A stretch of 64,000 nt of DNA from Stanieria sp. NIES-3757 (GTDB lineage: Bacteria > Cyanobacteriota > Cyanobacteriia > Cyanobacteriales > Xenococcaceae), in the NCBI GenBank assembly GCA_002355455.1, contig AP017375.1, forward strand, positions 806,001 to 870,000. The letters are read 5' to 3'. Under the pieces are notes generated by a model. It was given only the letters and a program-made list of their open reading frames with translations, had not been told where the DNA came from and searched no databases. Below, in pieces: positions 1-64,000 of the stretch. Each line of letters opens with the position of its first letter. Position 1 is the first letter of the stretch. The translations under genes were made by a program, and so were the position numbers.

Positions 1-2364
1 GATTATCTCAACCGTCATACTGGGATGGATCTTCCTTTTTGTGACTTTTTTCTGACAGGTATTCCCATATCTTTTGATAATTTAGGACTAGTCTTAGCGG
101 GTTGGCTGATGTGCGTGGAATATGTCCACAATCTCAAACGTCCTCCCCATTTAGCAGAACTGCAACCCCTAACGAAACTTACCAAACCTCTTCTAAAAAA
201 CTGTCAACATTTAATCGAACAATTGCGTCAGCAACATTCAACCTATATCGAATTAACACAACAGGTTGAATTTTGGATAAATGAAGAACTAGAAGCAATG
301 CAGCCTGAAGATTTGGGCAAAATTGACACTTTTAAGCAGGAAGAAACCAAAGTTCTGGAAAGCGCAGTCCAAGCATTAATAGCAGGAAACTGGATAAAAG
401 CTCTCAATTGGGCAGAATCTCGTAGCAAAACAGATTCTTTCTGGTTAAAACACGATCGCTCTCGCCGTATAGTTTGGTCATTAGTTAAAGTTGCTGCTAC
501 CTTGGGACAAACCATTGAGCAAGATGTTAACCCCCTACAAAATGTGAATAGTCTCAGAGAAGCAATGGACTATTACACCACCACAGGCTATCAAATAGAT
601 AAAGTTCACCGCTACTTCGAGCAACAGAATTTTCAATTACTGGAAACTACCCTACCTTATTACGCTCAGTTAGTAACAGTCAAAAATATACTCAGACAAA
701 AATATAGAACCTGGGCAGATACATTAGCCGAAAACTTTGCCAATATTTGTGTTAAAAGCGGGTTTCTTCCCGAAGCAGATTTACAACAACGCAGAATTTA
801 CGATCGCCTGATTCATCCTCTAACCCAAAGCGAACGTCGCACTGCCTATTTTATTATCGATGCTTTTCGCTACGAAATGGCAACCGAACTCATAGAAAAA
901 TTCAAGGAAACAGGGACAACAGTTAATTTACAGGGTTGCTACAGCGAATTACCCAGTATCACCGCAGTAGGTATGAATGTACTTGCTCCAGTACAGCAGT
1001 CGGGTAAATTAACCTTAGCTGGAAATAAAGGTTTTATGGGCTTTAAAACAGGAGAATATACTGTTAGCAAACCTAGCGATCGCGTTCAGGCAATGGGAGA
1101 TAAAAGTATTGATAATATCAGTGCTGGACGGAGAAAAGCTCGCAGTCTGACTCTTTCTGATGTTTGTCATAAATCCACTACCAGCCTCAAACAAAGCTGT
1201 GCCAATGCCCATCTGATTGTGGTGCATAGCAAAGAAATTGACGGGGCGCACAAGCCCCCGAATTCGATCCGACGCGGACAAGCGAAGCGCGGAGCATCGC
1301 GGGGGACGACCCCTTACGATGCGGGGGAAGCTAATGTAGACATAGCTACTTTTGAAATTTGGTTACAGCAAATTAAATCCGCTTGGCATCACCTCAAAAG
1401 TATTGGCATTCAAGAGTTTGTTTTTACTGCCGATCGCGGATTTTTGCTTCAGGATGAAACCACTCAAGAAATTACCTACGGTACAAAACGCGAGCCTCAA
1501 CGTCGCTATGTTTTAAGCGATGAACCCAGACAAGAAAATGATACAGTAACGGTTTCTTTAAACGCTCTAGACTACGAAGGACAACAAGGTTATCTTCTCT
1601 TTCCCAAAACTACTGCGGTTTTTGCTACGGTAAATAATCAGAACGCTACCTTTGTTCATGGTGGTAATAGCCTTCAAGAAAGAGTTATTCCCGTTCTTAC
1701 TGTTTCCCATCAACAAGCAGCAAGTACGCCAAAAATACTTAAATATGTCATTGAAGCTCAAGTAGAGCCTGAATTATTTGGCTTTAGCCGAATTAAGTTG
1801 AAATTAAAGCCAGAATCCATCAGTTTAGAGGGATTGGCTTTTGTAGGAATGGAGAAAGTTAATTTAGCTCTGCGAGTTCACGACCGCGCCGACATTCTCA
1901 TCACTATCAAAGAAGCGGTTGGGGTAGAACTCAACAACCAGGAATTATATTTGCAAGCTGATGAAACTTGGGTAGAAATCTTATTCGATCTCAGAGGAAA
2001 TCAAGATGAAAGAGTGAGAATAGAAATATTCCATCCCGATAATGTTGCCGAGATAGAACCTCTTACTTTAACTTCCTATTTCAATGTATCAGGAGCATTA
2101 ATCAAAGATAAATCATCCTCAGAACCAGCATTAAAATCTAATAATTCAGACTGGCAAGATAGCTTCTCCGATGCCAATATTAAACAAGTATTTTTACATT
2201 TAGATCGACATAACTCCCTAACCGAAACCGAACTGAACCAAATGTTAGGTTCTCCCCGTCAAGCGAGGCGTTTTGCTGGAAATTTAGAGCAGTATCTTAC
2301 ACAAGTGCCTTTCTCGGTCAAAGTTGAAACTACTAGTAATGGTAAACGCTATGTCAAGTATTAA
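1..2364 (+). CDS. pglZ: BREX alkaline-phosphatase-like protein PglZ, 5'-truncated by window edge
   Basis: The reading frame is open from the first base, so the true start lies left of the window; the first in-window ATG (25) is probably internal. About 787 residues are visible. The PglZ metallohydrolase core is recognised by IIDAFRYEMA (about residue 275 from the ATG) and FTADRGFLL (about 465), matching the alkaline-phosphatase-like fold of PglZ. PglZ is the one protein shared by all BREX phage-defence systems. The following genes, brxD and a Lhr-type helicase, are the order known for type 2 BREX; pglW/X/Y should lie to the left. Odd point: between VVHSKEID and GEANVD sits about 26 residues of Arg/Lys/Gly/Pro-rich sequence encoded by GC-rich DNA (about 1244-1321) that looks like an inserted repeat. 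Function as BREX component is sure; activity of this allele is not. Confidence 0.88.
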   Translation, partial: DYLNRHTGMDLPFCDFFLTGIPISFDNLGLVLAGWLMCVEYVHNLKRPPHLAELQPLTKLTKPLLKNCQHLIEQLRQQHSTYIELTQQVEFWINEELEAMQPEDLGKIDTFKQEETKVLESAVQALIAGNWIKALNWAESRSKTDSFWLKHDRSRRIVWSLVKVAATLGQTIEQDVNPLQNVNSLREAMDYYTTTGYQIDKVHRYFEQQNFQLLETTLPYYAQLVTVKNILRQKYRTWADTLAENFANICVKSGFLPEADLQQRRIYDRLIHPLTQSERRTAYFIIDAFRYEMATELIEKFKETGTTVNLQGCYSELPSITAVGMNVLAPVQQSGKLTLAGNKGFMGFKTGEYTVSKPSDRVQAMGDKSIDNISAGRRKARSLTLSDVCHKSTTSLKQSCANAHLIVVHSKEIDGAHKPPNSIRRGQAKRGASRGTTPYDAGEANVDIATFEIWLQQIKSAWHHLKSIGIQEFVFTADRGFLLQDETTQEITYGTKREPQRRYVLSDEPRQENDTVTVSLNALDYEGQQGYLLFPKTTAVFATVNNQNATFVHGGNSLQERVIPVLTVSHQQAASTPKILKYVIEAQVEPELFGFSRIKLKLKPESISLEGLAFVGMEKVNLALRVHDRADILITIKEAVGVELNNQELYLQADETWVEILFDLRGNQDERVRIEIFHPDNVAEIEPLTLTSYFNVSGALIKDKSSSEPALKSNNSDWQDSFSDANIKQVFLHLDRHNSLTETELNQMLGSPRQARRFAGNLEQYLTQVPFSVKVETTSNGKRYVKY
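1244..1325. repeat. GC-rich short repeat inserted in frame within pglZ
   Basis: About 80 bases of strongly GC-rich sequence interrupt the AT-rich pglZ gene. It contains small hairpins (CGGGG...CCCCCG at its start, GGGGACGACCCC near its end). The insert keeps the frame, adding a basic peptide between the conserved VVHSKEID and AGEANVD blocks. Exact borders are inferred from where the protein stops looking like PglZ. Confidence 0.6.
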
Positions 2365-2382
2365 TAATTAAAAAGGTTTTAG

Positions 2383-3705
2383 ATGATGGCATTAAGTGAA
2401 AGAGATATCGAGCATATTTTTGAGAAATTGCGATCGGGAGTTGTCCCCGAAAGAGGTTTAGAAGCCTTTGCTGTAGGTATCGAACAACAACGGGCAGAAA
2501 TCCATCGACAGTTAAAATTAGCAAGCGATCGCGAAGGAGTATTTAAGTTTTTCCGAGGTGGTTATGGCTGTGGTAAAACCTTCATGTCCCGCTTAACGCT
2601 CAACGATGCTCAATCTCAAGGATTTGCTACTAGCTTTGTCGTAGTTTCTGATAACGATCTTCACTTCCATAAATTTGATGATGTTTATCGTCGTGTAGTT
2701 CAAGAATTAGGGACAAATTCCTGTCCTAGAGGTGCATTAGCCGATATCCTCGATCGCTGGATTGCCAAAGTCGAAGATGCTTTAATTGCTGCTGGTGCAG
2801 ATGAAGATAGTCCCAATTTTGATGAACAAGTTGTCAAACGTTTAGAAGAAGAACTTGCTTCGATTACAGGAGGTAAAGCCCCCGAAGATATGGCTCGCGT
2901 TCTACGCAGTATTTTTGAACTAAAACAACAAGGCAATTTTTCCGAAGCCAGTGCTTTAATTTCTTGGCTTTCGGGTAGTGAAAATGTTGCTGCTAGTGCT
3001 AAAAGAATTGCGGGAATTAAAGGGGATATCGGTAGTCGCGAAGCCTTAGATTATCTTCAAGGAATTTTAGAAATAGTTAAAGCAGCAGGTTACAAAGGTT
3101 TAGTTATTGTTATTGACGAGGCTGAAACTATTCTCAGAATGCGAGGAGATATCCGAGAAAAATCTCTCAACGGTATTCGTCAAATCTGTGACGCAGCAGA
3201 TCGCTATCAGGGGCTACTTTGGATCTTTACGGGAACACCAGAGTTTTTTGACACTCAAAGAGGAATTGCTGGATTAGCCCCCTTACACGATCGCATCAAA
3301 TTTTCTACTTACGAGGGTTTTGTCAATCTCCGTCAACCTCAATTAGAATTAAAGCCTTTTGATCGAGAACGGTTAAAAGAAGTTGCTCTTAAGTTAAGGG
3401 ATACATATCCTACTGACTCTACTGTAACAGCGACAAATAAAATTAATTCTAAATTTATTCAACAACTTATAGATAAAGTAACTACTGGTTTCAAAGGTGA
3501 TGTAGGTGTTGTTCCCCGTCAATTTTTACGAGAGTTTGTTAATATTCTCGATCTGGCTCATCAAAACCAAGACTTCGATCCTTCTCAACTAAAAGAATTT
3601 AAACCCCAAGACTTAAATATTCACGAACAAAGCATTACTCAAGCAAAAAACTACTTTGAATCAGAACCAGAAGACACTAAAGGCTATGCAGCCGTAGAAT
3701 TCTAA
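2383..3705 (+). CDS. brxD: BREX system P-loop ATPase BrxD
   Basis: 440 residues. Walker A is GGYGCGKTF near residue 60-67 and Walker B is LVIVIDEAET near 238-247, as in the DUF2791/BrxD family of P-loop ATPases. It starts 18 bases after the pglZ stop and precedes the helicase by about 115 bases, so the three genes look like one operon. In type 2 BREX systems BrxD is a required accessory ATPase whose exact role is not settled. The double ATG (2383 and 2386) leaves the start uncertain by one codon. No damage to the reading frame is visible. Confidence 0.87.
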   Translation: MMALSERDIEHIFEKLRSGVVPERGLEAFAVGIEQQRAEIHRQLKLASDREGVFKFFRGGYGCGKTFMSRLTLNDAQSQGFATSFVVVSDNDLHFHKFDDVYRRVVQELGTNSCPRGALADILDRWIAKVEDALIAAGADEDSPNFDEQVVKRLEEELASITGGKAPEDMARVLRSIFELKQQGNFSEASALISWLSGSENVAASAKRIAGIKGDIGSREALDYLQGILEIVKAAGYKGLVIVIDEAETILRMRGDIREKSLNGIRQICDAADRYQGLLWIFTGTPEFFDTQRGIAGLAPLHDRIKFSTYEGFVNLRQPQLELKPFDRERLKEVALKLRDTYPTDSTVTATNKINSKFIQQLIDKVTTGFKGDVGVVPRQFLREFVNILDLAHQNQDFDPSQLKEFKPQDLNIHEQSITQAKNYFESEPEDTKGYAAVEF

Positions 3706-3819
3706 CTATTAAAGTTTCAAGTGAGTAATACAGAGATTCGGGCTTGTAATCAAAATTCTGAAGCACAAAAAAACTTTAGACTTCAGACTTCAAAAAGACT
3801 TCGGACTTTAAACTTAACG

Positions 3820-5937
3820 ATGACATCTGCCTTTGCTCGTTTTCCACCCCGCTTACAACAAGCCATTGTCTCCCGCCTTGGCTGGTCGTCTTTACGTCCA
3901 GTTCAAGAACTATCATCTCACGCACTGCTAGATGGCAAAAATGCGATTATTCTTGCTCCTACTGCTGGAGGAAAGACAGAAGCCTCGATTTTTCCTGTTT
4001 TAGCTAATTTAATCGAACGAGAACCTCAAACCATAGGAGCTATTTATGTTGCACCCATCAAAGCCTTGCTCAACAACCAAGCTGAAAGATTAAAAACCTA
4101 CAGCGAAATGGTGGGACTACGACGCTTCGTTTGGCATGGAGATATCAAAGCATCGGAGAAAAAAGCTTTTATCAAAGAACCAGTCCATATTTTGATGACT
4201 ACTCCAGAGTCATTAGAAGTAATGCTGCTATCTTCTAAAATTCCTCATGAAAAATTATTTGGGGATCTTCGGGCGGTAGTAGTTGATGAAATTCATGCTT
4301 TGGCAGGTAGCGATCGCGGTACTCATTTAATTTCTGTCTTGGAAAGGTTATTTTGTTTTACCAAAAATGATGTGCAGCGTATCGGCTTAAGCGCAACAGT
4401 AGGCAATCCTCAAGATATTCTGCAATGGTTACAGGGAACATCTCAAAGAGAAGGCTGTGTTATCGATCCGCCTCACGTTCCTTCTAAAAAAGACCTCCGC
4501 ATTTATTATCAAGAAACCACTAGAGCGATCGCCCAACAAGCCAGTCAAATGGCTCAAGGGCAAAAAAGTCTGTTTTTCTGCCAAAGTCGTTCTCTAGCGG
4601 AAAAAATTGCCGAACAAATGCAGCATAAGGGCATCGACGTATTTGTGCATCATAGTTCCGTATCAGCAGAAGAAAGAACCACTGCCGAAGAACGTTTCCA
4701 TCGCGGTAGCAATACCAGCATTGTCTGCACCTCAACCCTAGAATTAGGAATTGATGTAGGCGATCTTGATTTAGTTTTACAAGCCAACGCTCCTTCTACT
4801 GTTTCCTCATTTCTACAGCGTTTGGGACGAACGGGCAGAAGAAAAGGACAAAGAGCCAACACCACCTTTTTTTGTGAGGATGCAGAAACAGTTCTTCAGG
4901 CGATCGCTCTAGTCGAACTTGCCAAGCAAGGCTGGGTGGAATCAGTTCCCAATAACAATCGAGTTTGGTCTGTATTAGTCCATCAAATCTTAGCCCTTAC
5001 CCTTCAATTTGGAGCAATTAGTACAGAACAATGCTGGCAGCAGTTATCTGTTGTTTCAGATTTTTCAGGAATAGATCGCAGTGAATTCGAGCAATTAATT
5101 GCTTACATGATAAAAGAAAACTTTCTATTTCTCTCACAAGGATTGCTTTTGATAGGAGACAAAACCGAAAAAACCTTTGGTCGTCGTAATTTTATGGAAA
5201 TCTATGCCGTTTTCAGTAGCCCCCAACTCTACAAAGTCTCAACCGAAGCAGGTTACGTTATCGGCTCACTCGAACAAAACTTCGTCGATAAACTAGTAGA
5301 AGAAATGAGTTCGTTTCTTCTAAGTGGGAAAGCCTGGGTAGTAAATTACATCAACCACGAAGATAGAACAGTCAAGGTAATACCTGCCCCTCGTGGCAAA
5401 CAACCTACCTGGGGTGGTTTTATTCCCCAACTACTCAGCTTTGAAATTTCTCAACAAATTAAAGAATTACTTTTAAAACGCAATCGCATTCCTTATATAG
5501 ACGAGAAAGCACAGACATTTCTCGATGAGTGGAGACAAAAAATGAGTTTAATTCTAAATCATTCGCAACTTAATATCAGTATTGAACCAGAACGATTTCT
5601 CTGGTGGACTTTTGCTGGTGGACAAATCAACCATACGCTAAAGTATGGAATTCAGGTTCAAAAAGATTGGAAAATCGTTGTTGACAACTTTAAATTAAAA
5701 ATCGAAGGTAGTGGACTTACTCCCCAGTCATTACGACAAATAGTTGCCGATCTAAGTACAGATGATTTTTGGAAAGATTCTTCAACTCGATCGTTTATCA
5801 AAGCTAACTTACCGAACTACAGATTGAGCAAATTTCAATCAGCCTTACCAACCAACTATTCTATAGAAACGATCGAATATTACTTATTAGATATTATTAA
5901 AACTATCAATTTTTTAAGAAAGTATCCTCTGATGTAG
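3820..5937 (+). CDS. brxHI: BREX Lhr-like DEAD/DEAH helicase BrxHI
   Basis: A superfamily 2 helicase: motif I APTAGGKTE (about residue 46), motif II VVDEIHAL (about 155), SAT motif in LSATVG, and motif VI LGRTGRRKGQ (about 335), followed by a roughly 300-residue C-terminal region as in Lhr-type helicases. I place the start at ATG 3820 (705 residues, MTSAFARFP) because the 33 codons upstream, from GTG 3721, look unlike the family N-terminus. It is the last gene of the BREX-like operon; the helicase follows brxD as in type 2 BREX. The strand's next region is decayed sequence, so the defence locus ends here. Confidence 0.83.
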   Translation: MTSAFARFPPRLQQAIVSRLGWSSLRPVQELSSHALLDGKNAIILAPTAGGKTEASIFPVLANLIEREPQTIGAIYVAPIKALLNNQAERLKTYSEMVGLRRFVWHGDIKASEKKAFIKEPVHILMTTPESLEVMLLSSKIPHEKLFGDLRAVVVDEIHALAGSDRGTHLISVLERLFCFTKNDVQRIGLSATVGNPQDILQWLQGTSQREGCVIDPPHVPSKKDLRIYYQETTRAIAQQASQMAQGQKSLFFCQSRSLAEKIAEQMQHKGIDVFVHHSSVSAEERTTAEERFHRGSNTSIVCTSTLELGIDVGDLDLVLQANAPSTVSSFLQRLGRTGRRKGQRANTTFFCEDAETVLQAIALVELAKQGWVESVPNNNRVWSVLVHQILALTLQFGAISTEQCWQQLSVVSDFSGIDRSEFEQLIAYMIKENFLFLSQGLLLIGDKTEKTFGRRNFMEIYAVFSSPQLYKVSTEAGYVIGSLEQNFVDKLVEEMSSFLLSGKAWVVNYINHEDRTVKVIPAPRGKQPTWGGFIPQLLSFEISQQIKELLLKRNRIPYIDEKAQTFLDEWRQKMSLILNHSQLNISIEPERFLWWTFAGGQINHTLKYGIQVQKDWKIVVDNFKLKIEGSGLTPQSLRQIVADLSTDDFWKDSSTRSFIKANLPNYRLSKFQSALPTNYSIETIEYYLLDIIKTINFLRKYPLM

Positions 5938-5969
5938 TGATGGCAATGCTTAAAATAAAAAAAATAAAT

Positions 5970-6232
5970 TTAATTAAGCTGAGAACGAAAGCGTTTAATA
6001 CTGATCATTAACAAGACAAAGACAAAGATTAAAAAAGCGATCGCATCTTGCCAAATTTCGCCTAAATCTACACCTTTGAGAATTAGGCTACGATTAATTG
6101 CCACATAATGACAAAGAGGATCGAAGAAAGATAACTAGCGAAATAGGTCAGGCATACTTTCAATAGCAGCGATCGCTCCTGAAAGTTGAATAATTGGTAC
6201 ATTAAAGAAGATTGATTGGTTTTGAAGTTAAT
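5970..6232 (-). pseudogene. Remnant C-terminus of an ABC-2 type transporter permease
   Basis: Reading the minus strand toward the stop at 5970-5972 gives a continuous peptide ending in DPLCHYVAINRSLILKG and then a hydrophobic helix and IKRFRSQLN, the typical C-terminal end of ABC-2 export permeases. Upstream, the same frame gives QLSGAIAAIESMPDLFR, also a conserved stretch of that family, but an in-frame TAG at 6135-6137 interrupts it, and nothing resembling the remaining N-terminal 250 residues follows. It is therefore a truncated and stop-containing fossil. No intact ATPase partner is present. Confidence 0.75.
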
Positions 6233-6387
6233 GCGATCGCTGGAGAGATTGACGGTTTTACGGGTAAGCGACTCAAAACTGAATAAAGTTCGCCAAAACT
6301 AAACTACTCGAACCAGAATCCAAATCGACAACTGTATAATAAAGTATCTGTCTTTATTCCTGTTCGCTGTAGGCTCTTATTTTCAGG
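6233..6387. other. Intergenic region before the GT28 gene
   Basis: AT-rich DNA with one HIP1 site (GCGATCGC at about 6233). Short peptides can be read on both strands but none is recognisable. It should hold the promoter of the downstream glycosyltransferase; no convincing -35/-10 pair stands out. Confidence 0.4.
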
Positions 6388-7557
6388 ATGACAAAAGTTT
6401 TAATTCTTTATTCCTCGTTAGGTTCTGGTCATATTAGTGCTGCAAAGGCTTTGGAAAATGCTTTTGTTCAATTTGAGGAAGTAGAGGTACGCTGTGAAGA
6501 TGCCCTCGCCCATGCTAGCCCTATTTATCGGCGAATTGTTACAGAAGCATACGCACAGTTGAGCGAACGAATGCCTCAGCTTTATCGAGCCTATTACGAA
6601 GGCACTGATATTGGTGCATTGGAAAAATCTTTAGACAATAATGTTATTTGGGCGAGGCTAGAACGCCCCTTTTTCAAGCAACTTGAATTTCTCCTAGAAG
6701 ATTTTGAGCCAGATGTAATTGTCTGCGTCCAGCAAATTCCCAGTCGATTATTACAATTGTTAGACCATCAACAACAAACGGGTAGACCTCAATATGTAGT
6801 GATTACTGATGCGATCGCTCATAGTTCTTGGATTAATTACGGAGTTAGCGGTTATTTCTTACCCAACGATTTGAGTCGTAATTTTCTGCGCCAACGAGGA
6901 ATTGAAGATTCTCTACTTCATGTGACGGGTATTCCCATTAGTTTAGAAGTTAGTCGAGAAAAATCAACCGCAGCAGCGCGGGCGCAGTTAGATTTACCTA
7001 ATGAAGGAATTATTTTGACATTGATGGGTGGTGGACTCAATCCCAAACGAGTCTGTCGCTTAGTCGAAGATTTACTCGCTTATGACTGTTTTCAAACCTT
7101 AGTCATCGCTGCCGGACGCAATGAATCTCTTTTAGAAGCTTTAGAAAATATTGATAGCACCGCACAAGTGAACGTACTAAAACTGGGACAGATCGACTAT
7201 GTTGACGATTTAATTGTAGCGTCCGATCTCATTATTACTAAGGCAGGTGGACTAATTACCAGTGAGATTTTAGCTCGTGGGAAGCCCATGGTAATAGTCG
7301 ATCCGATTCCAGGACAAGAAGAGCAGAACGCCGATGTAATAGAGGCTGCGGGGGCAGGAATACAATTACGATTATTGGAAATGGTTGCTCCTGCTATCAG
7401 CTATTTGCTGAACAATCCAGAGCGACTTGCTGCCATGAAACGAGAAGCACAACGCTTAGGTAGACCTAATGCTGCTATAGCGATCGCACAACATATTTTA
7501 GAACATTGGCAAGCAGACACACAAGAACTTCAACCTACGCAAGCGAATGTCAATTAA
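6388..7557 (+). CDS. GT28-family glycosyltransferase (monogalactosyldiacylglycerol synthase-like)
   Basis: 389 residues. The N-terminus carries ILYSSLGSGHISAAKAL, the acceptor-binding glycine motif of the MGDG-synthase/processive diacylglycerol glucosyltransferase family, and the C-terminal half carries the nucleotide-sugar site (LIITKAGGLITSEILARGKP, then PGQEEQNA). Such enzymes move a sugar from a UDP- donor to diacylglycerol or a related lipid at the membrane face. Cyanobacteria make their main galactolipid by another route (MgdA plus epimerase), so this enzyme probably serves another glycolipid or glycan. Its last 11 bases overlap the start of a family 1 glycoside hydrolase, implying coupled translation. 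Substrate unknown. Confidence 0.75.
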   Translation: MTKVLILYSSLGSGHISAAKALENAFVQFEEVEVRCEDALAHASPIYRRIVTEAYAQLSERMPQLYRAYYEGTDIGALEKSLDNNVIWARLERPFFKQLEFLLEDFEPDVIVCVQQIPSRLLQLLDHQQQTGRPQYVVITDAIAHSSWINYGVSGYFLPNDLSRNFLRQRGIEDSLLHVTGIPISLEVSREKSTAAARAQLDLPNEGIILTLMGGGLNPKRVCRLVEDLLAYDCFQTLVIAAGRNESLLEALENIDSTAQVNVLKLGQIDYVDDLIVASDLIITKAGGLITSEILARGKPMVIVDPIPGQEEQNADVIEAAGAGIQLRLLEMVAPAISYLLNNPERLAAMKREAQRLGRPNAAIAIAQHILEHWQADTQELQPTQANVN

Positions 7558-9061
7558 TCACAATCTAACTCCCGTTGAACCATTTCTTTGGGGAGTGTCT
7601 ACTTCTGGTTACCAACACGAAGGGGGATACAATGATGCTGGTCAACCTTGCAATAATTGGGTATTGTGGGAACGGCAAAATCGAGTCGAACGCACTGGGA
7701 AGGCGGTCGAATTTTGGACTCGTTACGAAGCTGATTTTAAACTCTGTCAATCTATAGGACTCAATTCTTTTCGTTTGAGTATTGAATGGGCAAGAGTTCA
7801 ACCTAGTTATCAAATGGAAGTAACTCATCCTCCAGAGTTTGACTACCAAGTTTTAAATGATTATAGCGATCGCTTGGCTGCTTGTCTTCGCTGTGGTTTA
7901 GAACCTCTAGTTACTCTACATCATTTTACTCATCCTGCGTGGCTGGGAACCGATGCTTGGCTTGATGCTCAAACTGTAGAAGTTTATCTTACTTTCGTAA
8001 CCACCACCGTTACTCATATCAATCGTCGTTTAATTGATATTTATCAACTGCCACCAATTCGCTGGTATATCACGATCAACGAACCCAATATTTTGGTAAC
8101 CAATACCTATCTGAAAGGAGATTTTCCTAGTAATAGTCGAGGAGTGGCATCGGCATTACGGGCTTACAACAATTTACTCTGCGCTCATATTCGAGCATAC
8201 AACCTAATTCACGACCTTTACGAGCGAGAGGGTTGGTTAACTCCTCATGTTTCTTTCAATACCTATTGTAGCGATCTCTATTGGTCGGAAAAAGTAATTT
8301 GGGATTTATTAGTTTCTGGTGAAAAACAGGTGGCAGACTCTGAAATCGAAGATTATATTAACCAACAAGCCAATCAATGGGAAAAAACTCTATCTCAACA
8401 CAATATAATTTTTAATCGCGATTTAGCTTATCGTTTGGGAAGAGTGTTGGAGAAAAGTGTTAATTGGTTAGGTCGTCGGTGGTTTAAAGCAAAAGCAGTA
8501 GAAGATTTATTAATCACCTTAAAAGAGTCTCCTCGCGATCGCATTTTCGATTATTTAGCCTTAGATTATTATGACCCTTTCTTTGCTCATAGTCTGCGTT
8601 TGCCCAATTTTACCGACCTCGAACTCGGTCAAGATTTTCGTGGCTGGTTAATGAGTAGTATTTCCAGTAAATGGTGGGACTGGCGACATCTACCAGAAGG
8701 TTTATTCTTCTTTTGTCAAACTTATGCTGAAGAATTCCAGCGACCGATTTTGATTGCCGAAAACGGAATGGCATTGCGTCGTTCTCGCAACAATCGTATT
8801 TCTACTGTTCGTTATGATAAACTCAACCGTAGTCAATTTCTCACAGCGCATATTGAGCAAGTCAAAAGGCTGCAACAAGCGGGAGTCCCTCTAATTGGTT
8901 ATTTTTATTGGTCTTTGACTGATAACTATGAATGGGGTTCTTATACACCCCGATTTGGTCTATTCAGTATTGATTTTACCGACGGTAGCGAAAGATTAGT
9001 AAGCGATCCTTATGGCGATCGCCCAGCCGATACTTATGCTACTTTGATTCAAGAAGGGTAG
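7547..9061 (+). CDS. Family 1 glycoside hydrolase (beta-glucosidase/galactosidase type)
   Basis: 504 residues with the GH1 signatures: acid/base glutamate in TINEPN (about residue 178) and nucleophile glutamate in LIAENGMAL (about 404); a YWSLTDNYEWG block near the C-terminus is also typical. No signal peptide is visible, so it is probably cytosolic or membrane-associated. It overlaps the upstream GT28 gene by 11 bases. That pairing hints that it trims or transfers sugars on the same glycolipid or glycan; the plant galactolipid-remodelling enzyme SFR2 is also a GH1 protein, but that comparison is only an analogy. Substrate cannot be read from sequence. Confidence 0.85.
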   Translation: MSINHNLTPVEPFLWGVSTSGYQHEGGYNDAGQPCNNWVLWERQNRVERTGKAVEFWTRYEADFKLCQSIGLNSFRLSIEWARVQPSYQMEVTHPPEFDYQVLNDYSDRLAACLRCGLEPLVTLHHFTHPAWLGTDAWLDAQTVEVYLTFVTTTVTHINRRLIDIYQLPPIRWYITINEPNILVTNTYLKGDFPSNSRGVASALRAYNNLLCAHIRAYNLIHDLYEREGWLTPHVSFNTYCSDLYWSEKVIWDLLVSGEKQVADSEIEDYINQQANQWEKTLSQHNIIFNRDLAYRLGRVLEKSVNWLGRRWFKAKAVEDLLITLKESPRDRIFDYLALDYYDPFFAHSLRLPNFTDLELGQDFRGWLMSSISSKWWDWRHLPEGLFFFCQTYAEEFQRPILIAENGMALRRSRNNRISTVRYDKLNRSQFLTAHIEQVKRLQQAGVPLIGYFYWSLTDNYEWGSYTPRFGLFSIDFTDGSERLVSDPYGDRPADTYATLIQEG

Positions 9062-9115
9062 AAACTATCTGTGACAAGTTAAGGTAGTAGGCTCTTTGTC
9101 AATTGTTTTTAATTT

Positions 9116-9136
9116 TTAGCTGTTAGCTGTTAGCTG
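9116..9136. repeat. Heptamer tandem repeat, three TTAGCTG units
   Basis: Three perfect copies of TTAGCTG in the gap after the GH1 gene, one of several 7-base-unit repeats in this window (STRR type). Confidence 0.75.
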
Positions 9137-9352
9137 GAAATTTAACTCAAATCAAATTAATTATTTGTAGCATTATTTTTTTATTTCATAAATTATTAAA
9201 AACTTTTTACTTTTTACTTCCTGATAACTGGTGTACCTTACCAATATGAGAAATGCTATAGTTTCTATCAATAATTTGCCATAAATTTTAACTTTATCTT
9301 ATTAAAATTTGCGATAATAGAAATGGAACCTCTTGCTCAAAAGGAGGTAGTT

Positions 9353-9484
9353 ATGAAAACTTTTCGACCAGTACAAACAAAGCAGACCGTTAAACAACGT
9401 CCACCTAAATCTCTTTACGCTCCTACAAAACAATTCAAACATCGCGATCGCGGTATCCACACGGGAAGAACTAATACCAGGTAA
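9353..9484 (+). CDS. Small basic protein of 43 residues
   Basis: ATG at 9353 is preceded by a strong Shine-Dalgarno (AAAGGAGG, 6 bases upstream) and the frame runs 43 codons to TAA. The product is very basic (Lys/Arg-rich: MKTFRPVQTKQTV at the start, HRDRGIHTGRTNTR at the end) with no hydrophobic segment. A possible -10 (GATAAT, 9312-9317) lies 36 bases upstream of the ATG. It lies 86 bases before lon on the same strand. I do not recognise a family. The strong ribosome site and clean reading frame argue it is translated; a role in nucleic-acid binding would be a guess. Confidence 0.6.
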   Translation: MKTFRPVQTKQTVKQRPPKSLYAPTKQFKHRDRGIHTGRTNTR

Positions 9485-9570
9485 AATTAGAACTAATAGC
9501 CAAAAGCTTAAAGTTGATTGACTGTATAGTCTCCCAATATAAAAAAATTTTATTAGTAATTGGAGGGGAT

Positions 9571-12129
9571 ATGTCCTATGTCGCTTCTCTACTATTAAAC
9601 AGACAAAATAAATTAGAAACTAACTTATTGCTTCCCTTAAGGGATGTTGTTTTATTACCTGGAATCACTTTACCAGTAGTGGCAGGAAAACCACGCTCTG
9701 TAGCAGTTGTAGAGTCTACCATGCTAACAGAAAGCAGGCAGTTAATTATAGCTGCCATTCGTCCTCAAACTCTACAAAACTTGTCGAGTTCAGAAACAGC
9801 ACCAAAAATATTTAACGATAATAAAACTTCTGAACCTCAATTCTCAGAAATTGAAAGCCTTGAAGAAATTTATCCCATAGCAACATTAGCAGTTATCCAT
9901 AAAATAAATCGCTTACCAACGGGTCTAATCCAACTAATTGTTGAAGGTTTAGAAAGAGTCGAAATCTTAAAATTAGTACAGACTCATCCTACTTATACTG
10001 TTAAATTTACAAAACTGCCTTCCTTGAGTGCAAAAGAAGCTTTGGCTACGGTGACAGATGAACACACTCTTGAAGCTTTAACTCAAGCAATTAAATTACT
10101 TTGGACAGAAGCAGCAGCTATAAATCCACGATTTCCTGACGAACTACTGGGATTTTTATTAGATAGTAAAGATCCAGCCCAGTTAGCATATCAAACCTCT
10201 TTATTGCTTCAACAAGATGTTGCAACTACCCAAAAGCTTTTAGAAGAAGAAAGTCTGGAAAAACTATTGCGCCAAATTTTAACAGATTTACAAAAAGAAC
10301 TTGAAGTTCAAAAATTAAGAGGAGAAATTTTAGGAGAGACAAAAAAAGAAATCGATCAGCAACAAAAACAATTCTTCTTACGCCAGCAACTTAAAAAAAT
10401 TCAGGAAGAATTAGGGGAAACAGATCCAGATAAACAAGAAGCTGCTGAATTGCGATCGCGTTTGGAAGCAGCAGCATTACCAGAAGTGGTAGAAAAACAA
10501 GCTAAACGAGAACTCAGTCGTCTAGAAAGAGTTACCAGTGCATCCGCAGAAGGAGGTGTAATTCGCACTTATCTCGATTGGTTATTAGAAATACCTTGGC
10601 ACCAACAGATAGAAGATAATCTCGATCTGGATAATGCCAGAAAAATTTTAGATGAAGATCATTATGGTTTAGATCAAGTTAAAGAAAGAATTATCGAACA
10701 TTTAGCTACTTTCAAACTGAAAAAACTAGCTCAACAGCAATTAGCATCAACCTCAGCAAGTACAATTCCTCAGTCTTATACAGTTGGTACGGTAATTTGT
10801 TTTGCAGGCCCTCCAGGAGTAGGTAAAACTAGTCTAGGTCAATCAATCGCACGAACTTTGGGCAGACCATTTGAACGCATTAGTTTGGGTGGTTTGAGGG
10901 ATGAAGCAGAATTACGGGGTCATCGTCGTACTTATATTGGTGCAATGCCTGGTCGTATTATTCAAGCTTTACATCGAGCAGCGGTTAAAAATCCCGTTAT
11001 TATGTTGGACGAGTTGGATAAAGTAGGAATGGATTATCGTGGCGATCCTGCCTCCGTGTTATTAGAAATTCTCGATCCACAACAGAATCATAGTTTCCGT
11101 GATTTATATTTAGATTTAGATTTCGATCTTGCCCAAGTCCTATTTATTGGCACTGCTAACGATCTATCTCATGTTCCTCCACCCCTACTAGATCGTTTAG
11201 AAATTATCGAACTATCTGGTTATTCACCTCAAGAAAAAATCAACATTGCTCAAAAATATTTGCTGCCACGACAAATTCATAAAGCTGGACTACCAGATGA
11301 TGCCCTACAAATTCCTGAATCAACGCTTAGGCTAATTATCGAATATTATACCTACGAGGCAGGAGTGAGAAAACTAGAACAACAACTAGGTAATATTTGC
11401 CGTAAAGTTGCCGTAAACTATGCCACTGGTAAAACTCATTCTCAGCTAATTCATCCCGAACAACTAGAAGAATTGTTGGGTGTCAGACAATATCTGAGGG
11501 AAGAAATTCGCCCAGATAGTAAGCCTGGTGTCGCTACTGGTCTTGCTTGGACAATACAAGGAGGAGAAATTTTATTTATTGAAGCCGTATTATTACCCCA
11601 AGGAGAAGACCTGATTCTCACAGGTCAATTGGGAGAAGTAATGCAAGAATCGGCGGAAATTGCACGTTCCTATGTATGGTCGCAAGCTGAATCATTAGGG
11701 ATTGACTCTAATATCTTTAAAGATAATGGTTTGCACATTCATGTCCCTGCGGGGGCAATTCCCAAAGATGGCCCATCTGCGGGAGTAACCATGGTTACAG
11801 CGATCGCGTCTCTCTTAATGCACCATTCAGTCCGCAATGATACTGCTATGACAGGAGAAATTAATCTTAGTGGAGAAGTATTACCGATTGGTGGTGTACG
11901 AGAAAAAGTTTTAGCTGCTCATCGCATTGGTATTAAACGGGTTTTATTACCTCGACACAATGAAAAAGACTTGCTTGATATTCCAGCAGATATTAAACAA
12001 CAAATGGAGTTTATCTTTTGCGATCGCATTGAGCAAGTCTTGGCTAATGCTTTAGTAAATTACCAGGAGGTTAAATCTAATCACGACTATAACAATTTTG
12101 ACGGAGCCAAGTTGCTCGAAACAAATTAA
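9571..12129 (+). CDS. lon: ATP-dependent protease Lon
   Basis: 852 residues from ATG 9571, chosen because GGAGGGG lies just upstream; a TTG 57 bases earlier would add a non-family leader. Domains in order: LAN substrate-binding domain (starting LLPLRDVVLLPG), a coiled-coil linker, the AAA+ module with Walker A GPPGVGKTS (about residue 412) and MLDELDKVG, and the S16 protease domain with Ser in KDGPSAGVT (about 735) and Lys in GGVREKVLA (about 778). The Ser-Lys dyad is intact, so it should be an active cytosolic protease for misfolded and regulatory proteins. Model cyanobacteria such as Synechocystis 6803 are known to lack Lon, so its presence here is notable. Confidence 0.95.
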   Translation: MSYVASLLLNRQNKLETNLLLPLRDVVLLPGITLPVVAGKPRSVAVVESTMLTESRQLIIAAIRPQTLQNLSSSETAPKIFNDNKTSEPQFSEIESLEEIYPIATLAVIHKINRLPTGLIQLIVEGLERVEILKLVQTHPTYTVKFTKLPSLSAKEALATVTDEHTLEALTQAIKLLWTEAAAINPRFPDELLGFLLDSKDPAQLAYQTSLLLQQDVATTQKLLEEESLEKLLRQILTDLQKELEVQKLRGEILGETKKEIDQQQKQFFLRQQLKKIQEELGETDPDKQEAAELRSRLEAAALPEVVEKQAKRELSRLERVTSASAEGGVIRTYLDWLLEIPWHQQIEDNLDLDNARKILDEDHYGLDQVKERIIEHLATFKLKKLAQQQLASTSASTIPQSYTVGTVICFAGPPGVGKTSLGQSIARTLGRPFERISLGGLRDEAELRGHRRTYIGAMPGRIIQALHRAAVKNPVIMLDELDKVGMDYRGDPASVLLEILDPQQNHSFRDLYLDLDFDLAQVLFIGTANDLSHVPPPLLDRLEIIELSGYSPQEKINIAQKYLLPRQIHKAGLPDDALQIPESTLRLIIEYYTYEAGVRKLEQQLGNICRKVAVNYATGKTHSQLIHPEQLEELLGVRQYLREEIRPDSKPGVATGLAWTIQGGEILFIEAVLLPQGEDLILTGQLGEVMQESAEIARSYVWSQAESLGIDSNIFKDNGLHIHVPAGAIPKDGPSAGVTMVTAIASLLMHHSVRNDTAMTGEINLSGEVLPIGGVREKVLAAHRIGIKRVLLPRHNEKDLLDIPADIKQQMEFIFCDRIEQVLANALVNYQEVKSNHDYNNFDGAKLLETN

Positions 12130-12272
12130 TATGGAATAGAAAAAAAAATGCTACCAATAGCTTGATTGGAATTAAAATTTTAGCTAAGAGCTAAGAACTA
12201 AAACAGTAAAAAACATTGAAGTATTTCCCAGAAGAAGCGTTTATCATAATTTGACAGATTTAATGTCAGACT

Positions 12273-12914
12273 ATGGATATCAGCGATTTTAGGGAAGAAT
12301 ATCTTCGAGAAGGTTTAAGACGCGAACAACTAGCTCAAGACCCTTTTCAACAATTTGAACTTTGGTTTCAACAAGCTTGTACTGTCAATTTACCAGAACC
12401 AAATGCCATGTGTTTAGCAACAGCAACAGCTTCAGGTTATCCCTCCCAACGCATGGTGTTGTTGAAATATTTTGACCGTCAGGGATTTGTTTTTTTTACC
12501 AACTATGAAAGCAAAAAAGCTCACCAAATCGAATCAAATCCCCAAGTATCATTGTTATTTTTCTGGATTGCCTTAGAACGTCAGGTACAAATTTCTGGAA
12601 CTGCTGCGAAAATTTCTACGGCTGAATCCTTAAAATATTTTGCTACCCGTCCCAGAGGGAGTCAAATTGGAGCTTGGTGTTCGCAACAAAGTACAGTAAT
12701 CTCTTCTCGCCAAATGCTGGAGATGAAATTTGATGAGATCAAACGCAAGTTTCACGACCGAGAAATACCTCTACCTTCAGCTTGGGGTGGTTATCGAGTT
12801 GTGCCTAATAGTTTTGAATTTTGGCAAGGTAGACCTAATCGATTACACGATCGCTTTTTATATTCTCGCTTAAATGCTGAATCAAGTTGGGAAATTCAAA
12901 GGTTAGCTCCCTGA
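12273..12914 (+). CDS. pdxH: Pyridoxamine/pyridoxine 5'-phosphate oxidase PdxH
   Basis: 213 residues, the usual length. FMN- and substrate-binding blocks are clear: RMVLLKYFDRQGFVFFTNY, RPRGSQIGAWCSQQS and the C-terminal WQGRPNRLHDRFLYSR. It makes pyridoxal 5'-phosphate from pyridoxine or pyridoxamine phosphate with FMN and oxygen in the cytosol (vitamin B6 salvage and synthesis). It lies between lon and a small DOPA-dioxygenase-like gene on the same strand with gaps of 143 and 39 bases. Nothing unusual. Confidence 0.94.
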   Translation: MDISDFREEYLREGLRREQLAQDPFQQFELWFQQACTVNLPEPNAMCLATATASGYPSQRMVLLKYFDRQGFVFFTNYESKKAHQIESNPQVSLLFFWIALERQVQISGTAAKISTAESLKYFATRPRGSQIGAWCSQQSTVISSRQMLEMKFDEIKRKFHDREIPLPSAWGGYRVVPNSFEFWQGRPNRLHDRFLYSRLNAESSWEIQRLAP

Positions 12915-12953
12915 AGCAATTAAAAAGAACAGAACGAAGAAATTAAAATCAAA

Positions 12954-13295
12954 ATGGAATTTCAGAATCTTAGTTTAATTAAGGGTTATCATGCCCACAT
13001 CTACTTCGATGAGGCAACCGTCGAGCAAGCCAAGGCTTTATGTGAAGAAGCAGGCAAGCTATTTCAAGTAACTGTCGGTCGAATGCACCATCGAGCTATT
13101 GGACCTCATCCGAGTTGGAGTTGTCAGCTTGCTTTCGGTCGTAATGAATATACAGATTTACTATCTTGGCTGGCTTTAAATAGAAAAGGGCTGACTATTT
13201 TGATTCATCCTCTAACGGGAGATGATTTGAAAGATCATACTGATTACGCTTCGTGGATGGGAGAACCACAATCTTTAAAACTTGACATACTTTAA
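12954..13295 (+). CDS. DOPA 4,5-dioxygenase family protein
   Basis: 113 residues, typical for this small family. It begins with GYHAHIYFDE, and has HHRAIGPHPSWSCQLAF and ILIHPLTGDD, supplying the conserved histidines of the family. In fungi and some bacteria members are extradiol dioxygenases cleaving DOPA; in cyanobacteria the natural substrate is unclear. It follows pdxH by 39 bases and may share its transcript. Confidence 0.85.
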   Translation: MEFQNLSLIKGYHAHIYFDEATVEQAKALCEEAGKLFQVTVGRMHHRAIGPHPSWSCQLAFGRNEYTDLLSWLALNRKGLTILIHPLTGDDLKDHTDYASWMGEPQSLKLDIL

Positions 13296-13504
13296 TAATT
13301 TTATCCCATGGGTAAACCAGGTGGGTTTTCCTCTGCTGTAACGACAAATTCAAGTCATGCGATCGCATCTGTAGATAAATTCAGAAGATGTTGCTGTCTT
13401 TTGATCGAAATTCTTTACTATTCTCATCTGATTTTGCATTCTTTGTTCAAATTGGTATTAGATTTTTAATTGCAAAATTAATATTAATTACTACTTCAAA
13501 AGCA

Positions 13505-15307
13505 CTAATTAATCAGGTCAATTTCTACTTGATAAATCGGATATTTCCCAAATTTTACTAAGTCTAAAAATTGAAGCTTATATTGATTATTGTCCTGATT
13601 AAAAAATAAATTTTCAGGATTTAACTTGGGTAAATCACAAGCTCGATTTGGATAACAAATATAAATAAATTCTCGCTGTTGTTTCGTAGTTAAAGCTTGA
13701 CCTAATTTAATTAAATTTGCTTGCTCATCAACTCTAAAAAAGATTTTATTTCCATTAACGGCAGGTTCTAAAGCTTGTCCGACAAATTGATGAGAAATCG
13801 CTACAAACTTGTGACTGTCTTTTTGTAAAAAATCAACTGCTGCTGCTGTGGCTTGATTGTTTTTCTGTAAAACTAAAGTCGCTTGATAAATATTTTGATG
13901 TATTCCCCAAATCATTAAAATTCCTAGTAAAACAAAGATAGAGTATTTAGTTAAGCCTTGACTATAATTGATGAAATTATTTAAAGCGATCGCGGTTATT
14001 AAAGTAATAATTGGTGTTAAAATCATTAAAAATCTAGGACCCCATTGCTTACCTCCTGCAATTAAACCAGCAGTACCTACAGGAACTAAAAGAGCTACCC
14101 CTACGATAAAACCTAGGCAGAATAAATAAGCAATTGTTAATTGTAGATTAAATTTAATTTTTACATCTTTTAAAAGATAAATGCTAATCAGACCTAAAAC
14201 CAACTGAGGGAATAAACCCTTAACAACATTTTTAATTGTCCCTACTTGACCTGTTATGAATAAAAATCCCAATCCAGTTATTAATAAAATAACAGTTCCA
14301 CTTATTAATATGGCTCTTAAATAAATATTAGTTCGGCATTTTTGCAACAAATAAATTACTAAATAAAGCAGAGGCAAATAAATAATTGGTAAATAATCAG
14401 CTAAAGCCAAGCTTAGTCCTTGGAAATTTTGCCAAGCTCCTAATAATTTTTCTTGAAAAGCAACTTTTTCTACTGCTTGAATTCCATGAATACCAAGCGC
14501 ATGATTGTAAATTAATTTATTGGTCACAAAAAAAGTTCCTACTGTCAGGAACATACTTCCTAGAAAAAATATTTTATGCTGACTCAAATAATTAATCTCT
14601 TTTAAAAAAGTTACTTTTTCTTTAAATAAAACAGTAAGAGTAGCTAGAATCACTAAACTAGTTAACAAGCCAACTAGACAAAGAAATTCTGGTCGAAACC
14701 AAACTGACAAACCAATTAAACACCCACTAATCAAAGCATTCTTGACAGAAATTCCTTGAGGATAACTCTTAATTAAAAAAATACTCATGCCAGTAAAACT
14801 AAGAGCAACTGCTAAAGTATGCTCCCAGTACATAGCACTATAAATAGTTAAATAACTAGTAAAAATTAAAGCAAATAATCCCAAAGAGGTAATTAAATCA
14901 TTTAACTTTAATTGACGACAAACCCAAGCAAAATTAAACCAAATGATCCAAGTTGATACTAAAGGAATTAAATATAAACCTCGATATCCAAATAAAGCAT
15001 AAAAAGGAGCAGTTACTAAAGGAAAAGTGTAGGGAAAAGTAATATAGTATTTATTATCAACATCATAAACAAACGGTTCTTGATAAGGATACAAACCATC
15101 ACGCCAAAGATTCTGTATCCAAACTTCTTGGGGAGGAATTAAATCGAATCGAAATTTTCCTTCAGCTAACTGTTGTGCAAGTAAAGCTTTTAAACCACCA
15201 TCACCACTAAAATAAACCCCATCAGCAATTTGTCCTTGTAAAAACAAAGAAAATAAAATACCAACTACAATAATTACTAAAGAAAAAGAAATATACTTAA
15301 TTTTCAT
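13505..15307 (-). CDS. Polytopic membrane protein, probable glycosyltransferase of the GT-C type
   Basis: 600 residues from ATG 15307; a TTG 24 bases upstream is open, but GGAAG lies at proper distance before the ATG. It has about a dozen hydrophobic membrane segments, an N-terminal helix, then a periplasmic loop with FSGDGGLKALLAQQL and PYQEPFVYD, and a C-terminal soluble tail of about 100 residues. This layout resembles membrane glycosyltransferases that use polyprenyl-phosphate sugars, where acidic residues in the first loop are catalytic. The family is not certain. It is divergent from cofH with only 12 bases between the start codons, so each promoter must lie inside the other gene or further off. 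Confidence 0.6.
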   Translation of the reverse strand: MKIKYISFSLVIIVVGILFSLFLQGQIADGVYFSGDGGLKALLAQQLAEGKFRFDLIPPQEVWIQNLWRDGLYPYQEPFVYDVDNKYYITFPYTFPLVTAPFYALFGYRGLYLIPLVSTWIIWFNFAWVCRQLKLNDLITSLGLFALIFTSYLTIYSAMYWEHTLAVALSFTGMSIFLIKSYPQGISVKNALISGCLIGLSVWFRPEFLCLVGLLTSLVILATLTVLFKEKVTFLKEINYLSQHKIFFLGSMFLTVGTFFVTNKLIYNHALGIHGIQAVEKVAFQEKLLGAWQNFQGLSLALADYLPIIYLPLLYLVIYLLQKCRTNIYLRAILISGTVILLITGLGFLFITGQVGTIKNVVKGLFPQLVLGLISIYLLKDVKIKFNLQLTIAYLFCLGFIVGVALLVPVGTAGLIAGGKQWGPRFLMILTPIITLITAIALNNFINYSQGLTKYSIFVLLGILMIWGIHQNIYQATLVLQKNNQATAAAVDFLQKDSHKFVAISHQFVGQALEPAVNGNKIFFRVDEQANLIKLGQALTTKQQREFIYICYPNRACDLPKLNPENLFFNQDNNQYKLQFLDLVKFGKYPIYQVEIDLIN

Positions 15308-15319
15308 TAATTTCTTCCA

Positions 15320-16477
15320 GTGATTTGCCAAACTAATAACTTAAAAATTGTCGAGGCTATTTTAGACAAAGCAGATAGAGGTGAAGACTTATCAGAAACC
15401 GAAGCCTTAACCTTACTTCAGCAAAAAAACCCAAAAGCAATTGCGCAAATTAAACAAACCGCAGACAATCTAAGACAGAAACACGTAGGTGATACAGTAA
15501 CTTACGTGATCAACCGCAATATTAACTTCACAAACATCTGCGAGCAACATTGTAGCTTTTGTGCCTTTCGTCGTGATGCTGATCAAGAGGGAGCATTTTG
15601 GCTTAATAGTGAGCAAATCATAGCAAAAGCAGCCGAAGCAGTTCAAAAAGATGCTACAGAAATATGTATGCAGGGAGGACTTAACCCCCAGGCAAAATTA
15701 AATGGTACTTCTTTAAATTATTACTTGCGTTTGGTGGCAACTATTAAACAAGAATTTCCTCAACTTCATCTCCATGCTTTTTCTCCACAAGAAGTAGAGT
15801 TTATTGCTCGTGAAGATGGTATCAGTTATGAAGAAGTAATTCTGGCTTTACAAGATACTGGAGTAGGTTCAATGCCTGGTACTGCTGCCGAAGTTTTAGA
15901 TGATGCCGTCAGAAAAATTATTTGTCCTGAAAAAATTAATACTGCTACCTGGTTAGAAATAATTAGTACCGCTCATCGATTAGGAATGCCTACTACCAGT
16001 ACCATGTTATCTGGTCACATTGAAACACCAGTACAACAGATAGCGCATTTAGCTAAATTGCGATCGCTACAACAAACTGCTATTGAAAACAATTATCCTG
16101 CCAGAATTACAGAATTTATTATTCTGCCTTTTGTGGGACAAGAAGCACCCAAACCACTCCGCCATCGAGTTGGCAGAGATCAACCTAGTTTATCGGATAC
16201 TTTACATCTTACTGCCGTTGCCCGCATTTTTCTCGGCAATTGGATACCCAATCATCAACCAAGCTGGGTAAAACTCAATTTAGCAGGAGCAACTGAAGCA
16301 TTAACTTGGGGTTGTAATGATATTGGTGGCACCTTAATGGAAGAACATATTACTACCATGGCAGGAGCGCAAGGTGGTACTTCTATGTCAGTAGAAACTT
16401 TACAAGAAGCAGTAAAATCTCTTAATCGTCCCTATCAACAAAGAACCACTCTATACGAATATCTACCACTGAATTAG
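15320..16477 (+). CDS. cofH: FO synthase subunit 2, radical SAM enzyme CofH
   Basis: 385 residues from GTG 15320. The radical-SAM cluster motif is [10 protein letters not shown] (Cys 74, 78, 81), and [10 protein letters not shown] and [11 protein letters not shown] are typical of CofH. With CofG it joins tyrosine to the ribityl-diaminouracil precursor to make the deazaflavin FO, in cyanobacteria the antenna chromophore of DNA photolyases and cryptochromes. cofG is not in the window. The GTG start sits 12 bases from the start of a divergent membrane-protein gene, which is unusually tight. Confidence 0.93.
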
Positions 16478-16653
16478 TAAACTTTTTGAGAAGTTGTAGC
16501 GTTTTTAGTTAATGATTTTTCAAAATCTTTACAAAAATTTGATAAAACTGACTAGCAAATTTACAAGAACTTGTTTGGAAGTAGGTCATATTAGACATCA
16601 TAACAATCAAACATAGTTTAAGATTGACTTTAAAATTATTTCGAGTCAGCTAA

Positions 16654-17604
16654 ATGAGAGTATTAGTAACTGGTGGTGCTGGTTTTATCGGTTCCCATTT
16701 AATCGATCGCTTGATGGTACAAGGACATGAAGTTGTCTGTCTTGATAATTTTTACACTGGTCACAAGCGTAATATCCTTAAATGGCTAGATAATCCTTAT
16801 TTTGAATTGATCCGTCATGATATCACTGAACCTATTCGTCTTGAAGTAGACCAAATTTATCATCTCGCTTGTCCAGCTTCTCCAGTTCATTATCAATACA
16901 ATCCCGTGAAAACAATTAAAACTAATGTCATGGGAACTTTGAATATGTTGGGATTAGCTAAACGAGTCAAGGCAAGGTTTTTACTTGCTTCTACTTCAGA
17001 AGTCTACGGTGATCCAGACGTACATCCCCAACCCGAAGAATATCGCGGTAACGTCAATTGTATTGGTATTCGTAGTTGCTATGACGAAGGGAAAAGAGTA
17101 GCAGAAACTCTGGCTTTTGATTACTATCGACAAAATAACGTTGATATTCGCGTAGCACGTATTTTTAATACCTATGGACCGCGAATGTTGGAAAATGATG
17201 GTCGTGTAGTCAGTAATTTTGTGGTTCAGGCTTTACGCGGAACACCCTTAACAATTTATGGTGATGGTTCGCAAACTCGCAGTTTTTGCTATGTCTCCGA
17301 CTTAGTAGAAGGACTGATGCGCTTGATGAACAATGAATATATTGGACCAGTTAATATCGGTAATCCTGGAGAATATACTATTTTAGAATTGGCTAAAACT
17401 ATTCAAACTATGGTCAATCCTGATGCCGAGTTGGTCTATAAACCACTACCTCAAGACGATCCTCAACAGCGACAACCAGATATTACTCGTGCTAAAACTT
17501 GGCTGGGTTGGGAACCAACCATTCCCCTCCAAGAAGGCTTAAAACTAACTATAGAAGACTTTCGCAATCGGATCGAAAGCCAAGAAGTACAAAAGTTAAG
17601 TTAA
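16654..17604 (+). CDS. uxs: UDP-glucuronate decarboxylase (UDP-xylose synthase)
   Basis: 316 residues of the extended short-chain dehydrogenase/reductase class: NAD-binding [10 protein letters not shown] at the N-terminus, [10 protein letters not shown] with the catalytic Ser/Thr, and the YxxxK motif in [11 protein letters not shown], which is diagnostic of UXS rather than of epimerases. It converts UDP-glucuronate to UDP-xylose. The next gene, 51 bases on, is UDP-glucose dehydrogenase, which supplies the substrate, so the pair forms a two-step operon feeding extracellular polysaccharide or glycan xylosylation. Confidence 0.9.
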
Positions 17605-17655
17605 TTTTTTACTAGCAAATTCACTAAAACTAACGATTAGAAGAGGATAAAATTT

Positions 17656-19044
17656 ATGCGTGTTTGTGTTATTGGTACTGGCTATGTTGGCTTAGTTACT
17701 GGAGTTTGTTTATCTCATATTGGACATGATGTCATCTGTGTTGATAACAACGAAGAAAAAGTTAAATTAATGCAGGCAGGACAATCTCCAATTTATGAAC
17801 CAGGATTATCAGAATTGATGAAATCCTCTTCTGAATCTGGAAAGTTGCAATTTACTTCTGATTTAGCTAAAGGGGTAGAACACGGTGAAATTTTATTTAT
17901 TGCGGTTGGGACTCCACCTCTGCCTACAGGAGAAAGCGATACTCGTTATGTGGAAGCAGTAGCAAGAGGAATTGGCGCGCATCTCAATGGCGGTTATAAA
18001 GTCATTGTCAATAAGTCTACCGTACCGATTGGTTCTGGGGACTGGGTAAGAATGATTGTACTAGATGGTATTGCTGAAAGACAAAAAGCTTTGGTTACTG
18101 CTGGTGGTGGTATTAGTACGCTTGAAGAAAATATTGGCGGTAACTTTGATGTTGTCAGTAATCCAGAATTTTTAAGAGAAGGTTCAGCCGTCTACGATAC
18201 TTTTAATCCCGATCGCATTGTTCTCGGTGGCAATAGTAATAGAGCGATCGCAATGATGCAAGAATTATATCAACCTCTCGTAGACCGCACCTTTGCTGAA
18301 GATAAATCTTTACCTCCCGTACCAGTAGTGGTGACTGATTTAAGTTCAGCAGAAATGATTAAATACGCTGCTAATTCTTTCCTGGCTACTAAAATTAGTT
18401 TTATTAATGAAGTTGCTAATATCTGCGATCGCGTTGGTGCCGATGTTACCCAAGTTGCTAAAGGTATTGGTTTAGATTCCCGAATTGGCAGCAAATTCCT
18501 TCAAGCCGGTTTAGGCTGGGGTGGTTCTTGTTTCCCCAAAGATGTTTCTGCTTTAATTCATACTGCGGATGATTATGGTTATGATGCAGAATTACTTAAA
18601 GCTGCCGTTACTGTCAACCAACGTCAGCGTCTAGTAACCTTAGAAAAATTACAGCACGAATTAAAAATCCTCAAAGGTAAAACAGTTGGGTTGCTTGGTT
18701 TAACCTTCAAACCCGATACTGATGATATGCGTGACGCACCCGCTTTAAATTTAATTGAGCAATTAAATCGTCTTGGTGCTAAAGTCAAAGCTTATGACCC
18801 TATTGTTTCCCAATCTGGTCTAAGTCACGGTTTATCAGGCGTAATTATTGAATCTAACGCCGAAATGTTAGCTGATGGTTGTGATGCTTTAGTTTTAGTA
18901 ACTGATTGGCAAGAATTTTTGAAACTTGACTTTACCAAAATGGCAAAAGTAATGATTCAACCATTAATTATCGATGGTCGTAATTTCCTAGACCGACAAG
19001 CTGTTCAAGATGCTGGTTTCCGTTATGTAGGTATTGGTCGTTAG
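17656..19044 (+). CDS. ugd: UDP-glucose 6-dehydrogenase
   Basis: 462 residues. N-terminal NAD-binding domain starts CVIGTGYVGLVTG; the catalytic cysteine is in GWGGSCFPKD; the C-terminal UDP-binding domain has GLTFKPDTDDMRDAP. It oxidises UDP-glucose to UDP-glucuronate with two NAD+. An SD-like GAGGA lies upstream of the ATG. It follows uxs in a likely two-gene operon, with a hairpin terminator 35 bases after the stop. Confidence 0.95.
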   Translation: MRVCVIGTGYVGLVTGVCLSHIGHDVICVDNNEEKVKLMQAGQSPIYEPGLSELMKSSSESGKLQFTSDLAKGVEHGEILFIAVGTPPLPTGESDTRYVEAVARGIGAHLNGGYKVIVNKSTVPIGSGDWVRMIVLDGIAERQKALVTAGGGISTLEENIGGNFDVVSNPEFLREGSAVYDTFNPDRIVLGGNSNRAIAMMQELYQPLVDRTFAEDKSLPPVPVVVTDLSSAEMIKYAANSFLATKISFINEVANICDRVGADVTQVAKGIGLDSRIGSKFLQAGLGWGGSCFPKDVSALIHTADDYGYDAELLKAAVTVNQRQRLVTLEKLQHELKILKGKTVGLLGLTFKPDTDDMRDAPALNLIEQLNRLGAKVKAYDPIVSQSGLSHGLSGVIIESNAEMLADGCDALVLVTDWQEFLKLDFTKMAKVMIQPLIIDGRNFLDRQAVQDAGFRYVGIGR

Positions 19045-19079
19045 ACTTTAACCATAATTTATATATTTACAATTACCAT

Positions 19080-19123
19080 AATGCAAAGGGAAGAGTTTTT
19101 ACTTTTCTTTTTGCATTTTTTTT
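19080..19123 (+). terminator. Rho-independent terminator after ugd
   Basis: AATGCAAAGGGAAGAG pairs with CTTTTCTTTTTGCATT (16 base pairs, two of them G-T) around a short loop, followed directly by a run of eight T. It ends the uxs-ugd transcript. Confidence 0.8.
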
Positions 19124-19234
19124 ATTGAAAAACAGTCCCCCAAGGATGTAATTAAAAACGCGATCGCAATTGCTCGCAATCTTTTGTATTTTAATTTTGA
19201 GTAATAATTAGCTTAATAATTAATCTTGATAAAA

Positions 19235-19903
19235 ATGACTTATTTAGCGATCGCAAGTGATTATGACGGCACTTTAGCCACCGAAGGAAAAGTCGATCTA
19301 GCAACTTTAGCTGCTGTTAATCGATGGAAAGAATCGGGAAAAAAATTTATTTTAGTAACTGGAAGAAGAATTAGTAGTTTGCAAGAGATTTTTGAAAAAG
19401 TTAATATTTGTGATTATGTAGTAGCTGAAAATGGGGCAGTTTTATATCATCCCCAGTCTCAAACATCACATTTATTATGTCAACCAGCCTCAACCAAATT
19501 AATTGAAAGGTTACAACAAAAAGATATTAAAAATATTGCCGTAGGAGAAGCGATCATTGCTACTTGGCAACCTCATGAAGAGATAGTTAGAGAGACAATT
19601 GCCGAATTAAATTTATGTTTGGAAATAATTTTAAATAAACGAGCAATTATGATTTTACCAACGGGAATAAATAAAGCTAGTGGCTTAGAATTAGCCTTGA
19701 ATAAATTAAATTTAACTACATCAGAAGTTATTGGAGTAGGTGATGCAGAAAATGATTTAGATTTACTTAAATATTCTGGTTTAGGAGTAGCTGTAGCCAA
19801 TGCTTTACCAGAAGTAAAACAACAAGCAGACTGGGTTACTCAAGGAGAAAGAGGACTTGGAATACAGGAATTAATTCAAAGACATTTAAAATCAATTGAT
19901 TAA
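19235..19903 (+). CDS. HAD superfamily (type IIB) hydrolase
   Basis: 222 residues from ATG 19235; a TTG three codons upstream is less likely. HAD motif I is DYDGTLA (residues 9-15), motif II is LVTGR, and motif IV is GVGDAENDLDLL near the C-terminus; the C2-type cap lies between, which marks the Cof/sucrose-phosphatase branch. Substrate is a phosphorylated sugar or similar small molecule; it cannot be fixed from sequence. It stands alone on the plus strand between ugd and the pentapeptide gene. Confidence 0.85.
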   Translation: MTYLAIASDYDGTLATEGKVDLATLAAVNRWKESGKKFILVTGRRISSLQEIFEKVNICDYVVAENGAVLYHPQSQTSHLLCQPASTKLIERLQQKDIKNIAVGEAIIATWQPHEEIVRETIAELNLCLEIILNKRAIMILPTGINKASGLELALNKLNLTTSEVIGVGDAENDLDLLKYSGLGVAVANALPEVKQQADWVTQGERGLGIQELIQRHLKSID

Positions 19904-19955
19904 AGTAATGGTAATTTATAAATTATCTTTTTAACCTATTACTTATTACTTATTT

Positions 19956-20855
19956 TCAATAATGTTTAGTGCCATCAGGCATAATAGTTCCTTGTAATTT
20001 AGTATTTTTAAATAGAGCTTCTTGTAGATTAGCTCCTCTTAAATTTGCTCCTCTTAAATCTGCTTTAGTAAGATTAACTCCTCTTAAATTAGCTTCTTCT
20101 AAATTAGCTCCTTTCAGATTAACTCCTCTTAAATTTGCTCCTCTTAAATTAGCTTCAATTAAATTTGCATTCCTGAGATTAGCATAAGCTAAATTTGCCC
20201 AACGGAAATCACTTTCTTTTAATTTAGCTTCACTAAAATTAGCAGCAAAACAATAAGTTTTACTAGCATGAACTTTAATGGCATTAACTTTGGTAAGATT
20301 GGCTTGGTAAAAAAATGCGCCCACCAATTCAGCATCATATAAATTAGCCTGAATAAGTTCGGCTTGATTTAAATTGGCTTCAACTAAATTAGCTTCACTT
20401 AAATTACTTCGATGTAATTTTACTGCTGTTAAATTGGCGTGATGAAGATTAACTTTTCTCATCAAAGTACCAATTAAATTAGCATCATATAAGTTGGCAC
20501 AACGACAATTTGCATCCCGAAAATCTGCTGCGATCGCATTTATTTCAGTAAGATCCGCATCAATTAAATAAGCTTGACGTAAATCTGCATTACTAAGATT
20601 AGCTTGCGATAAATTAGCGTCAATTAATTCGGCTAATTGTAAATTGGCTTGGGCTAAATTTGCTCCTGTTAAATCAGTCTGACAAAGATTAGCACTAACT
20701 AAGTTCGCCTGAGCTAAATCAACTCCTACTAAATTTGTTCTACTTAAATCAGCTTGACGAAAATCTGGGATGGTTTGCTGCCTATAGCGATCGAGCCATT
20801 CACTCCATTTGACCGAACCTTGTTTTAGTTTGGTTAAATGTTCTACATTTGCCAT
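19956..20855 (-). CDS. Pentapeptide-repeat protein
   Basis: 299 residues, almost entirely A(D/N)Lxx repeats (ANLRGANLRGVNLKGANL and similar) after a 35-residue leader, giving a right-handed quadrilateral beta-helix of roughly 50 five-residue turns. Such proteins are numerous in cyanobacteria and mostly lack known function. No signal peptide is seen, so it is probably cytosolic. The internal repetition makes the opposite strand look open too; that is a shadow. It stands alone. Confidence 0.92.
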   Translation of the reverse strand: MANVEHLTKLKQGSVKWSEWLDRYRQQTIPDFRQADLSRTNLVGVDLAQANLVSANLCQTDLTGANLAQANLQLAELIDANLSQANLSNADLRQAYLIDADLTEINAIAADFRDANCRCANLYDANLIGTLMRKVNLHHANLTAVKLHRSNLSEANLVEANLNQAELIQANLYDAELVGAFFYQANLTKVNAIKVHASKTYCFAANFSEAKLKESDFRWANLAYANLRNANLIEANLRGANLRGVNLKGANLEEANLRGVNLTKADLRGANLRGANLQEALFKNTKLQGTIMPDGTKHY

Positions 20856-21041
20856 TGAACTTACCTAAAGTTAATTCTGATTTCTATTATCCCTCGTTCA
20901 AAAACTATTACCAACTTAAATATCTAAATTTTTCAATCAGTAAGAGCAAACTGATAATCAAATTCAAGGTTCACATTTTATGAATAAATAACCAGAATCT
21001 TGTTGGTATTTTCTTAAATTAATCACTTCTATTAATTTATT

Positions 21042-21683
21042 TTATTCATTACTTCCATCTAGAAAAGTTTCTCTTCCAGCTACATTTTCTATGGCAGCTA
21101 AAGCAGCAGCAGATCCTGCTAAAATATCTCTTTCTTCTCCGCCTAAATACAATCTGCCAAAACTACCTACTGCTTGTACTTGAAGAATATTAATTAAAGC
21201 AGCTTTTTCCGCTTCATTAGCAGCTAAAGCAGCATAAGCAGCAGGTTGTACTTCTAACACATATAAGGTTTGTCCTGCTAATAATAATTGTCCGCGACGG
21301 TTACGATTAATTAATTGAGCTTGATAAGGATCGATATTGCGAATAATCTGACTAGAAACAACTTTGGGTTTGAGACAATCTCTTTGACTTACTCCCAATG
21401 CTTGTAAAATAGCTTTTCCTGCTGCTCTAACTTCCCCCTGTTTATTAGAATGAATTTCTAACAAACCATATAATCTTTCCACAAATTGAACTCCAGGACG
21501 TACTACTGCCGATTTCAAAGCTACATCTGTAATACGATTTATTTCAATTCCAGGAGATATTTCAATCCACAAAGAAGCATCCCCAGGTAAAGGCAAAAAT
21601 CCCAAGGCAACTGTCCCAATATAGGAAGCGTGTTGTGGTTGTAAGCGGTCTAAATAAACATAACTGCGAAGTTCTACACCCAA
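21042..21683 (-). CDS. ccmP: Carboxysome shell protein CcmP (tandem BMC domain)
   Basis: 213 residues, the same length as known CcmP. It begins [12 protein letters not shown] from a TTG start with AGAGGA upstream, and the two BMC domains are recognisable ([18 protein letters not shown] in the first; [18 protein letters not shown] in the second). CcmP forms stacked pseudohexameric trimers in the beta-carboxysome shell with a gated central pore thought to pass larger metabolites. As in other cyanobacteria it is away from the main ccm operon. It is divergent from sucrose-phosphate phosphatase, sharing a 180-base upstream region. Confidence 0.94.
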
Positions 21684-21863
21684 AATGTCAATCCTCTTTA
21701 ATTAACAGAGTTTTTTTATAACAACCGTTCTCTAGCTAATCAAGTCTCGCAACAGTTGTAAAGTATTTGATTTGGTTATTTCTATGGCTAGAGGTACAAT
21801 GCTTTCAAGATTGCTATTGTGTTAAAGTTTAGGGCTTTTATTTGGCAAGCGGAGTAAATTAAA

Positions 21864-22610
21864 GTGAACCCATTTTTATTTGTGACAGATTTAGACCATA
21901 CTTTAGTAGGTGACGATTATGCTTTAGAGCTTCTCAATCAACATCTAGAACAACATCGTCAACAATATGGTACTAAAATAGTATACGCTACAGGGCGATC
22001 GCTTTATCTCTATAGGCAGTTGGCACAAGAAAAACCTCTTCTTTTTCCAGATGCTTTAATTACCGCCGTAGGAACAGAAATCTATTTTAATCCTAGTCAA
22101 ACCGAAGTCGATTTAGAATGGGCAGAGGTACTTTCTGATGGTTGGCATCGAGAAGAAATAGCAGCAGTAGCTAATCAATATCCTCAACTCGAACCTCAAC
22201 CTGAATCTGAGCAAAATCCTTTCAAAATTAGTTATTATCTAAGTGAATCGGACGCGCAAGAGTTATTATCTGCTTTAGAAACCGAGTTATTATCCCAAGG
22301 TTTTAAAATTAAGTTGGTTTACAGTGGTTCACAAGATTTAGATATTCTTCCTCTTAAGGGTGATAAAGGTTTAGCTGTTCAATTTTTGAGGAATAGATGG
22401 GAAGTTGCTGCGGAAGCTACTGTTACCTGTGGTGACTCTGGCAACGATATTGCTTTGTTTAAAGGAGATGAAAAAGGCATTATTGTTGGTAATGCTAAAT
22501 CAGAATTACGTCAGTGGTATGAAATTAATCAAAATAATTCTCTTTATTTAGCTGAAGCTGTTTGTGCAGGGGGAATTTTGGAAGGTTTGAAATATTTTGG
22601 CTTTTTGTAA
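21864..22610 (+). CDS. spp: Sucrose-phosphate phosphatase
   Basis: 248 residues, GTG start. HAD motif I is VTDLDHTLVGDD, motif II ATGRS, and motif IV CGDSGNDIALF, the pattern of sucrose-6-phosphate phosphatases, with VYSGSQDLDILPL and KGLAVQFL between. It releases sucrose, a compatible solute under salt or drying stress in cyanobacteria. The partner sucrose-phosphate synthase is not in the window. It is divergent from ccmP. Confidence 0.92.
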   Translation: MNPFLFVTDLDHTLVGDDYALELLNQHLEQHRQQYGTKIVYATGRSLYLYRQLAQEKPLLFPDALITAVGTEIYFNPSQTEVDLEWAEVLSDGWHREEIAAVANQYPQLEPQPESEQNPFKISYYLSESDAQELLSALETELLSQGFKIKLVYSGSQDLDILPLKGDKGLAVQFLRNRWEVAAEATVTCGDSGNDIALFKGDEKGIIVGNAKSELRQWYEINQNNSLYLAEAVCAGGILEGLKYFGFL

Positions 22611-22772
22611 GCAAGTGCAATCTTAATTTGACAATTACCAGTTCTTAAATTTTGCTCGCTAAATTCTTTGGTGGTGTAGATCAATTCCATCTATTTCTGA
22701 TTTGATGGGAATTGAAACTCGATCTTACCTGGAAGAGTTGAGCAAAAATTCTAGAGAGAGAAGCAACTGGTT

Positions 22773-25016
22773 ATGGGAATTAAACGTAGGCATTTTCTGA
22801 TGTTTTTGGGTGCAGGTGTTGGTTCGATTGCTTTCAAAAATATGGGACAAAATGGACAGGAATTTTCCCCTTCTCATCAAAGTGGTGTTGCTTTAGCAAA
22901 AAATTCACTTAGTAAGATATTTGAACCTATTAAAGGAGCAATGCCTCTAGAAATTTATGGTCTTTCTGCTGCCGAACAAAAAGAAAGCTTTAGTACTTTT
23001 GAAGTGGTTGACGATCTTGTTTTACCAGAAGGTTTCACTTATCAAGTCATAATCTCATGGGGCGATCGCATTGGTGAATCAGACCATTTTGGTTACAACA
23101 ATGACTACGTTACTCTGATCGAAACTTCTCCCAATCAAGGTTATTTAGTTGTTAATCACGAATATATCAGTGCTAAACCTTGGCGACAAGGTTATCAAAC
23201 AGTAATTGGTAAGTCTTTACCCTTTGATGAAGTGATGAAAGCGATGGCAGCAGCAGGGGGTGAGATTGATGCTTTTTCTCTACCCGATGACGATCCTCTT
23301 AAGAGTAAAATTTACGAAATTTCTAAAGCTGCTCAATATGATGCTGGTTTATCCATTATTTCCGTTCGTAAAAAATCCGATGGCACTTGGGAACGCACCT
23401 ATAGTAAAAGCGATCGCCGTATCACTGGTATTTCTGGTCTTGAAGATGGCAAATATTTAAAAGTAACTGGACCAGCAGCAGCCGTCTTTCGTAAGTCTAG
23501 CGGAAAAGGTTATCTAGATGGTTTGAGCGATCGCATTATTGGGACTCATCAAAATTGTGCTGGTGGCACTACTCCTTGGGGTACGGTTTTTAGTGCGGAG
23601 GAAAATTTTCAAGGTGAGGTAGCAGAAGCAGTTTATGCCGATGGTACTTCCTTCCCTCCCAGTACCGTACCTTTTAGTTTAGTTACAGAAGCAGGAGAAA
23701 TTGAGGATTTATCTGGACAAGGTAACGTTTTTGGTTATCAAGGTAATAAATATGGTTGGGCGGTTGAAGTCGATCCTGCTAATCCTAATGATTATGGAAC
23801 AAAACATTCCTGGTTGGGTCGTTATCGTCATGAAGCCTTTGCCTTTCGCGCAGTAGCTGGCAAAAATCTAGCAGTTTATTCAGGATGCGATCGCCGAGGT
23901 GGTCATTTTTATAAGTTCATTAGTACCGATCTGGTTCAAGATACTACTAGCAAAGAAAACTCGCGTTTGATGGAAAAGGGAATCCTTTACGCTGCTAAGT
24001 TCAATCCCGATGGTACAGGTAGTTGGATTGCGCTTCAACCAGATACACCAATTAATCCAGAAATGCCCAGTGTCCACACTGGAGGGATGATTCCTTTACC
24101 TAACCGTCCCGATGGTGGTTTTACCCCAGTCACAGAAGATTCTGTTGCTCAAGCTTTTGCTCAAAAATACCAGACTTTAGCAGATTTATATCAAGGTAAT
24201 AATGAAGAAGAATTACAAGGAGCTATTTTAATTGATGCTCACTTTGCAGCTAGTGCAGCAGGAGCAACTTGTACTGCCCGTCCTGAAGATGCCGACCTTA
24301 ACAATGAAGGCATATTATTTATTGCTTTTACCTCTGGTTCTGTTAGTGATAGTGATGGTAGTCCTAATCAAAACATTTTCCAAGGTCCTAACGGTGAATC
24401 TGCTTATGAACACGGCTGGATTATGAAATTAGCCGAAGATAATGACGATCCCGCAGCTATGACTTTTCAGTGGGAATTGTTTGCTACAGGGGGTGAACCA
24501 GCCGAAGGAGGTTTGGGTTTTTCTAATCCCGATAATCTTCTCTTTGACCGCCAAGATAATCTTTGGATGGTAACGGATATATCCACTGATAAACATAATC
24601 AAGAAATTGTCAGTCGTGTTAACTCTGATGGCACTTTTGTCAGCCAGTCTGATTTGCGAAGCTTGTTTGGCAACAATTCAGTGTGGTATTTTCCTACTTC
24701 TGGTGGGAATGCAGGGGAAGCTTATCTATTTGCCTACGGCCCGATGGATTGCGAAATCTGTGGTCTTTGGTTAACTGAAGATGAAAAGACTTTGTTCCTT
24801 GCACCTCAACATCCAGGTGAATTTAACGGTATTCGGCAAGGTTTAAAATCTGAAACTCGCTCCTTTGCGATGAAGACAACTACAGGGGAAAACTTTCTTC
24901 AAACTCGTCAAGTGCCAATCGGTTCTAATTGGCCCGACAAAACTGTTGATACTCCGCCCAAACCTAGTGTAGTAGCCGTTCGTCGTCTTGATGGTCGTAA
25001 GATTACAAAAGCTTAG
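22773..25016 (+). CDS. phoX: PhoX-type alkaline phosphatase, Tat-exported
   Basis: 747 residues. The N-terminus MGIKRRHFLMFLGAGVGSIAF is a twin-arginine signal, so the enzyme is exported folded. The core matches the PhoX/DUF839 family: TWERTYSKSDRRITGISG, then THQNCAGGTTPWGTVFSAEE, in which the Cys (about residue 261) is an iron ligand in known PhoX structures, plus later acidic calcium-binding blocks. It hydrolyses phosphomonoesters outside the cytoplasmic membrane during phosphate limitation. The upstream gap has two weak CTTAA-type half sites but no clear Pho box. Confidence 0.88.
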   Translation: MGIKRRHFLMFLGAGVGSIAFKNMGQNGQEFSPSHQSGVALAKNSLSKIFEPIKGAMPLEIYGLSAAEQKESFSTFEVVDDLVLPEGFTYQVIISWGDRIGESDHFGYNNDYVTLIETSPNQGYLVVNHEYISAKPWRQGYQTVIGKSLPFDEVMKAMAAAGGEIDAFSLPDDDPLKSKIYEISKAAQYDAGLSIISVRKKSDGTWERTYSKSDRRITGISGLEDGKYLKVTGPAAAVFRKSSGKGYLDGLSDRIIGTHQNCAGGTTPWGTVFSAEENFQGEVAEAVYADGTSFPPSTVPFSLVTEAGEIEDLSGQGNVFGYQGNKYGWAVEVDPANPNDYGTKHSWLGRYRHEAFAFRAVAGKNLAVYSGCDRRGGHFYKFISTDLVQDTTSKENSRLMEKGILYAAKFNPDGTGSWIALQPDTPINPEMPSVHTGGMIPLPNRPDGGFTPVTEDSVAQAFAQKYQTLADLYQGNNEEELQGAILIDAHFAASAAGATCTARPEDADLNNEGILFIAFTSGSVSDSDGSPNQNIFQGPNGESAYEHGWIMKLAEDNDDPAAMTFQWELFATGGEPAEGGLGFSNPDNLLFDRQDNLWMVTDISTDKHNQEIVSRVNSDGTFVSQSDLRSLFGNNSVWYFPTSGGNAGEAYLFAYGPMDCEICGLWLTEDEKTLFLAPQHPGEFNGIRQGLKSETRSFAMKTTTGENFLQTRQVPIGSNWPDKTVDTPPKPSVVAVRRLDGRKITKA

Positions 25017-25728
25017 TTACTGCGATTTTCAGTTGAATAGAACACAGCGAATTAATTTTCTTCTTCTGCCTCCTGCCTTTTACTTTTTACTCAAAGATAT
25101 TTTTATCTCCTTAGTTTTGATTAGCTTGATTGTCAATCCTGTAATTGTACTTAGTCAATAAGCAAGAATTAAGTTATTTAAACTAAAAATATTTCTATTT
25201 GAATAAATTCCTATTTTATCTAGCTTTGAATACTTTATTGCGGGTAAGTTTCTGAAAATAAACAATAAAACCCCAACTTATCATGCTGTTTCTGGTTTTA
25301 GATCGTACCAAAATTTCCAACGGCTGAAAAGTGCTTCATTTCATTACTTATTCTCAATAATATTTTAATCTTTTCTTAAAAAATACAAAATTTTACAATT
25401 ATAGCACTACGTATTTAGGTTAGGACAAAAACCCTTTAAGGGCGATTGGTCAATCGCCCCTACGATCTATAATGATGTTTTAATCTTTAGTTGTACCGCT
25501 ATAACTACCAGGGCAAAATTAAATACAAAATAAAGCTTTTATTATTCTCCTCTACACTTTTTGGTTTTATAACTATGAATTAGTCCACCTATTTAACAGC
25601 GTAATTCTAAATTTTCAATCATGTTGATTGTGCCTCACAACGATGAGAAACGGTATAATATCATTTTCGAGCCAAGGCAGTCTTTCATCTCAATCAACAA
25701 TTAACAAATCACTTCAACTCAATCACTA
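25017..25728. other. 712-base intergenic region with a repeat element
   Basis: AT-rich DNA between phoX and ruvA with no credible gene on either strand. The only structure seen is the repeat element at 25399-25504. The ruvA promoter must lie in the last 150 bases. Confidence 0.6.
25399..25504. repeat. MITE-like element containing a GGGCG hairpin repeat
   Basis: Imperfect terminal inverted repeats (TTATAGCACTAC at the left, GTACCGCTATAA at the right) enclose about 106 bases. Inside, at 25438-25463, sits a copy of the dispersed hairpin AAGGGCGATTGGTCAATCGC followed by CCCTACG, which recurs at 47196, 56406 and 57815. Confidence 0.55.
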
Positions 25729-26370
25729 ATGATTAGTTACCTCAAAGGAAAAATAATAGAAATAGTTAAAAATCCAAATAATCGATTTTTTTTAGTAATT
25801 GAAGTTAATAATATAGGCTATGAAGTGCAAATTTGCCAACGTTTTTCTCGCCAATTATCAGTTCAACAACAAGAAATAATTCAAATCTTTACTCATCAAC
25901 AAATTCAAGAAGATCGACACACTCTTTATGGTTTTTCTTCGTTAGCAGAAAGAGATTTATTTCGGGAGTTAATTAGCGTTAGTGGTATTGGCGCACAGTT
26001 AGCTTTAGCTTTAATTGATACTTTAGAACTTTCTGACTTAGTTGGAGCAATTGTTACTAGTAATATTAACGTATTAAGTAAAACTCCTGGTGTGGGTAAA
26101 AAAACTGCAGAAAGAATTGCTTTAGAATTAAAATCCAAACTTGCTCAGTGGCGAGAAATTAAAGGAATAGAAATTACAACCTCTACTTCTTCTGTTTCTG
26201 TTAAATCCGAAATTATTGAAGATTTAGAAATGACTTTACTTGCCCTTGGTTACACTCCTATAGAAATTGAACAAGCAATTACTGCTCTTAGTCAAGACAA
26301 TCAATTACTGAAAAATAACAATATAGAAGAGTGGATTAGAAGTGCGATCGCATGGTTGAGTGGAGAGTAA
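25729..26370 (+). CDS. ruvA: Holliday junction branch migration protein RuvA
   Basis: 213 residues. Domain I (OB fold) starts MISYLKGKIIEI, domain II carries the helix-hairpin-helix pair (LISVSGIGAQLALALI and LSKTPGVGKKTAERIALEL), and a flexible linker leads to the C-terminal RuvB-binding three-helix domain (ALGYTPIEIEQAI). It binds four-way junctions as a tetramer and loads the RuvB motor. It stands alone, as is usual in cyanobacteria, where ruvA and ruvB are not in one operon. Confidence 0.95.
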   Translation: MISYLKGKIIEIVKNPNNRFFLVIEVNNIGYEVQICQRFSRQLSVQQQEIIQIFTHQQIQEDRHTLYGFSSLAERDLFRELISVSGIGAQLALALIDTLELSDLVGAIVTSNINVLSKTPGVGKKTAERIALELKSKLAQWREIKGIEITTSTSSVSVKSEIIEDLEMTLLALGYTPIEIEQAITALSQDNQLLKNNNIEEWIRSAIAWLSGE

Positions 26371-26388
26371 AAGAGTTACCAGTTATCA

Positions 26389-26466
26389 GTACAGACGTGT
26401 CTTGGTGAGCGTTCCTTTGCGCCCGCAGGTGGCGCAGGGTCTCACCGCAACATGTTACGTCTGTAC
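26389..26466. repeat. 28-base palindrome split by a 50-base GC-rich hairpin
   Basis: GTACAGACGT (26389-26398) and AACATGTTACGTCTGTAC (26449-26466) join into a perfect 28-base palindrome if the 50 bases between are removed. Those 50 bases are GC-rich and themselves fold (GGTGAG...CTCACC outside, TGCGCC...GGCGCA inside). An intact palindrome with the same core is at 40539-40560. Confidence 0.8.
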
Positions 26467-26480
26467 ACCGGTTATCAGGA

Positions 26481-26528
26481 AGTAATAAGTAATAAGTAAT
26501 AAGTAATAAGTAATAAGTAATAAGTAAT
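26481..26528. repeat. Heptamer tandem repeat, AGTAATA about seven units
   Basis: Six exact copies of AGTAATA followed by a seventh with a changed last base, immediately after the split palindrome. Same 7-base period as the other intergenic repeats here. Confidence 0.85.
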
Positions 26529-26604
26529 TAAATTGTAAATTTTCTGCCTTTTGCTTTTTAACTTCTGCCTCTTGTATTTTAATTTTTGTTACTAGTTTTT
26601 AAAT

Positions 26605-28011
26605 TCATTCAACATATTTTTCATACTTTTTATAAACGTTTAAACCTGGAATTTCTTGAGTAAATTCTGGAGGAATTCTGTATTGGTCGTTAGTATATTC
26701 TGCTCTAATTGTTTGAAGAACATGATAGGGTTTTTGCCATTGTTTTAAAATTTTGATCAACTCTTGAAATTTTAGATAAGAATCTTGATAGCGATTGATT
26801 AAACCCATATATTGCAGTATAGGAACATAATCTTCTGGTGCTTTATTTTCACCAGTAATTCCAATAATAGGAGCTAGTTTTTCAAAAACTTCATAGTTTT
26901 CGATTATGAGTATGACTAATTTTTTGGAACCTAATAAATCATATCCTTGCAATTGATTAACCAGATCGGAGATAGTTTTGAGAAGAGTAAAGTCGGCTAA
27001 TTGATATTGTTTGAATAAAGCAAAAAGTTTTAAGCCAAACTCATGTTCAGAAATAATATTTACTTCTTTAAGGTAAGATTGTAAAGCATCTCTTCCTTCT
27101 TCAGTATTTAGTAGAGGAACAATTTCTGCAAGTTTCTTTTTAACTTTGTCTTTAAACTTGTTGTTGTCTGGCTCTTCACCAATATTATCTAAAACAAATT
27201 GATAAAATTCTTGTTGTTTAGTACTGCGATAACGTAACTCTGTTTGTTCAACTCGGAGGAAACTATTTTTTGTTGCGATCGCAACTCTTAAAAGTTCAAC
27301 ACTATGATGTAATTGTTGTTCTTCTTTAGTTCCTTTTTCTCCAGCTTTTTTGAATTGAAGAAATAGCAAAAATTCTTGATTACCAAACTTTTCACTATCA
27401 ACTCGTTCTGCTTTTCGGGCTAAAGATAATAATTCTTTAAAAGAGCGATCGTGAAGAAAAACAGTTCCTTCTGGAACTTTAGGATGACCAAATTTATCTT
27501 GTAACTCTTCAATAATATTTTGATTGGCATCTTTGAGTAAAGTAACAAACGAATAGATAAAAGGAGACGTAGTTAAGAGAAGAATAGCAACTACCAATGG
27601 AATAGGGGTATTAACTGTTCTGTTTTTATCATTGAGATCAAGAGATATACCGTGAGATTGTAAAAAAGCCGTAATTTGTTCATCATTATTTAAATTTTCT
27701 TGACTAATTTCATCTTCCACTAGTAATTGATGATTTTGAAGATTTTGATTAGTTGGAAGTATTTTCGGTAATGTCTTGTTTGTTTTCTGAGAATTTAATT
27801 GAGATTGTCCATGCTTTGGTGTGTCTAAAGAAAATTCATAAAATTGATTAGGAAAATTAGCCAGTAAATAGATTCCTAATCTTTGAGTTAAATCAGCATA
27901 CTGACCTAAAAATAAAGCAGCAGCTTGAGCTTGATTGGTTTCAATGACACCTAAACTTAATATAGAAAGAGTTGTAGCTAGAGCAGTTCTTTTTAGCGAT
28001 TTAGAAATCAT
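26605..28011 (-). CDS. Hypothetical exported protein, 468 residues
   Basis: I do not recognise the family. From ATG 28011 the protein begins with a signal-type segment (KRTALATTLSILSLGVIETN then QAQA), so it is probably exported. A second hydrophobic segment (VVAILLLTTSPFIYSFVTLL, about residue 155) could anchor it. The rest, about 290 residues, is charged and looks alpha-helical without Cys clusters or nucleotide-binding motifs. A TTG six codons upstream is a less likely start. It stands alone, convergent with ruvA. It could be a cyanobacterium-specific cell-envelope protein. Confidence 0.6.
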   Translation of the reverse strand: MISKSLKRTALATTLSILSLGVIETNQAQAAALFLGQYADLTQRLGIYLLANFPNQFYEFSLDTPKHGQSQLNSQKTNKTLPKILPTNQNLQNHQLLVEDEISQENLNNDEQITAFLQSHGISLDLNDKNRTVNTPIPLVVAILLLTTSPFIYSFVTLLKDANQNIIEELQDKFGHPKVPEGTVFLHDRSFKELLSLARKAERVDSEKFGNQEFLLFLQFKKAGEKGTKEEQQLHHSVELLRVAIATKNSFLRVEQTELRYRSTKQQEFYQFVLDNIGEEPDNNKFKDKVKKKLAEIVPLLNTEEGRDALQSYLKEVNIISEHEFGLKLFALFKQYQLADFTLLKTISDLVNQLQGYDLLGSKKLVILIIENYEVFEKLAPIIGITGENKAPEDYVPILQYMGLINRYQDSYLKFQELIKILKQWQKPYHVLQTIRAEYTNDQYRIPPEFTQEIPGLNVYKKYEKYVE

Positions 28012-28430
28012 CTGAATAAAATTAATCAATAAATTTTTGAATACTTGAAGTTAGGTGATTGAGTAATTTGCAACTGAGTGAAGCAAATCTGATATCTTAC
28101 TGATAAATCAATCAAGACTTCATCAATAACTTCTAGACCTAAAGTACCCAGGTAAAATTTGTAAATCACTAATTTAGATAAAGTTTTTTGAACAACAATA
28201 CGAGATTAAGCTGTTCCTCATTGAATAAATTGGTTGAGGGAAGACATTTCAGTTATTGGTTATCAATGATTTTTTGTTCGTTGTTTCCTATTTTCAAGCC
28301 AGAATGAAGATAGTTGTTCTTTGTTCGATGATTGTTCAGCCGTAAGAAAATCAAATGTGCAATATTTTAGAACCGCTGATGCTTTAAACCAACTAATGAA
28401 TTATTTAAGTTAAAAAGGAAAATTTTTTAA
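28012..28430. other. 419-base divergent intergenic region
   Basis: Separates the hypothetical exported protein (minus) from the M15-like gene (plus). AT-rich; no gene, repeat or clear hairpin recognised. Promoters for both genes are expected here; AAAGGAAA lies 10 bases before ATG 28431. Confidence 0.5.
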
Positions 28431-29012
28431 ATGATTCAAGATAGTCAAGCTCTAAAAGTAGGAAAATATTTAACTTTGGCAGATTTTTGTACCTGTAGTC
28501 AAACTTATCAAAGATACCAAGACAAAATCTTTCCTCTACCTCAAAATTCTGACAGTATTAAAGCTATTCGTGACCTTAATACATTTATTATCGATCCAGT
28601 AATTGATTATTTTGGCAAAACAAGATTTAAATTAACCTATGGCTTTTGTTCTGCTGATTTGAAAAAATATCTTAATCAAAAAGATCCAGATACAGGAATT
28701 AAAAATGGACGGATCGATCCTAGTCGCGATCAACACATGGCTCATGAATTAAATACCAAAGGTAAATATTATTGTGAAAGATTAGGGGCTGCTTGCGATT
28801 TTCTGATTATTGATTTACCTAGTGATGAGTTGATCGAATGGATACTTAAAACAAAACTTCTTTTTGACTCGCTTTATTTTTATGGCAAAGCAAGACCAAT
28901 TCATATTAGTTATGGTTCACAACATAAACAAGATATTTGGACATTTACTTCTTTAGGAGTACCAACTAAAAAAAGTATTACAGGGTGGATAGAATTAGCC
29001 AAAAAAATTTAA
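28431..29012 (+). CDS. Putative peptidase M15-like protein
   Basis: 193 residues. The pattern FKLTYGFCS ... DQHMAHE ... GAACDFLI ... RPIHISYG resembles the zinc-binding layout of M15 (D-Ala-D-Ala carboxypeptidase/endolysin-like) proteins, which use SxHxxGxAxD and a later His. The first half is non-standard (a longer spacing between His and GAACDF), so catalytic status is uncertain. There is no signal peptide, which argues against routine cell-wall work and would fit a phage-type or DNA-modification-associated role. It lies convergent with the orphan methyltransferase gene. Confidence 0.5.
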   Translation: MIQDSQALKVGKYLTLADFCTCSQTYQRYQDKIFPLPQNSDSIKAIRDLNTFIIDPVIDYFGKTRFKLTYGFCSADLKKYLNQKDPDTGIKNGRIDPSRDQHMAHELNTKGKYYCERLGAACDFLIIDLPSDELIEWILKTKLLFDSLYFYGKARPIHISYGSQHKQDIWTFTSLGVPTKKSITGWIELAKKI

Positions 29013-29474
29013 TCGTAATTGCTTGTAATGGTTTAACTTGACATGGTATTATCTGAATAATGGAAAAGCCGTCGCAATCGAGCCTGTTGCTTAAAGTAAG
29101 TCTTGTGGTAATTAACAACAACTTTCTCTCCTCTGCACTTGAAACTCCTTTGGCTTCTTCTGCGATCGCTTTAACTAAGAATTACCACGTCTTTTTGATT
29201 TGTATTCCTGAATTACACAACTAATACCAAATTCGGTTGAATACTTACATTAAAGTTGAGGTCAGGTAATAGGTAATAGGTAAAAAATATCCACAGTTTA
29301 GAGCAGATATACACAGATAGCTCGATCTTTTAGAAGATTAGCATTGGATCTTGGCAGAATAACTTTATTATTTGAAGAAAAATTCTTCTTCCTGTCTTCT
29401 CTTCACCCTGTCACTATTTACTATCCCATGATGAGCCAACACTATTTTTTTTCCTGTTCCCTATTTCCTTTCAA
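29013..29474. other. 462-base convergent intergenic region
   Basis: Contains an inverted repeat GTGGTAATT (29105-29113)/AATTACCAC (29180-29188) with a HIP1 site inside, a short heptamer repeat at 29264-29284, and AT-rich sequence. No gene recognised. Confidence 0.5.
29264..29284. repeat. Heptamer tandem repeat, AGGTAAT three units
   Basis: AGGTAAT, AGGTAAT, AGGTAAA in tandem downstream of the methyltransferase gene; STRR-type. Confidence 0.65.
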
Positions 29475-31364
29475 TTAATTATTACTATGTTGTTGTTCCT
29501 CAATAAACTGTTGATAAAGAGGATAATCTGGAGAAACCAAAGCGGATTTTTGCTCTAATCTCAAAGGAGGAATTCTTCGCGAATAATCTCGATAAACAAT
29601 CTCTAAAGTACTTAGGTTTACTTCCATGGTGCTGTGTAAAGCAGGAAAAGCTTCTGTATCAAAGTCGGGATAAAATAGATAAGTTATTTTAGGTTGATCG
29701 CAATAAAGCTTGATCACGTTAGCATCTTGAAAACGACTAAAATTACGACTAGCACAACCTTCATATAAACGTAATAAAGGTTCTAGTTTTCCCAAAGTAC
29801 TTGCATGAATTACTAAAGCATTTTTAAGTTTTTTACCGTAGGAAGAATTGTGACATAAATAAGCAATTTTATTAAGATTACCAACGCTAAATAAAAGTTG
29901 ATCTGCAAAAAGACAAGCAACTTTATAACTACCGAACAAAGATTTAAAATCTTCCCTAAGTTCGGGAGCTAATTTTTGCGAACTGGGACGATTATTAAAC
30001 TTAGCTAAAGCAAGATAAATTAATAAATCGTGACGGCGTTGTTCTGTAATAGCATCCCATTCATCTACGTTAGTGGCTTGTAAAACCAATTTAAAAGCAC
30101 GGTGATAAGTTCCAAATTCGGCTTTAATTGCTTCTTCTTGAGCTAGTTCTCTTTTAGCTGGTAAACGACCTTTTTGGGCAAAAAATTCCATTAAAGGAGT
30201 TAATAATTCCTGATAATCTTCAAAATTTCTAACTTTGATTGCTACTCTAGGAGTATTTACCCGAGAATAAAAACGTGAAGCCTGAAAAGCTTCTGCTTGA
30301 CTTGAATCTTTAAAAACAAAATAAATTCCTAGACTAGCAGGAATTGCATCAACCTTTAAAACTTGATCGATATAAATTTTTAATTCTTCCTGTTGAAAAT
30401 ATTTTTGAAAAGTATTGCGATTGGTAATAATGCCATCGCCGTAAGCAACTAAACCACGCTGACGATCATCAATTAAAACTTGAGCCGAAACAATTAAAAC
30501 ACGATTAGTTAATTGCCAAGCATTTACTAAAGCTTCTCTTCTTTCAGCTAAATCTTCAACAACATTAATTATGTAGCCGAGATTAACAATATCTGCCGAA
30601 GTTAAAGAATTTTCGGGATAATAATAAGGATCCCAACCATAACTACTATAACCGCGATCGCGTATCTTTTCGACATCACTACCATAACCGCAGCCGTAAT
30701 CAAAAAAAGTAGTTCCTTCGGTAAATAAACCAGCTTCTAAAGCTAAACGCACTGGACGAGATAAATCTTTACGAGGTAAAGCAGCTTTGTGTCTTTCTAT
30801 AGCGAAAGTTCTTTTTTGTCCAGATAAGGGATTAATCGGACAAACTAAATGATGTCCAGCAAAATCTATACCCTGTTGTAAGAGAAGTCGCTGCCATTCT
30901 TGAAATGTACCAATGTAACGGGAATTATCTAATAAACCTAAAGCAACCTCTTCTTTGGTTAATTCCTTAAATTCTTGGTATAAAGGATAGTCTTGAGGAA
31001 CAAAGGTTTCTTTACGATGCAAAATGGGAGGATTATCAGAATTGTGATAGTTACGTTGAGAAACTTCTTGATTGATGAGATCGACAATGATACTTTTCAG
31101 TAAAGAAGGATGAGGATCTCTATCAAAATCAGGATAAAATAAATAAGATATCTTGGGTCTATCCGTGCCAAATTTAACTAAAGTAGCACCTTCAATTTGA
31201 TCTTGAGCTAATTTCCTCGCCTCGTATTCGTAATCTTGTAAGATTGGGTTTAAAATTTTTAAAGCGCAAGTATGAACATAAAGAGCAGTAGGTAAAAGTT
31301 TACCAATCTGACTATTCTGACAGCAATCAACTATAGTGGAAAATTGTTCAAGACTTTTAAGCAT
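29475..31364 (-). CDS. DNA phosphorothioation-associated putative methyltransferase
   Basis: 629 residues. The centre (about 190-360) is a class I SAM methyltransferase: FFDYGCGYGSDVEKIRDRG then GWDPYY. The overall protein matches the putative methyltransferase family found in dnd (DNA phosphorothioation) clusters. The N-terminal ~130 residues (LPTALYVHTCALKILNP ... KISYLFYPDFDRD ... PLYQEF) and the C-terminal ~130 (KNALVIHASTLGKLEP ... KITYLFYPDFDTE ... PLYQQF) are copies of one domain, so the layout is repeat-methyltransferase-repeat. No dndA-E genes are in the window, so it is an orphan here. It is divergent, 57 bases apart, from a nucleoside phosphorylase. Confidence 0.78.
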   Translation of the reverse strand: MLKSLEQFSTIVDCCQNSQIGKLLPTALYVHTCALKILNPILQDYEYEARKLAQDQIEGATLVKFGTDRPKISYLFYPDFDRDPHPSLLKSIIVDLINQEVSQRNYHNSDNPPILHRKETFVPQDYPLYQEFKELTKEEVALGLLDNSRYIGTFQEWQRLLLQQGIDFAGHHLVCPINPLSGQKRTFAIERHKAALPRKDLSRPVRLALEAGLFTEGTTFFDYGCGYGSDVEKIRDRGYSSYGWDPYYYPENSLTSADIVNLGYIINVVEDLAERREALVNAWQLTNRVLIVSAQVLIDDRQRGLVAYGDGIITNRNTFQKYFQQEELKIYIDQVLKVDAIPASLGIYFVFKDSSQAEAFQASRFYSRVNTPRVAIKVRNFEDYQELLTPLMEFFAQKGRLPAKRELAQEEAIKAEFGTYHRAFKLVLQATNVDEWDAITEQRRHDLLIYLALAKFNNRPSSQKLAPELREDFKSLFGSYKVACLFADQLLFSVGNLNKIAYLCHNSSYGKKLKNALVIHASTLGKLEPLLRLYEGCASRNFSRFQDANVIKLYCDQPKITYLFYPDFDTEAFPALHSTMEVNLSTLEIVYRDYSRRIPPLRLEQKSALVSPDYPLYQQFIEEQQHSNN

Positions 31365-31421
31365 GGAGAAATCTCCCGAGCATTCCCATTAAGTTAAGTT
31401 TATAGTCAGAACTGAAGCAAC

Positions 31422-32180
31422 ATGACACTTTATCATATTGGTTTTAGCAAACAAGATTTAGGCAACAATCTTCCACAACTAGCATTATTATCTGGTGAAC
31501 CAGAGCGATCGCGTTATCTTGCCGAAACTTTTCTTCAAAATAGTCGTTTACTTTCTGATTATCGGGGATTGAATAGTTATCTTGGTTATCTTCCCAATGG
31601 CAAACCTGTTTTAATTGCTACCAGTGGGATGGGTGCGCCTTCTCTAAGTATTGTTGTTAACGAATTAGTGCAGGTTGGTATTCAGCAAATTATTCGTATT
31701 GGTACTTGTGGTTCAATTCAACCTCATGTACAAGTAGGAAGTATTGTAATTAGTCAAGGTGCGTTATGTCGTCAAGGTGCTGCGAATGATATTGCACCGC
31801 TAGAATATCCTGCGGTTGCAGATCCTTTTTTAACTGTCGCTTTAGTAGAAACTGCCCAAAAATTAAACCTACCTTACCATCTTGGTATTACTGCTTCGGT
31901 AGATACTTTTTATGAAGGACAAGAACGTCAAGAATCTTCAGCTAATCCTAATTTACAAGCTTGGTTGATTGGTATTACCCAACAGTATCGTAATTTAAAC
32001 ATTCTTAATTATGAAATGGAAGCAGGAACTTTATTCAAAATGGGTTCAGTTTATGGTTTTGCTGCTGCTTGTGTTTGTGGAGTAGTGGCGCAACGTACCC
32101 AGGCAGAAGATATTATTTTAAAAGATAAAGATTTAGCAGTAAATCGAGCTATTCAAGTTGCAGTGGCAGTTAATAGTTAA
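31422..32180 (+). CDS. Nucleoside phosphorylase (uridine phosphorylase family)
   Basis: 252 residues of the hexameric PNP/UDP fold: ALLSGEPERSRYLAE (phosphate-site glycine/arginine), IRIGTCGSIQPHV, and NYEMEAGTLFKMG, where the Met-Glu pair binds the ribose. This is closest to uridine phosphorylases: uridine plus phosphate gives uracil and ribose-1-phosphate. A purine or methylthioadenosine substrate cannot be fully excluded. It is divergent from the phosphorothioation-associated gene and upstream of the ATPase/DUF4435 pair by 196 bases. Confidence 0.87.
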   Translation: MTLYHIGFSKQDLGNNLPQLALLSGEPERSRYLAETFLQNSRLLSDYRGLNSYLGYLPNGKPVLIATSGMGAPSLSIVVNELVQVGIQQIIRIGTCGSIQPHVQVGSIVISQGALCRQGAANDIAPLEYPAVADPFLTVALVETAQKLNLPYHLGITASVDTFYEGQERQESSANPNLQAWLIGITQQYRNLNILNYEMEAGTLFKMGSVYGFAAACVCGVVAQRTQAEDIILKDKDLAVNRAIQVAVAVNS

Positions 32181-32376
32181 TAAATAAAATTAGCAGTCTA
32201 ACTTTATTAACAGGTAAACTTGATTTTAAGCTAAATTGTATAAAATTAGATGTGTTGAGTCGCTGGAAAAGGATGATAAAAATATAATCTGAAAATGGTA
32301 ATTTTGTGTTTTATAGCGGAACTAAACAATAGTCAGTTGCCCAACTTAAACATTTAGATAAAAAATATTAATAAAA

Positions 32377-33678
32377 ATGACAAAAAGTTTCATAAAGTCT
32401 TTTTCAGTATACGGTCTTTTTGGAAAAGATGATGTTCATATTCCCTTTGATGAGAATATAAAAATTCTTATCGGAGAAAATGGAGTAGGTAAAACACAAG
32501 TATTAAATATATTTTATTATACTCTTACTAAAAATTTTTTTAAACTTGGTGAATTACCATTTGAGAAAATAAAGATAGAATTTAACGACGAGCTTGTTAT
32601 TATTGAACGAAAGAAAATCATAGAATTTTTAAATGAAAGAAAATATTTTTTAAAACGTAAAATTATTACAGGTCGGGATTTTATTGCTGACGATTTACAT
32701 GAATATGAGTATGAGATCGAATTAATCGAAGGTAAAAATAGCTATATAACCCAAAAAAGAAAAAAAAGAAGACCGAAGAATATAGAATTATCTCCTTATC
32801 TTGTTGATTGCAGTAATATTATTGATAATAACTTAAATAAAAAGAATATATTATACTTCCCTACATTTAGAAGAGTGGAAGAAGATTTGCATAACTTAGG
32901 TTATGACGAAGAAGAGTTATCTTTAAATAAAGAAGATACTCGTTTAATTCATTTTGGGATGGATGATGTCCAAAAAAGATTTGATACTGTTGAGAAACGT
33001 ATAGATTCTTTACTCAAAGAAGGTTTTACTAAAATCTCTAGTGAAATATTAAGTAAATTAGTTAAAGGTTTTGGAGATACAAATAAAAAAATAATAGATA
33101 AAATTAGTGAAACTGATATTGATATTATTCTTGCTAGAGTTGGCGATCAAATTTCTGATACAGAAAAATCTAAGATTAGAGAAATTGTTTTAAATAAAGA
33201 AGTATCTAACATTGACAATTCTTTATTCTATTTTATTCAAACTTTAGTTGAAATATACGAAAAACAAAAAAAGCTTGATGAGTCAATTAATAGATTTAAA
33301 GAAGTGTGTAATGGTTATCTCATTAGTAAGCAAGTATTTTATGACGAAAGTAATATCAAAATTTATATTAAGTCAGATAAGAGTAGTGAACCATTAGCAT
33401 TGAATAAACTTTCGTCAGGAGAAAAACAAATTATTTCAATTTTCTCAAAGATTTATCTTTCCGAAGATGAGCGACAATTTATTGTCTTATTCGACGAACC
33501 AGAATTATCACTATCGATGCCTTGGCAGAAAAAATTATTGCCAGATATTTTAGCTTCCAAGAAATGTGATTTTCTTTTGGCGGTAACTCATTCACCATTT
33601 ATCTTCGATAATGAGTTAGATCTCTATGCTATGGGCTTAAACGAATATATTCAATCTCAAAATAAAGTTACAGCTTAG
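32377..33678 (+). CDS. AAA/ABC-type ATPase of a PARIS-like defence pair (AriA-like)
   Basis: 433 residues. Walker A is ILIGENGVGKTQVLNIFYY near residue 30-48; an ABC-type signature KLSSGEKQIISIFSKI is near 347-362; Walker B FIVLFDEPELSLSM follows, then an H-loop in AVTHSPFIF. Between them is a long charged, coiled-coil-like insert. This is the layout of AAA_15/AAA_21 ATPases of the OLD/SMC-like class. The next gene, 3 bases on, is a DUF4435 protein: this pairing and order are those of the PARIS abortive-infection system, in which AriA senses a phage anti-restriction protein and releases AriB. The gene is AT-rich and, with its partner, lacks HIP1 sites, which fits recent acquisition. Confidence 0.82.
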   Translation: MTKSFIKSFSVYGLFGKDDVHIPFDENIKILIGENGVGKTQVLNIFYYTLTKNFFKLGELPFEKIKIEFNDELVIIERKKIIEFLNERKYFLKRKIITGRDFIADDLHEYEYEIELIEGKNSYITQKRKKRRPKNIELSPYLVDCSNIIDNNLNKKNILYFPTFRRVEEDLHNLGYDEEELSLNKEDTRLIHFGMDDVQKRFDTVEKRIDSLLKEGFTKISSEILSKLVKGFGDTNKKIIDKISETDIDIILARVGDQISDTEKSKIREIVLNKEVSNIDNSLFYFIQTLVEIYEKQKKLDESINRFKEVCNGYLISKQVFYDESNIKIYIKSDKSSEPLALNKLSSGEKQIISIFSKIYLSEDERQFIVLFDEPELSLSMPWQKKLLPDILASKKCDFLLAVTHSPFIFDNELDLYAMGLNEYIQSQNKVTA

Positions 33679-33681
33679 TTA

Positions 33682-34599
33682 ATGTCATACTTAGATGAAT
33701 TGAGAGCAAGCCGAGATAAACCTCAAGTTGCTTATCAAGAGTTTGCACTGCATACTAAAAAAAGAAAAGATGGTTTATTTTGTTTTTTTGAGGGTAAAGA
33801 CAACGGTTACTACATACCAAGAATTAAGAAATATACGGATAAATATCATCCTATTCAATGCGGTGGTAGAGAAAAGGTATTAAAAGTACAAGAGCTTATT
33901 GCAATTCATCCAGAATACAATAAATATAAGAAAGCATTTTTTATTGATCGCGATTTTAATTCGCCTTTGGTAAATAAAAGTCCACAAATTTTTGAGACTC
34001 CTTGTTATTCCATTGAAAATTTTTACGTTTCAGAAAATGTTTTCAAAGAAATTATGATTAATCAATTTCAATTCTCGGAAGTTAGCGATCCGTCATTTCA
34101 AGTTTGCCTCAATCTTTATCGAGAAAGACAGAAAGAATTTCATCAAGCCACAACTTTGTTAAATGCTTGGTATGCTTGTTTAATTGATAAACGCAATAAT
34201 AGAGGAGAACAAACGGGAGTTAATCTAGACGATAAACTACCTAAAAATTTTATTAATTTTTCTCTACAACAAATCTCTAATAATTACGATTTTGACAAAA
34301 TTAAGCAGACTTTTCCTAAAGCATCTAGCATTTCAGAAGATGACTTGAGGGCTAAAGTTATTCAATTTACTGACTGCGAACAGTGTCAAGTTTTTCGTGG
34401 TAAATATGAAATGGAGTTTGTGATTTCGTTTATCGAAATGATACTGCAAGATTCATTACAAGCTAAAAAATATGTTACACAAAAAATAAAATTTGCTTTT
34501 AATCAAAGATTAACTAACGAGCAAGCAGTAGATATTTTCTCAAGTTATGCTGAAACTCCTATAATCCTAGAGCAGTTTTTAAAGGAAGTAACTAAATAA
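33682..34599 (+). CDS. DUF4435 TOPRIM-like effector of the PARIS-like pair (AriB-like)
   Basis: 305 residues. The TOPRIM-type acidic motifs are visible: LFCFFEGKDNGYY (Glu, about residue 38), KKAFFIDRDFN (Asp-x-Asp-like, about 91), and CYSIENFY, which together identify DUF4435. In PARIS the DUF4435 protein AriB is a nuclease whose activation shuts down translation by attacking tRNA; whether this homologue does the same is inference. Its ATG follows the ATPase stop by 3 bases, so the pair is translationally coupled. Its last 8 bases overlap the end of an antisense antitoxin remnant. Confidence 0.82.
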   Translation: MSYLDELRASRDKPQVAYQEFALHTKKRKDGLFCFFEGKDNGYYIPRIKKYTDKYHPIQCGGREKVLKVQELIAIHPEYNKYKKAFFIDRDFNSPLVNKSPQIFETPCYSIENFYVSENVFKEIMINQFQFSEVSDPSFQVCLNLYRERQKEFHQATTLLNAWYACLIDKRNNRGEQTGVNLDDKLPKNFINFSLQQISNNYDFDKIKQTFPKASSISEDDLRAKVIQFTDCEQCQVFRGKYEMEFVISFIEMILQDSLQAKKYVTQKIKFAFNQRLTNEQAVDIFSSYAETPIILEQFLKEVTK

Positions 34600-34758
34600 A
34601 AAACTCTTCATCAATTGCACGTGACATCAGTTCGAGATCTTCTTCAGAAATAGAACCAGCAAAGTTTAACAAACTCTTGCTAGGAACACCAACATTATTA
34701 TTTGTAGCTAAAAAAGTAGTAAAGTTTAATACCTGTAACTGTTGTGATTCTTCAAGGT
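34592..34758 (-). pseudogene. Remnant of a small antitoxin-type gene
   Basis: Minus-strand frame ending at the stop 34592-34594 reads QVLNFTTFLATNNNVGVPSK, then LLNFAGSISEEDLELMSRAI and DEEFFI. This looks like the C-terminal part of small cyanobacterial antitoxin-like proteins. A stop codon directly upstream (about 34759-34761) and no usable start show that the N-terminus is lost. It abuts the 3' end of the DUF4435 gene. The family assignment is from memory and approximate. Confidence 0.5.
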
Positions 34759-34762
34759 TTTA

Positions 34763-34787
34763 AAGCCGATCTAGAATCGGCTTTTCT
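34763..34787 (+). terminator. Hairpin terminator downstream of the ATPase/DUF4435 pair
   Basis: AAGCCGAT - CTAGA - ATCGGCTT is a perfect 8-base-pair stem followed by TTCT. It is the first hairpin after the DUF4435 stop, 164 bases downstream, and would also read as a terminator core on the other strand (AAAA run). Confidence 0.65.
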
Positions 34788-35046
34788 ACGGAAGTGTTTC
34801 TCATAACAAAAAAAAATAATATTGTCAATAAGTTTGATAGATGATTTTATTGTACTCAAATGTAGATAGAACAATATAAGTAACAATTACAATGTAACTA
34901 ACATTTGAGAATTCTCAACGAGAAACATTCAGCATAACGCTGTCATAATTCTTCTGCATCTAGATCGCATTTTTTATATGTCTATATTGGATTTAATACA
35001 ATTATTTTGATAGCTATCATAACCAATTTTTTTGCGATCGCCCTCT
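34788..35046. other. Intergenic region after the defence pair
   Basis: AT-rich 259 bases between the hairpin and the end of the RND gene; nothing recognised beyond one HIP1 site near 35035. Confidence 0.4.
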
Positions 35047-38000
35047 TTAAAACTGTAATTTAGACAAACGACCAAACAAATCGTGTAACAACAAGTAAAA
35101 GCAAGGAATAATAAATAAAGTTAATAGCGTTGCTAATGCCAAACCAGAAAAAACGACAATTCCCAATGGTTGCAAAAACTCTCCCCCTTGTCCCAAACCA
35201 AGTGCTAGGGGAAACATTCCGACTACAGTAGTAATGGTAGTCATTAAAATCGGACGCAGGCGTTGGGGTGCTGCTTGCAAAATGGCAGTTCGACGGGAAA
35301 CCCCATCTCTAGAGCGAATTTGATTGGCGAGTTCTACCATAATAATGGCATTGTTGACTACAATACCTACTAATAAAACCGCCCCGACAATTACTGTCGC
35401 ACCGATCGCAGTTTGGGTAAGAAATAAACCCCAAATTCCGCCAGCTAAAGCGAGGGGTAGGGTAAACATGATAACTAAAGGATCGATCAGGGAATTATAC
35501 TGTACTGCCATAACGACAAATACTAAAAAGGCAGCCAAACCCCCTAATAAAGGTAATGTGGATTGAATAGCTTGATTGCTTTGAGCAGCAGCACTGGGAA
35601 GACGACTTATCCCCTGTGGTAAATCTACATTTTGCATAATGCGATCTACTTCTTTTAATGCATCTCCCAAAGAAGTACCTTCATTGAGAGTACCAGCAAT
35701 GATAAATACCTGACGTTGATTGATGCGCTGAATTTCTCCTGGGGCTTTTCCTTCTTCAATAGTTGCCACATCTCCGAGACGAATCAATTGATTATCTTCA
35801 GTAAATAAAGGTAATGCTGCTATTTGGGAAGGACGTTGAATTTCATCACGGTCAAATTGTAAGCGTACATCTATCAAACGATTACCTCTTTGCAGTTGAG
35901 TAGGAACAGAACCTTCTATGGCAGTTTGCAGTACATCCCCAATATCTTGAATATTTAAGTTTAGATCGGCAGCCCTTTCGCGGTCTAATCTTATTTGCAG
36001 TTCGGGTTGACGACTATCGGCATCGGGTCGAAAACTAGATAGAGTTGCTTGCTGTTCTAAAGCTTGTACTACTTGCTCTCCAGTTTGTTCTAATTGGTTG
36101 ATATCTTCTCCTTGTAGCACTACATCAATATCGGAACGCACAGGAGAGTTACTTAAAATTAGACCTCTAACTTCACCAGGACTTAGACGCAAGCGAATAT
36201 CGACCAAATTCAGTTTGTCCAATTCCTTGGTTACTCTTTCGATATAAGCTTCTACATCGGTTTCTGGTTTTAGGGTAATGGTGCTAGAACCTCGGAGGGG
36301 ATTTTCACTAGTGCTAGAACCAAAGAGAAAGCCACCTTTAGTAGTAAAAACATACTCAGTTTCTGGTTGTGCCAGCAGAATTTCATCTACTGCTTGCATC
36401 ACTTTTTGATTGGTAGATAGGGGTGTACCTGGCGGAAACTGGGCGATCAATCGGGCTTGTCCCGTACTAATTTGAGGTAGAATTTCTTGGGGAATTTGAC
36501 CTACAACTGCCAAACTACCACCTCCGAGGATGAGAAAGATGAGGGCAATGACCAATAAAGAGTGACGTAACAGGCGATCGAGTATACGACTGTATCCCCG
36601 CGTGGCTGCTTCAAATCGGCGATTAAAGGCTTGTAATAACCAAAATCGACCAATTCCACTGGTCGAACGAATTGCTAACAGACGGGAAGCGAGCATCGGT
36701 ACGACTGTAACCGCAACTAAAATCGAGGCAGCCACAGCAAAACTGATGGTGAGAATTAACTCATTAAATAAAAGGGCAATAAAACCACCAATCAGTAAAA
36801 AAGGCAATACTGCGACTAAATTGGTGGCGGTAGAAGCTACTAGGGCAGATTCTACCGATTGACCGCTAATAGCAGCTTGTTCAAGTAATTGACTCAAACT
36901 TAAACGGGTGCGAGCATCCTTACCTGGGGTCATCCCTGCATCTTCAGCGATCGCTTCTAACATAACAATGGAATTGTCTACTACAATTCCCACTCCTAAT
37001 GCTAATCCCCCCAAACTAAAGACATTAATTGATAGTCCAAATAATTTCATCAAAATAATTGCTGTCAGGGTAGCCAGAGGAATAGCAATAACAATAATTA
37101 GAGTTTGACGCAACGAACCGAGAAAGAGCAGAACTGCGATCGCAGCTAATGCCGTCCCCGTTAAACCCGCAGTGGTAACGTTAGAAATTGAGTTGCTAAT
37201 AAAGACAGATTCATCAGTAGTGGCAGTTAATTCCATGTCTTGGGGAATTACTCCACCTTGACGTAACTCTGCAATACGCCGTTTGACTCCTTCTACTACT
37301 TCGATGGTGTTGGCATCAGGTTGTTTTTGAATACTGACTTTCACCGCAGGTTGTTGATTGAGGGAAACAAACACCCGTTGTTCTTCCGTACCGTCAATAA
37401 CTCGGGCAAAATTCCGCAGATAAACTCTTCGAGAATTATCCCCATCCCCCACTGTAAAAGAAAGATTGTTAATCTCCTCGGCAGTTTGAAACCTGCCTAC
37501 TGCCCTGGTTAGGGGTTCTGATAACTCACCGAAAATTCTGCCCCCCGAAATATCCTGGTTGGAATCTTCCAGTTTAGTCAAGACATCATTTAACCCAATT
37601 CCCAAGGCTTGCAAGCGGTTCAAATCTAAAATAATCCGCACCTCTTCGGTAACTCCACCCGACACATCCACCGAAGCCACCCCTTCAATTACATTCAATT
37701 CCCGCGCTAACTCTTCATCGGCAAATACCCTCAAATCTTTAGATTCTAAACTAGAAGAGGAAATAGCTACTTCATAGACGGGTAACTGAGAAGGATCGAA
37801 TTTAAACAGGCGTGGTTGTTCGAGGGTATCGGGTAAATTACCTCTAGCGCGGTTAAAAGCTGCCGTAGCATCATTGAGGGCGCGATCAATATCTCCTCCT
37901 GGTTTAAAATATAAATCGACACTAACCTGTCCTTCACGAGTTTGAGAATATACCTGTATTACTCCTTCTGTAGCGGAAAGTGCTTCCTCTAAAGGTCTAG

Positions 38001-38214
38001 TAACTTCATCGACAGCAACTTCTGGCGAAATTCCTGGGGCATCTAACCGCACACCAATACGGGGATAGGTGATTGAAGGCAGTAAATCTACTTGTAGGTT
38101 AAAGATAAAAAATACACCAACCACAATTACTGCCAAGGTTAGCATCAAGGTGCCAATATGTCGGCGTATTGCAATGCCACTAATACTAAAGCCGGATGAA
38201 TTTGATGAAGACAT
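35047..38214 (-). CDS. RND efflux pump inner-membrane transporter (AcrB/MdtB type)
   Basis: 1055 residues from ATG 38214; a TTG six codons upstream also opens the frame. The protein has the RND plan: first helix (HIGTLMLTLAVIVVGVFFIF), large periplasmic porter domain, helices 2-6, second porter domain, helices 8-12. GVGIVVDNSIVMLEAIAED in helix 4 has the Asp of the proton relay. The fold is of the hydrophobe/amphiphile efflux class rather than a heavy-metal pump, but the substrate is unknown. It follows its adaptor gene by about 59 bases and is divergent from a two-component system. No TolC-type outer-membrane gene is present. Confidence 0.92.
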   Translation of the reverse strand: MSSSNSSGFSISGIAIRRHIGTLMLTLAVIVVGVFFIFNLQVDLLPSITYPRIGVRLDAPGISPEVAVDEVTRPLEEALSATEGVIQVYSQTREGQVSVDLYFKPGGDIDRALNDATAAFNRARGNLPDTLEQPRLFKFDPSQLPVYEVAISSSSLESKDLRVFADEELARELNVIEGVASVDVSGGVTEEVRIILDLNRLQALGIGLNDVLTKLEDSNQDISGGRIFGELSEPLTRAVGRFQTAEEINNLSFTVGDGDNSRRVYLRNFARVIDGTEEQRVFVSLNQQPAVKVSIQKQPDANTIEVVEGVKRRIAELRQGGVIPQDMELTATTDESVFISNSISNVTTAGLTGTALAAIAVLLFLGSLRQTLIIVIAIPLATLTAIILMKLFGLSINVFSLGGLALGVGIVVDNSIVMLEAIAEDAGMTPGKDARTRLSLSQLLEQAAISGQSVESALVASTATNLVAVLPFLLIGGFIALLFNELILTISFAVAASILVAVTVVPMLASRLLAIRSTSGIGRFWLLQAFNRRFEAATRGYSRILDRLLRHSLLVIALIFLILGGGSLAVVGQIPQEILPQISTGQARLIAQFPPGTPLSTNQKVMQAVDEILLAQPETEYVFTTKGGFLFGSSTSENPLRGSSTITLKPETDVEAYIERVTKELDKLNLVDIRLRLSPGEVRGLILSNSPVRSDIDVVLQGEDINQLEQTGEQVVQALEQQATLSSFRPDADSRQPELQIRLDRERAADLNLNIQDIGDVLQTAIEGSVPTQLQRGNRLIDVRLQFDRDEIQRPSQIAALPLFTEDNQLIRLGDVATIEEGKAPGEIQRINQRQVFIIAGTLNEGTSLGDALKEVDRIMQNVDLPQGISRLPSAAAQSNQAIQSTLPLLGGLAAFLVFVVMAVQYNSLIDPLVIMFTLPLALAGGIWGLFLTQTAIGATVIVGAVLLVGIVVNNAIIMVELANQIRSRDGVSRRTAILQAAPQRLRPILMTTITTVVGMFPLALGLGQGGEFLQPLGIVVFSGLALATLLTLFIIPCFYLLLHDLFGRLSKLQF

Positions 38215-38273
38215 AAATCTTGGAAAAGTCAAAAGTTAAAAGGCAGGAGGCAGAAGCTAAAACCTAAAACCTA

Positions 38274-39584
38274 TTAAGAAGTTTCGGAGATGAAACTCAG
38301 ACGAACTTTTTCCCCGTCTTTTAAGTCCCCACTACTGCGGACAACATATTGTTCTCCAGATTGGAGTCCAGAAAGAATTTCTAGGCGATTATCAAGGCGA
38401 TCGCCAATTTTTACAGTTCGAGCTTCCACTGTTGCTTGTTCTCCTTTACCATTAACTACAAAAATGGTTGCTGTTTGTTCATCTGTATTCGATTTATCGT
38501 TTTCAGAAGAGATTTGAATGGCTGTTTCGGGAATAACTACCTGTTGAGTTGTTTGTGTCTCAAAACTTACCCTTGCCAAAAGTCCACTACCAATCCGTCT
38601 ATCTGCATTAGGAATAGTTACTTCAATGGGAATTAGACGGGCAGTAGGATCTGCTACGGGAGAAATCTGGCTCACTTTTCCTATAAAGGTGCGATCGCGA
38701 AAAGCATCTAGCCTTACCTGTGCGGGTTGTCCTAATCTAATATCGTCCAATTCTAATTCGGAAATCTGTACCCGAACTTTTACCTGACTAAGATCGCCCA
38801 AGCGCAGAATTTCACTGCCTGGTTGTGCTAAATCTCCTGGTTCTAAAACGCGCTCTAGAACAGAACCATTTACGGAAGCTGTTAAGGTAGTATAGGATTG
38901 TCGCTGTCGGGCTTGAGTAACTAAGGCTTGTTGGGCAGTAACTCGACGTTGGGCAGCATTGACTGCTGCAATTTGATTTCGTACTTGTTGTTGAGCGGAT
39001 TTCAGTGTTTGGGTTGCAGTACCTACCGCAGTTTGAGCCAGTTCAAAATTTTGTGCGGAAATTGCCCCTTCTTGATACAATTGTTGCGATCGCGCTGCAT
39101 CTGATTGAGCTTGTTGAAGTTCCAACCTCGCTCGCTCTACTGCTGTTTGGGCATCATTAACTTCTGCTTGCAAACTTGCTACTTCTGCCTGAAGTGCTGC
39201 TACTTCTGCTTCTGCTTCAGTTACGGCTGCGGTTAATAAATTATCATCAATCTGTGCTACCACTTGCCCTTTTTGAACTGCATTTCCCACATCAACCGCT
39301 ACATCAAGTAATTGTCCTTCTACTTGCGATCGCAAAGCAATCTCTCGATAAGGAAGGGTTGTCCCAGTGTATTCAGTTGTGGTTTCTAGCTTTGCTTTCT
39401 GAGCGATCGCTATATCCACAGCAGCAATTTGTTGTTGTTGCCTCATTTCAGGGGATTCGGTTTGCGCTTCTCCCGAATCAATCGGACTACAACCCAAAGG
39501 AGCAACTAGAGCGATCGCAATACCCAGACGACAGAGTAACCTAATTAAGTTAGAGGGATTGATAGAAATAAAGACAGACAGCAT
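38274..39584 (-). CDS. RND efflux periplasmic adaptor (membrane fusion protein)
   Basis: 436 residues from ATG 39584 (a TTG lies four codons upstream). N-terminal signal ([17 protein letters not shown]) with a Cys that could be lipidated, though the -3 position is Pro and so is not a canonical lipobox. Then the biotinyl-lipoyl half ([13 protein letters not shown]), a long Ala/Gln-rich coiled-coil hairpin (about residues 125-225), the second lipoyl half and the beta-barrel ([15 protein letters not shown]). It links the RND pump to an outer-membrane channel. It is the first gene of the two-gene minus-strand operon. Confidence 0.92.
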
Positions 39585-39672
39585 GATAGTTAACAATAAT
39601 AAAAATAAATAGTCTTAGAAATCACAGTTAAACCGATGATTCCCCTACACAGAAAATAATTATGTCCGAGAG

Positions 39673-39695
39673 GCTCCGCCTTACAAAGGCGGAGC
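39673..39695. repeat. GC-rich hairpin in the efflux/two-component gap
   Basis: GCTCCGCCTT - ACA - AAGGCGGAGC, a perfect 10-base-pair stem, lies in the 242-base gap between divergent adaptor and response-regulator genes. No T-run follows, so it is more likely a dispersed repeat or an RNA structure than a terminator. Confidence 0.65.
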
Positions 39696-39826
39696 TTCCT
39701 CTGGCTTCGTAAATATATGTAAACTTAATTTAATTTTAAGTAAAGCAAATCAAAATTACCTTTTATCCCCATCTAAATTACAAAACTGTAATTTAAAGAC
39801 GGAATTGATCGCCATAAGATGGAGCA

Positions 39827-40516
39827 ATGAATGAGATTATGCACGTCCTGTTCATAGAAGACGAGTTAAAAATTGCCAACTTTGTCCAAATTGGTTTAAA
39901 AGAACAGGGATTTGTAGTTGATTATTGCGATGATGGCGATCTGGGTTATCTCAAAGCCATGAATAACGAATATGATGCGATCGTGCTAGATATTATGCTT
40001 CCTGGTAAGGATGGACTATTTATTCTCAAACATTTACGGCGAGAAGGAAAAAACGTTCCCGTGATTTTGTTAACCGCTCGTAACGAGTTAGATGACCGCC
40101 TAGAAGGGTTAAACTTAGGGGCAGATGACTATATTGCCAAACCTTTTTTTGTCGAAGAATTAGTAGCTCGTCTTCATGCCGTAGTACGTCGTAGCGTTGG
40201 CGAACGTCAAAATTTACTTTCCGTTGGTTTGCTTACCCTAGATCGCATTACCAGAGAGGTTACTTGTGAGGAACAAATTGTCGAACTAACCACCCGCGAG
40301 TTTAATTTATTAGAATACTTAATGCGATCGCCTGGAAGGGTTTTTACTCGCACCCAAATCTTAGAACACGTTTGGGGTTATGATTTTAATCCTAATACTA
40401 ATGTAGTGGATGTCTGTATTCAAAGAATTCGGAAAAAGATTGATCGCTTTAATGATTCTAGTTGGATTGAAAGTGTGCGAGGAGTAGGTTATCGTTTTCG
40501 TAACCCAGAATCTTGA
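39827..40516 (+). CDS. OmpR/PhoB-family response regulator
   Basis: 229 residues. Receiver domain with acidic pair in FIEDE, phospho-acceptor Asp in IVLDIMLPGKDG and Lys in DDYIAKPF; C-terminal winged-helix DNA-binding domain (LTTREFNLLEYLMRSPGRVF, then VVDVCIQRIRKKIDR). A second ATG (39839) is possible. It is followed by its kinase and is divergent from the RND efflux operon, which it probably regulates; this arrangement is common for efflux pumps. Confidence 0.93.
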   Translation: MNEIMHVLFIEDELKIANFVQIGLKEQGFVVDYCDDGDLGYLKAMNNEYDAIVLDIMLPGKDGLFILKHLRREGKNVPVILLTARNELDDRLEGLNLGADDYIAKPFFVEELVARLHAVVRRSVGERQNLLSVGLLTLDRITREVTCEEQIVELTTREFNLLEYLMRSPGRVFTRTQILEHVWGYDFNPNTNVVDVCIQRIRKKIDRFNDSSWIESVRGVGYRFRNPES

Positions 40517-40538
40517 TAAAAGGCAAAAATTAAAAGTG

Positions 40539-40560
40539 GAGACGTAACATGTTACGTCTC
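40539..40560. repeat. 22-base perfect palindrome between regulator and kinase genes
   Basis: GAGACGTAACA followed by its exact reverse complement, within the 62-base gap of the two-component operon. The same core is found split at 26389-26466, so this is a dispersed repeat. Just after it, TGATAAC occurs twice in tandem (40564-40577), another heptamer repeat abutting the GTG start of the kinase. Confidence 0.8.
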
Positions 40561-40578
40561 TAGTGATAACTGATAACT

Positions 40579-42048
40579 GTGAAAATCCGTTCTTTTCGAT
40601 TACGAATTGCTTTGTTAGCTGCTACTTTAGCTGGGAGTAGTTTAATTGGGTTTGGATTAATTGCTTGGAGACTGATTTACATCGCTAAGGTTAGTCGTTT
40701 AGAAGCAAAACTAGAATATTTAGTCAAACGTACCGTTCGTCCTAGACCCCAGGATTTTTGGCAATCTTTTGAAAATTCTTTACCTGGAGAACTAGAAGCT
40801 CATCTTGATACACCAATTGTAGTCTTGGTGATTGGTGCAGATGGCAAAATCATTTATCAATCTCAGAAATTTGCGACTCCTTTTAATTTACGTAGACTTT
40901 TACCACCAATTCTTCCTTTTGCTTCTGCATTCCCCTCAAATCAAAAACCAATTTCCAAAAACTTCTTGGCTAAGAAAACTCTATCTAGTTCAGATATTGG
41001 TATAGTTCCTGACCCTCGAATGCTTTACAAAAGAACGACTACGGGCAATTGGCAGATTGGAGTAGTAAGTTCGATCTATGCTCAAGGCGCGATCGCAGTT
41101 AGTGTAGAAGCAATTAATGAAGAGATGAAGGTAATTCGTCATATTTTCTTGGTTGTCATTTCAGGAACACTGTTATTAGTGGCTGGTGGTGCTTGGTTAT
41201 TATCTAATACTGCGCTTTCCTCGATTAATAAATTAACCTTTGCTATTCAACAAATAAAGGTAACTGGGCTTGAATATCGAGTTCCGATAGGTACAGTGGA
41301 TGTTGAATTTGTCGAACTAATTGAGGTATTTAACCAAATGTTAGAACGGCTAGAACGCAGTTTTCAACAAGCTTCACGTTTCAGTGGCGATGCAGCACAC
41401 GAGTTAAAAACACCTCTGGCAATTCTGCAAGGTGAACTAGAAAGAATGATGCAGCAAGTTGAATTAGGGTCAGATTTACAACAAAATTTGAGTCATTTAC
41501 TCGATGAAGTTAATCGTCTCAATGGCATCATCCGAAAACTCTTATTACTATCCCTGGCTGATGCTGGACAAATGAGATTGCACAAAGTTGAGGTAAATCT
41601 AGCAAAAATATTAGCTGTAATGGTCGAAGATTTAGAATTACTAGCACCCGATTTAAATATTCAAACAGATTTTCCTAAAGAATTATGGGTTTTGGGCGAT
41701 CGCGATTTACTGTCTCAAGTGTTGCAAAACCTCATCGCCAATGCCATTAAATACAATCTCCCCAACGGTTGGATCCGTCTTGAAGGTTATCAAAGCGAGA
41801 AAATGATCCAGATAACTATTACCAACTCTTCTCAAGATATTCCCCCAACAGAACGCGATCGCATTTTTGACCGTTTTTATCGTGGAGATCCTGCCCGAAC
41901 TCGTAAAATAGAAGGAATAGGTTTAGGACTCAGCTTATCACGGGAAATCGCTAAAGCACATCAAGGAGAACTAACTCTCGATCAAACGACCGTTAATCAA
42001 ACTGCCTTTACTCTAAAATTACCAAGTAGAAATAACAGACGTTACTGA
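40579..42048 (+). CDS. Membrane sensor histidine kinase
   Basis: 489 residues, GTG start. First membrane helix LRIALLAATLAGSSLIGFGL, a periplasmic sensor of about 150 residues, second helix (FLVVISGTLLLVAGGAWLL, about 195), HAMP-like linker, HisKA with the phospho-His in SGDAAHELKTPLAIL (about residue 273), and HATPase_c (NLIANAIKYN, then GLGLSLSREIAKAH). It pairs with the preceding response regulator. By position it senses a signal linked to the divergent RND pump. No clear Shine-Dalgarno; the upstream palindrome and heptamers sit where it would be. Confidence 0.92.
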   Translation: MKIRSFRLRIALLAATLAGSSLIGFGLIAWRLIYIAKVSRLEAKLEYLVKRTVRPRPQDFWQSFENSLPGELEAHLDTPIVVLVIGADGKIIYQSQKFATPFNLRRLLPPILPFASAFPSNQKPISKNFLAKKTLSSSDIGIVPDPRMLYKRTTTGNWQIGVVSSIYAQGAIAVSVEAINEEMKVIRHIFLVVISGTLLLVAGGAWLLSNTALSSINKLTFAIQQIKVTGLEYRVPIGTVDVEFVELIEVFNQMLERLERSFQQASRFSGDAAHELKTPLAILQGELERMMQQVELGSDLQQNLSHLLDEVNRLNGIIRKLLLLSLADAGQMRLHKVEVNLAKILAVMVEDLELLAPDLNIQTDFPKELWVLGDRDLLSQVLQNLIANAIKYNLPNGWIRLEGYQSEKMIQITITNSSQDIPPTERDRIFDRFYRGDPARTRKIEGIGLGLSLSREIAKAHQGELTLDQTTVNQTAFTLKLPSRNNRRY

Positions 42049-42073
42049 TTTAAAGTATCAAATCGAAAATAAT

Positions 42074-42108
42074 AGCTTTTAGCTCTTAGCTCTTAGCTTT
42101 TAGCTTTG
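42074..42108. repeat. Heptamer tandem repeat, AGCTCTT/AGCTTTT five units
   Basis: AGCTTTT, AGCTCTT, AGCTCTT, AGCTTTT, AGCTTTG in tandem, 26 bases after the kinase stop; STRR-type. Confidence 0.8.
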
Positions 42109-42188
42109 TATAACCTGTAAGACTTTCACCTTGTTATTTTTTTATACAGTAAGTTGTTAAACATTTAAATTACATATTCTTGTTTTTC

Positions 42189-42223
42189 TTCTGCCTTCTG
42201 ACTTCTGACTTCTGTCTCCTGCC
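42189..42223. repeat. Heptamer tandem repeat, TTCTGAC five units
   Basis: TTCTGCC, TTCTGAC, TTCTGAC, TTCTGTC, TCCTGCC in tandem; same 7-base period, different sequence from the tract 81 bases upstream. Confidence 0.8.
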
Positions 42224-42347
42224 TTTTCTCAAGTAGTAAAGTAAATCCGTAACAGCTTAATCTCGATCAAAATTGCATATTCTCACCTCAACCAACATAG
42301 TTAGTCATCGAAGAGATTAATACAATGTTTTTTCCGAGGTAAGTAAA

Positions 42348-42938
42348 ATGAAAAGAATCAATCAAACTATCACTGCAACCGTAGCTCTAGCTTTAACTGT
42401 AGGTGTTTCTACTCTAGCTACTCCTCAACCGGCAGAAGCACAAGTTTTAGAATTGGCAACGGGTGCGCTTAATGCTATCTTTAACCGTCCACCAAAACCA
42501 ATTCCCAACCAAAGCTATGCTTTTGGTACCAACAATCTCAACGGTAATAATTTCAGTTTGTGTATTTTGCCTTGTACCCCAGGTATGGGTGGTTCACCTA
42601 TTCGTCTTCCTATTCCAGGGATGACAGGTTTTTCCGCACCTCCTGTTGCTCCTAGTGTATCACCAAGCTTACCCCCAACAGGTTTTGTCTCTCCCCAAGG
42701 TTCAGTTTCCCAATCTCAAACTATGGTAACTAATCAAGTTGGAACTATTCCTCCTGGTGCTGTGCCTGGAAGTCCATTACCTGTATCTTCTGGAGTGATT
42801 CCTGGTGCTATTCCTCCTGGAGTAATGCCTGGAACTATTCCTCCTGGTATTATTCCTCCCCAAGTAGTTCAACCTACTCCTCCTCGTCCAACCGTAGTTA
42901 TTCCTCCTATCAAGCTGCCAATTAATCTTCCTTTTTAG
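42348..42938 (+). CDS. Secreted Pro/Gly-rich hypothetical protein
   Basis: 196 residues. A Sec signal peptide is clear (TVALALTVGVSTLATPQPAE then AQ, cut near residue 32). The mature part is rich in Pro, Gly, Val and Ile, with degenerate repeats of the type IPPGVMPGTIPPGIIPP in the C-terminal third, and holds one Cys pair (LCILPC). Such sequence suggests a disordered cell-surface or wall-linked protein. I do not recognise a named family. It is convergent with the haemagglutination-domain gene, with a hairpin terminator between. Confidence 0.65.
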   Translation: MKRINQTITATVALALTVGVSTLATPQPAEAQVLELATGALNAIFNRPPKPIPNQSYAFGTNNLNGNNFSLCILPCTPGMGGSPIRLPIPGMTGFSAPPVAPSVSPSLPPTGFVSPQGSVSQSQTMVTNQVGTIPPGAVPGSPLPVSSGVIPGAIPPGVMPGTIPPGIIPPQVVQPTPPRPTVVIPPIKLPINLPF

Positions 42939-42986
42939 GTTTGATGGCAATAATTATTTAAATTTTCTCTTTCTCTTACTTACCTC

Positions 42987-43025
42987 AATGCGCTATTTGA
43001 TCTTTTGCAAGTAGCGTATTTTTTT
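42987..43025. terminator. Rho-independent terminator between convergent genes
   Basis: AATGCGCTATTTG pairs with CAAGTAGCGTATT (13 base pairs with two wobble pairs) around an 8-base loop, followed by a run of seven T. On the plus strand it terminates the Pro/Gly-rich protein gene. Confidence 0.75.
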
Positions 43026-43027
43026 GA

Positions 43028-43125
43028 CTAAACACCACAATTGAGCGAATTATTAGGAACACGCTGAGTATTCTCAGTAGGATAACGAGTCAAGATTACT
43101 GTGCCATCAGGATTTCTGCCTGAAT
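43028..43125 (-). pseudogene. Possible out-of-frame 3' extension of the haemagglutinin gene
   Basis: In the frame shifted relative to the main gene, 32 codons run from about 43125 to a TAG at 43028-43030, giving DSGRNPDGTVILTRYPTENT then QRVPNNSLNCGV. The amino-acid make-up looks coding and starts exactly where the main frame reads GNLLI. Either a recent frameshift truncated the protein, or this is a fragment of another gene. Confidence 0.35.
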
Positions 43126-45795
43126 CAATAAATTACCGCCATCCCCTAAACCTTGACTATCTGTTGTTACGGTTGCACCATCAGCAATACGAAAATCTGA
43201 AGCGGTTACTTGAATACTACCTGCATCTCCCTCAGCTTCTGGTTGGGTGTTGGCAAATAAACCGCTAGGTAATCCTTCCGTATCTACTCCAGAGATATCT
43301 ATATCTAAAGCATTAATTTCAATACTACCTCCATTTCCTTCTCCGCCTTCAAAAACAAAAGCATTGATTGCGCCACCATTTGTTAGAGAAAGTGAGTTAG
43401 CTGTAATGTCAATATCTCCTCCATTTCCTCTTTCAAATCCTACTACTGCGCTAGTAATCTGACTAGAATCAGTTACCGTAAGAGAATCTGCCACTTGTAG
43501 CGATATATTGCCTGCATTTCCTTCGCCAAAAGTACTACTATTTATTCTTCCGCTATTTTCTAGAGTCAAAGAATTGGCTGAAATTGATATATCTCCTGCA
43601 CTTCCTATTGTTCCAGTTCCTAAAAAGCTAACAATCCCACTGCTAAAGCCGTCTTGGTTTACTCCAGAAAGGATGACATCTCCATCGACATTAATGAGAA
43701 CATTTCCTGCGTTACCTCTTCCACCAGGTATTTCTCCCCCGTCTTGTAGAACTGAAGTTCTTATTTGTCCCCCATCGGTTAAATATAGAGAACCAGCATT
43801 AATAGTAACGTTGCCACCATCTCCTACTCCACCTGCTTCAACATTGCTAAAAATATTTCCACCAGAAATATTTATTGTTTCATCGACATTCAAGATAACA
43901 TTACCTGCACTTCCTAGACCAAAAGTAGAAGTCCTAATGGAACTAGCTTCATCAGCAATTGAGAGTGAACCAGCGTTAATATTAACTGTACCTCCTTCTC
44001 CTAACGCACCACTGCCAACATTACCAAAAATCTCGCCATTATTGCTTAGTGTGACCGCATCATTGACATCGAGATTAATATTGCCCGCACTTCCTTCGCC
44101 AAAAGTACCAGCATTAATTTGACCCCCATTAGTTAAAGTCAGATTGCTCGTAGCAATATCTATCCCACCGGCATTGCCCACTCCTGTACTTCTTACATTG
44201 CTAAAAATGCCACTGCTGAATCCATCGCTCCCTTCACCATCAACAGTAATAGTGCCAGAAGCATTAATCTTAATTGACCCTGCATTGCCTTCGCCAAAAG
44301 TACTAGCATTAATTTGCGCTCCATCAGTTAAAGCAAGCGAGCCAGCTTGAATGTTAATATCACCAGCATCTCCTCTTGCATTTTCTCTTACAAAGCTAAA
44401 AATACTCAAACTACCAGTAAAATTACCACTAGAATCAAGAGCTAATGAATCAGCAGTCTCAATATTTACATTACCTGCACTTCCTAGACCAAAAGTTCTA
44501 GTTGATAAGAAAGAATCACCAGTTAATAAAAAGCTTCCAGTTGTTGAGATATTAATATCACCACCATTACCTACAGCATTTTGCCCTACTTGACTATTGA
44601 TTGTTGCAAAGTCAAGCTCGATATCTCCAACTTCAATGTTGATGTTACCAGCATCTCCCTGACCAAATGTACTACTATCTAAAAGAGAGTCACCAGTTAA
44701 AGCAAATTCATCGGCTTTAATTACAATATCACCAGAATTTCCAATTCCATTTTCTTCTGTGAAAGTACGAATAATACTGAAATCGAGAATAACCTTTTCA
44801 GCATCTTGAATTATTACACTACCAGTATTTCCTTCTCCAAAAGTAGCAGAGCCAATAAAAGAATTGTTAGCTAAACTAAGAAAATTGGTATCTATAACAA
44901 TATTTCCAGCGTCACCCCCATTTTCTAAACTGTTAACACTGGCAATTACACTATTGTTTAAAGAAATATTGTTACCTTTAATTTCAATATTTCCAACATT
45001 GTTTTCTTTATTTAATGTTTCAAGAAATAATAAAGCATCAGTCAGTGTAATATTAGCTAGTAGTACATCTTGAGGAAAATTTAGACTACCATCGTTATTT
45101 ATTCCAACTATACCCTCTGAAGTTAATCCTCCTATTGTGATCTTTCCTCCAGCCAAACCTATAGTAGTATTTTTTAGAGATATATCTCCACCGACCAAAG
45201 CTAAGTTCTGTTCAACTCCAGGAGCAAAAGAGCCTAAACTTGTAGTTCCAATATCTTTACCCACAATATCACTTGGATTATTGCGAAAACTCAATCCAAT
45301 CGGTGCTTTAATGGTTAAAAGAGGTTCTGCTTGCGTATTCGTTGCACTAAACTCTACTCCATCGGGAAATAGAATACTATCGGCAGTAGAACCATAAAAA
45401 GAACCGCCGATATTCAAAGAAGTATTTTCACCCAAAATAATTCCCGCAGGGTTGATTAAAAATAAATTTGCACTACCATTTGCTCTTAATAACCCATCAA
45501 TTGAAGAAATATTACCCCCTGTAACGCGATTGAGAATATTAACTACATCGGGTGCATTATTAAAAAAAGCTTCACTACCACTCAGTACAGAAAAATCCTT
45601 GAAACTATGAAATAAATTTTCTCCTCTGGTTGTTCCTCCATTGATTTCGACTCCTGTAGCTGTCGGAGTTACTTCTGTAGGGGTGGGAAGTGTACCATCA
45701 GAACTTATTGATTGTGCTGTAACGGGATAGTCAATCAATAAAGAGAGGCAGGTTAAAAAACTAGCCTGAAACCAAGGCGATAGGTTTTTATTCAT
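43096..45795 (-). CDS. Two-partner-secretion exoprotein with filamentous haemagglutinin N-terminal domain
   Basis: 899 residues from ATG 45795. A signal segment (ASFLTCLSLLIDYPVTAQS) is followed by the TPS domain (about 30-280): ENLFHSFKDFSV, NILNRVTGGNISSIDG, NLFLINPAGIILGENTSLNI. The rest is a beta-helix of about 20 imperfect repeats with GNAGNI/GDGGNI turns. Such proteins are exported through an FhaC/TpsB outer-membrane pore and may act in adhesion or aggregation; no tpsB is in the window. The C-terminus may be frameshifted: directly after ...GGNLLI another frame continues with DSGRNPDGTVILTRYPTENT, then QRVPNNSLNCGV, to a stop at 43028. Confidence 0.88.
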   Translation of the reverse strand: MNKNLSPWFQASFLTCLSLLIDYPVTAQSISSDGTLPTPTEVTPTATGVEINGGTTRGENLFHSFKDFSVLSGSEAFFNNAPDVVNILNRVTGGNISSIDGLLRANGSANLFLINPAGIILGENTSLNIGGSFYGSTADSILFPDGVEFSATNTQAEPLLTIKAPIGLSFRNNPSDIVGKDIGTTSLGSFAPGVEQNLALVGGDISLKNTTIGLAGGKITIGGLTSEGIVGINNDGSLNFPQDVLLANITLTDALLFLETLNKENNVGNIEIKGNNISLNNSVIASVNSLENGGDAGNIVIDTNFLSLANNSFIGSATFGEGNTGSVIIQDAEKVILDFSIIRTFTEENGIGNSGDIVIKADEFALTGDSLLDSSTFGQGDAGNINIEVGDIELDFATINSQVGQNAVGNGGDINISTTGSFLLTGDSFLSTRTFGLGSAGNVNIETADSLALDSSGNFTGSLSIFSFVRENARGDAGDINIQAGSLALTDGAQINASTFGEGNAGSIKINASGTITVDGEGSDGFSSGIFSNVRSTGVGNAGGIDIATSNLTLTNGGQINAGTFGEGSAGNINLDVNDAVTLSNNGEIFGNVGSGALGEGGTVNINAGSLSIADEASSIRTSTFGLGSAGNVILNVDETINISGGNIFSNVEAGGVGDGGNVTINAGSLYLTDGGQIRTSVLQDGGEIPGGRGNAGNVLINVDGDVILSGVNQDGFSSGIVSFLGTGTIGSAGDISISANSLTLENSGRINSSTFGEGNAGNISLQVADSLTVTDSSQITSAVVGFERGNGGDIDITANSLSLTNGGAINAFVFEGGEGNGGSIEINALDIDISGVDTEGLPSGLFANTQPEAEGDAGSIQVTASDFRIADGATVTTDSQGLGDGGNLLIQAEILMAQ

Positions 45796-45977
45796 AGTCA
45801 AGACTTGCTCGGAAACGCTTTGCTGCTGATACAGTTTTTCCGTAATTTTACCAGTCTTGTTTGATTTGGATTTGGTATATTTTTATTTTTTAGGATTTTC
45901 AACCCGATAACGCATTTCTGCTTTTAAAAGTCATCGCAGTTAAAAATTATTGCTTCTTTTTTCATTGATTTGCCACT

Positions 45978-46376
45978 TTAAAGAAACAATCCCACATCAA
46001 CTGAGAAAAACTCAGCTAAAGCTTTCGCCTGGGCTTTGCTAATAGAGCGTTTACCATTGACTACTTCAGATACAACACCTCTCGAACCAATTACCCCGAC
46101 TAAATTTTCCTGCTTGATATTATTGGATTCCATTAGATGTAGCAGCATAGAATGGGGTGTGCCTTCGGGAATAGGATAATTTTCGTATTCAAATTTTTCG
46201 ATTAAGGTAACTAATAATTCGAGAATCGCATCTTCTTCCAAACTGCGATTGGCTTTGTGTTCTAATTCCTGTGCTAATTCAATAGCGCGGTCATTCTCTG
46301 CCTCAGTTTCTATCACTTTGGGTTGATATTTAGCTAGTAATTGAGCGTAGTCTGAAGGGTTAATAGTAAGGGTCAT
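45978..46376 (-). CDS. higA: HigA-type antitoxin (XRE helix-turn-helix)
   Basis: 132 residues from ATG 46376 (preferred for its closer GGA; ATG 46397 adds seven residues). The N-terminal half is charged and helical; the C-terminal half is an XRE-type helix-turn-helix: MLLHLMESNNIKQENLVGVI, then VVSEVVNGKRSISKAQAKAL. It is the second gene of a toxin-first pair, overlapping the toxin gene by 17 bases, the order typical of HigBA. It should neutralise HigB and repress the shared promoter. Confidence 0.85.
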   Translation of the reverse strand: MTLTINPSDYAQLLAKYQPKVIETEAENDRAIELAQELEHKANRSLEEDAILELLVTLIEKFEYENYPIPEGTPHSMLLHLMESNNIKQENLVGVIGSRGVVSEVVNGKRSISKAQAKALAEFFSVDVGLFL

Positions 46377-46659
46377 TTTTCCATTTGTCCTTATCATATT
46401 CAGCGTGAGTTAAAACATACTTGATATAAATTCTTTGCTGCTCGTAAATAATATAAACAATTAAACGACAGCGATTACCTTTGATGTTGAAAACGGTAAA
46501 TTTACCAGCAGCTTCGGCACTTTTGTAGGTAGCTTGGACTTCAGTTAAGTTGTGCCATTGGGCTTTACTAGCAACTCTGTACCAGTCGTAGAGAGCATCG
46601 CAAGCATCAGCATGGGATTGACAGTAATCGCGGAGAATCTTTCGACTAATAACGCGCAC
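46360..46659 (-). CDS. higB: HigB-type mRNA interferase toxin
   Basis: 99 residues, GTG start. MRVISRKILRDYCQSHADAC, then WHNLTEVQATYKSAEAAGKF and CRLIVYIIYEQQRIYIKYVLTHAEYDKDKW match the HigB toxin family (RelE-like fold), in which conserved His/Lys/Tyr residues near the C-terminus support ribosome-dependent mRNA cleavage. It overlaps the antitoxin gene and should be transcribed with it from 46660 upward. No truncation is seen, so the pair is probably active. Confidence 0.87.
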   Translation of the reverse strand: MRVISRKILRDYCQSHADACDALYDWYRVASKAQWHNLTEVQATYKSAEAAGKFTVFNIKGNRCRLIVYIIYEQQRIYIKYVLTHAEYDKDKWKNDPYY

Positions 46660-46776
46660 ATTAGTTGACTAAATCTAGTTGTCTCCACATATTCTCAAAT
46701 TGAGAATAAAAAATCAAGCTATTTAATTAAATTAAAAGAGGGGGAACAACGCTCTACATTTAATATTGTTCTAAGT

Positions 46777-46836
46777 TTAAGCTTGGCTATCAATTTGCTT
46801 GAGAATAGCAGTAGCACGATATTTACCTTCAAGAAA
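46777..46836 (-). pseudogene. Fragment resembling the 3' end of the cysQ-like gene
   Basis: The minus strand reads FLEGKYRATAILKQIDSQA and a stop, closely like the end of the intact phosphatase downstream (CEKAAAIIKQIDSE, stop). The DNA is also alike (GCTATCAATTTGCTTGA in both, at 46786 and 47252). It appears to be a leftover copy of that gene's tail, now separated from it by the XRE gene. Confidence 0.55.
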
Positions 46837-46855
46837 TTAAACGGGAGAGTTTAAT

Positions 46856-47197
46856 TTGAGCGGACATCATTCTTTTTCTAAATTAACGGCTGAATTTACT
46901 TCCGAACGCCGAGAAGAAATAGCTAATAGAGCATCAAAATTGAAAACAGAAATGGCTTTGAACGAATTACGTCAAGCATTTCAACTTTCTCAATCTGAAT
47001 TAGCTTCAAAGCTCAACGTCAAACAACCAGCGATTTCTCGTCTCGAACAACGTACTGATATGTATGTTTCTCACCTACGTCAAATTATTGAGGCAATGGG
47101 AGGTCAATTAGATATAGTAGCCCGTTTTCCTGATGGTGAAGTCAAAATTACCAACTTTGATTTTACTAATTCTTCTTCAAATAATTCTGCTTCGTAA
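46856..47197 (+). CDS. XRE-family regulator, antitoxin-like
   Basis: 113 residues from TTG 46856, supported by GGGAGAG 8 bases upstream. The helix-turn-helix lies at about residues 40-75 (LRQAFQLSQSELASKLNVKQ then PAISRLEQR), followed by LRQIIEAMGGQLDIVARFPD, typical of antitoxins paired with a RelE/Gp49-type toxin that usually precedes them. No toxin gene is upstream; instead there is a fragment of a cysQ-like gene. A GGGC...GCCCCTAC hairpin repeat overlaps its stop codon. It may be a solitary antitoxin or an independent regulator. Confidence 0.75.
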   Translation: MSGHHSFSKLTAEFTSERREEIANRASKLKTEMALNELRQAFQLSQSELASKLNVKQPAISRLEQRTDMYVSHLRQIIEAMGGQLDIVARFPDGEVKITNFDFTNSSSNNSAS

Positions 47198-47221
47198 GGG
47201 CAAATGGTCATTCGCCCCTAC
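47196..47221. repeat. GGGC...GCCCCTAC hairpin repeat
   Basis: AAGGGCAAATGGTCATTCGC then CCCTAC, a member of the dispersed family also at 25438, 56406 and 57815. Its first bases overlap the XRE gene stop codon (TAAGGG), so it supplies the gene's end and may act as a terminator-like hairpin. Confidence 0.7.
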
Positions 47222-47243
47222 ATTAAATATTATTGTCCCAAGT

Positions 47244-48122
47244 TTATTCGCTATCAATTTGCTTGATAATCGCAGCAGCTTTTTCACATAAAAGCTCGTG
47301 ACAATGACCATTAGTTGCTATGAGACAACCCCATTTTTTCACATCGCCTTGGTTGTAATAAACGGGTTCACCAGTTTCATAGGTAAACTTGCCACCAGCT
47401 TCGGTAAGAATCAATTCTGGTGCAGCAAAATCCCAATCTTTAGCAGCAGACTTGCCAGACAGGGAGATATAAACATCAGATTCTTGTTCGAGAATGGTGG
47501 AGATTTTACCGCCGACACTACCCATGTATTTTTTACCTTTTAGAGGTAAGGCATCGATTAATTTTTGAAAACGTTCGTCACGATGAGAACGACTAACGAT
47601 TAAATATAACTCTTCGGGGGTAGAGCGATCGCTTACTTTAATCGGAGTAATTTGACCATCGCGAGTTTCGACAAAAGTACCATTATTTTTAGAAGCATAA
47701 TATAATTTTCCTGCTTCGGGTATTGCCACAATCGCAATGACTGGACGACCTTGATAAGCTAAAGCAATATGTAAGCAATATTCTCCAGTTTTATCGATAA
47801 AGTCTCTGGTGCCATCGAGAGGATCGATAATCCAAACCCAATCATTAGCTATAGGTTCGGCTTTTTTAACATCAAAAGTTTCTTCAGAAAGATAGCCAAA
47901 CTCTTCTGTTCCTAATTCGGCTTGTAATTTGTTTAAAATGTAGTGATTGGCTTCTAAATCAGCAGTAGTTACTGGGCCGTCTTTTTTGTCTTCGTTAACA
48001 TCAAGTTGGTCTTCTTTATCACCGCCATGATAATAGGAACTGAGAATATCAGCAGCACCCCAGCCTACGGAACGAGCTAGTTTAAGGATTTCTGCTAGCT
48101 TTTCGGATTGGTTGATGTTCAA
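47244..48122 (-). CDS. cysQ: 3'(2'),5'-bisphosphate nucleotidase CysQ (inositol monophosphatase family)
   Basis: 292 residues from a TTG start with AAGGGG seven bases upstream; no ATG is available. Metal-site motifs are clear: GPVTTADLEANHYI, WIIDPLDGTRDFI (Asp-Pro-Leu-Asp-Gly-Thr), and WDFAAPELILTEAGG. The enzyme removes 3'-phosphoadenosine 5'-phosphate left from sulfate activation; some homologues also act on inositol phosphates. It stands alone. A decayed copy of its last 20 codons lies 450 bases further downstream. Confidence 0.87.
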   Translation of the reverse strand: MNINQSEKLAEILKLARSVGWGAADILSSYYHGGDKEDQLDVNEDKKDGPVTTADLEANHYILNKLQAELGTEEFGYLSEETFDVKKAEPIANDWVWIIDPLDGTRDFIDKTGEYCLHIALAYQGRPVIAIVAIPEAGKLYYASKNNGTFVETRDGQITPIKVSDRSTPEELYLIVSRSHRDERFQKLIDALPLKGKKYMGSVGGKISTILEQESDVYISLSGKSAAKDWDFAAPELILTEAGGKFTYETGEPVYYNQGDVKKWGCLIATNGHCHELLCEKAAAIIKQIDSE

Positions 48123-48351
48123 AACGTTCCCCTTGTAAGATTCAATATAGTTGACAGGAATTATGACCCCATTGTAGGCTCAACTGCAAGTTATTACAGT
48201 ACAGTTCAAAGTTCAAAATCCATTTTTAATTTGCGTTGTTGCTGATGAGCAAGTATGAAAGTGAGAGTAATACGGTTTGTAGCTTTTAAGAACTTATTCT
48301 GATTTCCGTTGATTTATTTTTCATACCCACCATGAGGCAATGCTAGATAAC

Positions 48352-49554
48352 TTAAGAAGATAACCATTGCAGATGTGCTGGTAATAACTTAGCTAGGTCA
48401 TATTTTTCTAAAATAGTTTCTCTGGCTTTGATTCTCACTTGTGCCATTCGATCTCGATGATCGAGAACTTCTTCAACTCGATTAGCAATAGCGTCAGGAG
48501 AGAAAAAATCTACCAATAAACCATTAACTCCATCTTTAATCACTTCTGTGACTGGTGCAGTATTGGAAGCAACTACTAAACATCCTGTAGCTAAAGCTTC
48601 TAACATCGACCAAGATAAGACAAAAGGACGAGTTAAATAAATATGCACCGAGGATGCTTGCAATACCTGAAGATATTCTTCATAGGGAATTAGATTGGTA
48701 AAATGTACTCGATTTAGATCGAGGGGAAATTTTGCTAGCATCTCTTCTTTGTAAGTTTTACCATTAGGAAGGGTTCTTCCGTAAGCTACTCGATCATTTC
48801 CGACAATTACAAAATGACACTGGGGTCTTCTTTGTTGCAAGATCGAAATAGTTTCAATTAATTGGGGAAAACCCCGATAAGGTTCCATCCCTCTAGCTAC
48901 ATAGGTGACAACTTCGTCTACAGTTGATAAATCTAAATTGATTCGGGGTAAAACTAATTTGGCATCGGGTTGGGGTTGGAAATAATTAGTGTTAATACCG
49001 TCATGCAAAACTTTAATTTTTTGGTGAAATTCGGTCGGAAATTGTTTTCTTTGCCAATAAGTTGGAGACAAACCGCGATCGCAACTAACTAAATCAATTA
49101 AAATTGGTGCGTTTTTAACTCTTATTCTGGCTTCATCATCAGCGTTAAGGGGTTCACTAGGATCGAAATCTGCATCCGAACCATGAGCATTATAAAACCA
49201 TTCAAAATAACAAATAAAAGTGCTTTTAGGAAAAATATCTTTAACAAATAAAGTAGGACCCCAACCAGAATGACCATAGACTAAATCGGGAACAAAACCT
49301 TGCTCTTTTAAGTTTTGTGCTAATCGATAAACGGCTTGACCTTCTAAAACTGCATTTTCTAACGGTCGGACATAATGATGAGTTTCTGCTCTTGCTGTAC
49401 GAGATTTTTCATAAATTGCTTTATAAACTCCAGCAATTTGTCCTTCACGGCGATTTGTTCCAAACACAACTTGATTATTTTTATCTTGCGCTAAAGCAGC
49501 AGCTAAATGACGAAACTGAGCAGGAAAATTAGGATGTAAAAATAAAATTTTCAT
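48352..49554 (-). CDS. Glycosyltransferase family 4 protein
   Basis: 400 residues with GT-B fold. N-terminus KILFLHPNFPAQFRHLAAAL; the C-terminal domain has VTYVARGMEPYRGFPQLIET, VHIYLTRPFVLSWSMLEALA (the acidic EX7E-like region) and NTAPVTEVIKDGVNGLLVDF. It transfers a hexose from a nucleotide sugar, probably to an exopolysaccharide or lipid. There is no signal peptide. It is flanked by unrelated genes, so the acceptor cannot be inferred. Confidence 0.86.
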   Translation of the reverse strand: MKILFLHPNFPAQFRHLAAALAQDKNNQVVFGTNRREGQIAGVYKAIYEKSRTARAETHHYVRPLENAVLEGQAVYRLAQNLKEQGFVPDLVYGHSGWGPTLFVKDIFPKSTFICYFEWFYNAHGSDADFDPSEPLNADDEARIRVKNAPILIDLVSCDRGLSPTYWQRKQFPTEFHQKIKVLHDGINTNYFQPQPDAKLVLPRINLDLSTVDEVVTYVARGMEPYRGFPQLIETISILQQRRPQCHFVIVGNDRVAYGRTLPNGKTYKEEMLAKFPLDLNRVHFTNLIPYEEYLQVLQASSVHIYLTRPFVLSWSMLEALATGCLVVASNTAPVTEVIKDGVNGLLVDFFSPDAIANRVEEVLDHRDRMAQVRIKARETILEKYDLAKLLPAHLQWLSS

Positions 49555-49821
49555 GATTATTTACAAATATTTTTTATTCTTTGAGCGAAATAATTTTTGG
49601 CAATTATTAGTTAATTTTTAGCTAGATTTGCAATTAAGTTATGATTATATTTTTTTCTAAAATTATCTTTAATAAATGTAACCAAAAAATGTTATTTAAA
49701 CAACATTGAACTCACAATTTAGGACTTTTTAAACTAGAAAAAATAGCAAGTAAGATAACGCAGGTGGGTAATAAATACTAAGATGATAAATCAGACAGTT
49801 TGATTTAATTTAAAATTACTT

Positions 49822-50424
49822 ATGAGTTCCTTACGCGATCGCTTTAATCAATTTGCTGGTAAAACTCGTTTTGTGGTCTGTCGGATTTTTATTCATCTAG
49901 CTGGTGAAGAAGTAGCACTTTTACTCGGGGTTCTCAATCGTGCTGCTAGAGACGCTGTAGATGCAGAAGGAGATTTAGAAGTTTTAGGCGAAAGATTGGT
50001 AGATATTTGTCAAAATCTTCTGCAAATGAGTACTTATTGGCAATCTGCTGCAAATGAAGGTAATGTTTTTTGGGATGAAGGAGAAGCAGGAGATTATGTT
50101 AATGAACTGTTTACCGATTCTGCCCAAAGATATCTCTCTCAACCCGATTTACATCAACCTCTAGCTGAAGATGAACTTTTAGCTTTACCCGTTACTAAGA
50201 ATTTAGTTGTCATGATTGGAATTGCTTGTGAAGGAGAAGTACCAGATTTAGAAACGGATCTTGCTTATTTAGATGCTTTAGAAAACGGTCTGAAAACCAT
50301 TATCAATCTTCATTATCAAAACAAACTACGGGCAATTCAAGTGCATTTTTCTCCAGCACAACTAGGAGATCAACTAACAGACGATCAACTGCTGACTAAT
50401 TTTCCCGAACTAATTCCCCTCTAA
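49822..50424 (+). CDS. Conserved cyanobacterial protein of unknown function
   Basis: 200 residues, soluble, acidic. LRDRFNQFAGKTRFVVCRIF, then LLGVLNRAARDAVDAEGDLE and WDEGEAGDYVNELFTDSAQR recall a conserved cyanobacterial family (possibly DUF1517; not certain). The C-terminal half (residues 125-170) reads like a DUF1517-type segment with VTKNLVVMIGIACEGEVPDL. It lies 63 bases before ndhO on the same strand. Role unknown; the link to NDH-1 by position is only a suggestion. Confidence 0.6.
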   Translation: MSSLRDRFNQFAGKTRFVVCRIFIHLAGEEVALLLGVLNRAARDAVDAEGDLEVLGERLVDICQNLLQMSTYWQSAANEGNVFWDEGEAGDYVNELFTDSAQRYLSQPDLHQPLAEDELLALPVTKNLVVMIGIACEGEVPDLETDLAYLDALENGLKTIINLHYQNKLRAIQVHFSPAQLGDQLTDDQLLTNFPELIPL

Positions 50425-50487
50425 GTTGAAGCCAGAAAATATGTCAAAATTTACAACAGAATATAGCTCAACTTTAACAATATAACT

Positions 50488-50706
50488 ATGCCAGGAAAAA
50501 TTAAAAAAGGTGCATTAGTACGTGCGGTCAAAGAAAACTTAGAAAATAGTGTCGAAGCTACTGCAAGCGATCGCCGTTTTCCTTCTTATCTCTTTACCAC
50601 TAAAGGCGAAATTCTAGAAATGAATGATGAATACGCCTTAGTAAAATTCTACGTTCCCACTCCTAATATTTGGCTGCGTCTCGATCAATTAGAACTTGCT
50701 GATTGA
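50488..50706 (+). CDS. ndhO: NAD(P)H-quinone oxidoreductase subunit O
   Basis: 72 residues, the normal size. [20 protein letters not shown], then [17 protein letters not shown] and [20 protein letters not shown] match NdhO of the cyanobacterial NDH-1 complex. This small peripheral subunit sits on the cytoplasmic arm and tunes complex stability and cyclic electron flow around photosystem I. A hairpin terminator follows 62 bases after the stop. Confidence 0.95.
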
Positions 50707-50767
50707 GATCGGATATTTTCTTAAGAAGATATTACTATCAGCAAGACTGTAAAATACCCAAACTTTG

Positions 50768-50803
50768 TAAGGACGATTGTATAGATCGTCTTTGCTCTTT
50801 TTT
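50768..50803 (+). terminator. Rho-independent terminator after ndhO
   Basis: GACGAT - TGTATAG - ATCGTC stem followed by TTTGCTCTTTTTT. Ends the ndhO transcript. Confidence 0.65.
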
Positions 50804-51022
50804 CAAATCGCTCTTACCCAAGTTCCAAAGTTGTCATTCCCTAAAAGCGATCGCGTTAATCGTTGTTTTGCTTGTTTTGGGAGATTTCTGTAATTCCTAT
50901 TCACTCAAACAACCTGAGTTCGGGTTAAGCAGATTGAGGTAAAAGCCAATCTAAACGTAAACTTGGTTTCTTTGGTTGATGACCCTTTGGGTTCGGGCGC
51001 GTTCCCAAGTGCGGGTTTCCTG

Positions 51023-51075
51023 CTAAAAATATTTAAAATTTCGGTAATGATTTTGATGAAAAGCAATTAAAATCG
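51023..51075 (-). pseudogene. IS982 transposase fragment downstream of the IS4 insertion
   Basis: Minus strand, joined to the piece at 52239-52377 across one copy of TTAAAATCG, continues the transposase as ILIAFHQNHYRNFKYF and then a stop. The rejoined reading SEIMTILIAFHQNHYRNFK is a hallmark of IS982 transposases. Confidence 0.75.
51067..51075. repeat. Target-site duplication (left copy) of the IS4 element
   Basis: TTAAAATCG directly left of the IS4 inverted repeat; identical to 52230-52238 on the right. Confidence 0.85.
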
Positions 51076-52229
51076 CTTAGTACAGGACAAAAAACAGATA
51101 AAAAGGTTGAAAGTATTGCAGAAAAAGGGTTTTATGAAAAGTAACCACACTTAATCCATAAACCCCTATGAATCAGGTTAACTTACTTCGACAAACTCTG
51201 AAACCGCTTTTAGGATGGCATGGCGCACGACTAAGTTTCTTGGCATTGTTTATCATTGCCTTACTGAGAGTTAAAACAGTAAATTTGGTAGAGCTAGCTA
51301 CAGTATTTCGCAATCATGCGAAGACGGACTCTAATTTCAAGCGATTACAACGCTTTTTTCGGGATTTTGACTTAGATTATTCGGTAATTGCTCAAGTAAT
51401 AGTTAGAATGATGGATATTCCGCAACCGTGGGTTTTGAGTACAGACCGAACGGAGTGGTCTTTTGGAAAAACTCGCTTCAATATTCTCATGCTAGGAATA
51501 GTACACAACGGCGTTGCATACCCTTTAGTTTGGGAAATGCTCGACAAGAAAGGTAATTCCAACGGTAATGACAGAATGGATTTAGTAGATCGTTTCTATC
51601 AAATCTTCCCTGATGCTCAGATAGCTTATCTGACTGGAGATCGAGAGTTTGTTGGAAAACAATGGTTGACTTACCTTTTAATCGAACCAATTATTTCTTT
51701 TCGATTCAGAATCCGAAAAAGTGATCGCATTTGTGATGGCAAAAAAGCTCTTAGAGCTTCGATTATCTTTGCTAACCTCAAGCCAGGTCAAACGCAGATT
51801 TTATCTGGTCGCCGATGGGTCTGGGGGCGTTCTGTTTATGTTTCTGCTTTACGTCTGGAAGATGGAGAATTACTCATTGTTGTTTCTCCTGACTCCTCTC
51901 AAACAGCCATTTCTGACTACGCCAAGCGATGGGGAATCGAAACCTTATTTGGGATGTTCAAGACTAGGGGATTTTGCCTTGAATCTACTCACTTTACCGA
52001 TTTGGAGAGATTGAGCAAGCTTTTAGCTTTAATGTCTCTAACTTTATGTTGGGCAATTAAAATAGGTGATTGGTTACATCAACATCAACCAATCAAAATT
52101 AAAAAGCATGGCAGATTAACTAAAAGCATTTTTCGTCACGGTCTAGATTATTTACGTTCGATTGTTACCGATTTAGATTTAAAACATGATGATTTTTGCC
52201 ACTCTCTACAATTTTTGTCCTGTACTTAG
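51076..52229 (+). mobile_element. Complete IS4-family insertion sequence, 1154 bases
   Basis: Ends are inverted repeats: CTTAGTACAGGACAAAAA at 51076-51093 and TTTTTGTCCTGTACTTAG at 52212-52229 (one mismatch). It is flanked by a perfect 9-base direct repeat TTAAAATCG (51067-51075 and 52230-52238). One full-length transposase gene fills the interior, its stop codon being part of the right repeat. Intact ends, gene and target duplication mean recent insertion. Confidence 0.88.
51168..52229 (+). CDS. IS4-family transposase
   Basis: 353 residues. DDE residues: Asp in LSTDRTEWSFG, Asp in AYLTGDREFVGKQW, and the YREK signature YAKRWGIETLFGMFK (Tyr-x2-Arg-x3-Glu-x6-Lys), which defines IS4. It cuts and pastes the element through a hairpin intermediate. 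The frame is undamaged and ends FLSCT, with the stop inside the right inverted repeat, so the element is probably active. Confidence 0.93.
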   Translation: MNQVNLLRQTLKPLLGWHGARLSFLALFIIALLRVKTVNLVELATVFRNHAKTDSNFKRLQRFFRDFDLDYSVIAQVIVRMMDIPQPWVLSTDRTEWSFGKTRFNILMLGIVHNGVAYPLVWEMLDKKGNSNGNDRMDLVDRFYQIFPDAQIAYLTGDREFVGKQWLTYLLIEPIISFRFRIRKSDRICDGKKALRASIIFANLKPGQTQILSGRRWVWGRSVYVSALRLEDGELLIVVSPDSSQTAISDYAKRWGIETLFGMFKTRGFCLESTHFTDLERLSKLLALMSLTLCWAIKIGDWLHQHQPIKIKKHGRLTKSIFRHGLDYLRSIVTDLDLKHDDFCHSLQFLSCT

Positions 52230-52377
52230 TTAAAATCGTCATTATCTCGCTTAAACAAAGACTTTTAGCTCTAATTCGTTTAATGCCTTGATGATGTAAC
52301 AATTTTGTTCTCCATTGAGGCTCGAATTCAACACAAAAATCATCCACATCACAAAACAAAGCGTCTAAACTAAACAT
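52230..52377 (-). pseudogene. IS982 transposase N-terminal fragment
   Basis: From ATG 52377 the minus strand reads MFSLDALFCDVDDFCVEFEP, then WRTKLLHHQGIKRI and SLCLSEIMTIL, the start of IS982-family transposases. It breaks at the IS4 insertion; the next codons resume at 51075. Confidence 0.8.
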
Positions 52378-52407
52378 AGGACAGGTTTCTGAAGAAAGTC
52401 GTTATTT

Positions 52408-54024
52408 TCAGCTTACTACCTGTCCTTTTCTTATCCCGAACTCAGGTTTTGTACCTTTTTGAAGAGAGATTTTTTGAGCTACTACTTCGGCTGCTAATCT
52501 TCCTGTTTGGGCTGCACCATTCATAAAGCCATAAAATTCATCGCTGAGATGTTCCCCTGCAAAAACCAAGTTATCAACCACAACATCTTGACGTTCTTCA
52601 GGGTTTTCTGATTCCACATACATAAACGAACTAAATTTGCTGTATTGTCCTGGTTGAAAATTAGTATAACTACCTCGGACAAACGAATCTCGATGCCAGC
52701 TAGTACGAAAAAACTTTCCTGTAGCAGTCGTAATTGCTTGGGGAATAATTTGCTCAAAACGTTGTAAAAATGTTTTTCCTAGGGAAGATAAAGTTTGGGA
52801 AGCTATTGCTGCTACTTCCTTGCCACCGACAAAAAAGGTTAAGGCACTAGTTGGTTGTTCCGTTTGTCGTTGAGTGGCTTCCCATACTTGAGAAAAACCC
52901 AGATCCGACCAAACCGTTTCAGTAAATCCTTGTGGCTGTAACCAAACTCGCTTGCGGAAACCAGCAAAAACTTTTTCATTTCTTCCTAAATCGACTTGCC
53001 CAATAAACTCTTGCAGAGTTGTTGGTAATTCAACCTCAAGTTTAATGTGACGTAAAACGGTAAAAGGAATAGCGATAATCACATAATCTGCTTCAACTAC
53101 TGAAATATCCTGAAAAGTTAACTGATAACCGTTTGCTTGTGCTTTAATTTTGACTAAGTTCTTTTTGGTTTGAATCTGTTCCCCTAATGCTTCTGCTAAA
53201 GCATCAATAATCTTACTATTACCACCTTCAACTTCATAAGTTTCATCACTTGCCCCTAGAATTGTTACTTCTTCCTCTTCAACTGTGGGTAAGTTGTAAA
53301 TCAGTTGCAAAGCTGAAGATCGATCTGGTTCAACACCGTATTCCGTCCGAATCGTATTTTCAATTAAAACGCGAATAAAAGGTTCGGATATTTTGTCAGC
53401 GTGTTGGTCTAAATATTGAGTGACAGAAAGATGATCGATAGCTAGTGCGTATTTTTCAAAATTTTCTTCTAATAAAGCAGCATCAACAGCAATTTGCCTG
53501 GCTAAAGGACGTAATTTTTCCGCTACTTCCGTTTCTGAGTGTAATTTGCCCTCGAAATAATAGCCTTCAGCAGGAAAAGGCATTTTTTCAAGAGCTTGCT
53601 TGCGATTAAACAAATTTAATTCAAACTCCTCAACTAAAGCAAGTAAATCGTCATGATTACGATTAATAAACGAACCACCTAACTCAGTAATTAATCCTGT
53701 TCCCACTGCGCCTGTAACTGAATGAATTCTTCCACCAACGCGAGGTTTTGCTTCATAAACTGTGGCAATTAATCCCACTTTTTTTAATTGATAAGCTGCA
53801 TTCAATCCTGCAATTCCACCACCAATAATGGCAATTTTAGGACTGTTTTGACTCCAAGCTGCTTGGAGATGGGGAATTGTCATCGCTGTAATTGCGCTTC
53901 CACCAGCCAAAGCCGTCATTCTTAAAAAACGTCTTCTTTTTAATTTAGGAAGATAGGAATTATTTAGTTTTTGCGCTTGTAGGAAAGTGCAACAGAATTT
54001 TTGAAACAAGAAACTGTGTGCCAT
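52408..54024 (-). CDS. FAD-dependent amine oxidase, Tat-exported (L-amino-acid oxidase-like)
   Basis: 538 residues. A twin-arginine leader (LKRRRFLRMTALAGGSAITA, about residues 28-47) directs export. The FAD dinucleotide site is IAIIGGGIAGLNAAYQLKK with the GG doublet in RVGGRIHSV; the C-terminal FAD block is LVFAGEHLSDEFYGFMNGAA. It fits the flavin monoamine oxidase / L-amino-acid oxidase family, which deaminates amines or amino acids to give ammonia and H2O2. The last ~14 residues (TKPEFGIRKGQVVS) are encoded by the end of the IS982 remnant, so the native C-terminus has been replaced, without loss of the catalytic blocks. Confidence 0.86.
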   Translation of the reverse strand: MAHSFLFQKFCCTFLQAQKLNNSYLPKLKRRRFLRMTALAGGSAITAMTIPHLQAAWSQNSPKIAIIGGGIAGLNAAYQLKKVGLIATVYEAKPRVGGRIHSVTGAVGTGLITELGGSFINRNHDDLLALVEEFELNLFNRKQALEKMPFPAEGYYFEGKLHSETEVAEKLRPLARQIAVDAALLEENFEKYALAIDHLSVTQYLDQHADKISEPFIRVLIENTIRTEYGVEPDRSSALQLIYNLPTVEEEEVTILGASDETYEVEGGNSKIIDALAEALGEQIQTKKNLVKIKAQANGYQLTFQDISVVEADYVIIAIPFTVLRHIKLEVELPTTLQEFIGQVDLGRNEKVFAGFRKRVWLQPQGFTETVWSDLGFSQVWEATQRQTEQPTSALTFFVGGKEVAAIASQTLSSLGKTFLQRFEQIIPQAITTATGKFFRTSWHRDSFVRGSYTNFQPGQYSKFSSFMYVESENPEERQDVVVDNLVFAGEHLSDEFYGFMNGAAQTGRLAAEVVAQKISLQKGTKPEFGIRKGQVVS

Positions 54025-54081
54025 AAATTCGAGCTAAAATAAACTCATAATGACTATGATTAAATTGATCGGCAAATAATT

Positions 54082-54954
54082 ATGGCTACATTAAAACAAA
54101 GGCGATCGGCAAATGTCGATGGAGATTTTTACGTTGATGCTACTTGCATTGACTGTGATACCTGTCGTTGGCTGGCACCAGAAGTATTTAATCGCCAAGG
54201 AGAACAATCGGCAGTCTATCATCAACCAGAGCAAGCAGAAGAAAGATTCAAAGCGATGCAAGCCTTGCTTTCTTGCCCCACCAGTTCGATTGGTACGGTA
54301 GAAAAACCAAAAGATATTAAAAGCGTACAGGAAAGTTTACCCAGCCTGATCGAAGATAATGTTTATTACTGTGGATATCATTCTGAAGCTTCGTTTGGGG
54401 CAGCTAGCTATCTAATTCAAAGACCAGAAGGTAACATTTTAATTGATTCTCCTCGTTTTGCTCCACCTTTAGTCAAAAAATTAGAAGCGATGGGAGGAGT
54501 TAGATATATGTATTTAACTCATCAAGATGATGTTGCCGATCATCACAAATTTCACGAGCATTTTGGATGTGAGCGCATTCTACATCAAGACGATCTTACT
54601 TCTGACACTAAAGATGTAGAAATTCAACTTTCTGGACTTGAACCGATTGAATTTGCGCCCGATATCTTAATTCTTCCCGTTCCTGGTCATTCTCAAGGGC
54701 ATACTGTTCTGCTTTACCGCAATAAATTTTTGTTTACAGGAGATCATCTAGCTTGGTCGCCTTATCTTAATCATCTTTATGCTTTTCGTCGTTATTGCTG
54801 GTATTCCTGGACAGAACAAATCAAATCAATGGAAAAACTCACTAATTATTCCTTTGAATGGATTTTACCAGGGCATGGTCGTCGCTATCATGGCGATCAA
54901 GAAACAGTTCACGCTCAAATGCAACAATGTGTGGCTTGGATGAAACAGCAATAG
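54082..54954 (+). CDS. Ferredoxin-domain metallo-beta-lactamase-fold protein
   Basis: 290 residues. Residues 1-75 form a small [4Fe-4S]-type domain with CIDCDTC and a later CP (ALLSCPTSSIG). The rest is a metallo-beta-lactamase fold: LTHQDDVADHHKFHEHF, LPVPGHSQGHTVLLY, FTGDHLAW and ILPGHGRRYHG. The first metal motif is HxDDxxDH instead of the common HxHxDH, which is seen in the ferredoxin-fused branch but suggests a changed metal site. A redox-coupled hydrolase or sulfur/nitric-oxide-type chemistry is possible; substrate unknown. It is divergent from the amine oxidase, 57 bases apart. Confidence 0.82.
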   Translation: MATLKQRRSANVDGDFYVDATCIDCDTCRWLAPEVFNRQGEQSAVYHQPEQAEERFKAMQALLSCPTSSIGTVEKPKDIKSVQESLPSLIEDNVYYCGYHSEASFGAASYLIQRPEGNILIDSPRFAPPLVKKLEAMGGVRYMYLTHQDDVADHHKFHEHFGCERILHQDDLTSDTKDVEIQLSGLEPIEFAPDILILPVPGHSQGHTVLLYRNKFLFTGDHLAWSPYLNHLYAFRRYCWYSWTEQIKSMEKLTNYSFEWILPGHGRRYHGDQETVHAQMQQCVAWMKQQ

Positions 54955-54980
54955 GAACAAGGCAGAAGTAAAAAAATTGA

Positions 54981-55015
54981 TAACTGGTAACTGGTAACTG
55001 GTAACTGGTAACTGA
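54981..55015. repeat. Heptamer tandem repeat, TAACTGG five units
   Basis: Four exact copies of TAACTGG followed by TAACTGA, in the gap between the ferredoxin-hydrolase and DUF389 genes; STRR-type. Confidence 0.85.
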
Positions 55016-55073
55016 TATCTGTACTAGGATCAAATCATTAGTAGTAAACTACTAGCGAGGAAATCAAGAGCCA

Positions 55074-56363
55074 GTGCGTCAATTATTTATTCAAGTTCCT
55101 TCAGGAGAGGGCAAAAAAGTTGTAGAGATAGCTAAAGATCATGCAGGGGCAAACTTATTATTGTTTGAAGCAAGTAGCAACGGTGAAAGAGTAGATGCGG
55201 TAATAGTGCATTTTGCCAATCGTAAAATTGAAGATTTTTTAGCTCAGTTAGAATCAATTCCTCAACTAAAAGTAACTTTGATTCCTCGCGGAGTAATGAC
55301 ACTGAAACCTCCGCCAGACGAAGCTGCACAGCAAGTTACTGAGGTTAGCGATCGCAGTCCAATTGAAGTCTTTTTAGCTGGTTTACAAAGTGTTGGTTCT
55401 TGGCGCAGTTTTTTGGGTTATGCAGCATTAGCAGGGGTAGTAGTTTGGATTGGTTTATTTACTAATACTAATTATTTACTAGTCGCAGCCATGTTAATTG
55501 CTCCTTTTGCTGGTCCAGCGATGAATACAGCGATCGCAACAGCAAGAGGCGATCTTAATTTATTAAAACGCAGTTTAATTCGTTATTTTTCGGCTTTAGG
55601 CTTAACTATTGTTGTCGCAGCTTTACTTAGTTTTATTTTTCAACAAAAAGCAGCCAGCAATTTAATGACACAAAATAGCCAAATTTCTGTAGTTGCTGTG
55701 TTGCTGCCCTTAGCAGCAGGGGCAGCAGGGGCATTAAATTTGTTTCAATCAGAAAGAAGTAGTTTGGTTTCTGGTGCTGCGACGGGGATGTTAGTAGCTG
55801 CTTCTTTAGCACCACCAGCAGGAATTATTGGGATGTCTTTAGCTATTAGTCGCTGGGATATGGTTGTCAGTGGCATATTTTTGTTATTGCTACAGTTAGT
55901 TGGGATTAATTTAACTGCTGCTACTCTGTTTCGACTTTATGGTTTGTCGTCAAAAGGTGCAAGATACAATCGCGGTAAAGCTTGGGTTTTTCCGATTGGT
56001 TTGATCTTGACAGGAATTGTTTTGGCTGGGTTACTTGGTTGGCAATTGTCCAATCCTCCTGAATTTCAACGTTCCAGTCGCGCCCAGCGTGCTACAGAAA
56101 CAATTCAACAAGTACTTGAGGAAAGTTCTTTAGTACAATTGGTAGAGGCTAATGTGCGCTTTACTCGTTCCAATATTCAAAGTCAAAATACTTTGCTTGG
56201 TGTAATCTACGTGCAACCCCAAACGGGTGTTAATTTATCCGCCTCAGAAATTCGCGATCGCATTACTGCTCAAATTCAGTCTTCTTTATTAGAAGAAGGA
56301 TTCAATGCCACACCACTGATCGATACTATTGTGTTAGAGAAGCCAGTAACTCTAACCAAATAA
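55074..56363 (+). CDS. DUF389 / TIGR00341 family membrane protein
   Basis: 429 residues, GTG start. A soluble N-terminal domain of about 110 residues (RQLFIQVPSGEGKKVVEIAK) is followed by a membrane domain of about seven helices with LVAAMLIAPFAGPAMNTAIA, the conserved core of DUF389, then GMLVAASLAPPAGIIGMSLA. A C-terminal soluble tail of about 100 residues follows. The function of the family is unknown; a transporter or channel role is often suggested. It is convergent with the mys cluster. Confidence 0.87.
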   Translation: MRQLFIQVPSGEGKKVVEIAKDHAGANLLLFEASSNGERVDAVIVHFANRKIEDFLAQLESIPQLKVTLIPRGVMTLKPPPDEAAQQVTEVSDRSPIEVFLAGLQSVGSWRSFLGYAALAGVVVWIGLFTNTNYLLVAAMLIAPFAGPAMNTAIATARGDLNLLKRSLIRYFSALGLTIVVAALLSFIFQQKAASNLMTQNSQISVVAVLLPLAAGAAGALNLFQSERSSLVSGAATGMLVAASLAPPAGIIGMSLAISRWDMVVSGIFLLLLQLVGINLTAATLFRLYGLSSKGARYNRGKAWVFPIGLILTGIVLAGLLGWQLSNPPEFQRSSRAQRATETIQQVLEESSLVQLVEANVRFTRSNIQSQNTLLGVIYVQPQTGVNLSASEIRDRITAQIQSSLLEEGFNATPLIDTIVLEKPVTLTK

Positions 56364-56365
56364 AA

Positions 56366-56399
56366 TGTTACATCTAGACGTTCCATGGAATGTTTCTAC
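56366..56399. repeat. Degenerate ACGT-palindrome repeat
   Basis: GTTACATCTAGACGTTCCAT then GGAATGTTTCTAC lies directly after the DUF389 stop and resembles a decayed relative of the palindrome at 40539, with CCATGG at its centre. Confidence 0.35.
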
Positions 56400-56405
56400 T
56401 GGTTT

Positions 56406-56436
56406 ACGGGCGAGGTAGTGCCTTGCCCCTACGGGG
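56406..56436. repeat. GGGCG...GCCCCTACGGGG repeat downstream of mysC
   Basis: ACGGGCGAGGTAGTGCCTTG then CCCCTACGGGG; same family as 57815-57844. It sits between the convergent DUF389 and mysC stops and could act as a bidirectional terminator-like hairpin. Confidence 0.65.
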
Positions 56437-56444
56437 TAACTGAT

Positions 56445-57785
56445 TTAATCGCCTCCCAATTCGACCAACTTGCCGATATTAAAATCAATTTTGATCCAAC
56501 CTTTGAGACGACGGAGATTATCTAATAGCAACAGGGGAATTTGCCAGTTATGTACCATCAAAAACGGAAGCGGATCGTCTCCTTGTAAAATTGCATCTTT
56601 ACCACGGCTAATTTTCTGCCACCAGGTTTGCAATTCAGAAAGCGATCGCACTTGTAATAGTCGCCAGAGTTCGTGATAAGTCCAGTAAGTTGGCTTGCTA
56701 TTGGGTAGGGGTGTAATAGTTTCTTCTCCATCTAATAAGTAGGCATCTGCTACCCCTGGATGATCGTGAAACATGGTGATAGCCGAATGCAGACGGGGAT
56801 TACATTCAATCGGGTAAACCGTCCCGTCAGGAGTTTGAATCATGTCGAAACAAATTTGTCCTGTCAGATTGAGTTCTCTAACAAATTTTTCTACCCATTG
56901 ATAAATCGCGGGATTGTCTACTTGTTCGTAGTTGACTTGAAAAGCAGAAGATCGAGAACAGCAGTGTAGTCTAATTTTGCCTTTCCGTACTGTGGCATGA
57001 AAACAGTATTCTTGTCCGCGAATAAATTGTTGCATTACCCAAGGTTTTTCTGGGCTAATTGGTAAGCTGCGGAGGTAATTCTCCATTCCCTCAAAAGGTA
57101 ATTTGGTCAGATCGAGACGGTGTACCGAATCATAGGGAATACTTTTAATAATGTATTGACTACCATCGGAATCAAAATCAAAATCGATTACCTGTTGGGG
57201 ACTGGTAAAGCGGAAGACTTTCGGCGCAGATAAACCTAATTCTCTAGCTTTGGTACAAAAAGCATACTTATCATCCAACATGAGCGTTATTTCTGGATTG
57301 AAATGAATCGTTTCGCAATCTGGTTCGAGTATCTTTTTCGCCAGCGAGTCGTAATAACTAGCAATTGGACTAGAAACGGGAATAAATACTTCAATATTCT
57401 TCTGTTGAACAATTTCTAATAATTTCTGACAATAAGCATCGGGTTCTTTTTCGGGTACGGGTACGGTAAAAAAACCTTTAACAGCACGAGAAAAACGATG
57501 ACCCGATAACCAATATTTGTGGGTTTCGACGAGATATACTTCGTGTCCCTTTTGATGAAATGACCTCGCTAACTGTAATGCCTTGGTCATTTTTGCCCCA
57601 GTTATCAGGATGCGTTTTGGTGCTTCGGTTTGAGTCGATTGTGGTTTACCAGAAAAGATATTTAAAATTGCTGAAAAGACTACTGCGATTAAATTAAAAG
57701 GCAATAACAACAACAGTAAAACCAAAGTACCGAGATTCTTTACTACCGCCGAACCTCGATTTGAAACAAATAATATTTGTGCCAT
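56445..57785 (-). CDS. mysC: Mycosporine-glycine synthase, ATP-grasp ligase MysC
   Basis: 446 residues. An N-terminal hydrophobic segment (NLGTLVLLLLLLPFNLIAVV, about 17-36) is followed by an ATP-grasp ligase: RILITGAKMTKALQLARSFH, QYIIKSIPYDSVHRLDL and CFDMIQTPDGTVYPIECNPR with the metal-binding Glu-x-Asn. It condenses 4-deoxygadusol with glycine to form the UV screen mycosporine-glycine. It is third in the mysA-mysB-mysC operon, 59 bases after mysB, the gap containing a hairpin repeat. Another copy of the repeat follows it. No mysD or mysE is nearby. Confidence 0.92.
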   Translation of the reverse strand: MAQILFVSNRGSAVVKNLGTLVLLLLLLPFNLIAVVFSAILNIFSGKPQSTQTEAPKRILITGAKMTKALQLARSFHQKGHEVYLVETHKYWLSGHRFSRAVKGFFTVPVPEKEPDAYCQKLLEIVQQKNIEVFIPVSSPIASYYDSLAKKILEPDCETIHFNPEITLMLDDKYAFCTKARELGLSAPKVFRFTSPQQVIDFDFDSDGSQYIIKSIPYDSVHRLDLTKLPFEGMENYLRSLPISPEKPWVMQQFIRGQEYCFHATVRKGKIRLHCCSRSSAFQVNYEQVDNPAIYQWVEKFVRELNLTGQICFDMIQTPDGTVYPIECNPRLHSAITMFHDHPGVADAYLLDGEETITPLPNSKPTYWTYHELWRLLQVRSLSELQTWWQKISRGKDAILQGDDPLPFLMVHNWQIPLLLLDNLRRLKGWIKIDFNIGKLVELGGD

Positions 57786-57814
57786 CTAACCAAATTCTTA
57801 ATCGATATTTACGA

Positions 57815-57844
57815 TTGGGGCAAACCACAGTTCGCCCCTACGGG
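57815..57844. repeat. GGGGC...GCCCCTACGGG repeat between mysB and mysC
   Basis: TTGGGGCAAACCACAGTTCG then CCCCTACGGG fills the short mysB-mysC gap and abuts the mysB stop codon at 57845-57847. A foldable hairpin here could lower mysC expression relative to mysA-mysB. Confidence 0.7.
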
Positions 57845-58678
57845 TTATTTACGTTTAATGATGGTTACGCCATCGCGCAAGGGAATTAATACCTGTTCAA
57901 CACGTTCATCTTCGGCGACAAAACGATTGAATCGTGCGATCGCTTTTCCATTAGTAGAACGTTGTTCTTCAGGTAGATAGGGTTGTCCTTGCAACAGAGT
58001 ATTGTCTACACAGATAAAACCATTAGCACTTAACAGACTACTATCCAATAACAGATTGAAGTAATCGATGTATTCTTTCTTATCTGCATCTATAAATACT
58101 AGATCGAACGCTTCTCCTGCGTCGGCTAGCTGCTGCATAGTTTCCAAAGCAGGGGCAACTCTGACTTCTATCTTCTTTCCGTGAGGAGATGTGGCAAAAC
58201 AATTTTGGGCAAACTCAGCCACATACTCATCCACTTCACAGGCAATAACGCAACCATCATCGGGGATGGCTTCTGCCATTGCTAAAGCAGAGTAACCAGT
58301 AAACATTCCTACTTCCAAGATTCGTTTCGATCTCGTTAGGGATACCAACATTTTTAACAATTGCCCTTCGATATGCCCTGACAACATTTCCTGTTCCAAG
58401 GCGCGGACGGTTTCGCCGTCATCAAATCGTTTACTCCAGTCTTCGGCTTGGGTTTTTCGTGCCAGATTTGCCAATGCTTCTGATTCGGAACTACTGCACT
58501 CCTCCAGATAGGGATCGATACCTGCTGCTAAATGATATGCTTGCGTTAAGGATACTTTAAGTTGGGCGGATACCTGCTCATTTTCCGCCTGCTTAAGGAT
58601 GGTTTCTAGCTGCTGGACGAGAATTCCTAAAGGAGTAACCGGTCTGGCAGTTTTTTTATTTTCTACTGCACTTACCAT
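57845..58678 (-). CDS. mysB: O-methyltransferase MysB (4-deoxygadusol formation)
   Basis: 277 residues. A helical N-terminus leads to a class I SAM methyltransferase: ILEVGMFTGYSALAMAEAIP (SAM motif I), CEVDEYVAEFAQNCF, and DLVFIDADKKEYIDYFNLLL, with metal-binding Asp as in CCoAMT-type enzymes. It methylates 2-demethyl-4-deoxygadusol to 4-deoxygadusol. The start lies 2 bases beyond the mysA stop, so translation is coupled. Codon use looks richer in G and C than that of neighbouring genes, by eye only. Confidence 0.92.
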   Translation of the reverse strand: MVSAVENKKTARPVTPLGILVQQLETILKQAENEQVSAQLKVSLTQAYHLAAGIDPYLEECSSSESEALANLARKTQAEDWSKRFDDGETVRALEQEMLSGHIEGQLLKMLVSLTRSKRILEVGMFTGYSALAMAEAIPDDGCVIACEVDEYVAEFAQNCFATSPHGKKIEVRVAPALETMQQLADAGEAFDLVFIDADKKEYIDYFNLLLDSSLLSANGFICVDNTLLQGQPYLPEEQRSTNGKAIARFNRFVAEDERVEQVLIPLRDGVTIIKRK

Positions 58679-58680
58679 GA

Positions 58681-59913
58681 TTACACCTCTACTAATTCTG
58701 GTTCTGCGGAAGATTGCATATATACTTCTGTTCCCAAACCTGCATCGGGATAGTCAGCACAAAAACGTTTATGTTCGGCTACAGCTTCTTCCAGTTCTTC
58801 TTTAGTCAAATCATTAATAAAATAACAAGTACCGATAGGACGGGGTACTGCTGCTCTCAGTTTACCATCACGGGTGAGTGAAATTGACTCGGTAGCGTGC
58901 CACAATAAATCAATTTCTAATAAAGGATGATCTAATGCCAAACCAATACGGTTCATTGTCTGATGAATGCGATCGCGTTCGGTTGGAGTAATATAGCCTC
59001 GACGTGCAGCTAAAGTTGCTGATAGTGCCATGTCGATATTGACTGATTGACCGTGATAAATTGGTACTTTGGGAGCAAGTTCTAAAGTCGGACTCCAAGT
59101 ATGTCCGTAGGCAATTACCCTGTCTAAATCTAGTTCGTGGAGATTGGGTACTTCCAATTCCAGCATTTTTTTGATCGCTTCGTAAGTTAATTGGTGAGCG
59201 ATTTCTCTTAATTCAGGAGAGCCATTTACATAGCCAAAATGCGTTTGCAGTAATTCTTTGCCGTACTCTTCTAACCAGGCAAAAATTTGCTCGTGTCCGA
59301 CTACAGCAATTTTAACCAACTCTGCCATCCCGTTACGAACCTGGGCAGTAGGTAAAGTCTTTAAAAAAGAAAAGTCGAGGATGACTTTTTGGGAAGCATG
59401 ATAGGCACCGAGGCGATTTTTTAGTTTTTTATGATTGACTGCAACTTTAATCGCTACAGAAGCATCAATTAAGCCAATTAAAGTAGTGGGAATGCGAATA
59501 TAGTTACTGCTGCGACGATAAGAGGCGCAAGCAAAACCAGTGACATCAGTAATTAAACCACCACCAACTACTAAAACTGGTTCTTTTCTCACTAAACCAA
59601 ACTCGGCAAAGACATCAATAATTTTTTCTAAAGTCCGCAGACTTTTATCAGGTTCGGTAATTGTAATCGGAAAAGCAGTTAGTTCAATTTGATAATGCTG
59701 AAAGTAAGTCTGAATTTGCTCTTGGTAGAGTTGATAAACCTTGGCATCAATTACCATCAAACATCGTTTAAACGGCTGGTAACAATTAGCTAATTCCCGA
59801 TTTTTCGGATTAAATACGCCATCTACATAAAGTAAGTCGTACTCAATTTTTTCATAACCTTCAACACGAAATAACTTATCTGTAGCAACAAATTTTGCTT
59901 CAATTTGACTCAT
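58681..59913 (-). CDS. mysA: 2-demethyl-4-deoxygadusol synthase MysA
   Basis: 410 residues of the sugar-phosphate cyclase family (dehydroquinate-synthase fold). NAD site [20 protein letters not shown], then [20 protein letters not shown] and [13 protein letters not shown] with the zinc/substrate residues, matching DDGS rather than dehydroquinate synthase. It cyclises sedoheptulose 7-phosphate. First gene of the operon; AAGGAAA lies 9 bases upstream of ATG 59913. A 22-base near-palindrome lies about 97 bases upstream. Confidence 0.93.
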
Positions 59914-60647
59914 TTTTTCTATTTCCTTGTATTAGTAATGACAAAATATTTTTTGCCAGGTCGAACGGTCAACTAATCGTTATAAAAAAACTTTAGCTGC
60001 ACAAATTTGTTAGCTTACTTAAGCAAGCTAAACTAGCTACAATCGGGTAATTTTATTGTTCAAAACTTACAATAATTACCGATAATACCTTTTATGTATT
60101 TAACAAATTCTTTTGGAATATTTTTGTTGTTTTAGACAATACTCCTATTTCTCTATGACAAACTTATGAGATTGAACGGGGCTTAATGAATGAGAATAAT
60201 AGCAATTACTCAGAAAACCATTACAACTTAGTCAAATAAGGTCTAGTAATTATTGAATTGTTTAAATTATTAAGGATATTGTCTTGCTCTAACACAAATT
60301 AGCTAGACTACAAGAAAATAAATTTAAAATTCAGGCTTAGACATAATTCAATACTTAATTGTAATAGTTGACAGCGCAAATTAATTGACTATAGATAGAG
60401 TAACAATTTACTAAAATAAAGTCTACCCAAAAAGAACAAAAATAAGAAATAATTGGACAGATTTAACCTAAGATTAACTCTTGATTGGTTAAGAAAAATG
60501 ATTAATTGATCTAAGAGTGGTTTACTATTTGAATTACATCTATCAAAGGTTTGATCTCAAGTTCAGTTGAATACTTATAACAGTTCAGTTTTGATGGTCA
60601 GGAGGTAGGGAGCACAAGGGAAGAGTAAAACAAATAACATTTTTGCT
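59914..60647. other. 734-base divergent-free gap upstream of mysA and downstream of the kinase
   Basis: AT-rich with no credible gene. Holds the mysA promoter region (minus strand TTGACC followed 17 bases later by ATATTT is a weak candidate) and the near-palindrome at 60010-60031. The rest shows no repeat, hairpin or reading frame worth naming. Confidence 0.5.
60010..60031. promoter_or_regulatory. Near-perfect palindrome upstream of mysA
   Basis: TTAGCTTACTT then AAGCAAGCTAA: a 22-base inverted repeat with one mismatched pair, 97 bases upstream of the mysA start. Size and symmetry suit a dimeric regulator's operator or a short RNA hairpin. No known factor is matched. Confidence 0.4.
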
Positions 60648-63600
60648 TTAATTTAATTGCATTAGTTGAGTAATTATTTTAATTAATTGAGTCAAGTTAA
60701 TCGGCTTAGGTAGGTGTGCTTGATACCCTGCTGCTAATGCCTGTTGTTGGTCTGATTCTCCTGCGTAAGCAGTTAAAGCGATCGCAATTAAATCTTTTCC
60801 TTGGGGTATCTGACGAAGTTGATGCATCAACATATAACCATCAATTTCTGGCATCCCAATATCGCTAATAAGTAGATCGGGAGTCGATCTCATGATGGCT
60901 GTTAGTGCTTCGTTTGCCGAGCTTACTTTGGTTACTTTAGCTCCTTGTTGCTCGAAGATAAAGGCAAGTAAATCTTGTGAATCTTTTTCATCATCGACTA
61001 CTAAAACTTTGATTCCTCTCAAATTAGGCATACTACTCGGTTGGGAAACGGTTGCTGGTGTTTTTCTAGTCTTTGATTTAATTGGCAGTCTAACTGTGAA
61101 AGTTGCACCCTTTCCTTCGCCTAAACTATTAGCTTTTACTGTTCCGCCATGAAGTTCAGTGAGGTAACGAACAATTGCTAGTCCTAATCCTAACCCACCA
61201 AACTTACGAATTGTGGAACTTTCCGCCTGAAGAAAAAGCTCAAATACGTAGGGAAGAAAGTCTGGTTCAATACCTTTACCAGTATCTTGAACTTGAATCT
61301 GGGCATGAGTGCCAGTTGTGGTTAATTGAATGCTTACTTGTCCTGCTTCTGGTGTAAACTTGATCGCATTGGAAAGGAGATTCCAGACAATTTGTTGGAG
61401 ACGACCTGGATCGCCCAAGACTGGTTCCATATTTGGCTCAAAAGTAGTAGTAATTTTGATTGATTTGGCTTGGGCAGCTAATTCCATAGTTGCGATCGCT
61501 GCTCGGATGACTGATTCTAAATCTACTAAAGTATTTTCAAGATTGATTTTGCCTCGCAGAATGCGAGAAACATCGAGGAGGTCTTCAATTAATTGTGCTT
61601 GTAACTTAGCATTGCGGTGAATTGTTTCTAGCCCGTTAGCGGTTTGTTCTGGGTCTAGTTTACCCATAGCTAATAATTGTGACCAACCGAGGATCGGATT
61701 AAGTGGGGTGCGTAACTCATGGGAAACGATCGCTAAAAACTCATCTTTAATTCGATTGGCTTCGAGCAGTTGTTCGGTTTGTTGTTTAAGTTTTTGTTCT
61801 ATCTGTTTGCGATCGCTAATATCAATATTAATCCCACTAAATCTAATTGGTTTGCCTTGCTCATCAGTGGTTATATTACCGAGTCCCAGGAGCCAACGAA
61901 TTCCCTGTTGAGGATGAATAATCCGAAATTCACAACGAAATTCAGAACTTTGATGGGTAAGGACTTTTTGAACTTCAAGATTAGTAGATTCAAGATCTTC
62001 TGGATGCACAGTACTTTCCCAATCTTCGTATCGTAGTGGTTTGCGATTGGGGTCAATGCCATATAAATTGTAATTTTCTTGTGACCAAATCAAAACCTCA
62101 GCGTTTAAGTCCCAATCCCACAAACCAGCTTTGGCACTTGAGAGGGCAAACTTGAGTATTCTTTGATTTTCTTGTAGTTGTTTGTCTGCCAGTTTACGAG
62201 CGGTAAGATCGCGAAAATAGACTGATAGAGCTTGTTTGGAAGGGTAGGCAGATATTTCCAGCCATTTTGCTAAAGAAGAATCATAATATTCAAATGTAGT
62301 CGTAACTTGGTCATGGAAAGCTCGATGATATTCTGAATATAATTCGGTGTCGACCAGAGCAGGAAATTCTGACCAAATACTTTTGCCAATCAGTTCCTGT
62401 TTTGATTTTTTAAGTTTTCGTGCTGCTTCCTGATTGATATAAGTAAAATTCCAATTGCGATCGAGAGCATAAAAAGCATCGGTCATACTTTCGAGAATCG
62501 TGGTAATTAGTTGATTTGATTCTCGTAGAGCTTTTTCAGCTTGCTTGCGTTGGTTAATATTTTGTAGAGTCCCCATCATGCGTAGAGGCTGATCGTTACG
62601 GTCGTAAAAACATTTTCCTTTCGCAACTAACCAATGCACACTGCCATCTGACCAAATAACCCGATACTCTATGTTGTAGTAAGTTTTTTGTTCGATACAC
62701 TCTTTAACCGCTATGTCAGTGCGATCGCGGTCTTCTGGATGTAAGGCATTTAAAAATCTTTGGTAGGTGACTGAACTATCGGGAGCAAAGCCAAATAGAG
62801 TTTTACAACGATTTGTCCATTCTAATTTGTCATTAACTAAATCCCAAAACCACATCCCCATCTCAGAGGCATCGGTAGCCAGACGTAAGCGTTCTTCACT
62901 ATGGCGTAAATTAATTTCGATTTGTTTGCGTTCCGCTTCATGGTGCTTGCGATCGCTAATGTCTTGAGCAATACCTAAAATTTGATGTAGTCTGCCATCA
63001 GTAGTCCGACTCAAAACTCGATCTTGACTTGAAAACCAACGCCATTTTCCATCTCTGTGGCGCATTCGATATTGAAATTCACAAACTTGACCGCTCGCAG
63101 CTTGATTAAGCTCTTGTAAATGCAAGGGTAAACGGGCAAGATCTTCAGGGTGCATAATCCGAACTACAAAATTTTTTTCTTCTTGTAGTTCATGTTCAGG
63201 TGAATAACCTAGTAAAGGTAAAATTTGGGAATTAACGTAGAGATTTTTTTGTTTGAGGGTATCAACTAAATATATGATGCCAGGAATGGCTTCGGTAATT
63301 TGCTCTAATAACTGTTGGTGATGTTTTAATTCAATTAGAGTTTGTTGATGATAATTGCGTAATTTTGAATCTTGAATAGCTCGCTCGACAAACAAGTTTA
63401 ATTTATCTACAGTGATTTGATTTTTAACTAAATAATCAGTAACTCCTTGTTTGAGAAACTGTACTGCTATTCGTTCGTCTCCTTGTCCAGTCAAAACAAT
63501 TACGGGGGGACGAAGATTGTTGGTTTGTTGTTGCCATCGAAATAACCATTCCAACCCATCCATATCAGGCAAAAGATAATCGAGCAAAATCAAATCGGGT

Positions 63601-64000
63601 TGACACTGCTGATAGAGTTCTAATCCTTTTACTCCTGACTCAGCTTCATAAAAGCAATAGTTCCAAATTGAATTGGTTTGTAAGTAACGACGGTATAATA
63701 GTCGGTCTTCTTGGCAATCTTCGATCACTAAAACTGTTCGATGAAGTTTAGCTTGAGATGAAAGTGATGAAGTTTTTTTGAGACGATGCTGCTGAAGTTC
63801 CGACTGTTTTTGTTTGCTAATAACTGTAAAAGTTACAATTACTCCGTAGGGTTTAGTTTGATTTTCTGTAAATAAAGGCTGAGAGTTTAATAATAACCAG
63901 ATTAATTTTCCATTGGGTTTATAAAAACCCATCACTACGTCGGTGCAAGGTTGACCTGTTTTCAAAGTAACGATCGCAGGATGAGTTTCGGGTGAAAAAG
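60648..64000 (-). CDS. Hybrid multi-PAS sensor histidine kinase/response regulator, 5'-truncated by window edge
   Basis: The frame stays open to the right edge, so the start lies beyond 64000; more than 1110 residues are visible. Order: end of a PAS domain (MGFYKPNGKLIWLLLNSQ), an internal receiver (LVIEDCQEDRLLYRRYLQ ... LILLDYLLPDMDG), four PAS/PAC units (each with GKW-RWF or SVHWLV type blocks), HisKA with SHELRTPLNPILGW, HATPase (NLLSNAIKFTPEAG, GGLGLGLAIVRYLTELHGG), and a C-terminal receiver (VLVVDDEKDSQDL ... LISDIGMPEIDG). No membrane helix is visible, so it is a cytosolic sensor. The signal is unknown. Confidence 0.92.
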   Translation of the reverse strand, partial: FSPETHPAIVTLKTGQPCTDVVMGFYKPNGKLIWLLLNSQPLFTENQTKPYGVIVTFTVISKQKQSELQQHRLKKTSSLSSQAKLHRTVLVIEDCQEDRLLYRRYLQTNSIWNYCFYEAESGVKGLELYQQCQPDLILLDYLLPDMDGLEWLFRWQQQTNNLRPPVIVLTGQGDERIAVQFLKQGVTDYLVKNQITVDKLNLFVERAIQDSKLRNYHQQTLIELKHHQQLLEQITEAIPGIIYLVDTLKQKNLYVNSQILPLLGYSPEHELQEEKNFVVRIMHPEDLARLPLHLQELNQAASGQVCEFQYRMRHRDGKWRWFSSQDRVLSRTTDGRLHQILGIAQDISDRKHHEAERKQIEINLRHSEERLRLATDASEMGMWFWDLVNDKLEWTNRCKTLFGFAPDSSVTYQRFLNALHPEDRDRTDIAVKECIEQKTYYNIEYRVIWSDGSVHWLVAKGKCFYDRNDQPLRMMGTLQNINQRKQAEKALRESNQLITTILESMTDAFYALDRNWNFTYINQEAARKLKKSKQELIGKSIWSEFPALVDTELYSEYHRAFHDQVTTTFEYYDSSLAKWLEISAYPSKQALSVYFRDLTARKLADKQLQENQRILKFALSSAKAGLWDWDLNAEVLIWSQENYNLYGIDPNRKPLRYEDWESTVHPEDLESTNLEVQKVLTHQSSEFRCEFRIIHPQQGIRWLLGLGNITTDEQGKPIRFSGINIDISDRKQIEQKLKQQTEQLLEANRIKDEFLAIVSHELRTPLNPILGWSQLLAMGKLDPEQTANGLETIHRNAKLQAQLIEDLLDVSRILRGKINLENTLVDLESVIRAAIATMELAAQAKSIKITTTFEPNMEPVLGDPGRLQQIVWNLLSNAIKFTPEAGQVSIQLTTTGTHAQIQVQDTGKGIEPDFLPYVFELFLQAESSTIRKFGGLGLGLAIVRYLTELHGGTVKANSLGEGKGATFTVRLPIKSKTRKTPATVSQPSSMPNLRGIKVLVVDDEKDSQDLLAFIFEQQGAKVTKVSSANEALTAIMRSTPDLLISDIGMPEIDGYMLMHQLRQIPQGKDLIAIALTAYAGESDQQQALAAGYQAHLPKPINLTQLIKIITQLMQLN

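Follow-up and report, generated by a model that had tools for sequence, protein, structure and literature searches.

The window spans 64,000 nt (G000:C1:806001-870000) in a genome of 5.46 Mb with cyanobacterial relatives and carries on its plus strand a 78-bp composite repeat (26389..26466) in which a hairpin interrupts a palindrome. Recognized by sequence reading, script and genome search, it is one of eight full genomic copies and is separated by 18 bp from the stop codon of an upstream ruvA-like ORF, between converging genes. The host palindrome has its left arm, GTACAGACGT (consensus GTAGAGACGT), at 26389..26398 (plus strand) and its core and right arm, AACATGTTACGTCTGTAC, at 26449..26466 (plus strand), both delimited by sequence reading and script. 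Between them lies a 50-nt hairpin element (26399..26448, plus strand) of the form GTCTT-GGTGAG...CTCACC-GC, which belongs to a 50/51-nt family (model R1). Its lower stem is formed by GGTGAG (26404..26409, plus strand) and CTCACC (26441..26446, plus strand), the two sides being linked by covariation. Just downstream of the composite is a heptamer tandem array, (AAGTAAT)n (26480..26528, plus strand), a typical setting of the composite and palindrome repeats; heptamer arrays, e.g. AGTTATC, often flank both.

Direct reading and a script agree that the 10 and 18 bases on either side of the 50-base GC-rich hairpin (26389-26398 and 26449-26466) form a perfect 28-nt palindrome when joined, as a previous sequence-only reading had stated. 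That reading also pointed to an intact relative at 40539. The segment 40539..40560 (unstranded) is indeed a perfect, simple 22-bp palindrome without a hairpin, GAGACGTAACATGTTACGTCTC, with a 20-nt core, AGACGTAACATGTTACGTCT, common to the palindrome of the window composite, and it is one of several dozen genomic relatives. Palindrome and hairpin are both beyond chance, since the 18-nt palindrome core has two matches in the window versus 0.03 expected, the hairpin covariance model has one match there at E 3.6e-15, the composite has eight genomic copies and its single-strand fold has a z of -4.0. The 28-bp palindrome is perfect only incidentally in the window copy, as the outer arms are perfect in only two of the eight copies.

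The position of the composite past the ruvA-like ORF and its good fold would suit a functional RNA structure or a terminator that ends the upstream gene, but we regard this as extremely improbable. A terminator role for the window composite was rejected because a terminator-like site was absent. Rfam contained no matching family, its best hit being chance-level (E 0.99, far below the gathering score), conservation of the site does not extend to the sister species, and the hairpin family occurs in coding genes, in IS elements and in itself.

By genome search, the eight full copies of the composite are scattered over the genome, together with a ninth, truncated copy. Mean pairwise identity among the 78-nt copies is 95.8%, an average that leaves out the 77-nt copy L020, and the consensus is GTAGAGACGT-[50]-AACATGTTACGTCTGTAC, with consensus arms GTAGAGACGT and ACGTCTGTAC. 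The simple palindrome is commoner. Within three mismatches of GACGTAACATGTTACGTC there are 56 places in the genome, composite halves included, compared to none for the reversed control at the same threshold, and free palindromes have variant cores, e.g. AGCATGCT and AATATATT. Searching the genome with model R1, with matches taken at E up to 1, gave 16 matches, of which eight lie in composites, seven lie outside palindromes and one is marginal. Since palindromes without the hairpin and hairpins without the palindrome are found in one genome, palindrome and hairpin are two separate repeat families. The free palindromes and the seven free hairpins thereby uphold the sequence-only reading in its view of two families, one lying within the other at a precise point. 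Relatives of this genome hold many more free hairpins, with boundaries identical to those of the composite's hairpin. The opposite outcome, in which every copy would be composite and the whole a single repeat, is not what was found, as palindromes and hairpins occur apart.

If the 78-bp unit were nonetheless a single family, with simple palindromes as its deletion products, it would be expected that the hairpin variant of the window always accompanies the palindrome, and in its own genome it does, being found only inside the composite (8/8 full copies). This reading is very unlikely, since hairpins that share these boundaries but stand alone already go far toward refuting it. In the same genome and in relatives, further family members lie outside palindromes and have the same ends, and simple palindromes occur with many cores that are absent from the composite, e.g. 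AGCATGCT and TTCCATGGAA.

Alignment of 31 distinct hairpin variants required a gap in the loop only. The fold comprises a lower stem of 6-7 bp, an asymmetric internal loop, an upper stem and a variable loop. Covariation in the stems amounts to 23 double-changed cells versus 6.2 in shuffles (0/500 shuffles as high), and one lower-stem pair alternates between A-T, C-G and T-A. Matches to R1 are present in 26 of the 27 genomes of the bacterial family, at 2-139 copies each (97 in G013, 90 in G006), and, under stricter filters, in 12 of 386 sampled genomes of the phylum, from nine genera. A pattern scan for the hairpin in one genome per species returned 67 stretches, nearly all cyanobacterial; a stretch from a proteobacterial bin is without the family's ends and is probably a chance match. 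The only match in a plasmid collection was from Chondrocystis sp. NIES-4102.

The exact unit can be read from genes that exist in a filled and an empty form. Alignments of such gene DNA differ by exactly 51 nt each (DUF29 versus the sister species, P450, TnpB and an IS gene), a gain of 17 codons, and the YoeB gene of the window's genome aligns with a solved YoeB with a clean 17-residue gap. This YoeB-type toxin gene, half of a toxin-antitoxin pair, has the hairpin (L241, G000:C1:3848778-3848828) in frame, the 17 extra residues following the conserved YLYWQ. In-frame hairpins also lie in ORFs matching CobN, PKS, NRPS, an N6 methylase, a DUF3598 protein and several transposases, and a single cytochrome P450 gene in G013 (L142/L382) contains two, one of them diverged. 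Reading frames are kept because the hairpin is 51 nt long. Open frames are not enriched in the hairpins, shuffles being more open (4.79 vs 4.05 of 6 frames), and selection for open frames was rejected on that basis.

Beyond coding genes, hairpins are found in IS genes, in other hairpin copies and in heptamer arrays (Xenococcus sp. PCC 7305 and Cyanothece sp. BG0011). Across 42 distinct sites, where the search design itself fixed the ends TCTTGG and CACCGC, T stands two bases before TCTTGG in 34 and directly after CACCGC in 33, the remaining nine having A there and none G or C. No multi-base target duplication fits the hairpin flanks, and the filled/empty pairs permit 1 nt at most. The earlier observation of no obvious target duplication holds at the window site, where the net gain is 50. 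At other sites the gain is 51 nt instead, which would fit a 1-nt T duplication. At the palindrome and at one heptamer array (L147), the gain looks like 50 nt followed by A.

It could be argued that the hairpin cannot move by itself and is carried along by converted repeats, viral genomes and IS elements. Many hairpins are indeed located in multi-copy IS genes. In G013, at least four copies exist of an ISL3-type transposase gene that contains the hairpin, which indicates that these IS copies multiplied after the insertion. The Xenococcus hairpins lie within a longer repeat having common flanks, and a viral contig (IMGVR_UViG_3300045998_000148) contains three head-to-tail hairpin arrays (L343:1399-1515, 2114-2267 and 12698-12870) with an exact 51-nt period, within open frames. 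Such passive carriage is nevertheless unlikely as the explanation of the family. The hairpin keeps constant ends at the 42 distinct flanks, and there are clean 51-nt gains in single-copy genes (DUF29, P450 and YoeB) with no IS around the insert.

The sister species (G001) has 11 composites. Those that were read carry a third, 45-nt hairpin in the loop of the hairpin block, which is found in none of the eight full composites of the window's genome; the composite exists in lineage-specific versions. The 45-nt hairpin consists of GAGCCAGCGCGGTCTTGGGGTATCCCCAAGTGGAGCGACTGGC plus ends and is located at L141, L159, L169 and L220-L228 of G001, and a motif resembling it is present at L160. Junctions and orientation are identical in all composites of both species. 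The sequence-only reading had recommended comparing filled and empty sites between strains. In a comparison with the sister species, three orthologous sites pair a palindrome with a composite, and no clean empty site was found there for the window copy. Two of the three have a plain palindrome in one species and a composite in the other (L021/L174 and L019/L173), and the third is in the opposite direction (L222/L344). The palindrome cores differ at all three, so these pairs are not strict before-and-after states. A further orthologous site has the composite in both species (L024/L178), and at another (L020/L180) the sister species has an empty heptamer array.

From these sequence comparisons, it is probable (roughly 0.75) that the hairpin entered a palindrome once and that copying thereafter involved the 78-bp composite as a whole, which makes the window copy a daughter. 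A single entry is the most likely history because the composite's variant differs from those of the free hairpins in its genome, and because the composites share junctions and orientation. The composite has plainly been amplified, and always with one junction. It follows that the window site does not serve as evidence for a mobile hairpin of ~50 bases, as the sequence-only reading had taken it, since its variant is found only in composites and the junctions are the same in all. That the 50-nt hairpin jumped separately into each palindrome, as into a hot spot, is quite improbable. All composites have one hairpin variant, one orientation and one junction, the free hairpins of the genome being other variants, and the data lean toward the composite hairpins forming one clade apart from the free ones. 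In favor of separate jumps, TTCCATGGAA palindromes of the sister species (G001:C1:1833623-1833660 and several more) have a different insert of ~19 nt, GCTTCGCACCCTTCGGGAA, near the same point. From this insert, palindromes may attract small hairpins.

Under the single-entry account, the 50/51-nt bulged hairpin would be a very small non-autonomous element with the ends 5' NTCTT and 3' GC, followed by T/A. It would have inserted a single time, in an ancestor of the genus, into the dispersed short palindrome GTAGAGACGT^AACATGTTACGTCTCTAC, and the 78-bp product, retaining the outer arms of the palindrome, would then have spread as a unit, partly to sites that have a simple palindrome in the sister species and partly to heptamer arrays. 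Most probably a putative trans-acting enzyme reads the folded strand, as single-stranded DNA or RNA, and in this way would fix the exact unit. Composites, in turn, may spread via conversion of resident palindromes through their arms, or via whatever moves the palindromes. The differing cores at orthologous sites suggest replacement of resident palindromes via the arms, not plain insertion. A counterpoint to this account is the palindrome's net gain of 50 rather than 51 nt. Each of the six genomes tested has Y1 transposases, and since a hairpin match was found at only 4 of 30 such loci, a link between these enzymes and hairpin movement is tentative at most. A bolder reading, somewhat less likely than not, has a fixed 51-nt (17-codon) hairpin carried by a mechanism of its own into many kinds of DNA, including genes whose frames remain unbroken, with small palindromes acting as landing sites where nesting up to three deep turns composites into new elements. 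If such a mechanism is real, the hairpin would be among the smallest mobile elements known.

The hairpin family bears on how DNA units of ~50 nt can move with exact ends. Its filled and empty sites, 51-nt arrays, covariation, high copy numbers (up to 139 in a genome) and nesting to three levels make the unit, the target preference and the order of events readable. A literature search of partial coverage, with the SDR1-8 sequences outside the comparison, returned no report of a 50/51-nt hairpin family.

Small dispersed repeats (SDR) of cyanobacteria (Elhai et al. 2008, Genome Res. 18:1484) are reportedly 21-27 nt long and occur in the Nostoc group. In reported features, the hairpin family resembles them in its very small size, its hairpin with compensatory changes, its many copies, and its location within heptamer arrays, other small elements and its own copies. 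It differs from the reported features in its length (50/51 vs 21-27 nt), in its hosts, which are Xenococcaceae-type and further unicellular cyanobacteria and not the Nostoc group, and in having in-frame copies in genes. Like MITEs, the hairpin is non-autonomous, multi-copy and sometimes fused into genes, although it is much shorter and its target duplication is one base at most. REP/REPIN elements, which are associated with RAYT transposases (PMC3116915) and include the GTAG and CGTC families (PMC3733652), are likewise short bulged hairpins with unpaired conserved ends for which insertion into palindromes is documented, and REP dimers inside palindromes have already been recorded (PMC3733652). 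Unlike them, our hairpins end in NTCTT and GC rather than GTAG/CGTC, appear to have no consistent Y1 transposase neighbor and often lie within genes, and host palindromes without an insert are common in the window's genome. Rickettsia palindromic elements (~150 bp; Ogata et al. 2000, reviewed in PMC10969869) are also small palindromic elements found in frame in unrelated protein genes (PMC10969869), and the hairpin, which adds 17-residue segments to open genes, is a cyanobacterial parallel to them. It is set apart by its 51 nt versus ~150 bp, its cyanobacterial host, and its use of several frames and both strands with no single conserved peptide. Because size, range and coding features differ from those reported for SDR and for the Rickettsia palindromic elements, the hairpin family is treated here as a variant of these kinds and is placed in neither group.
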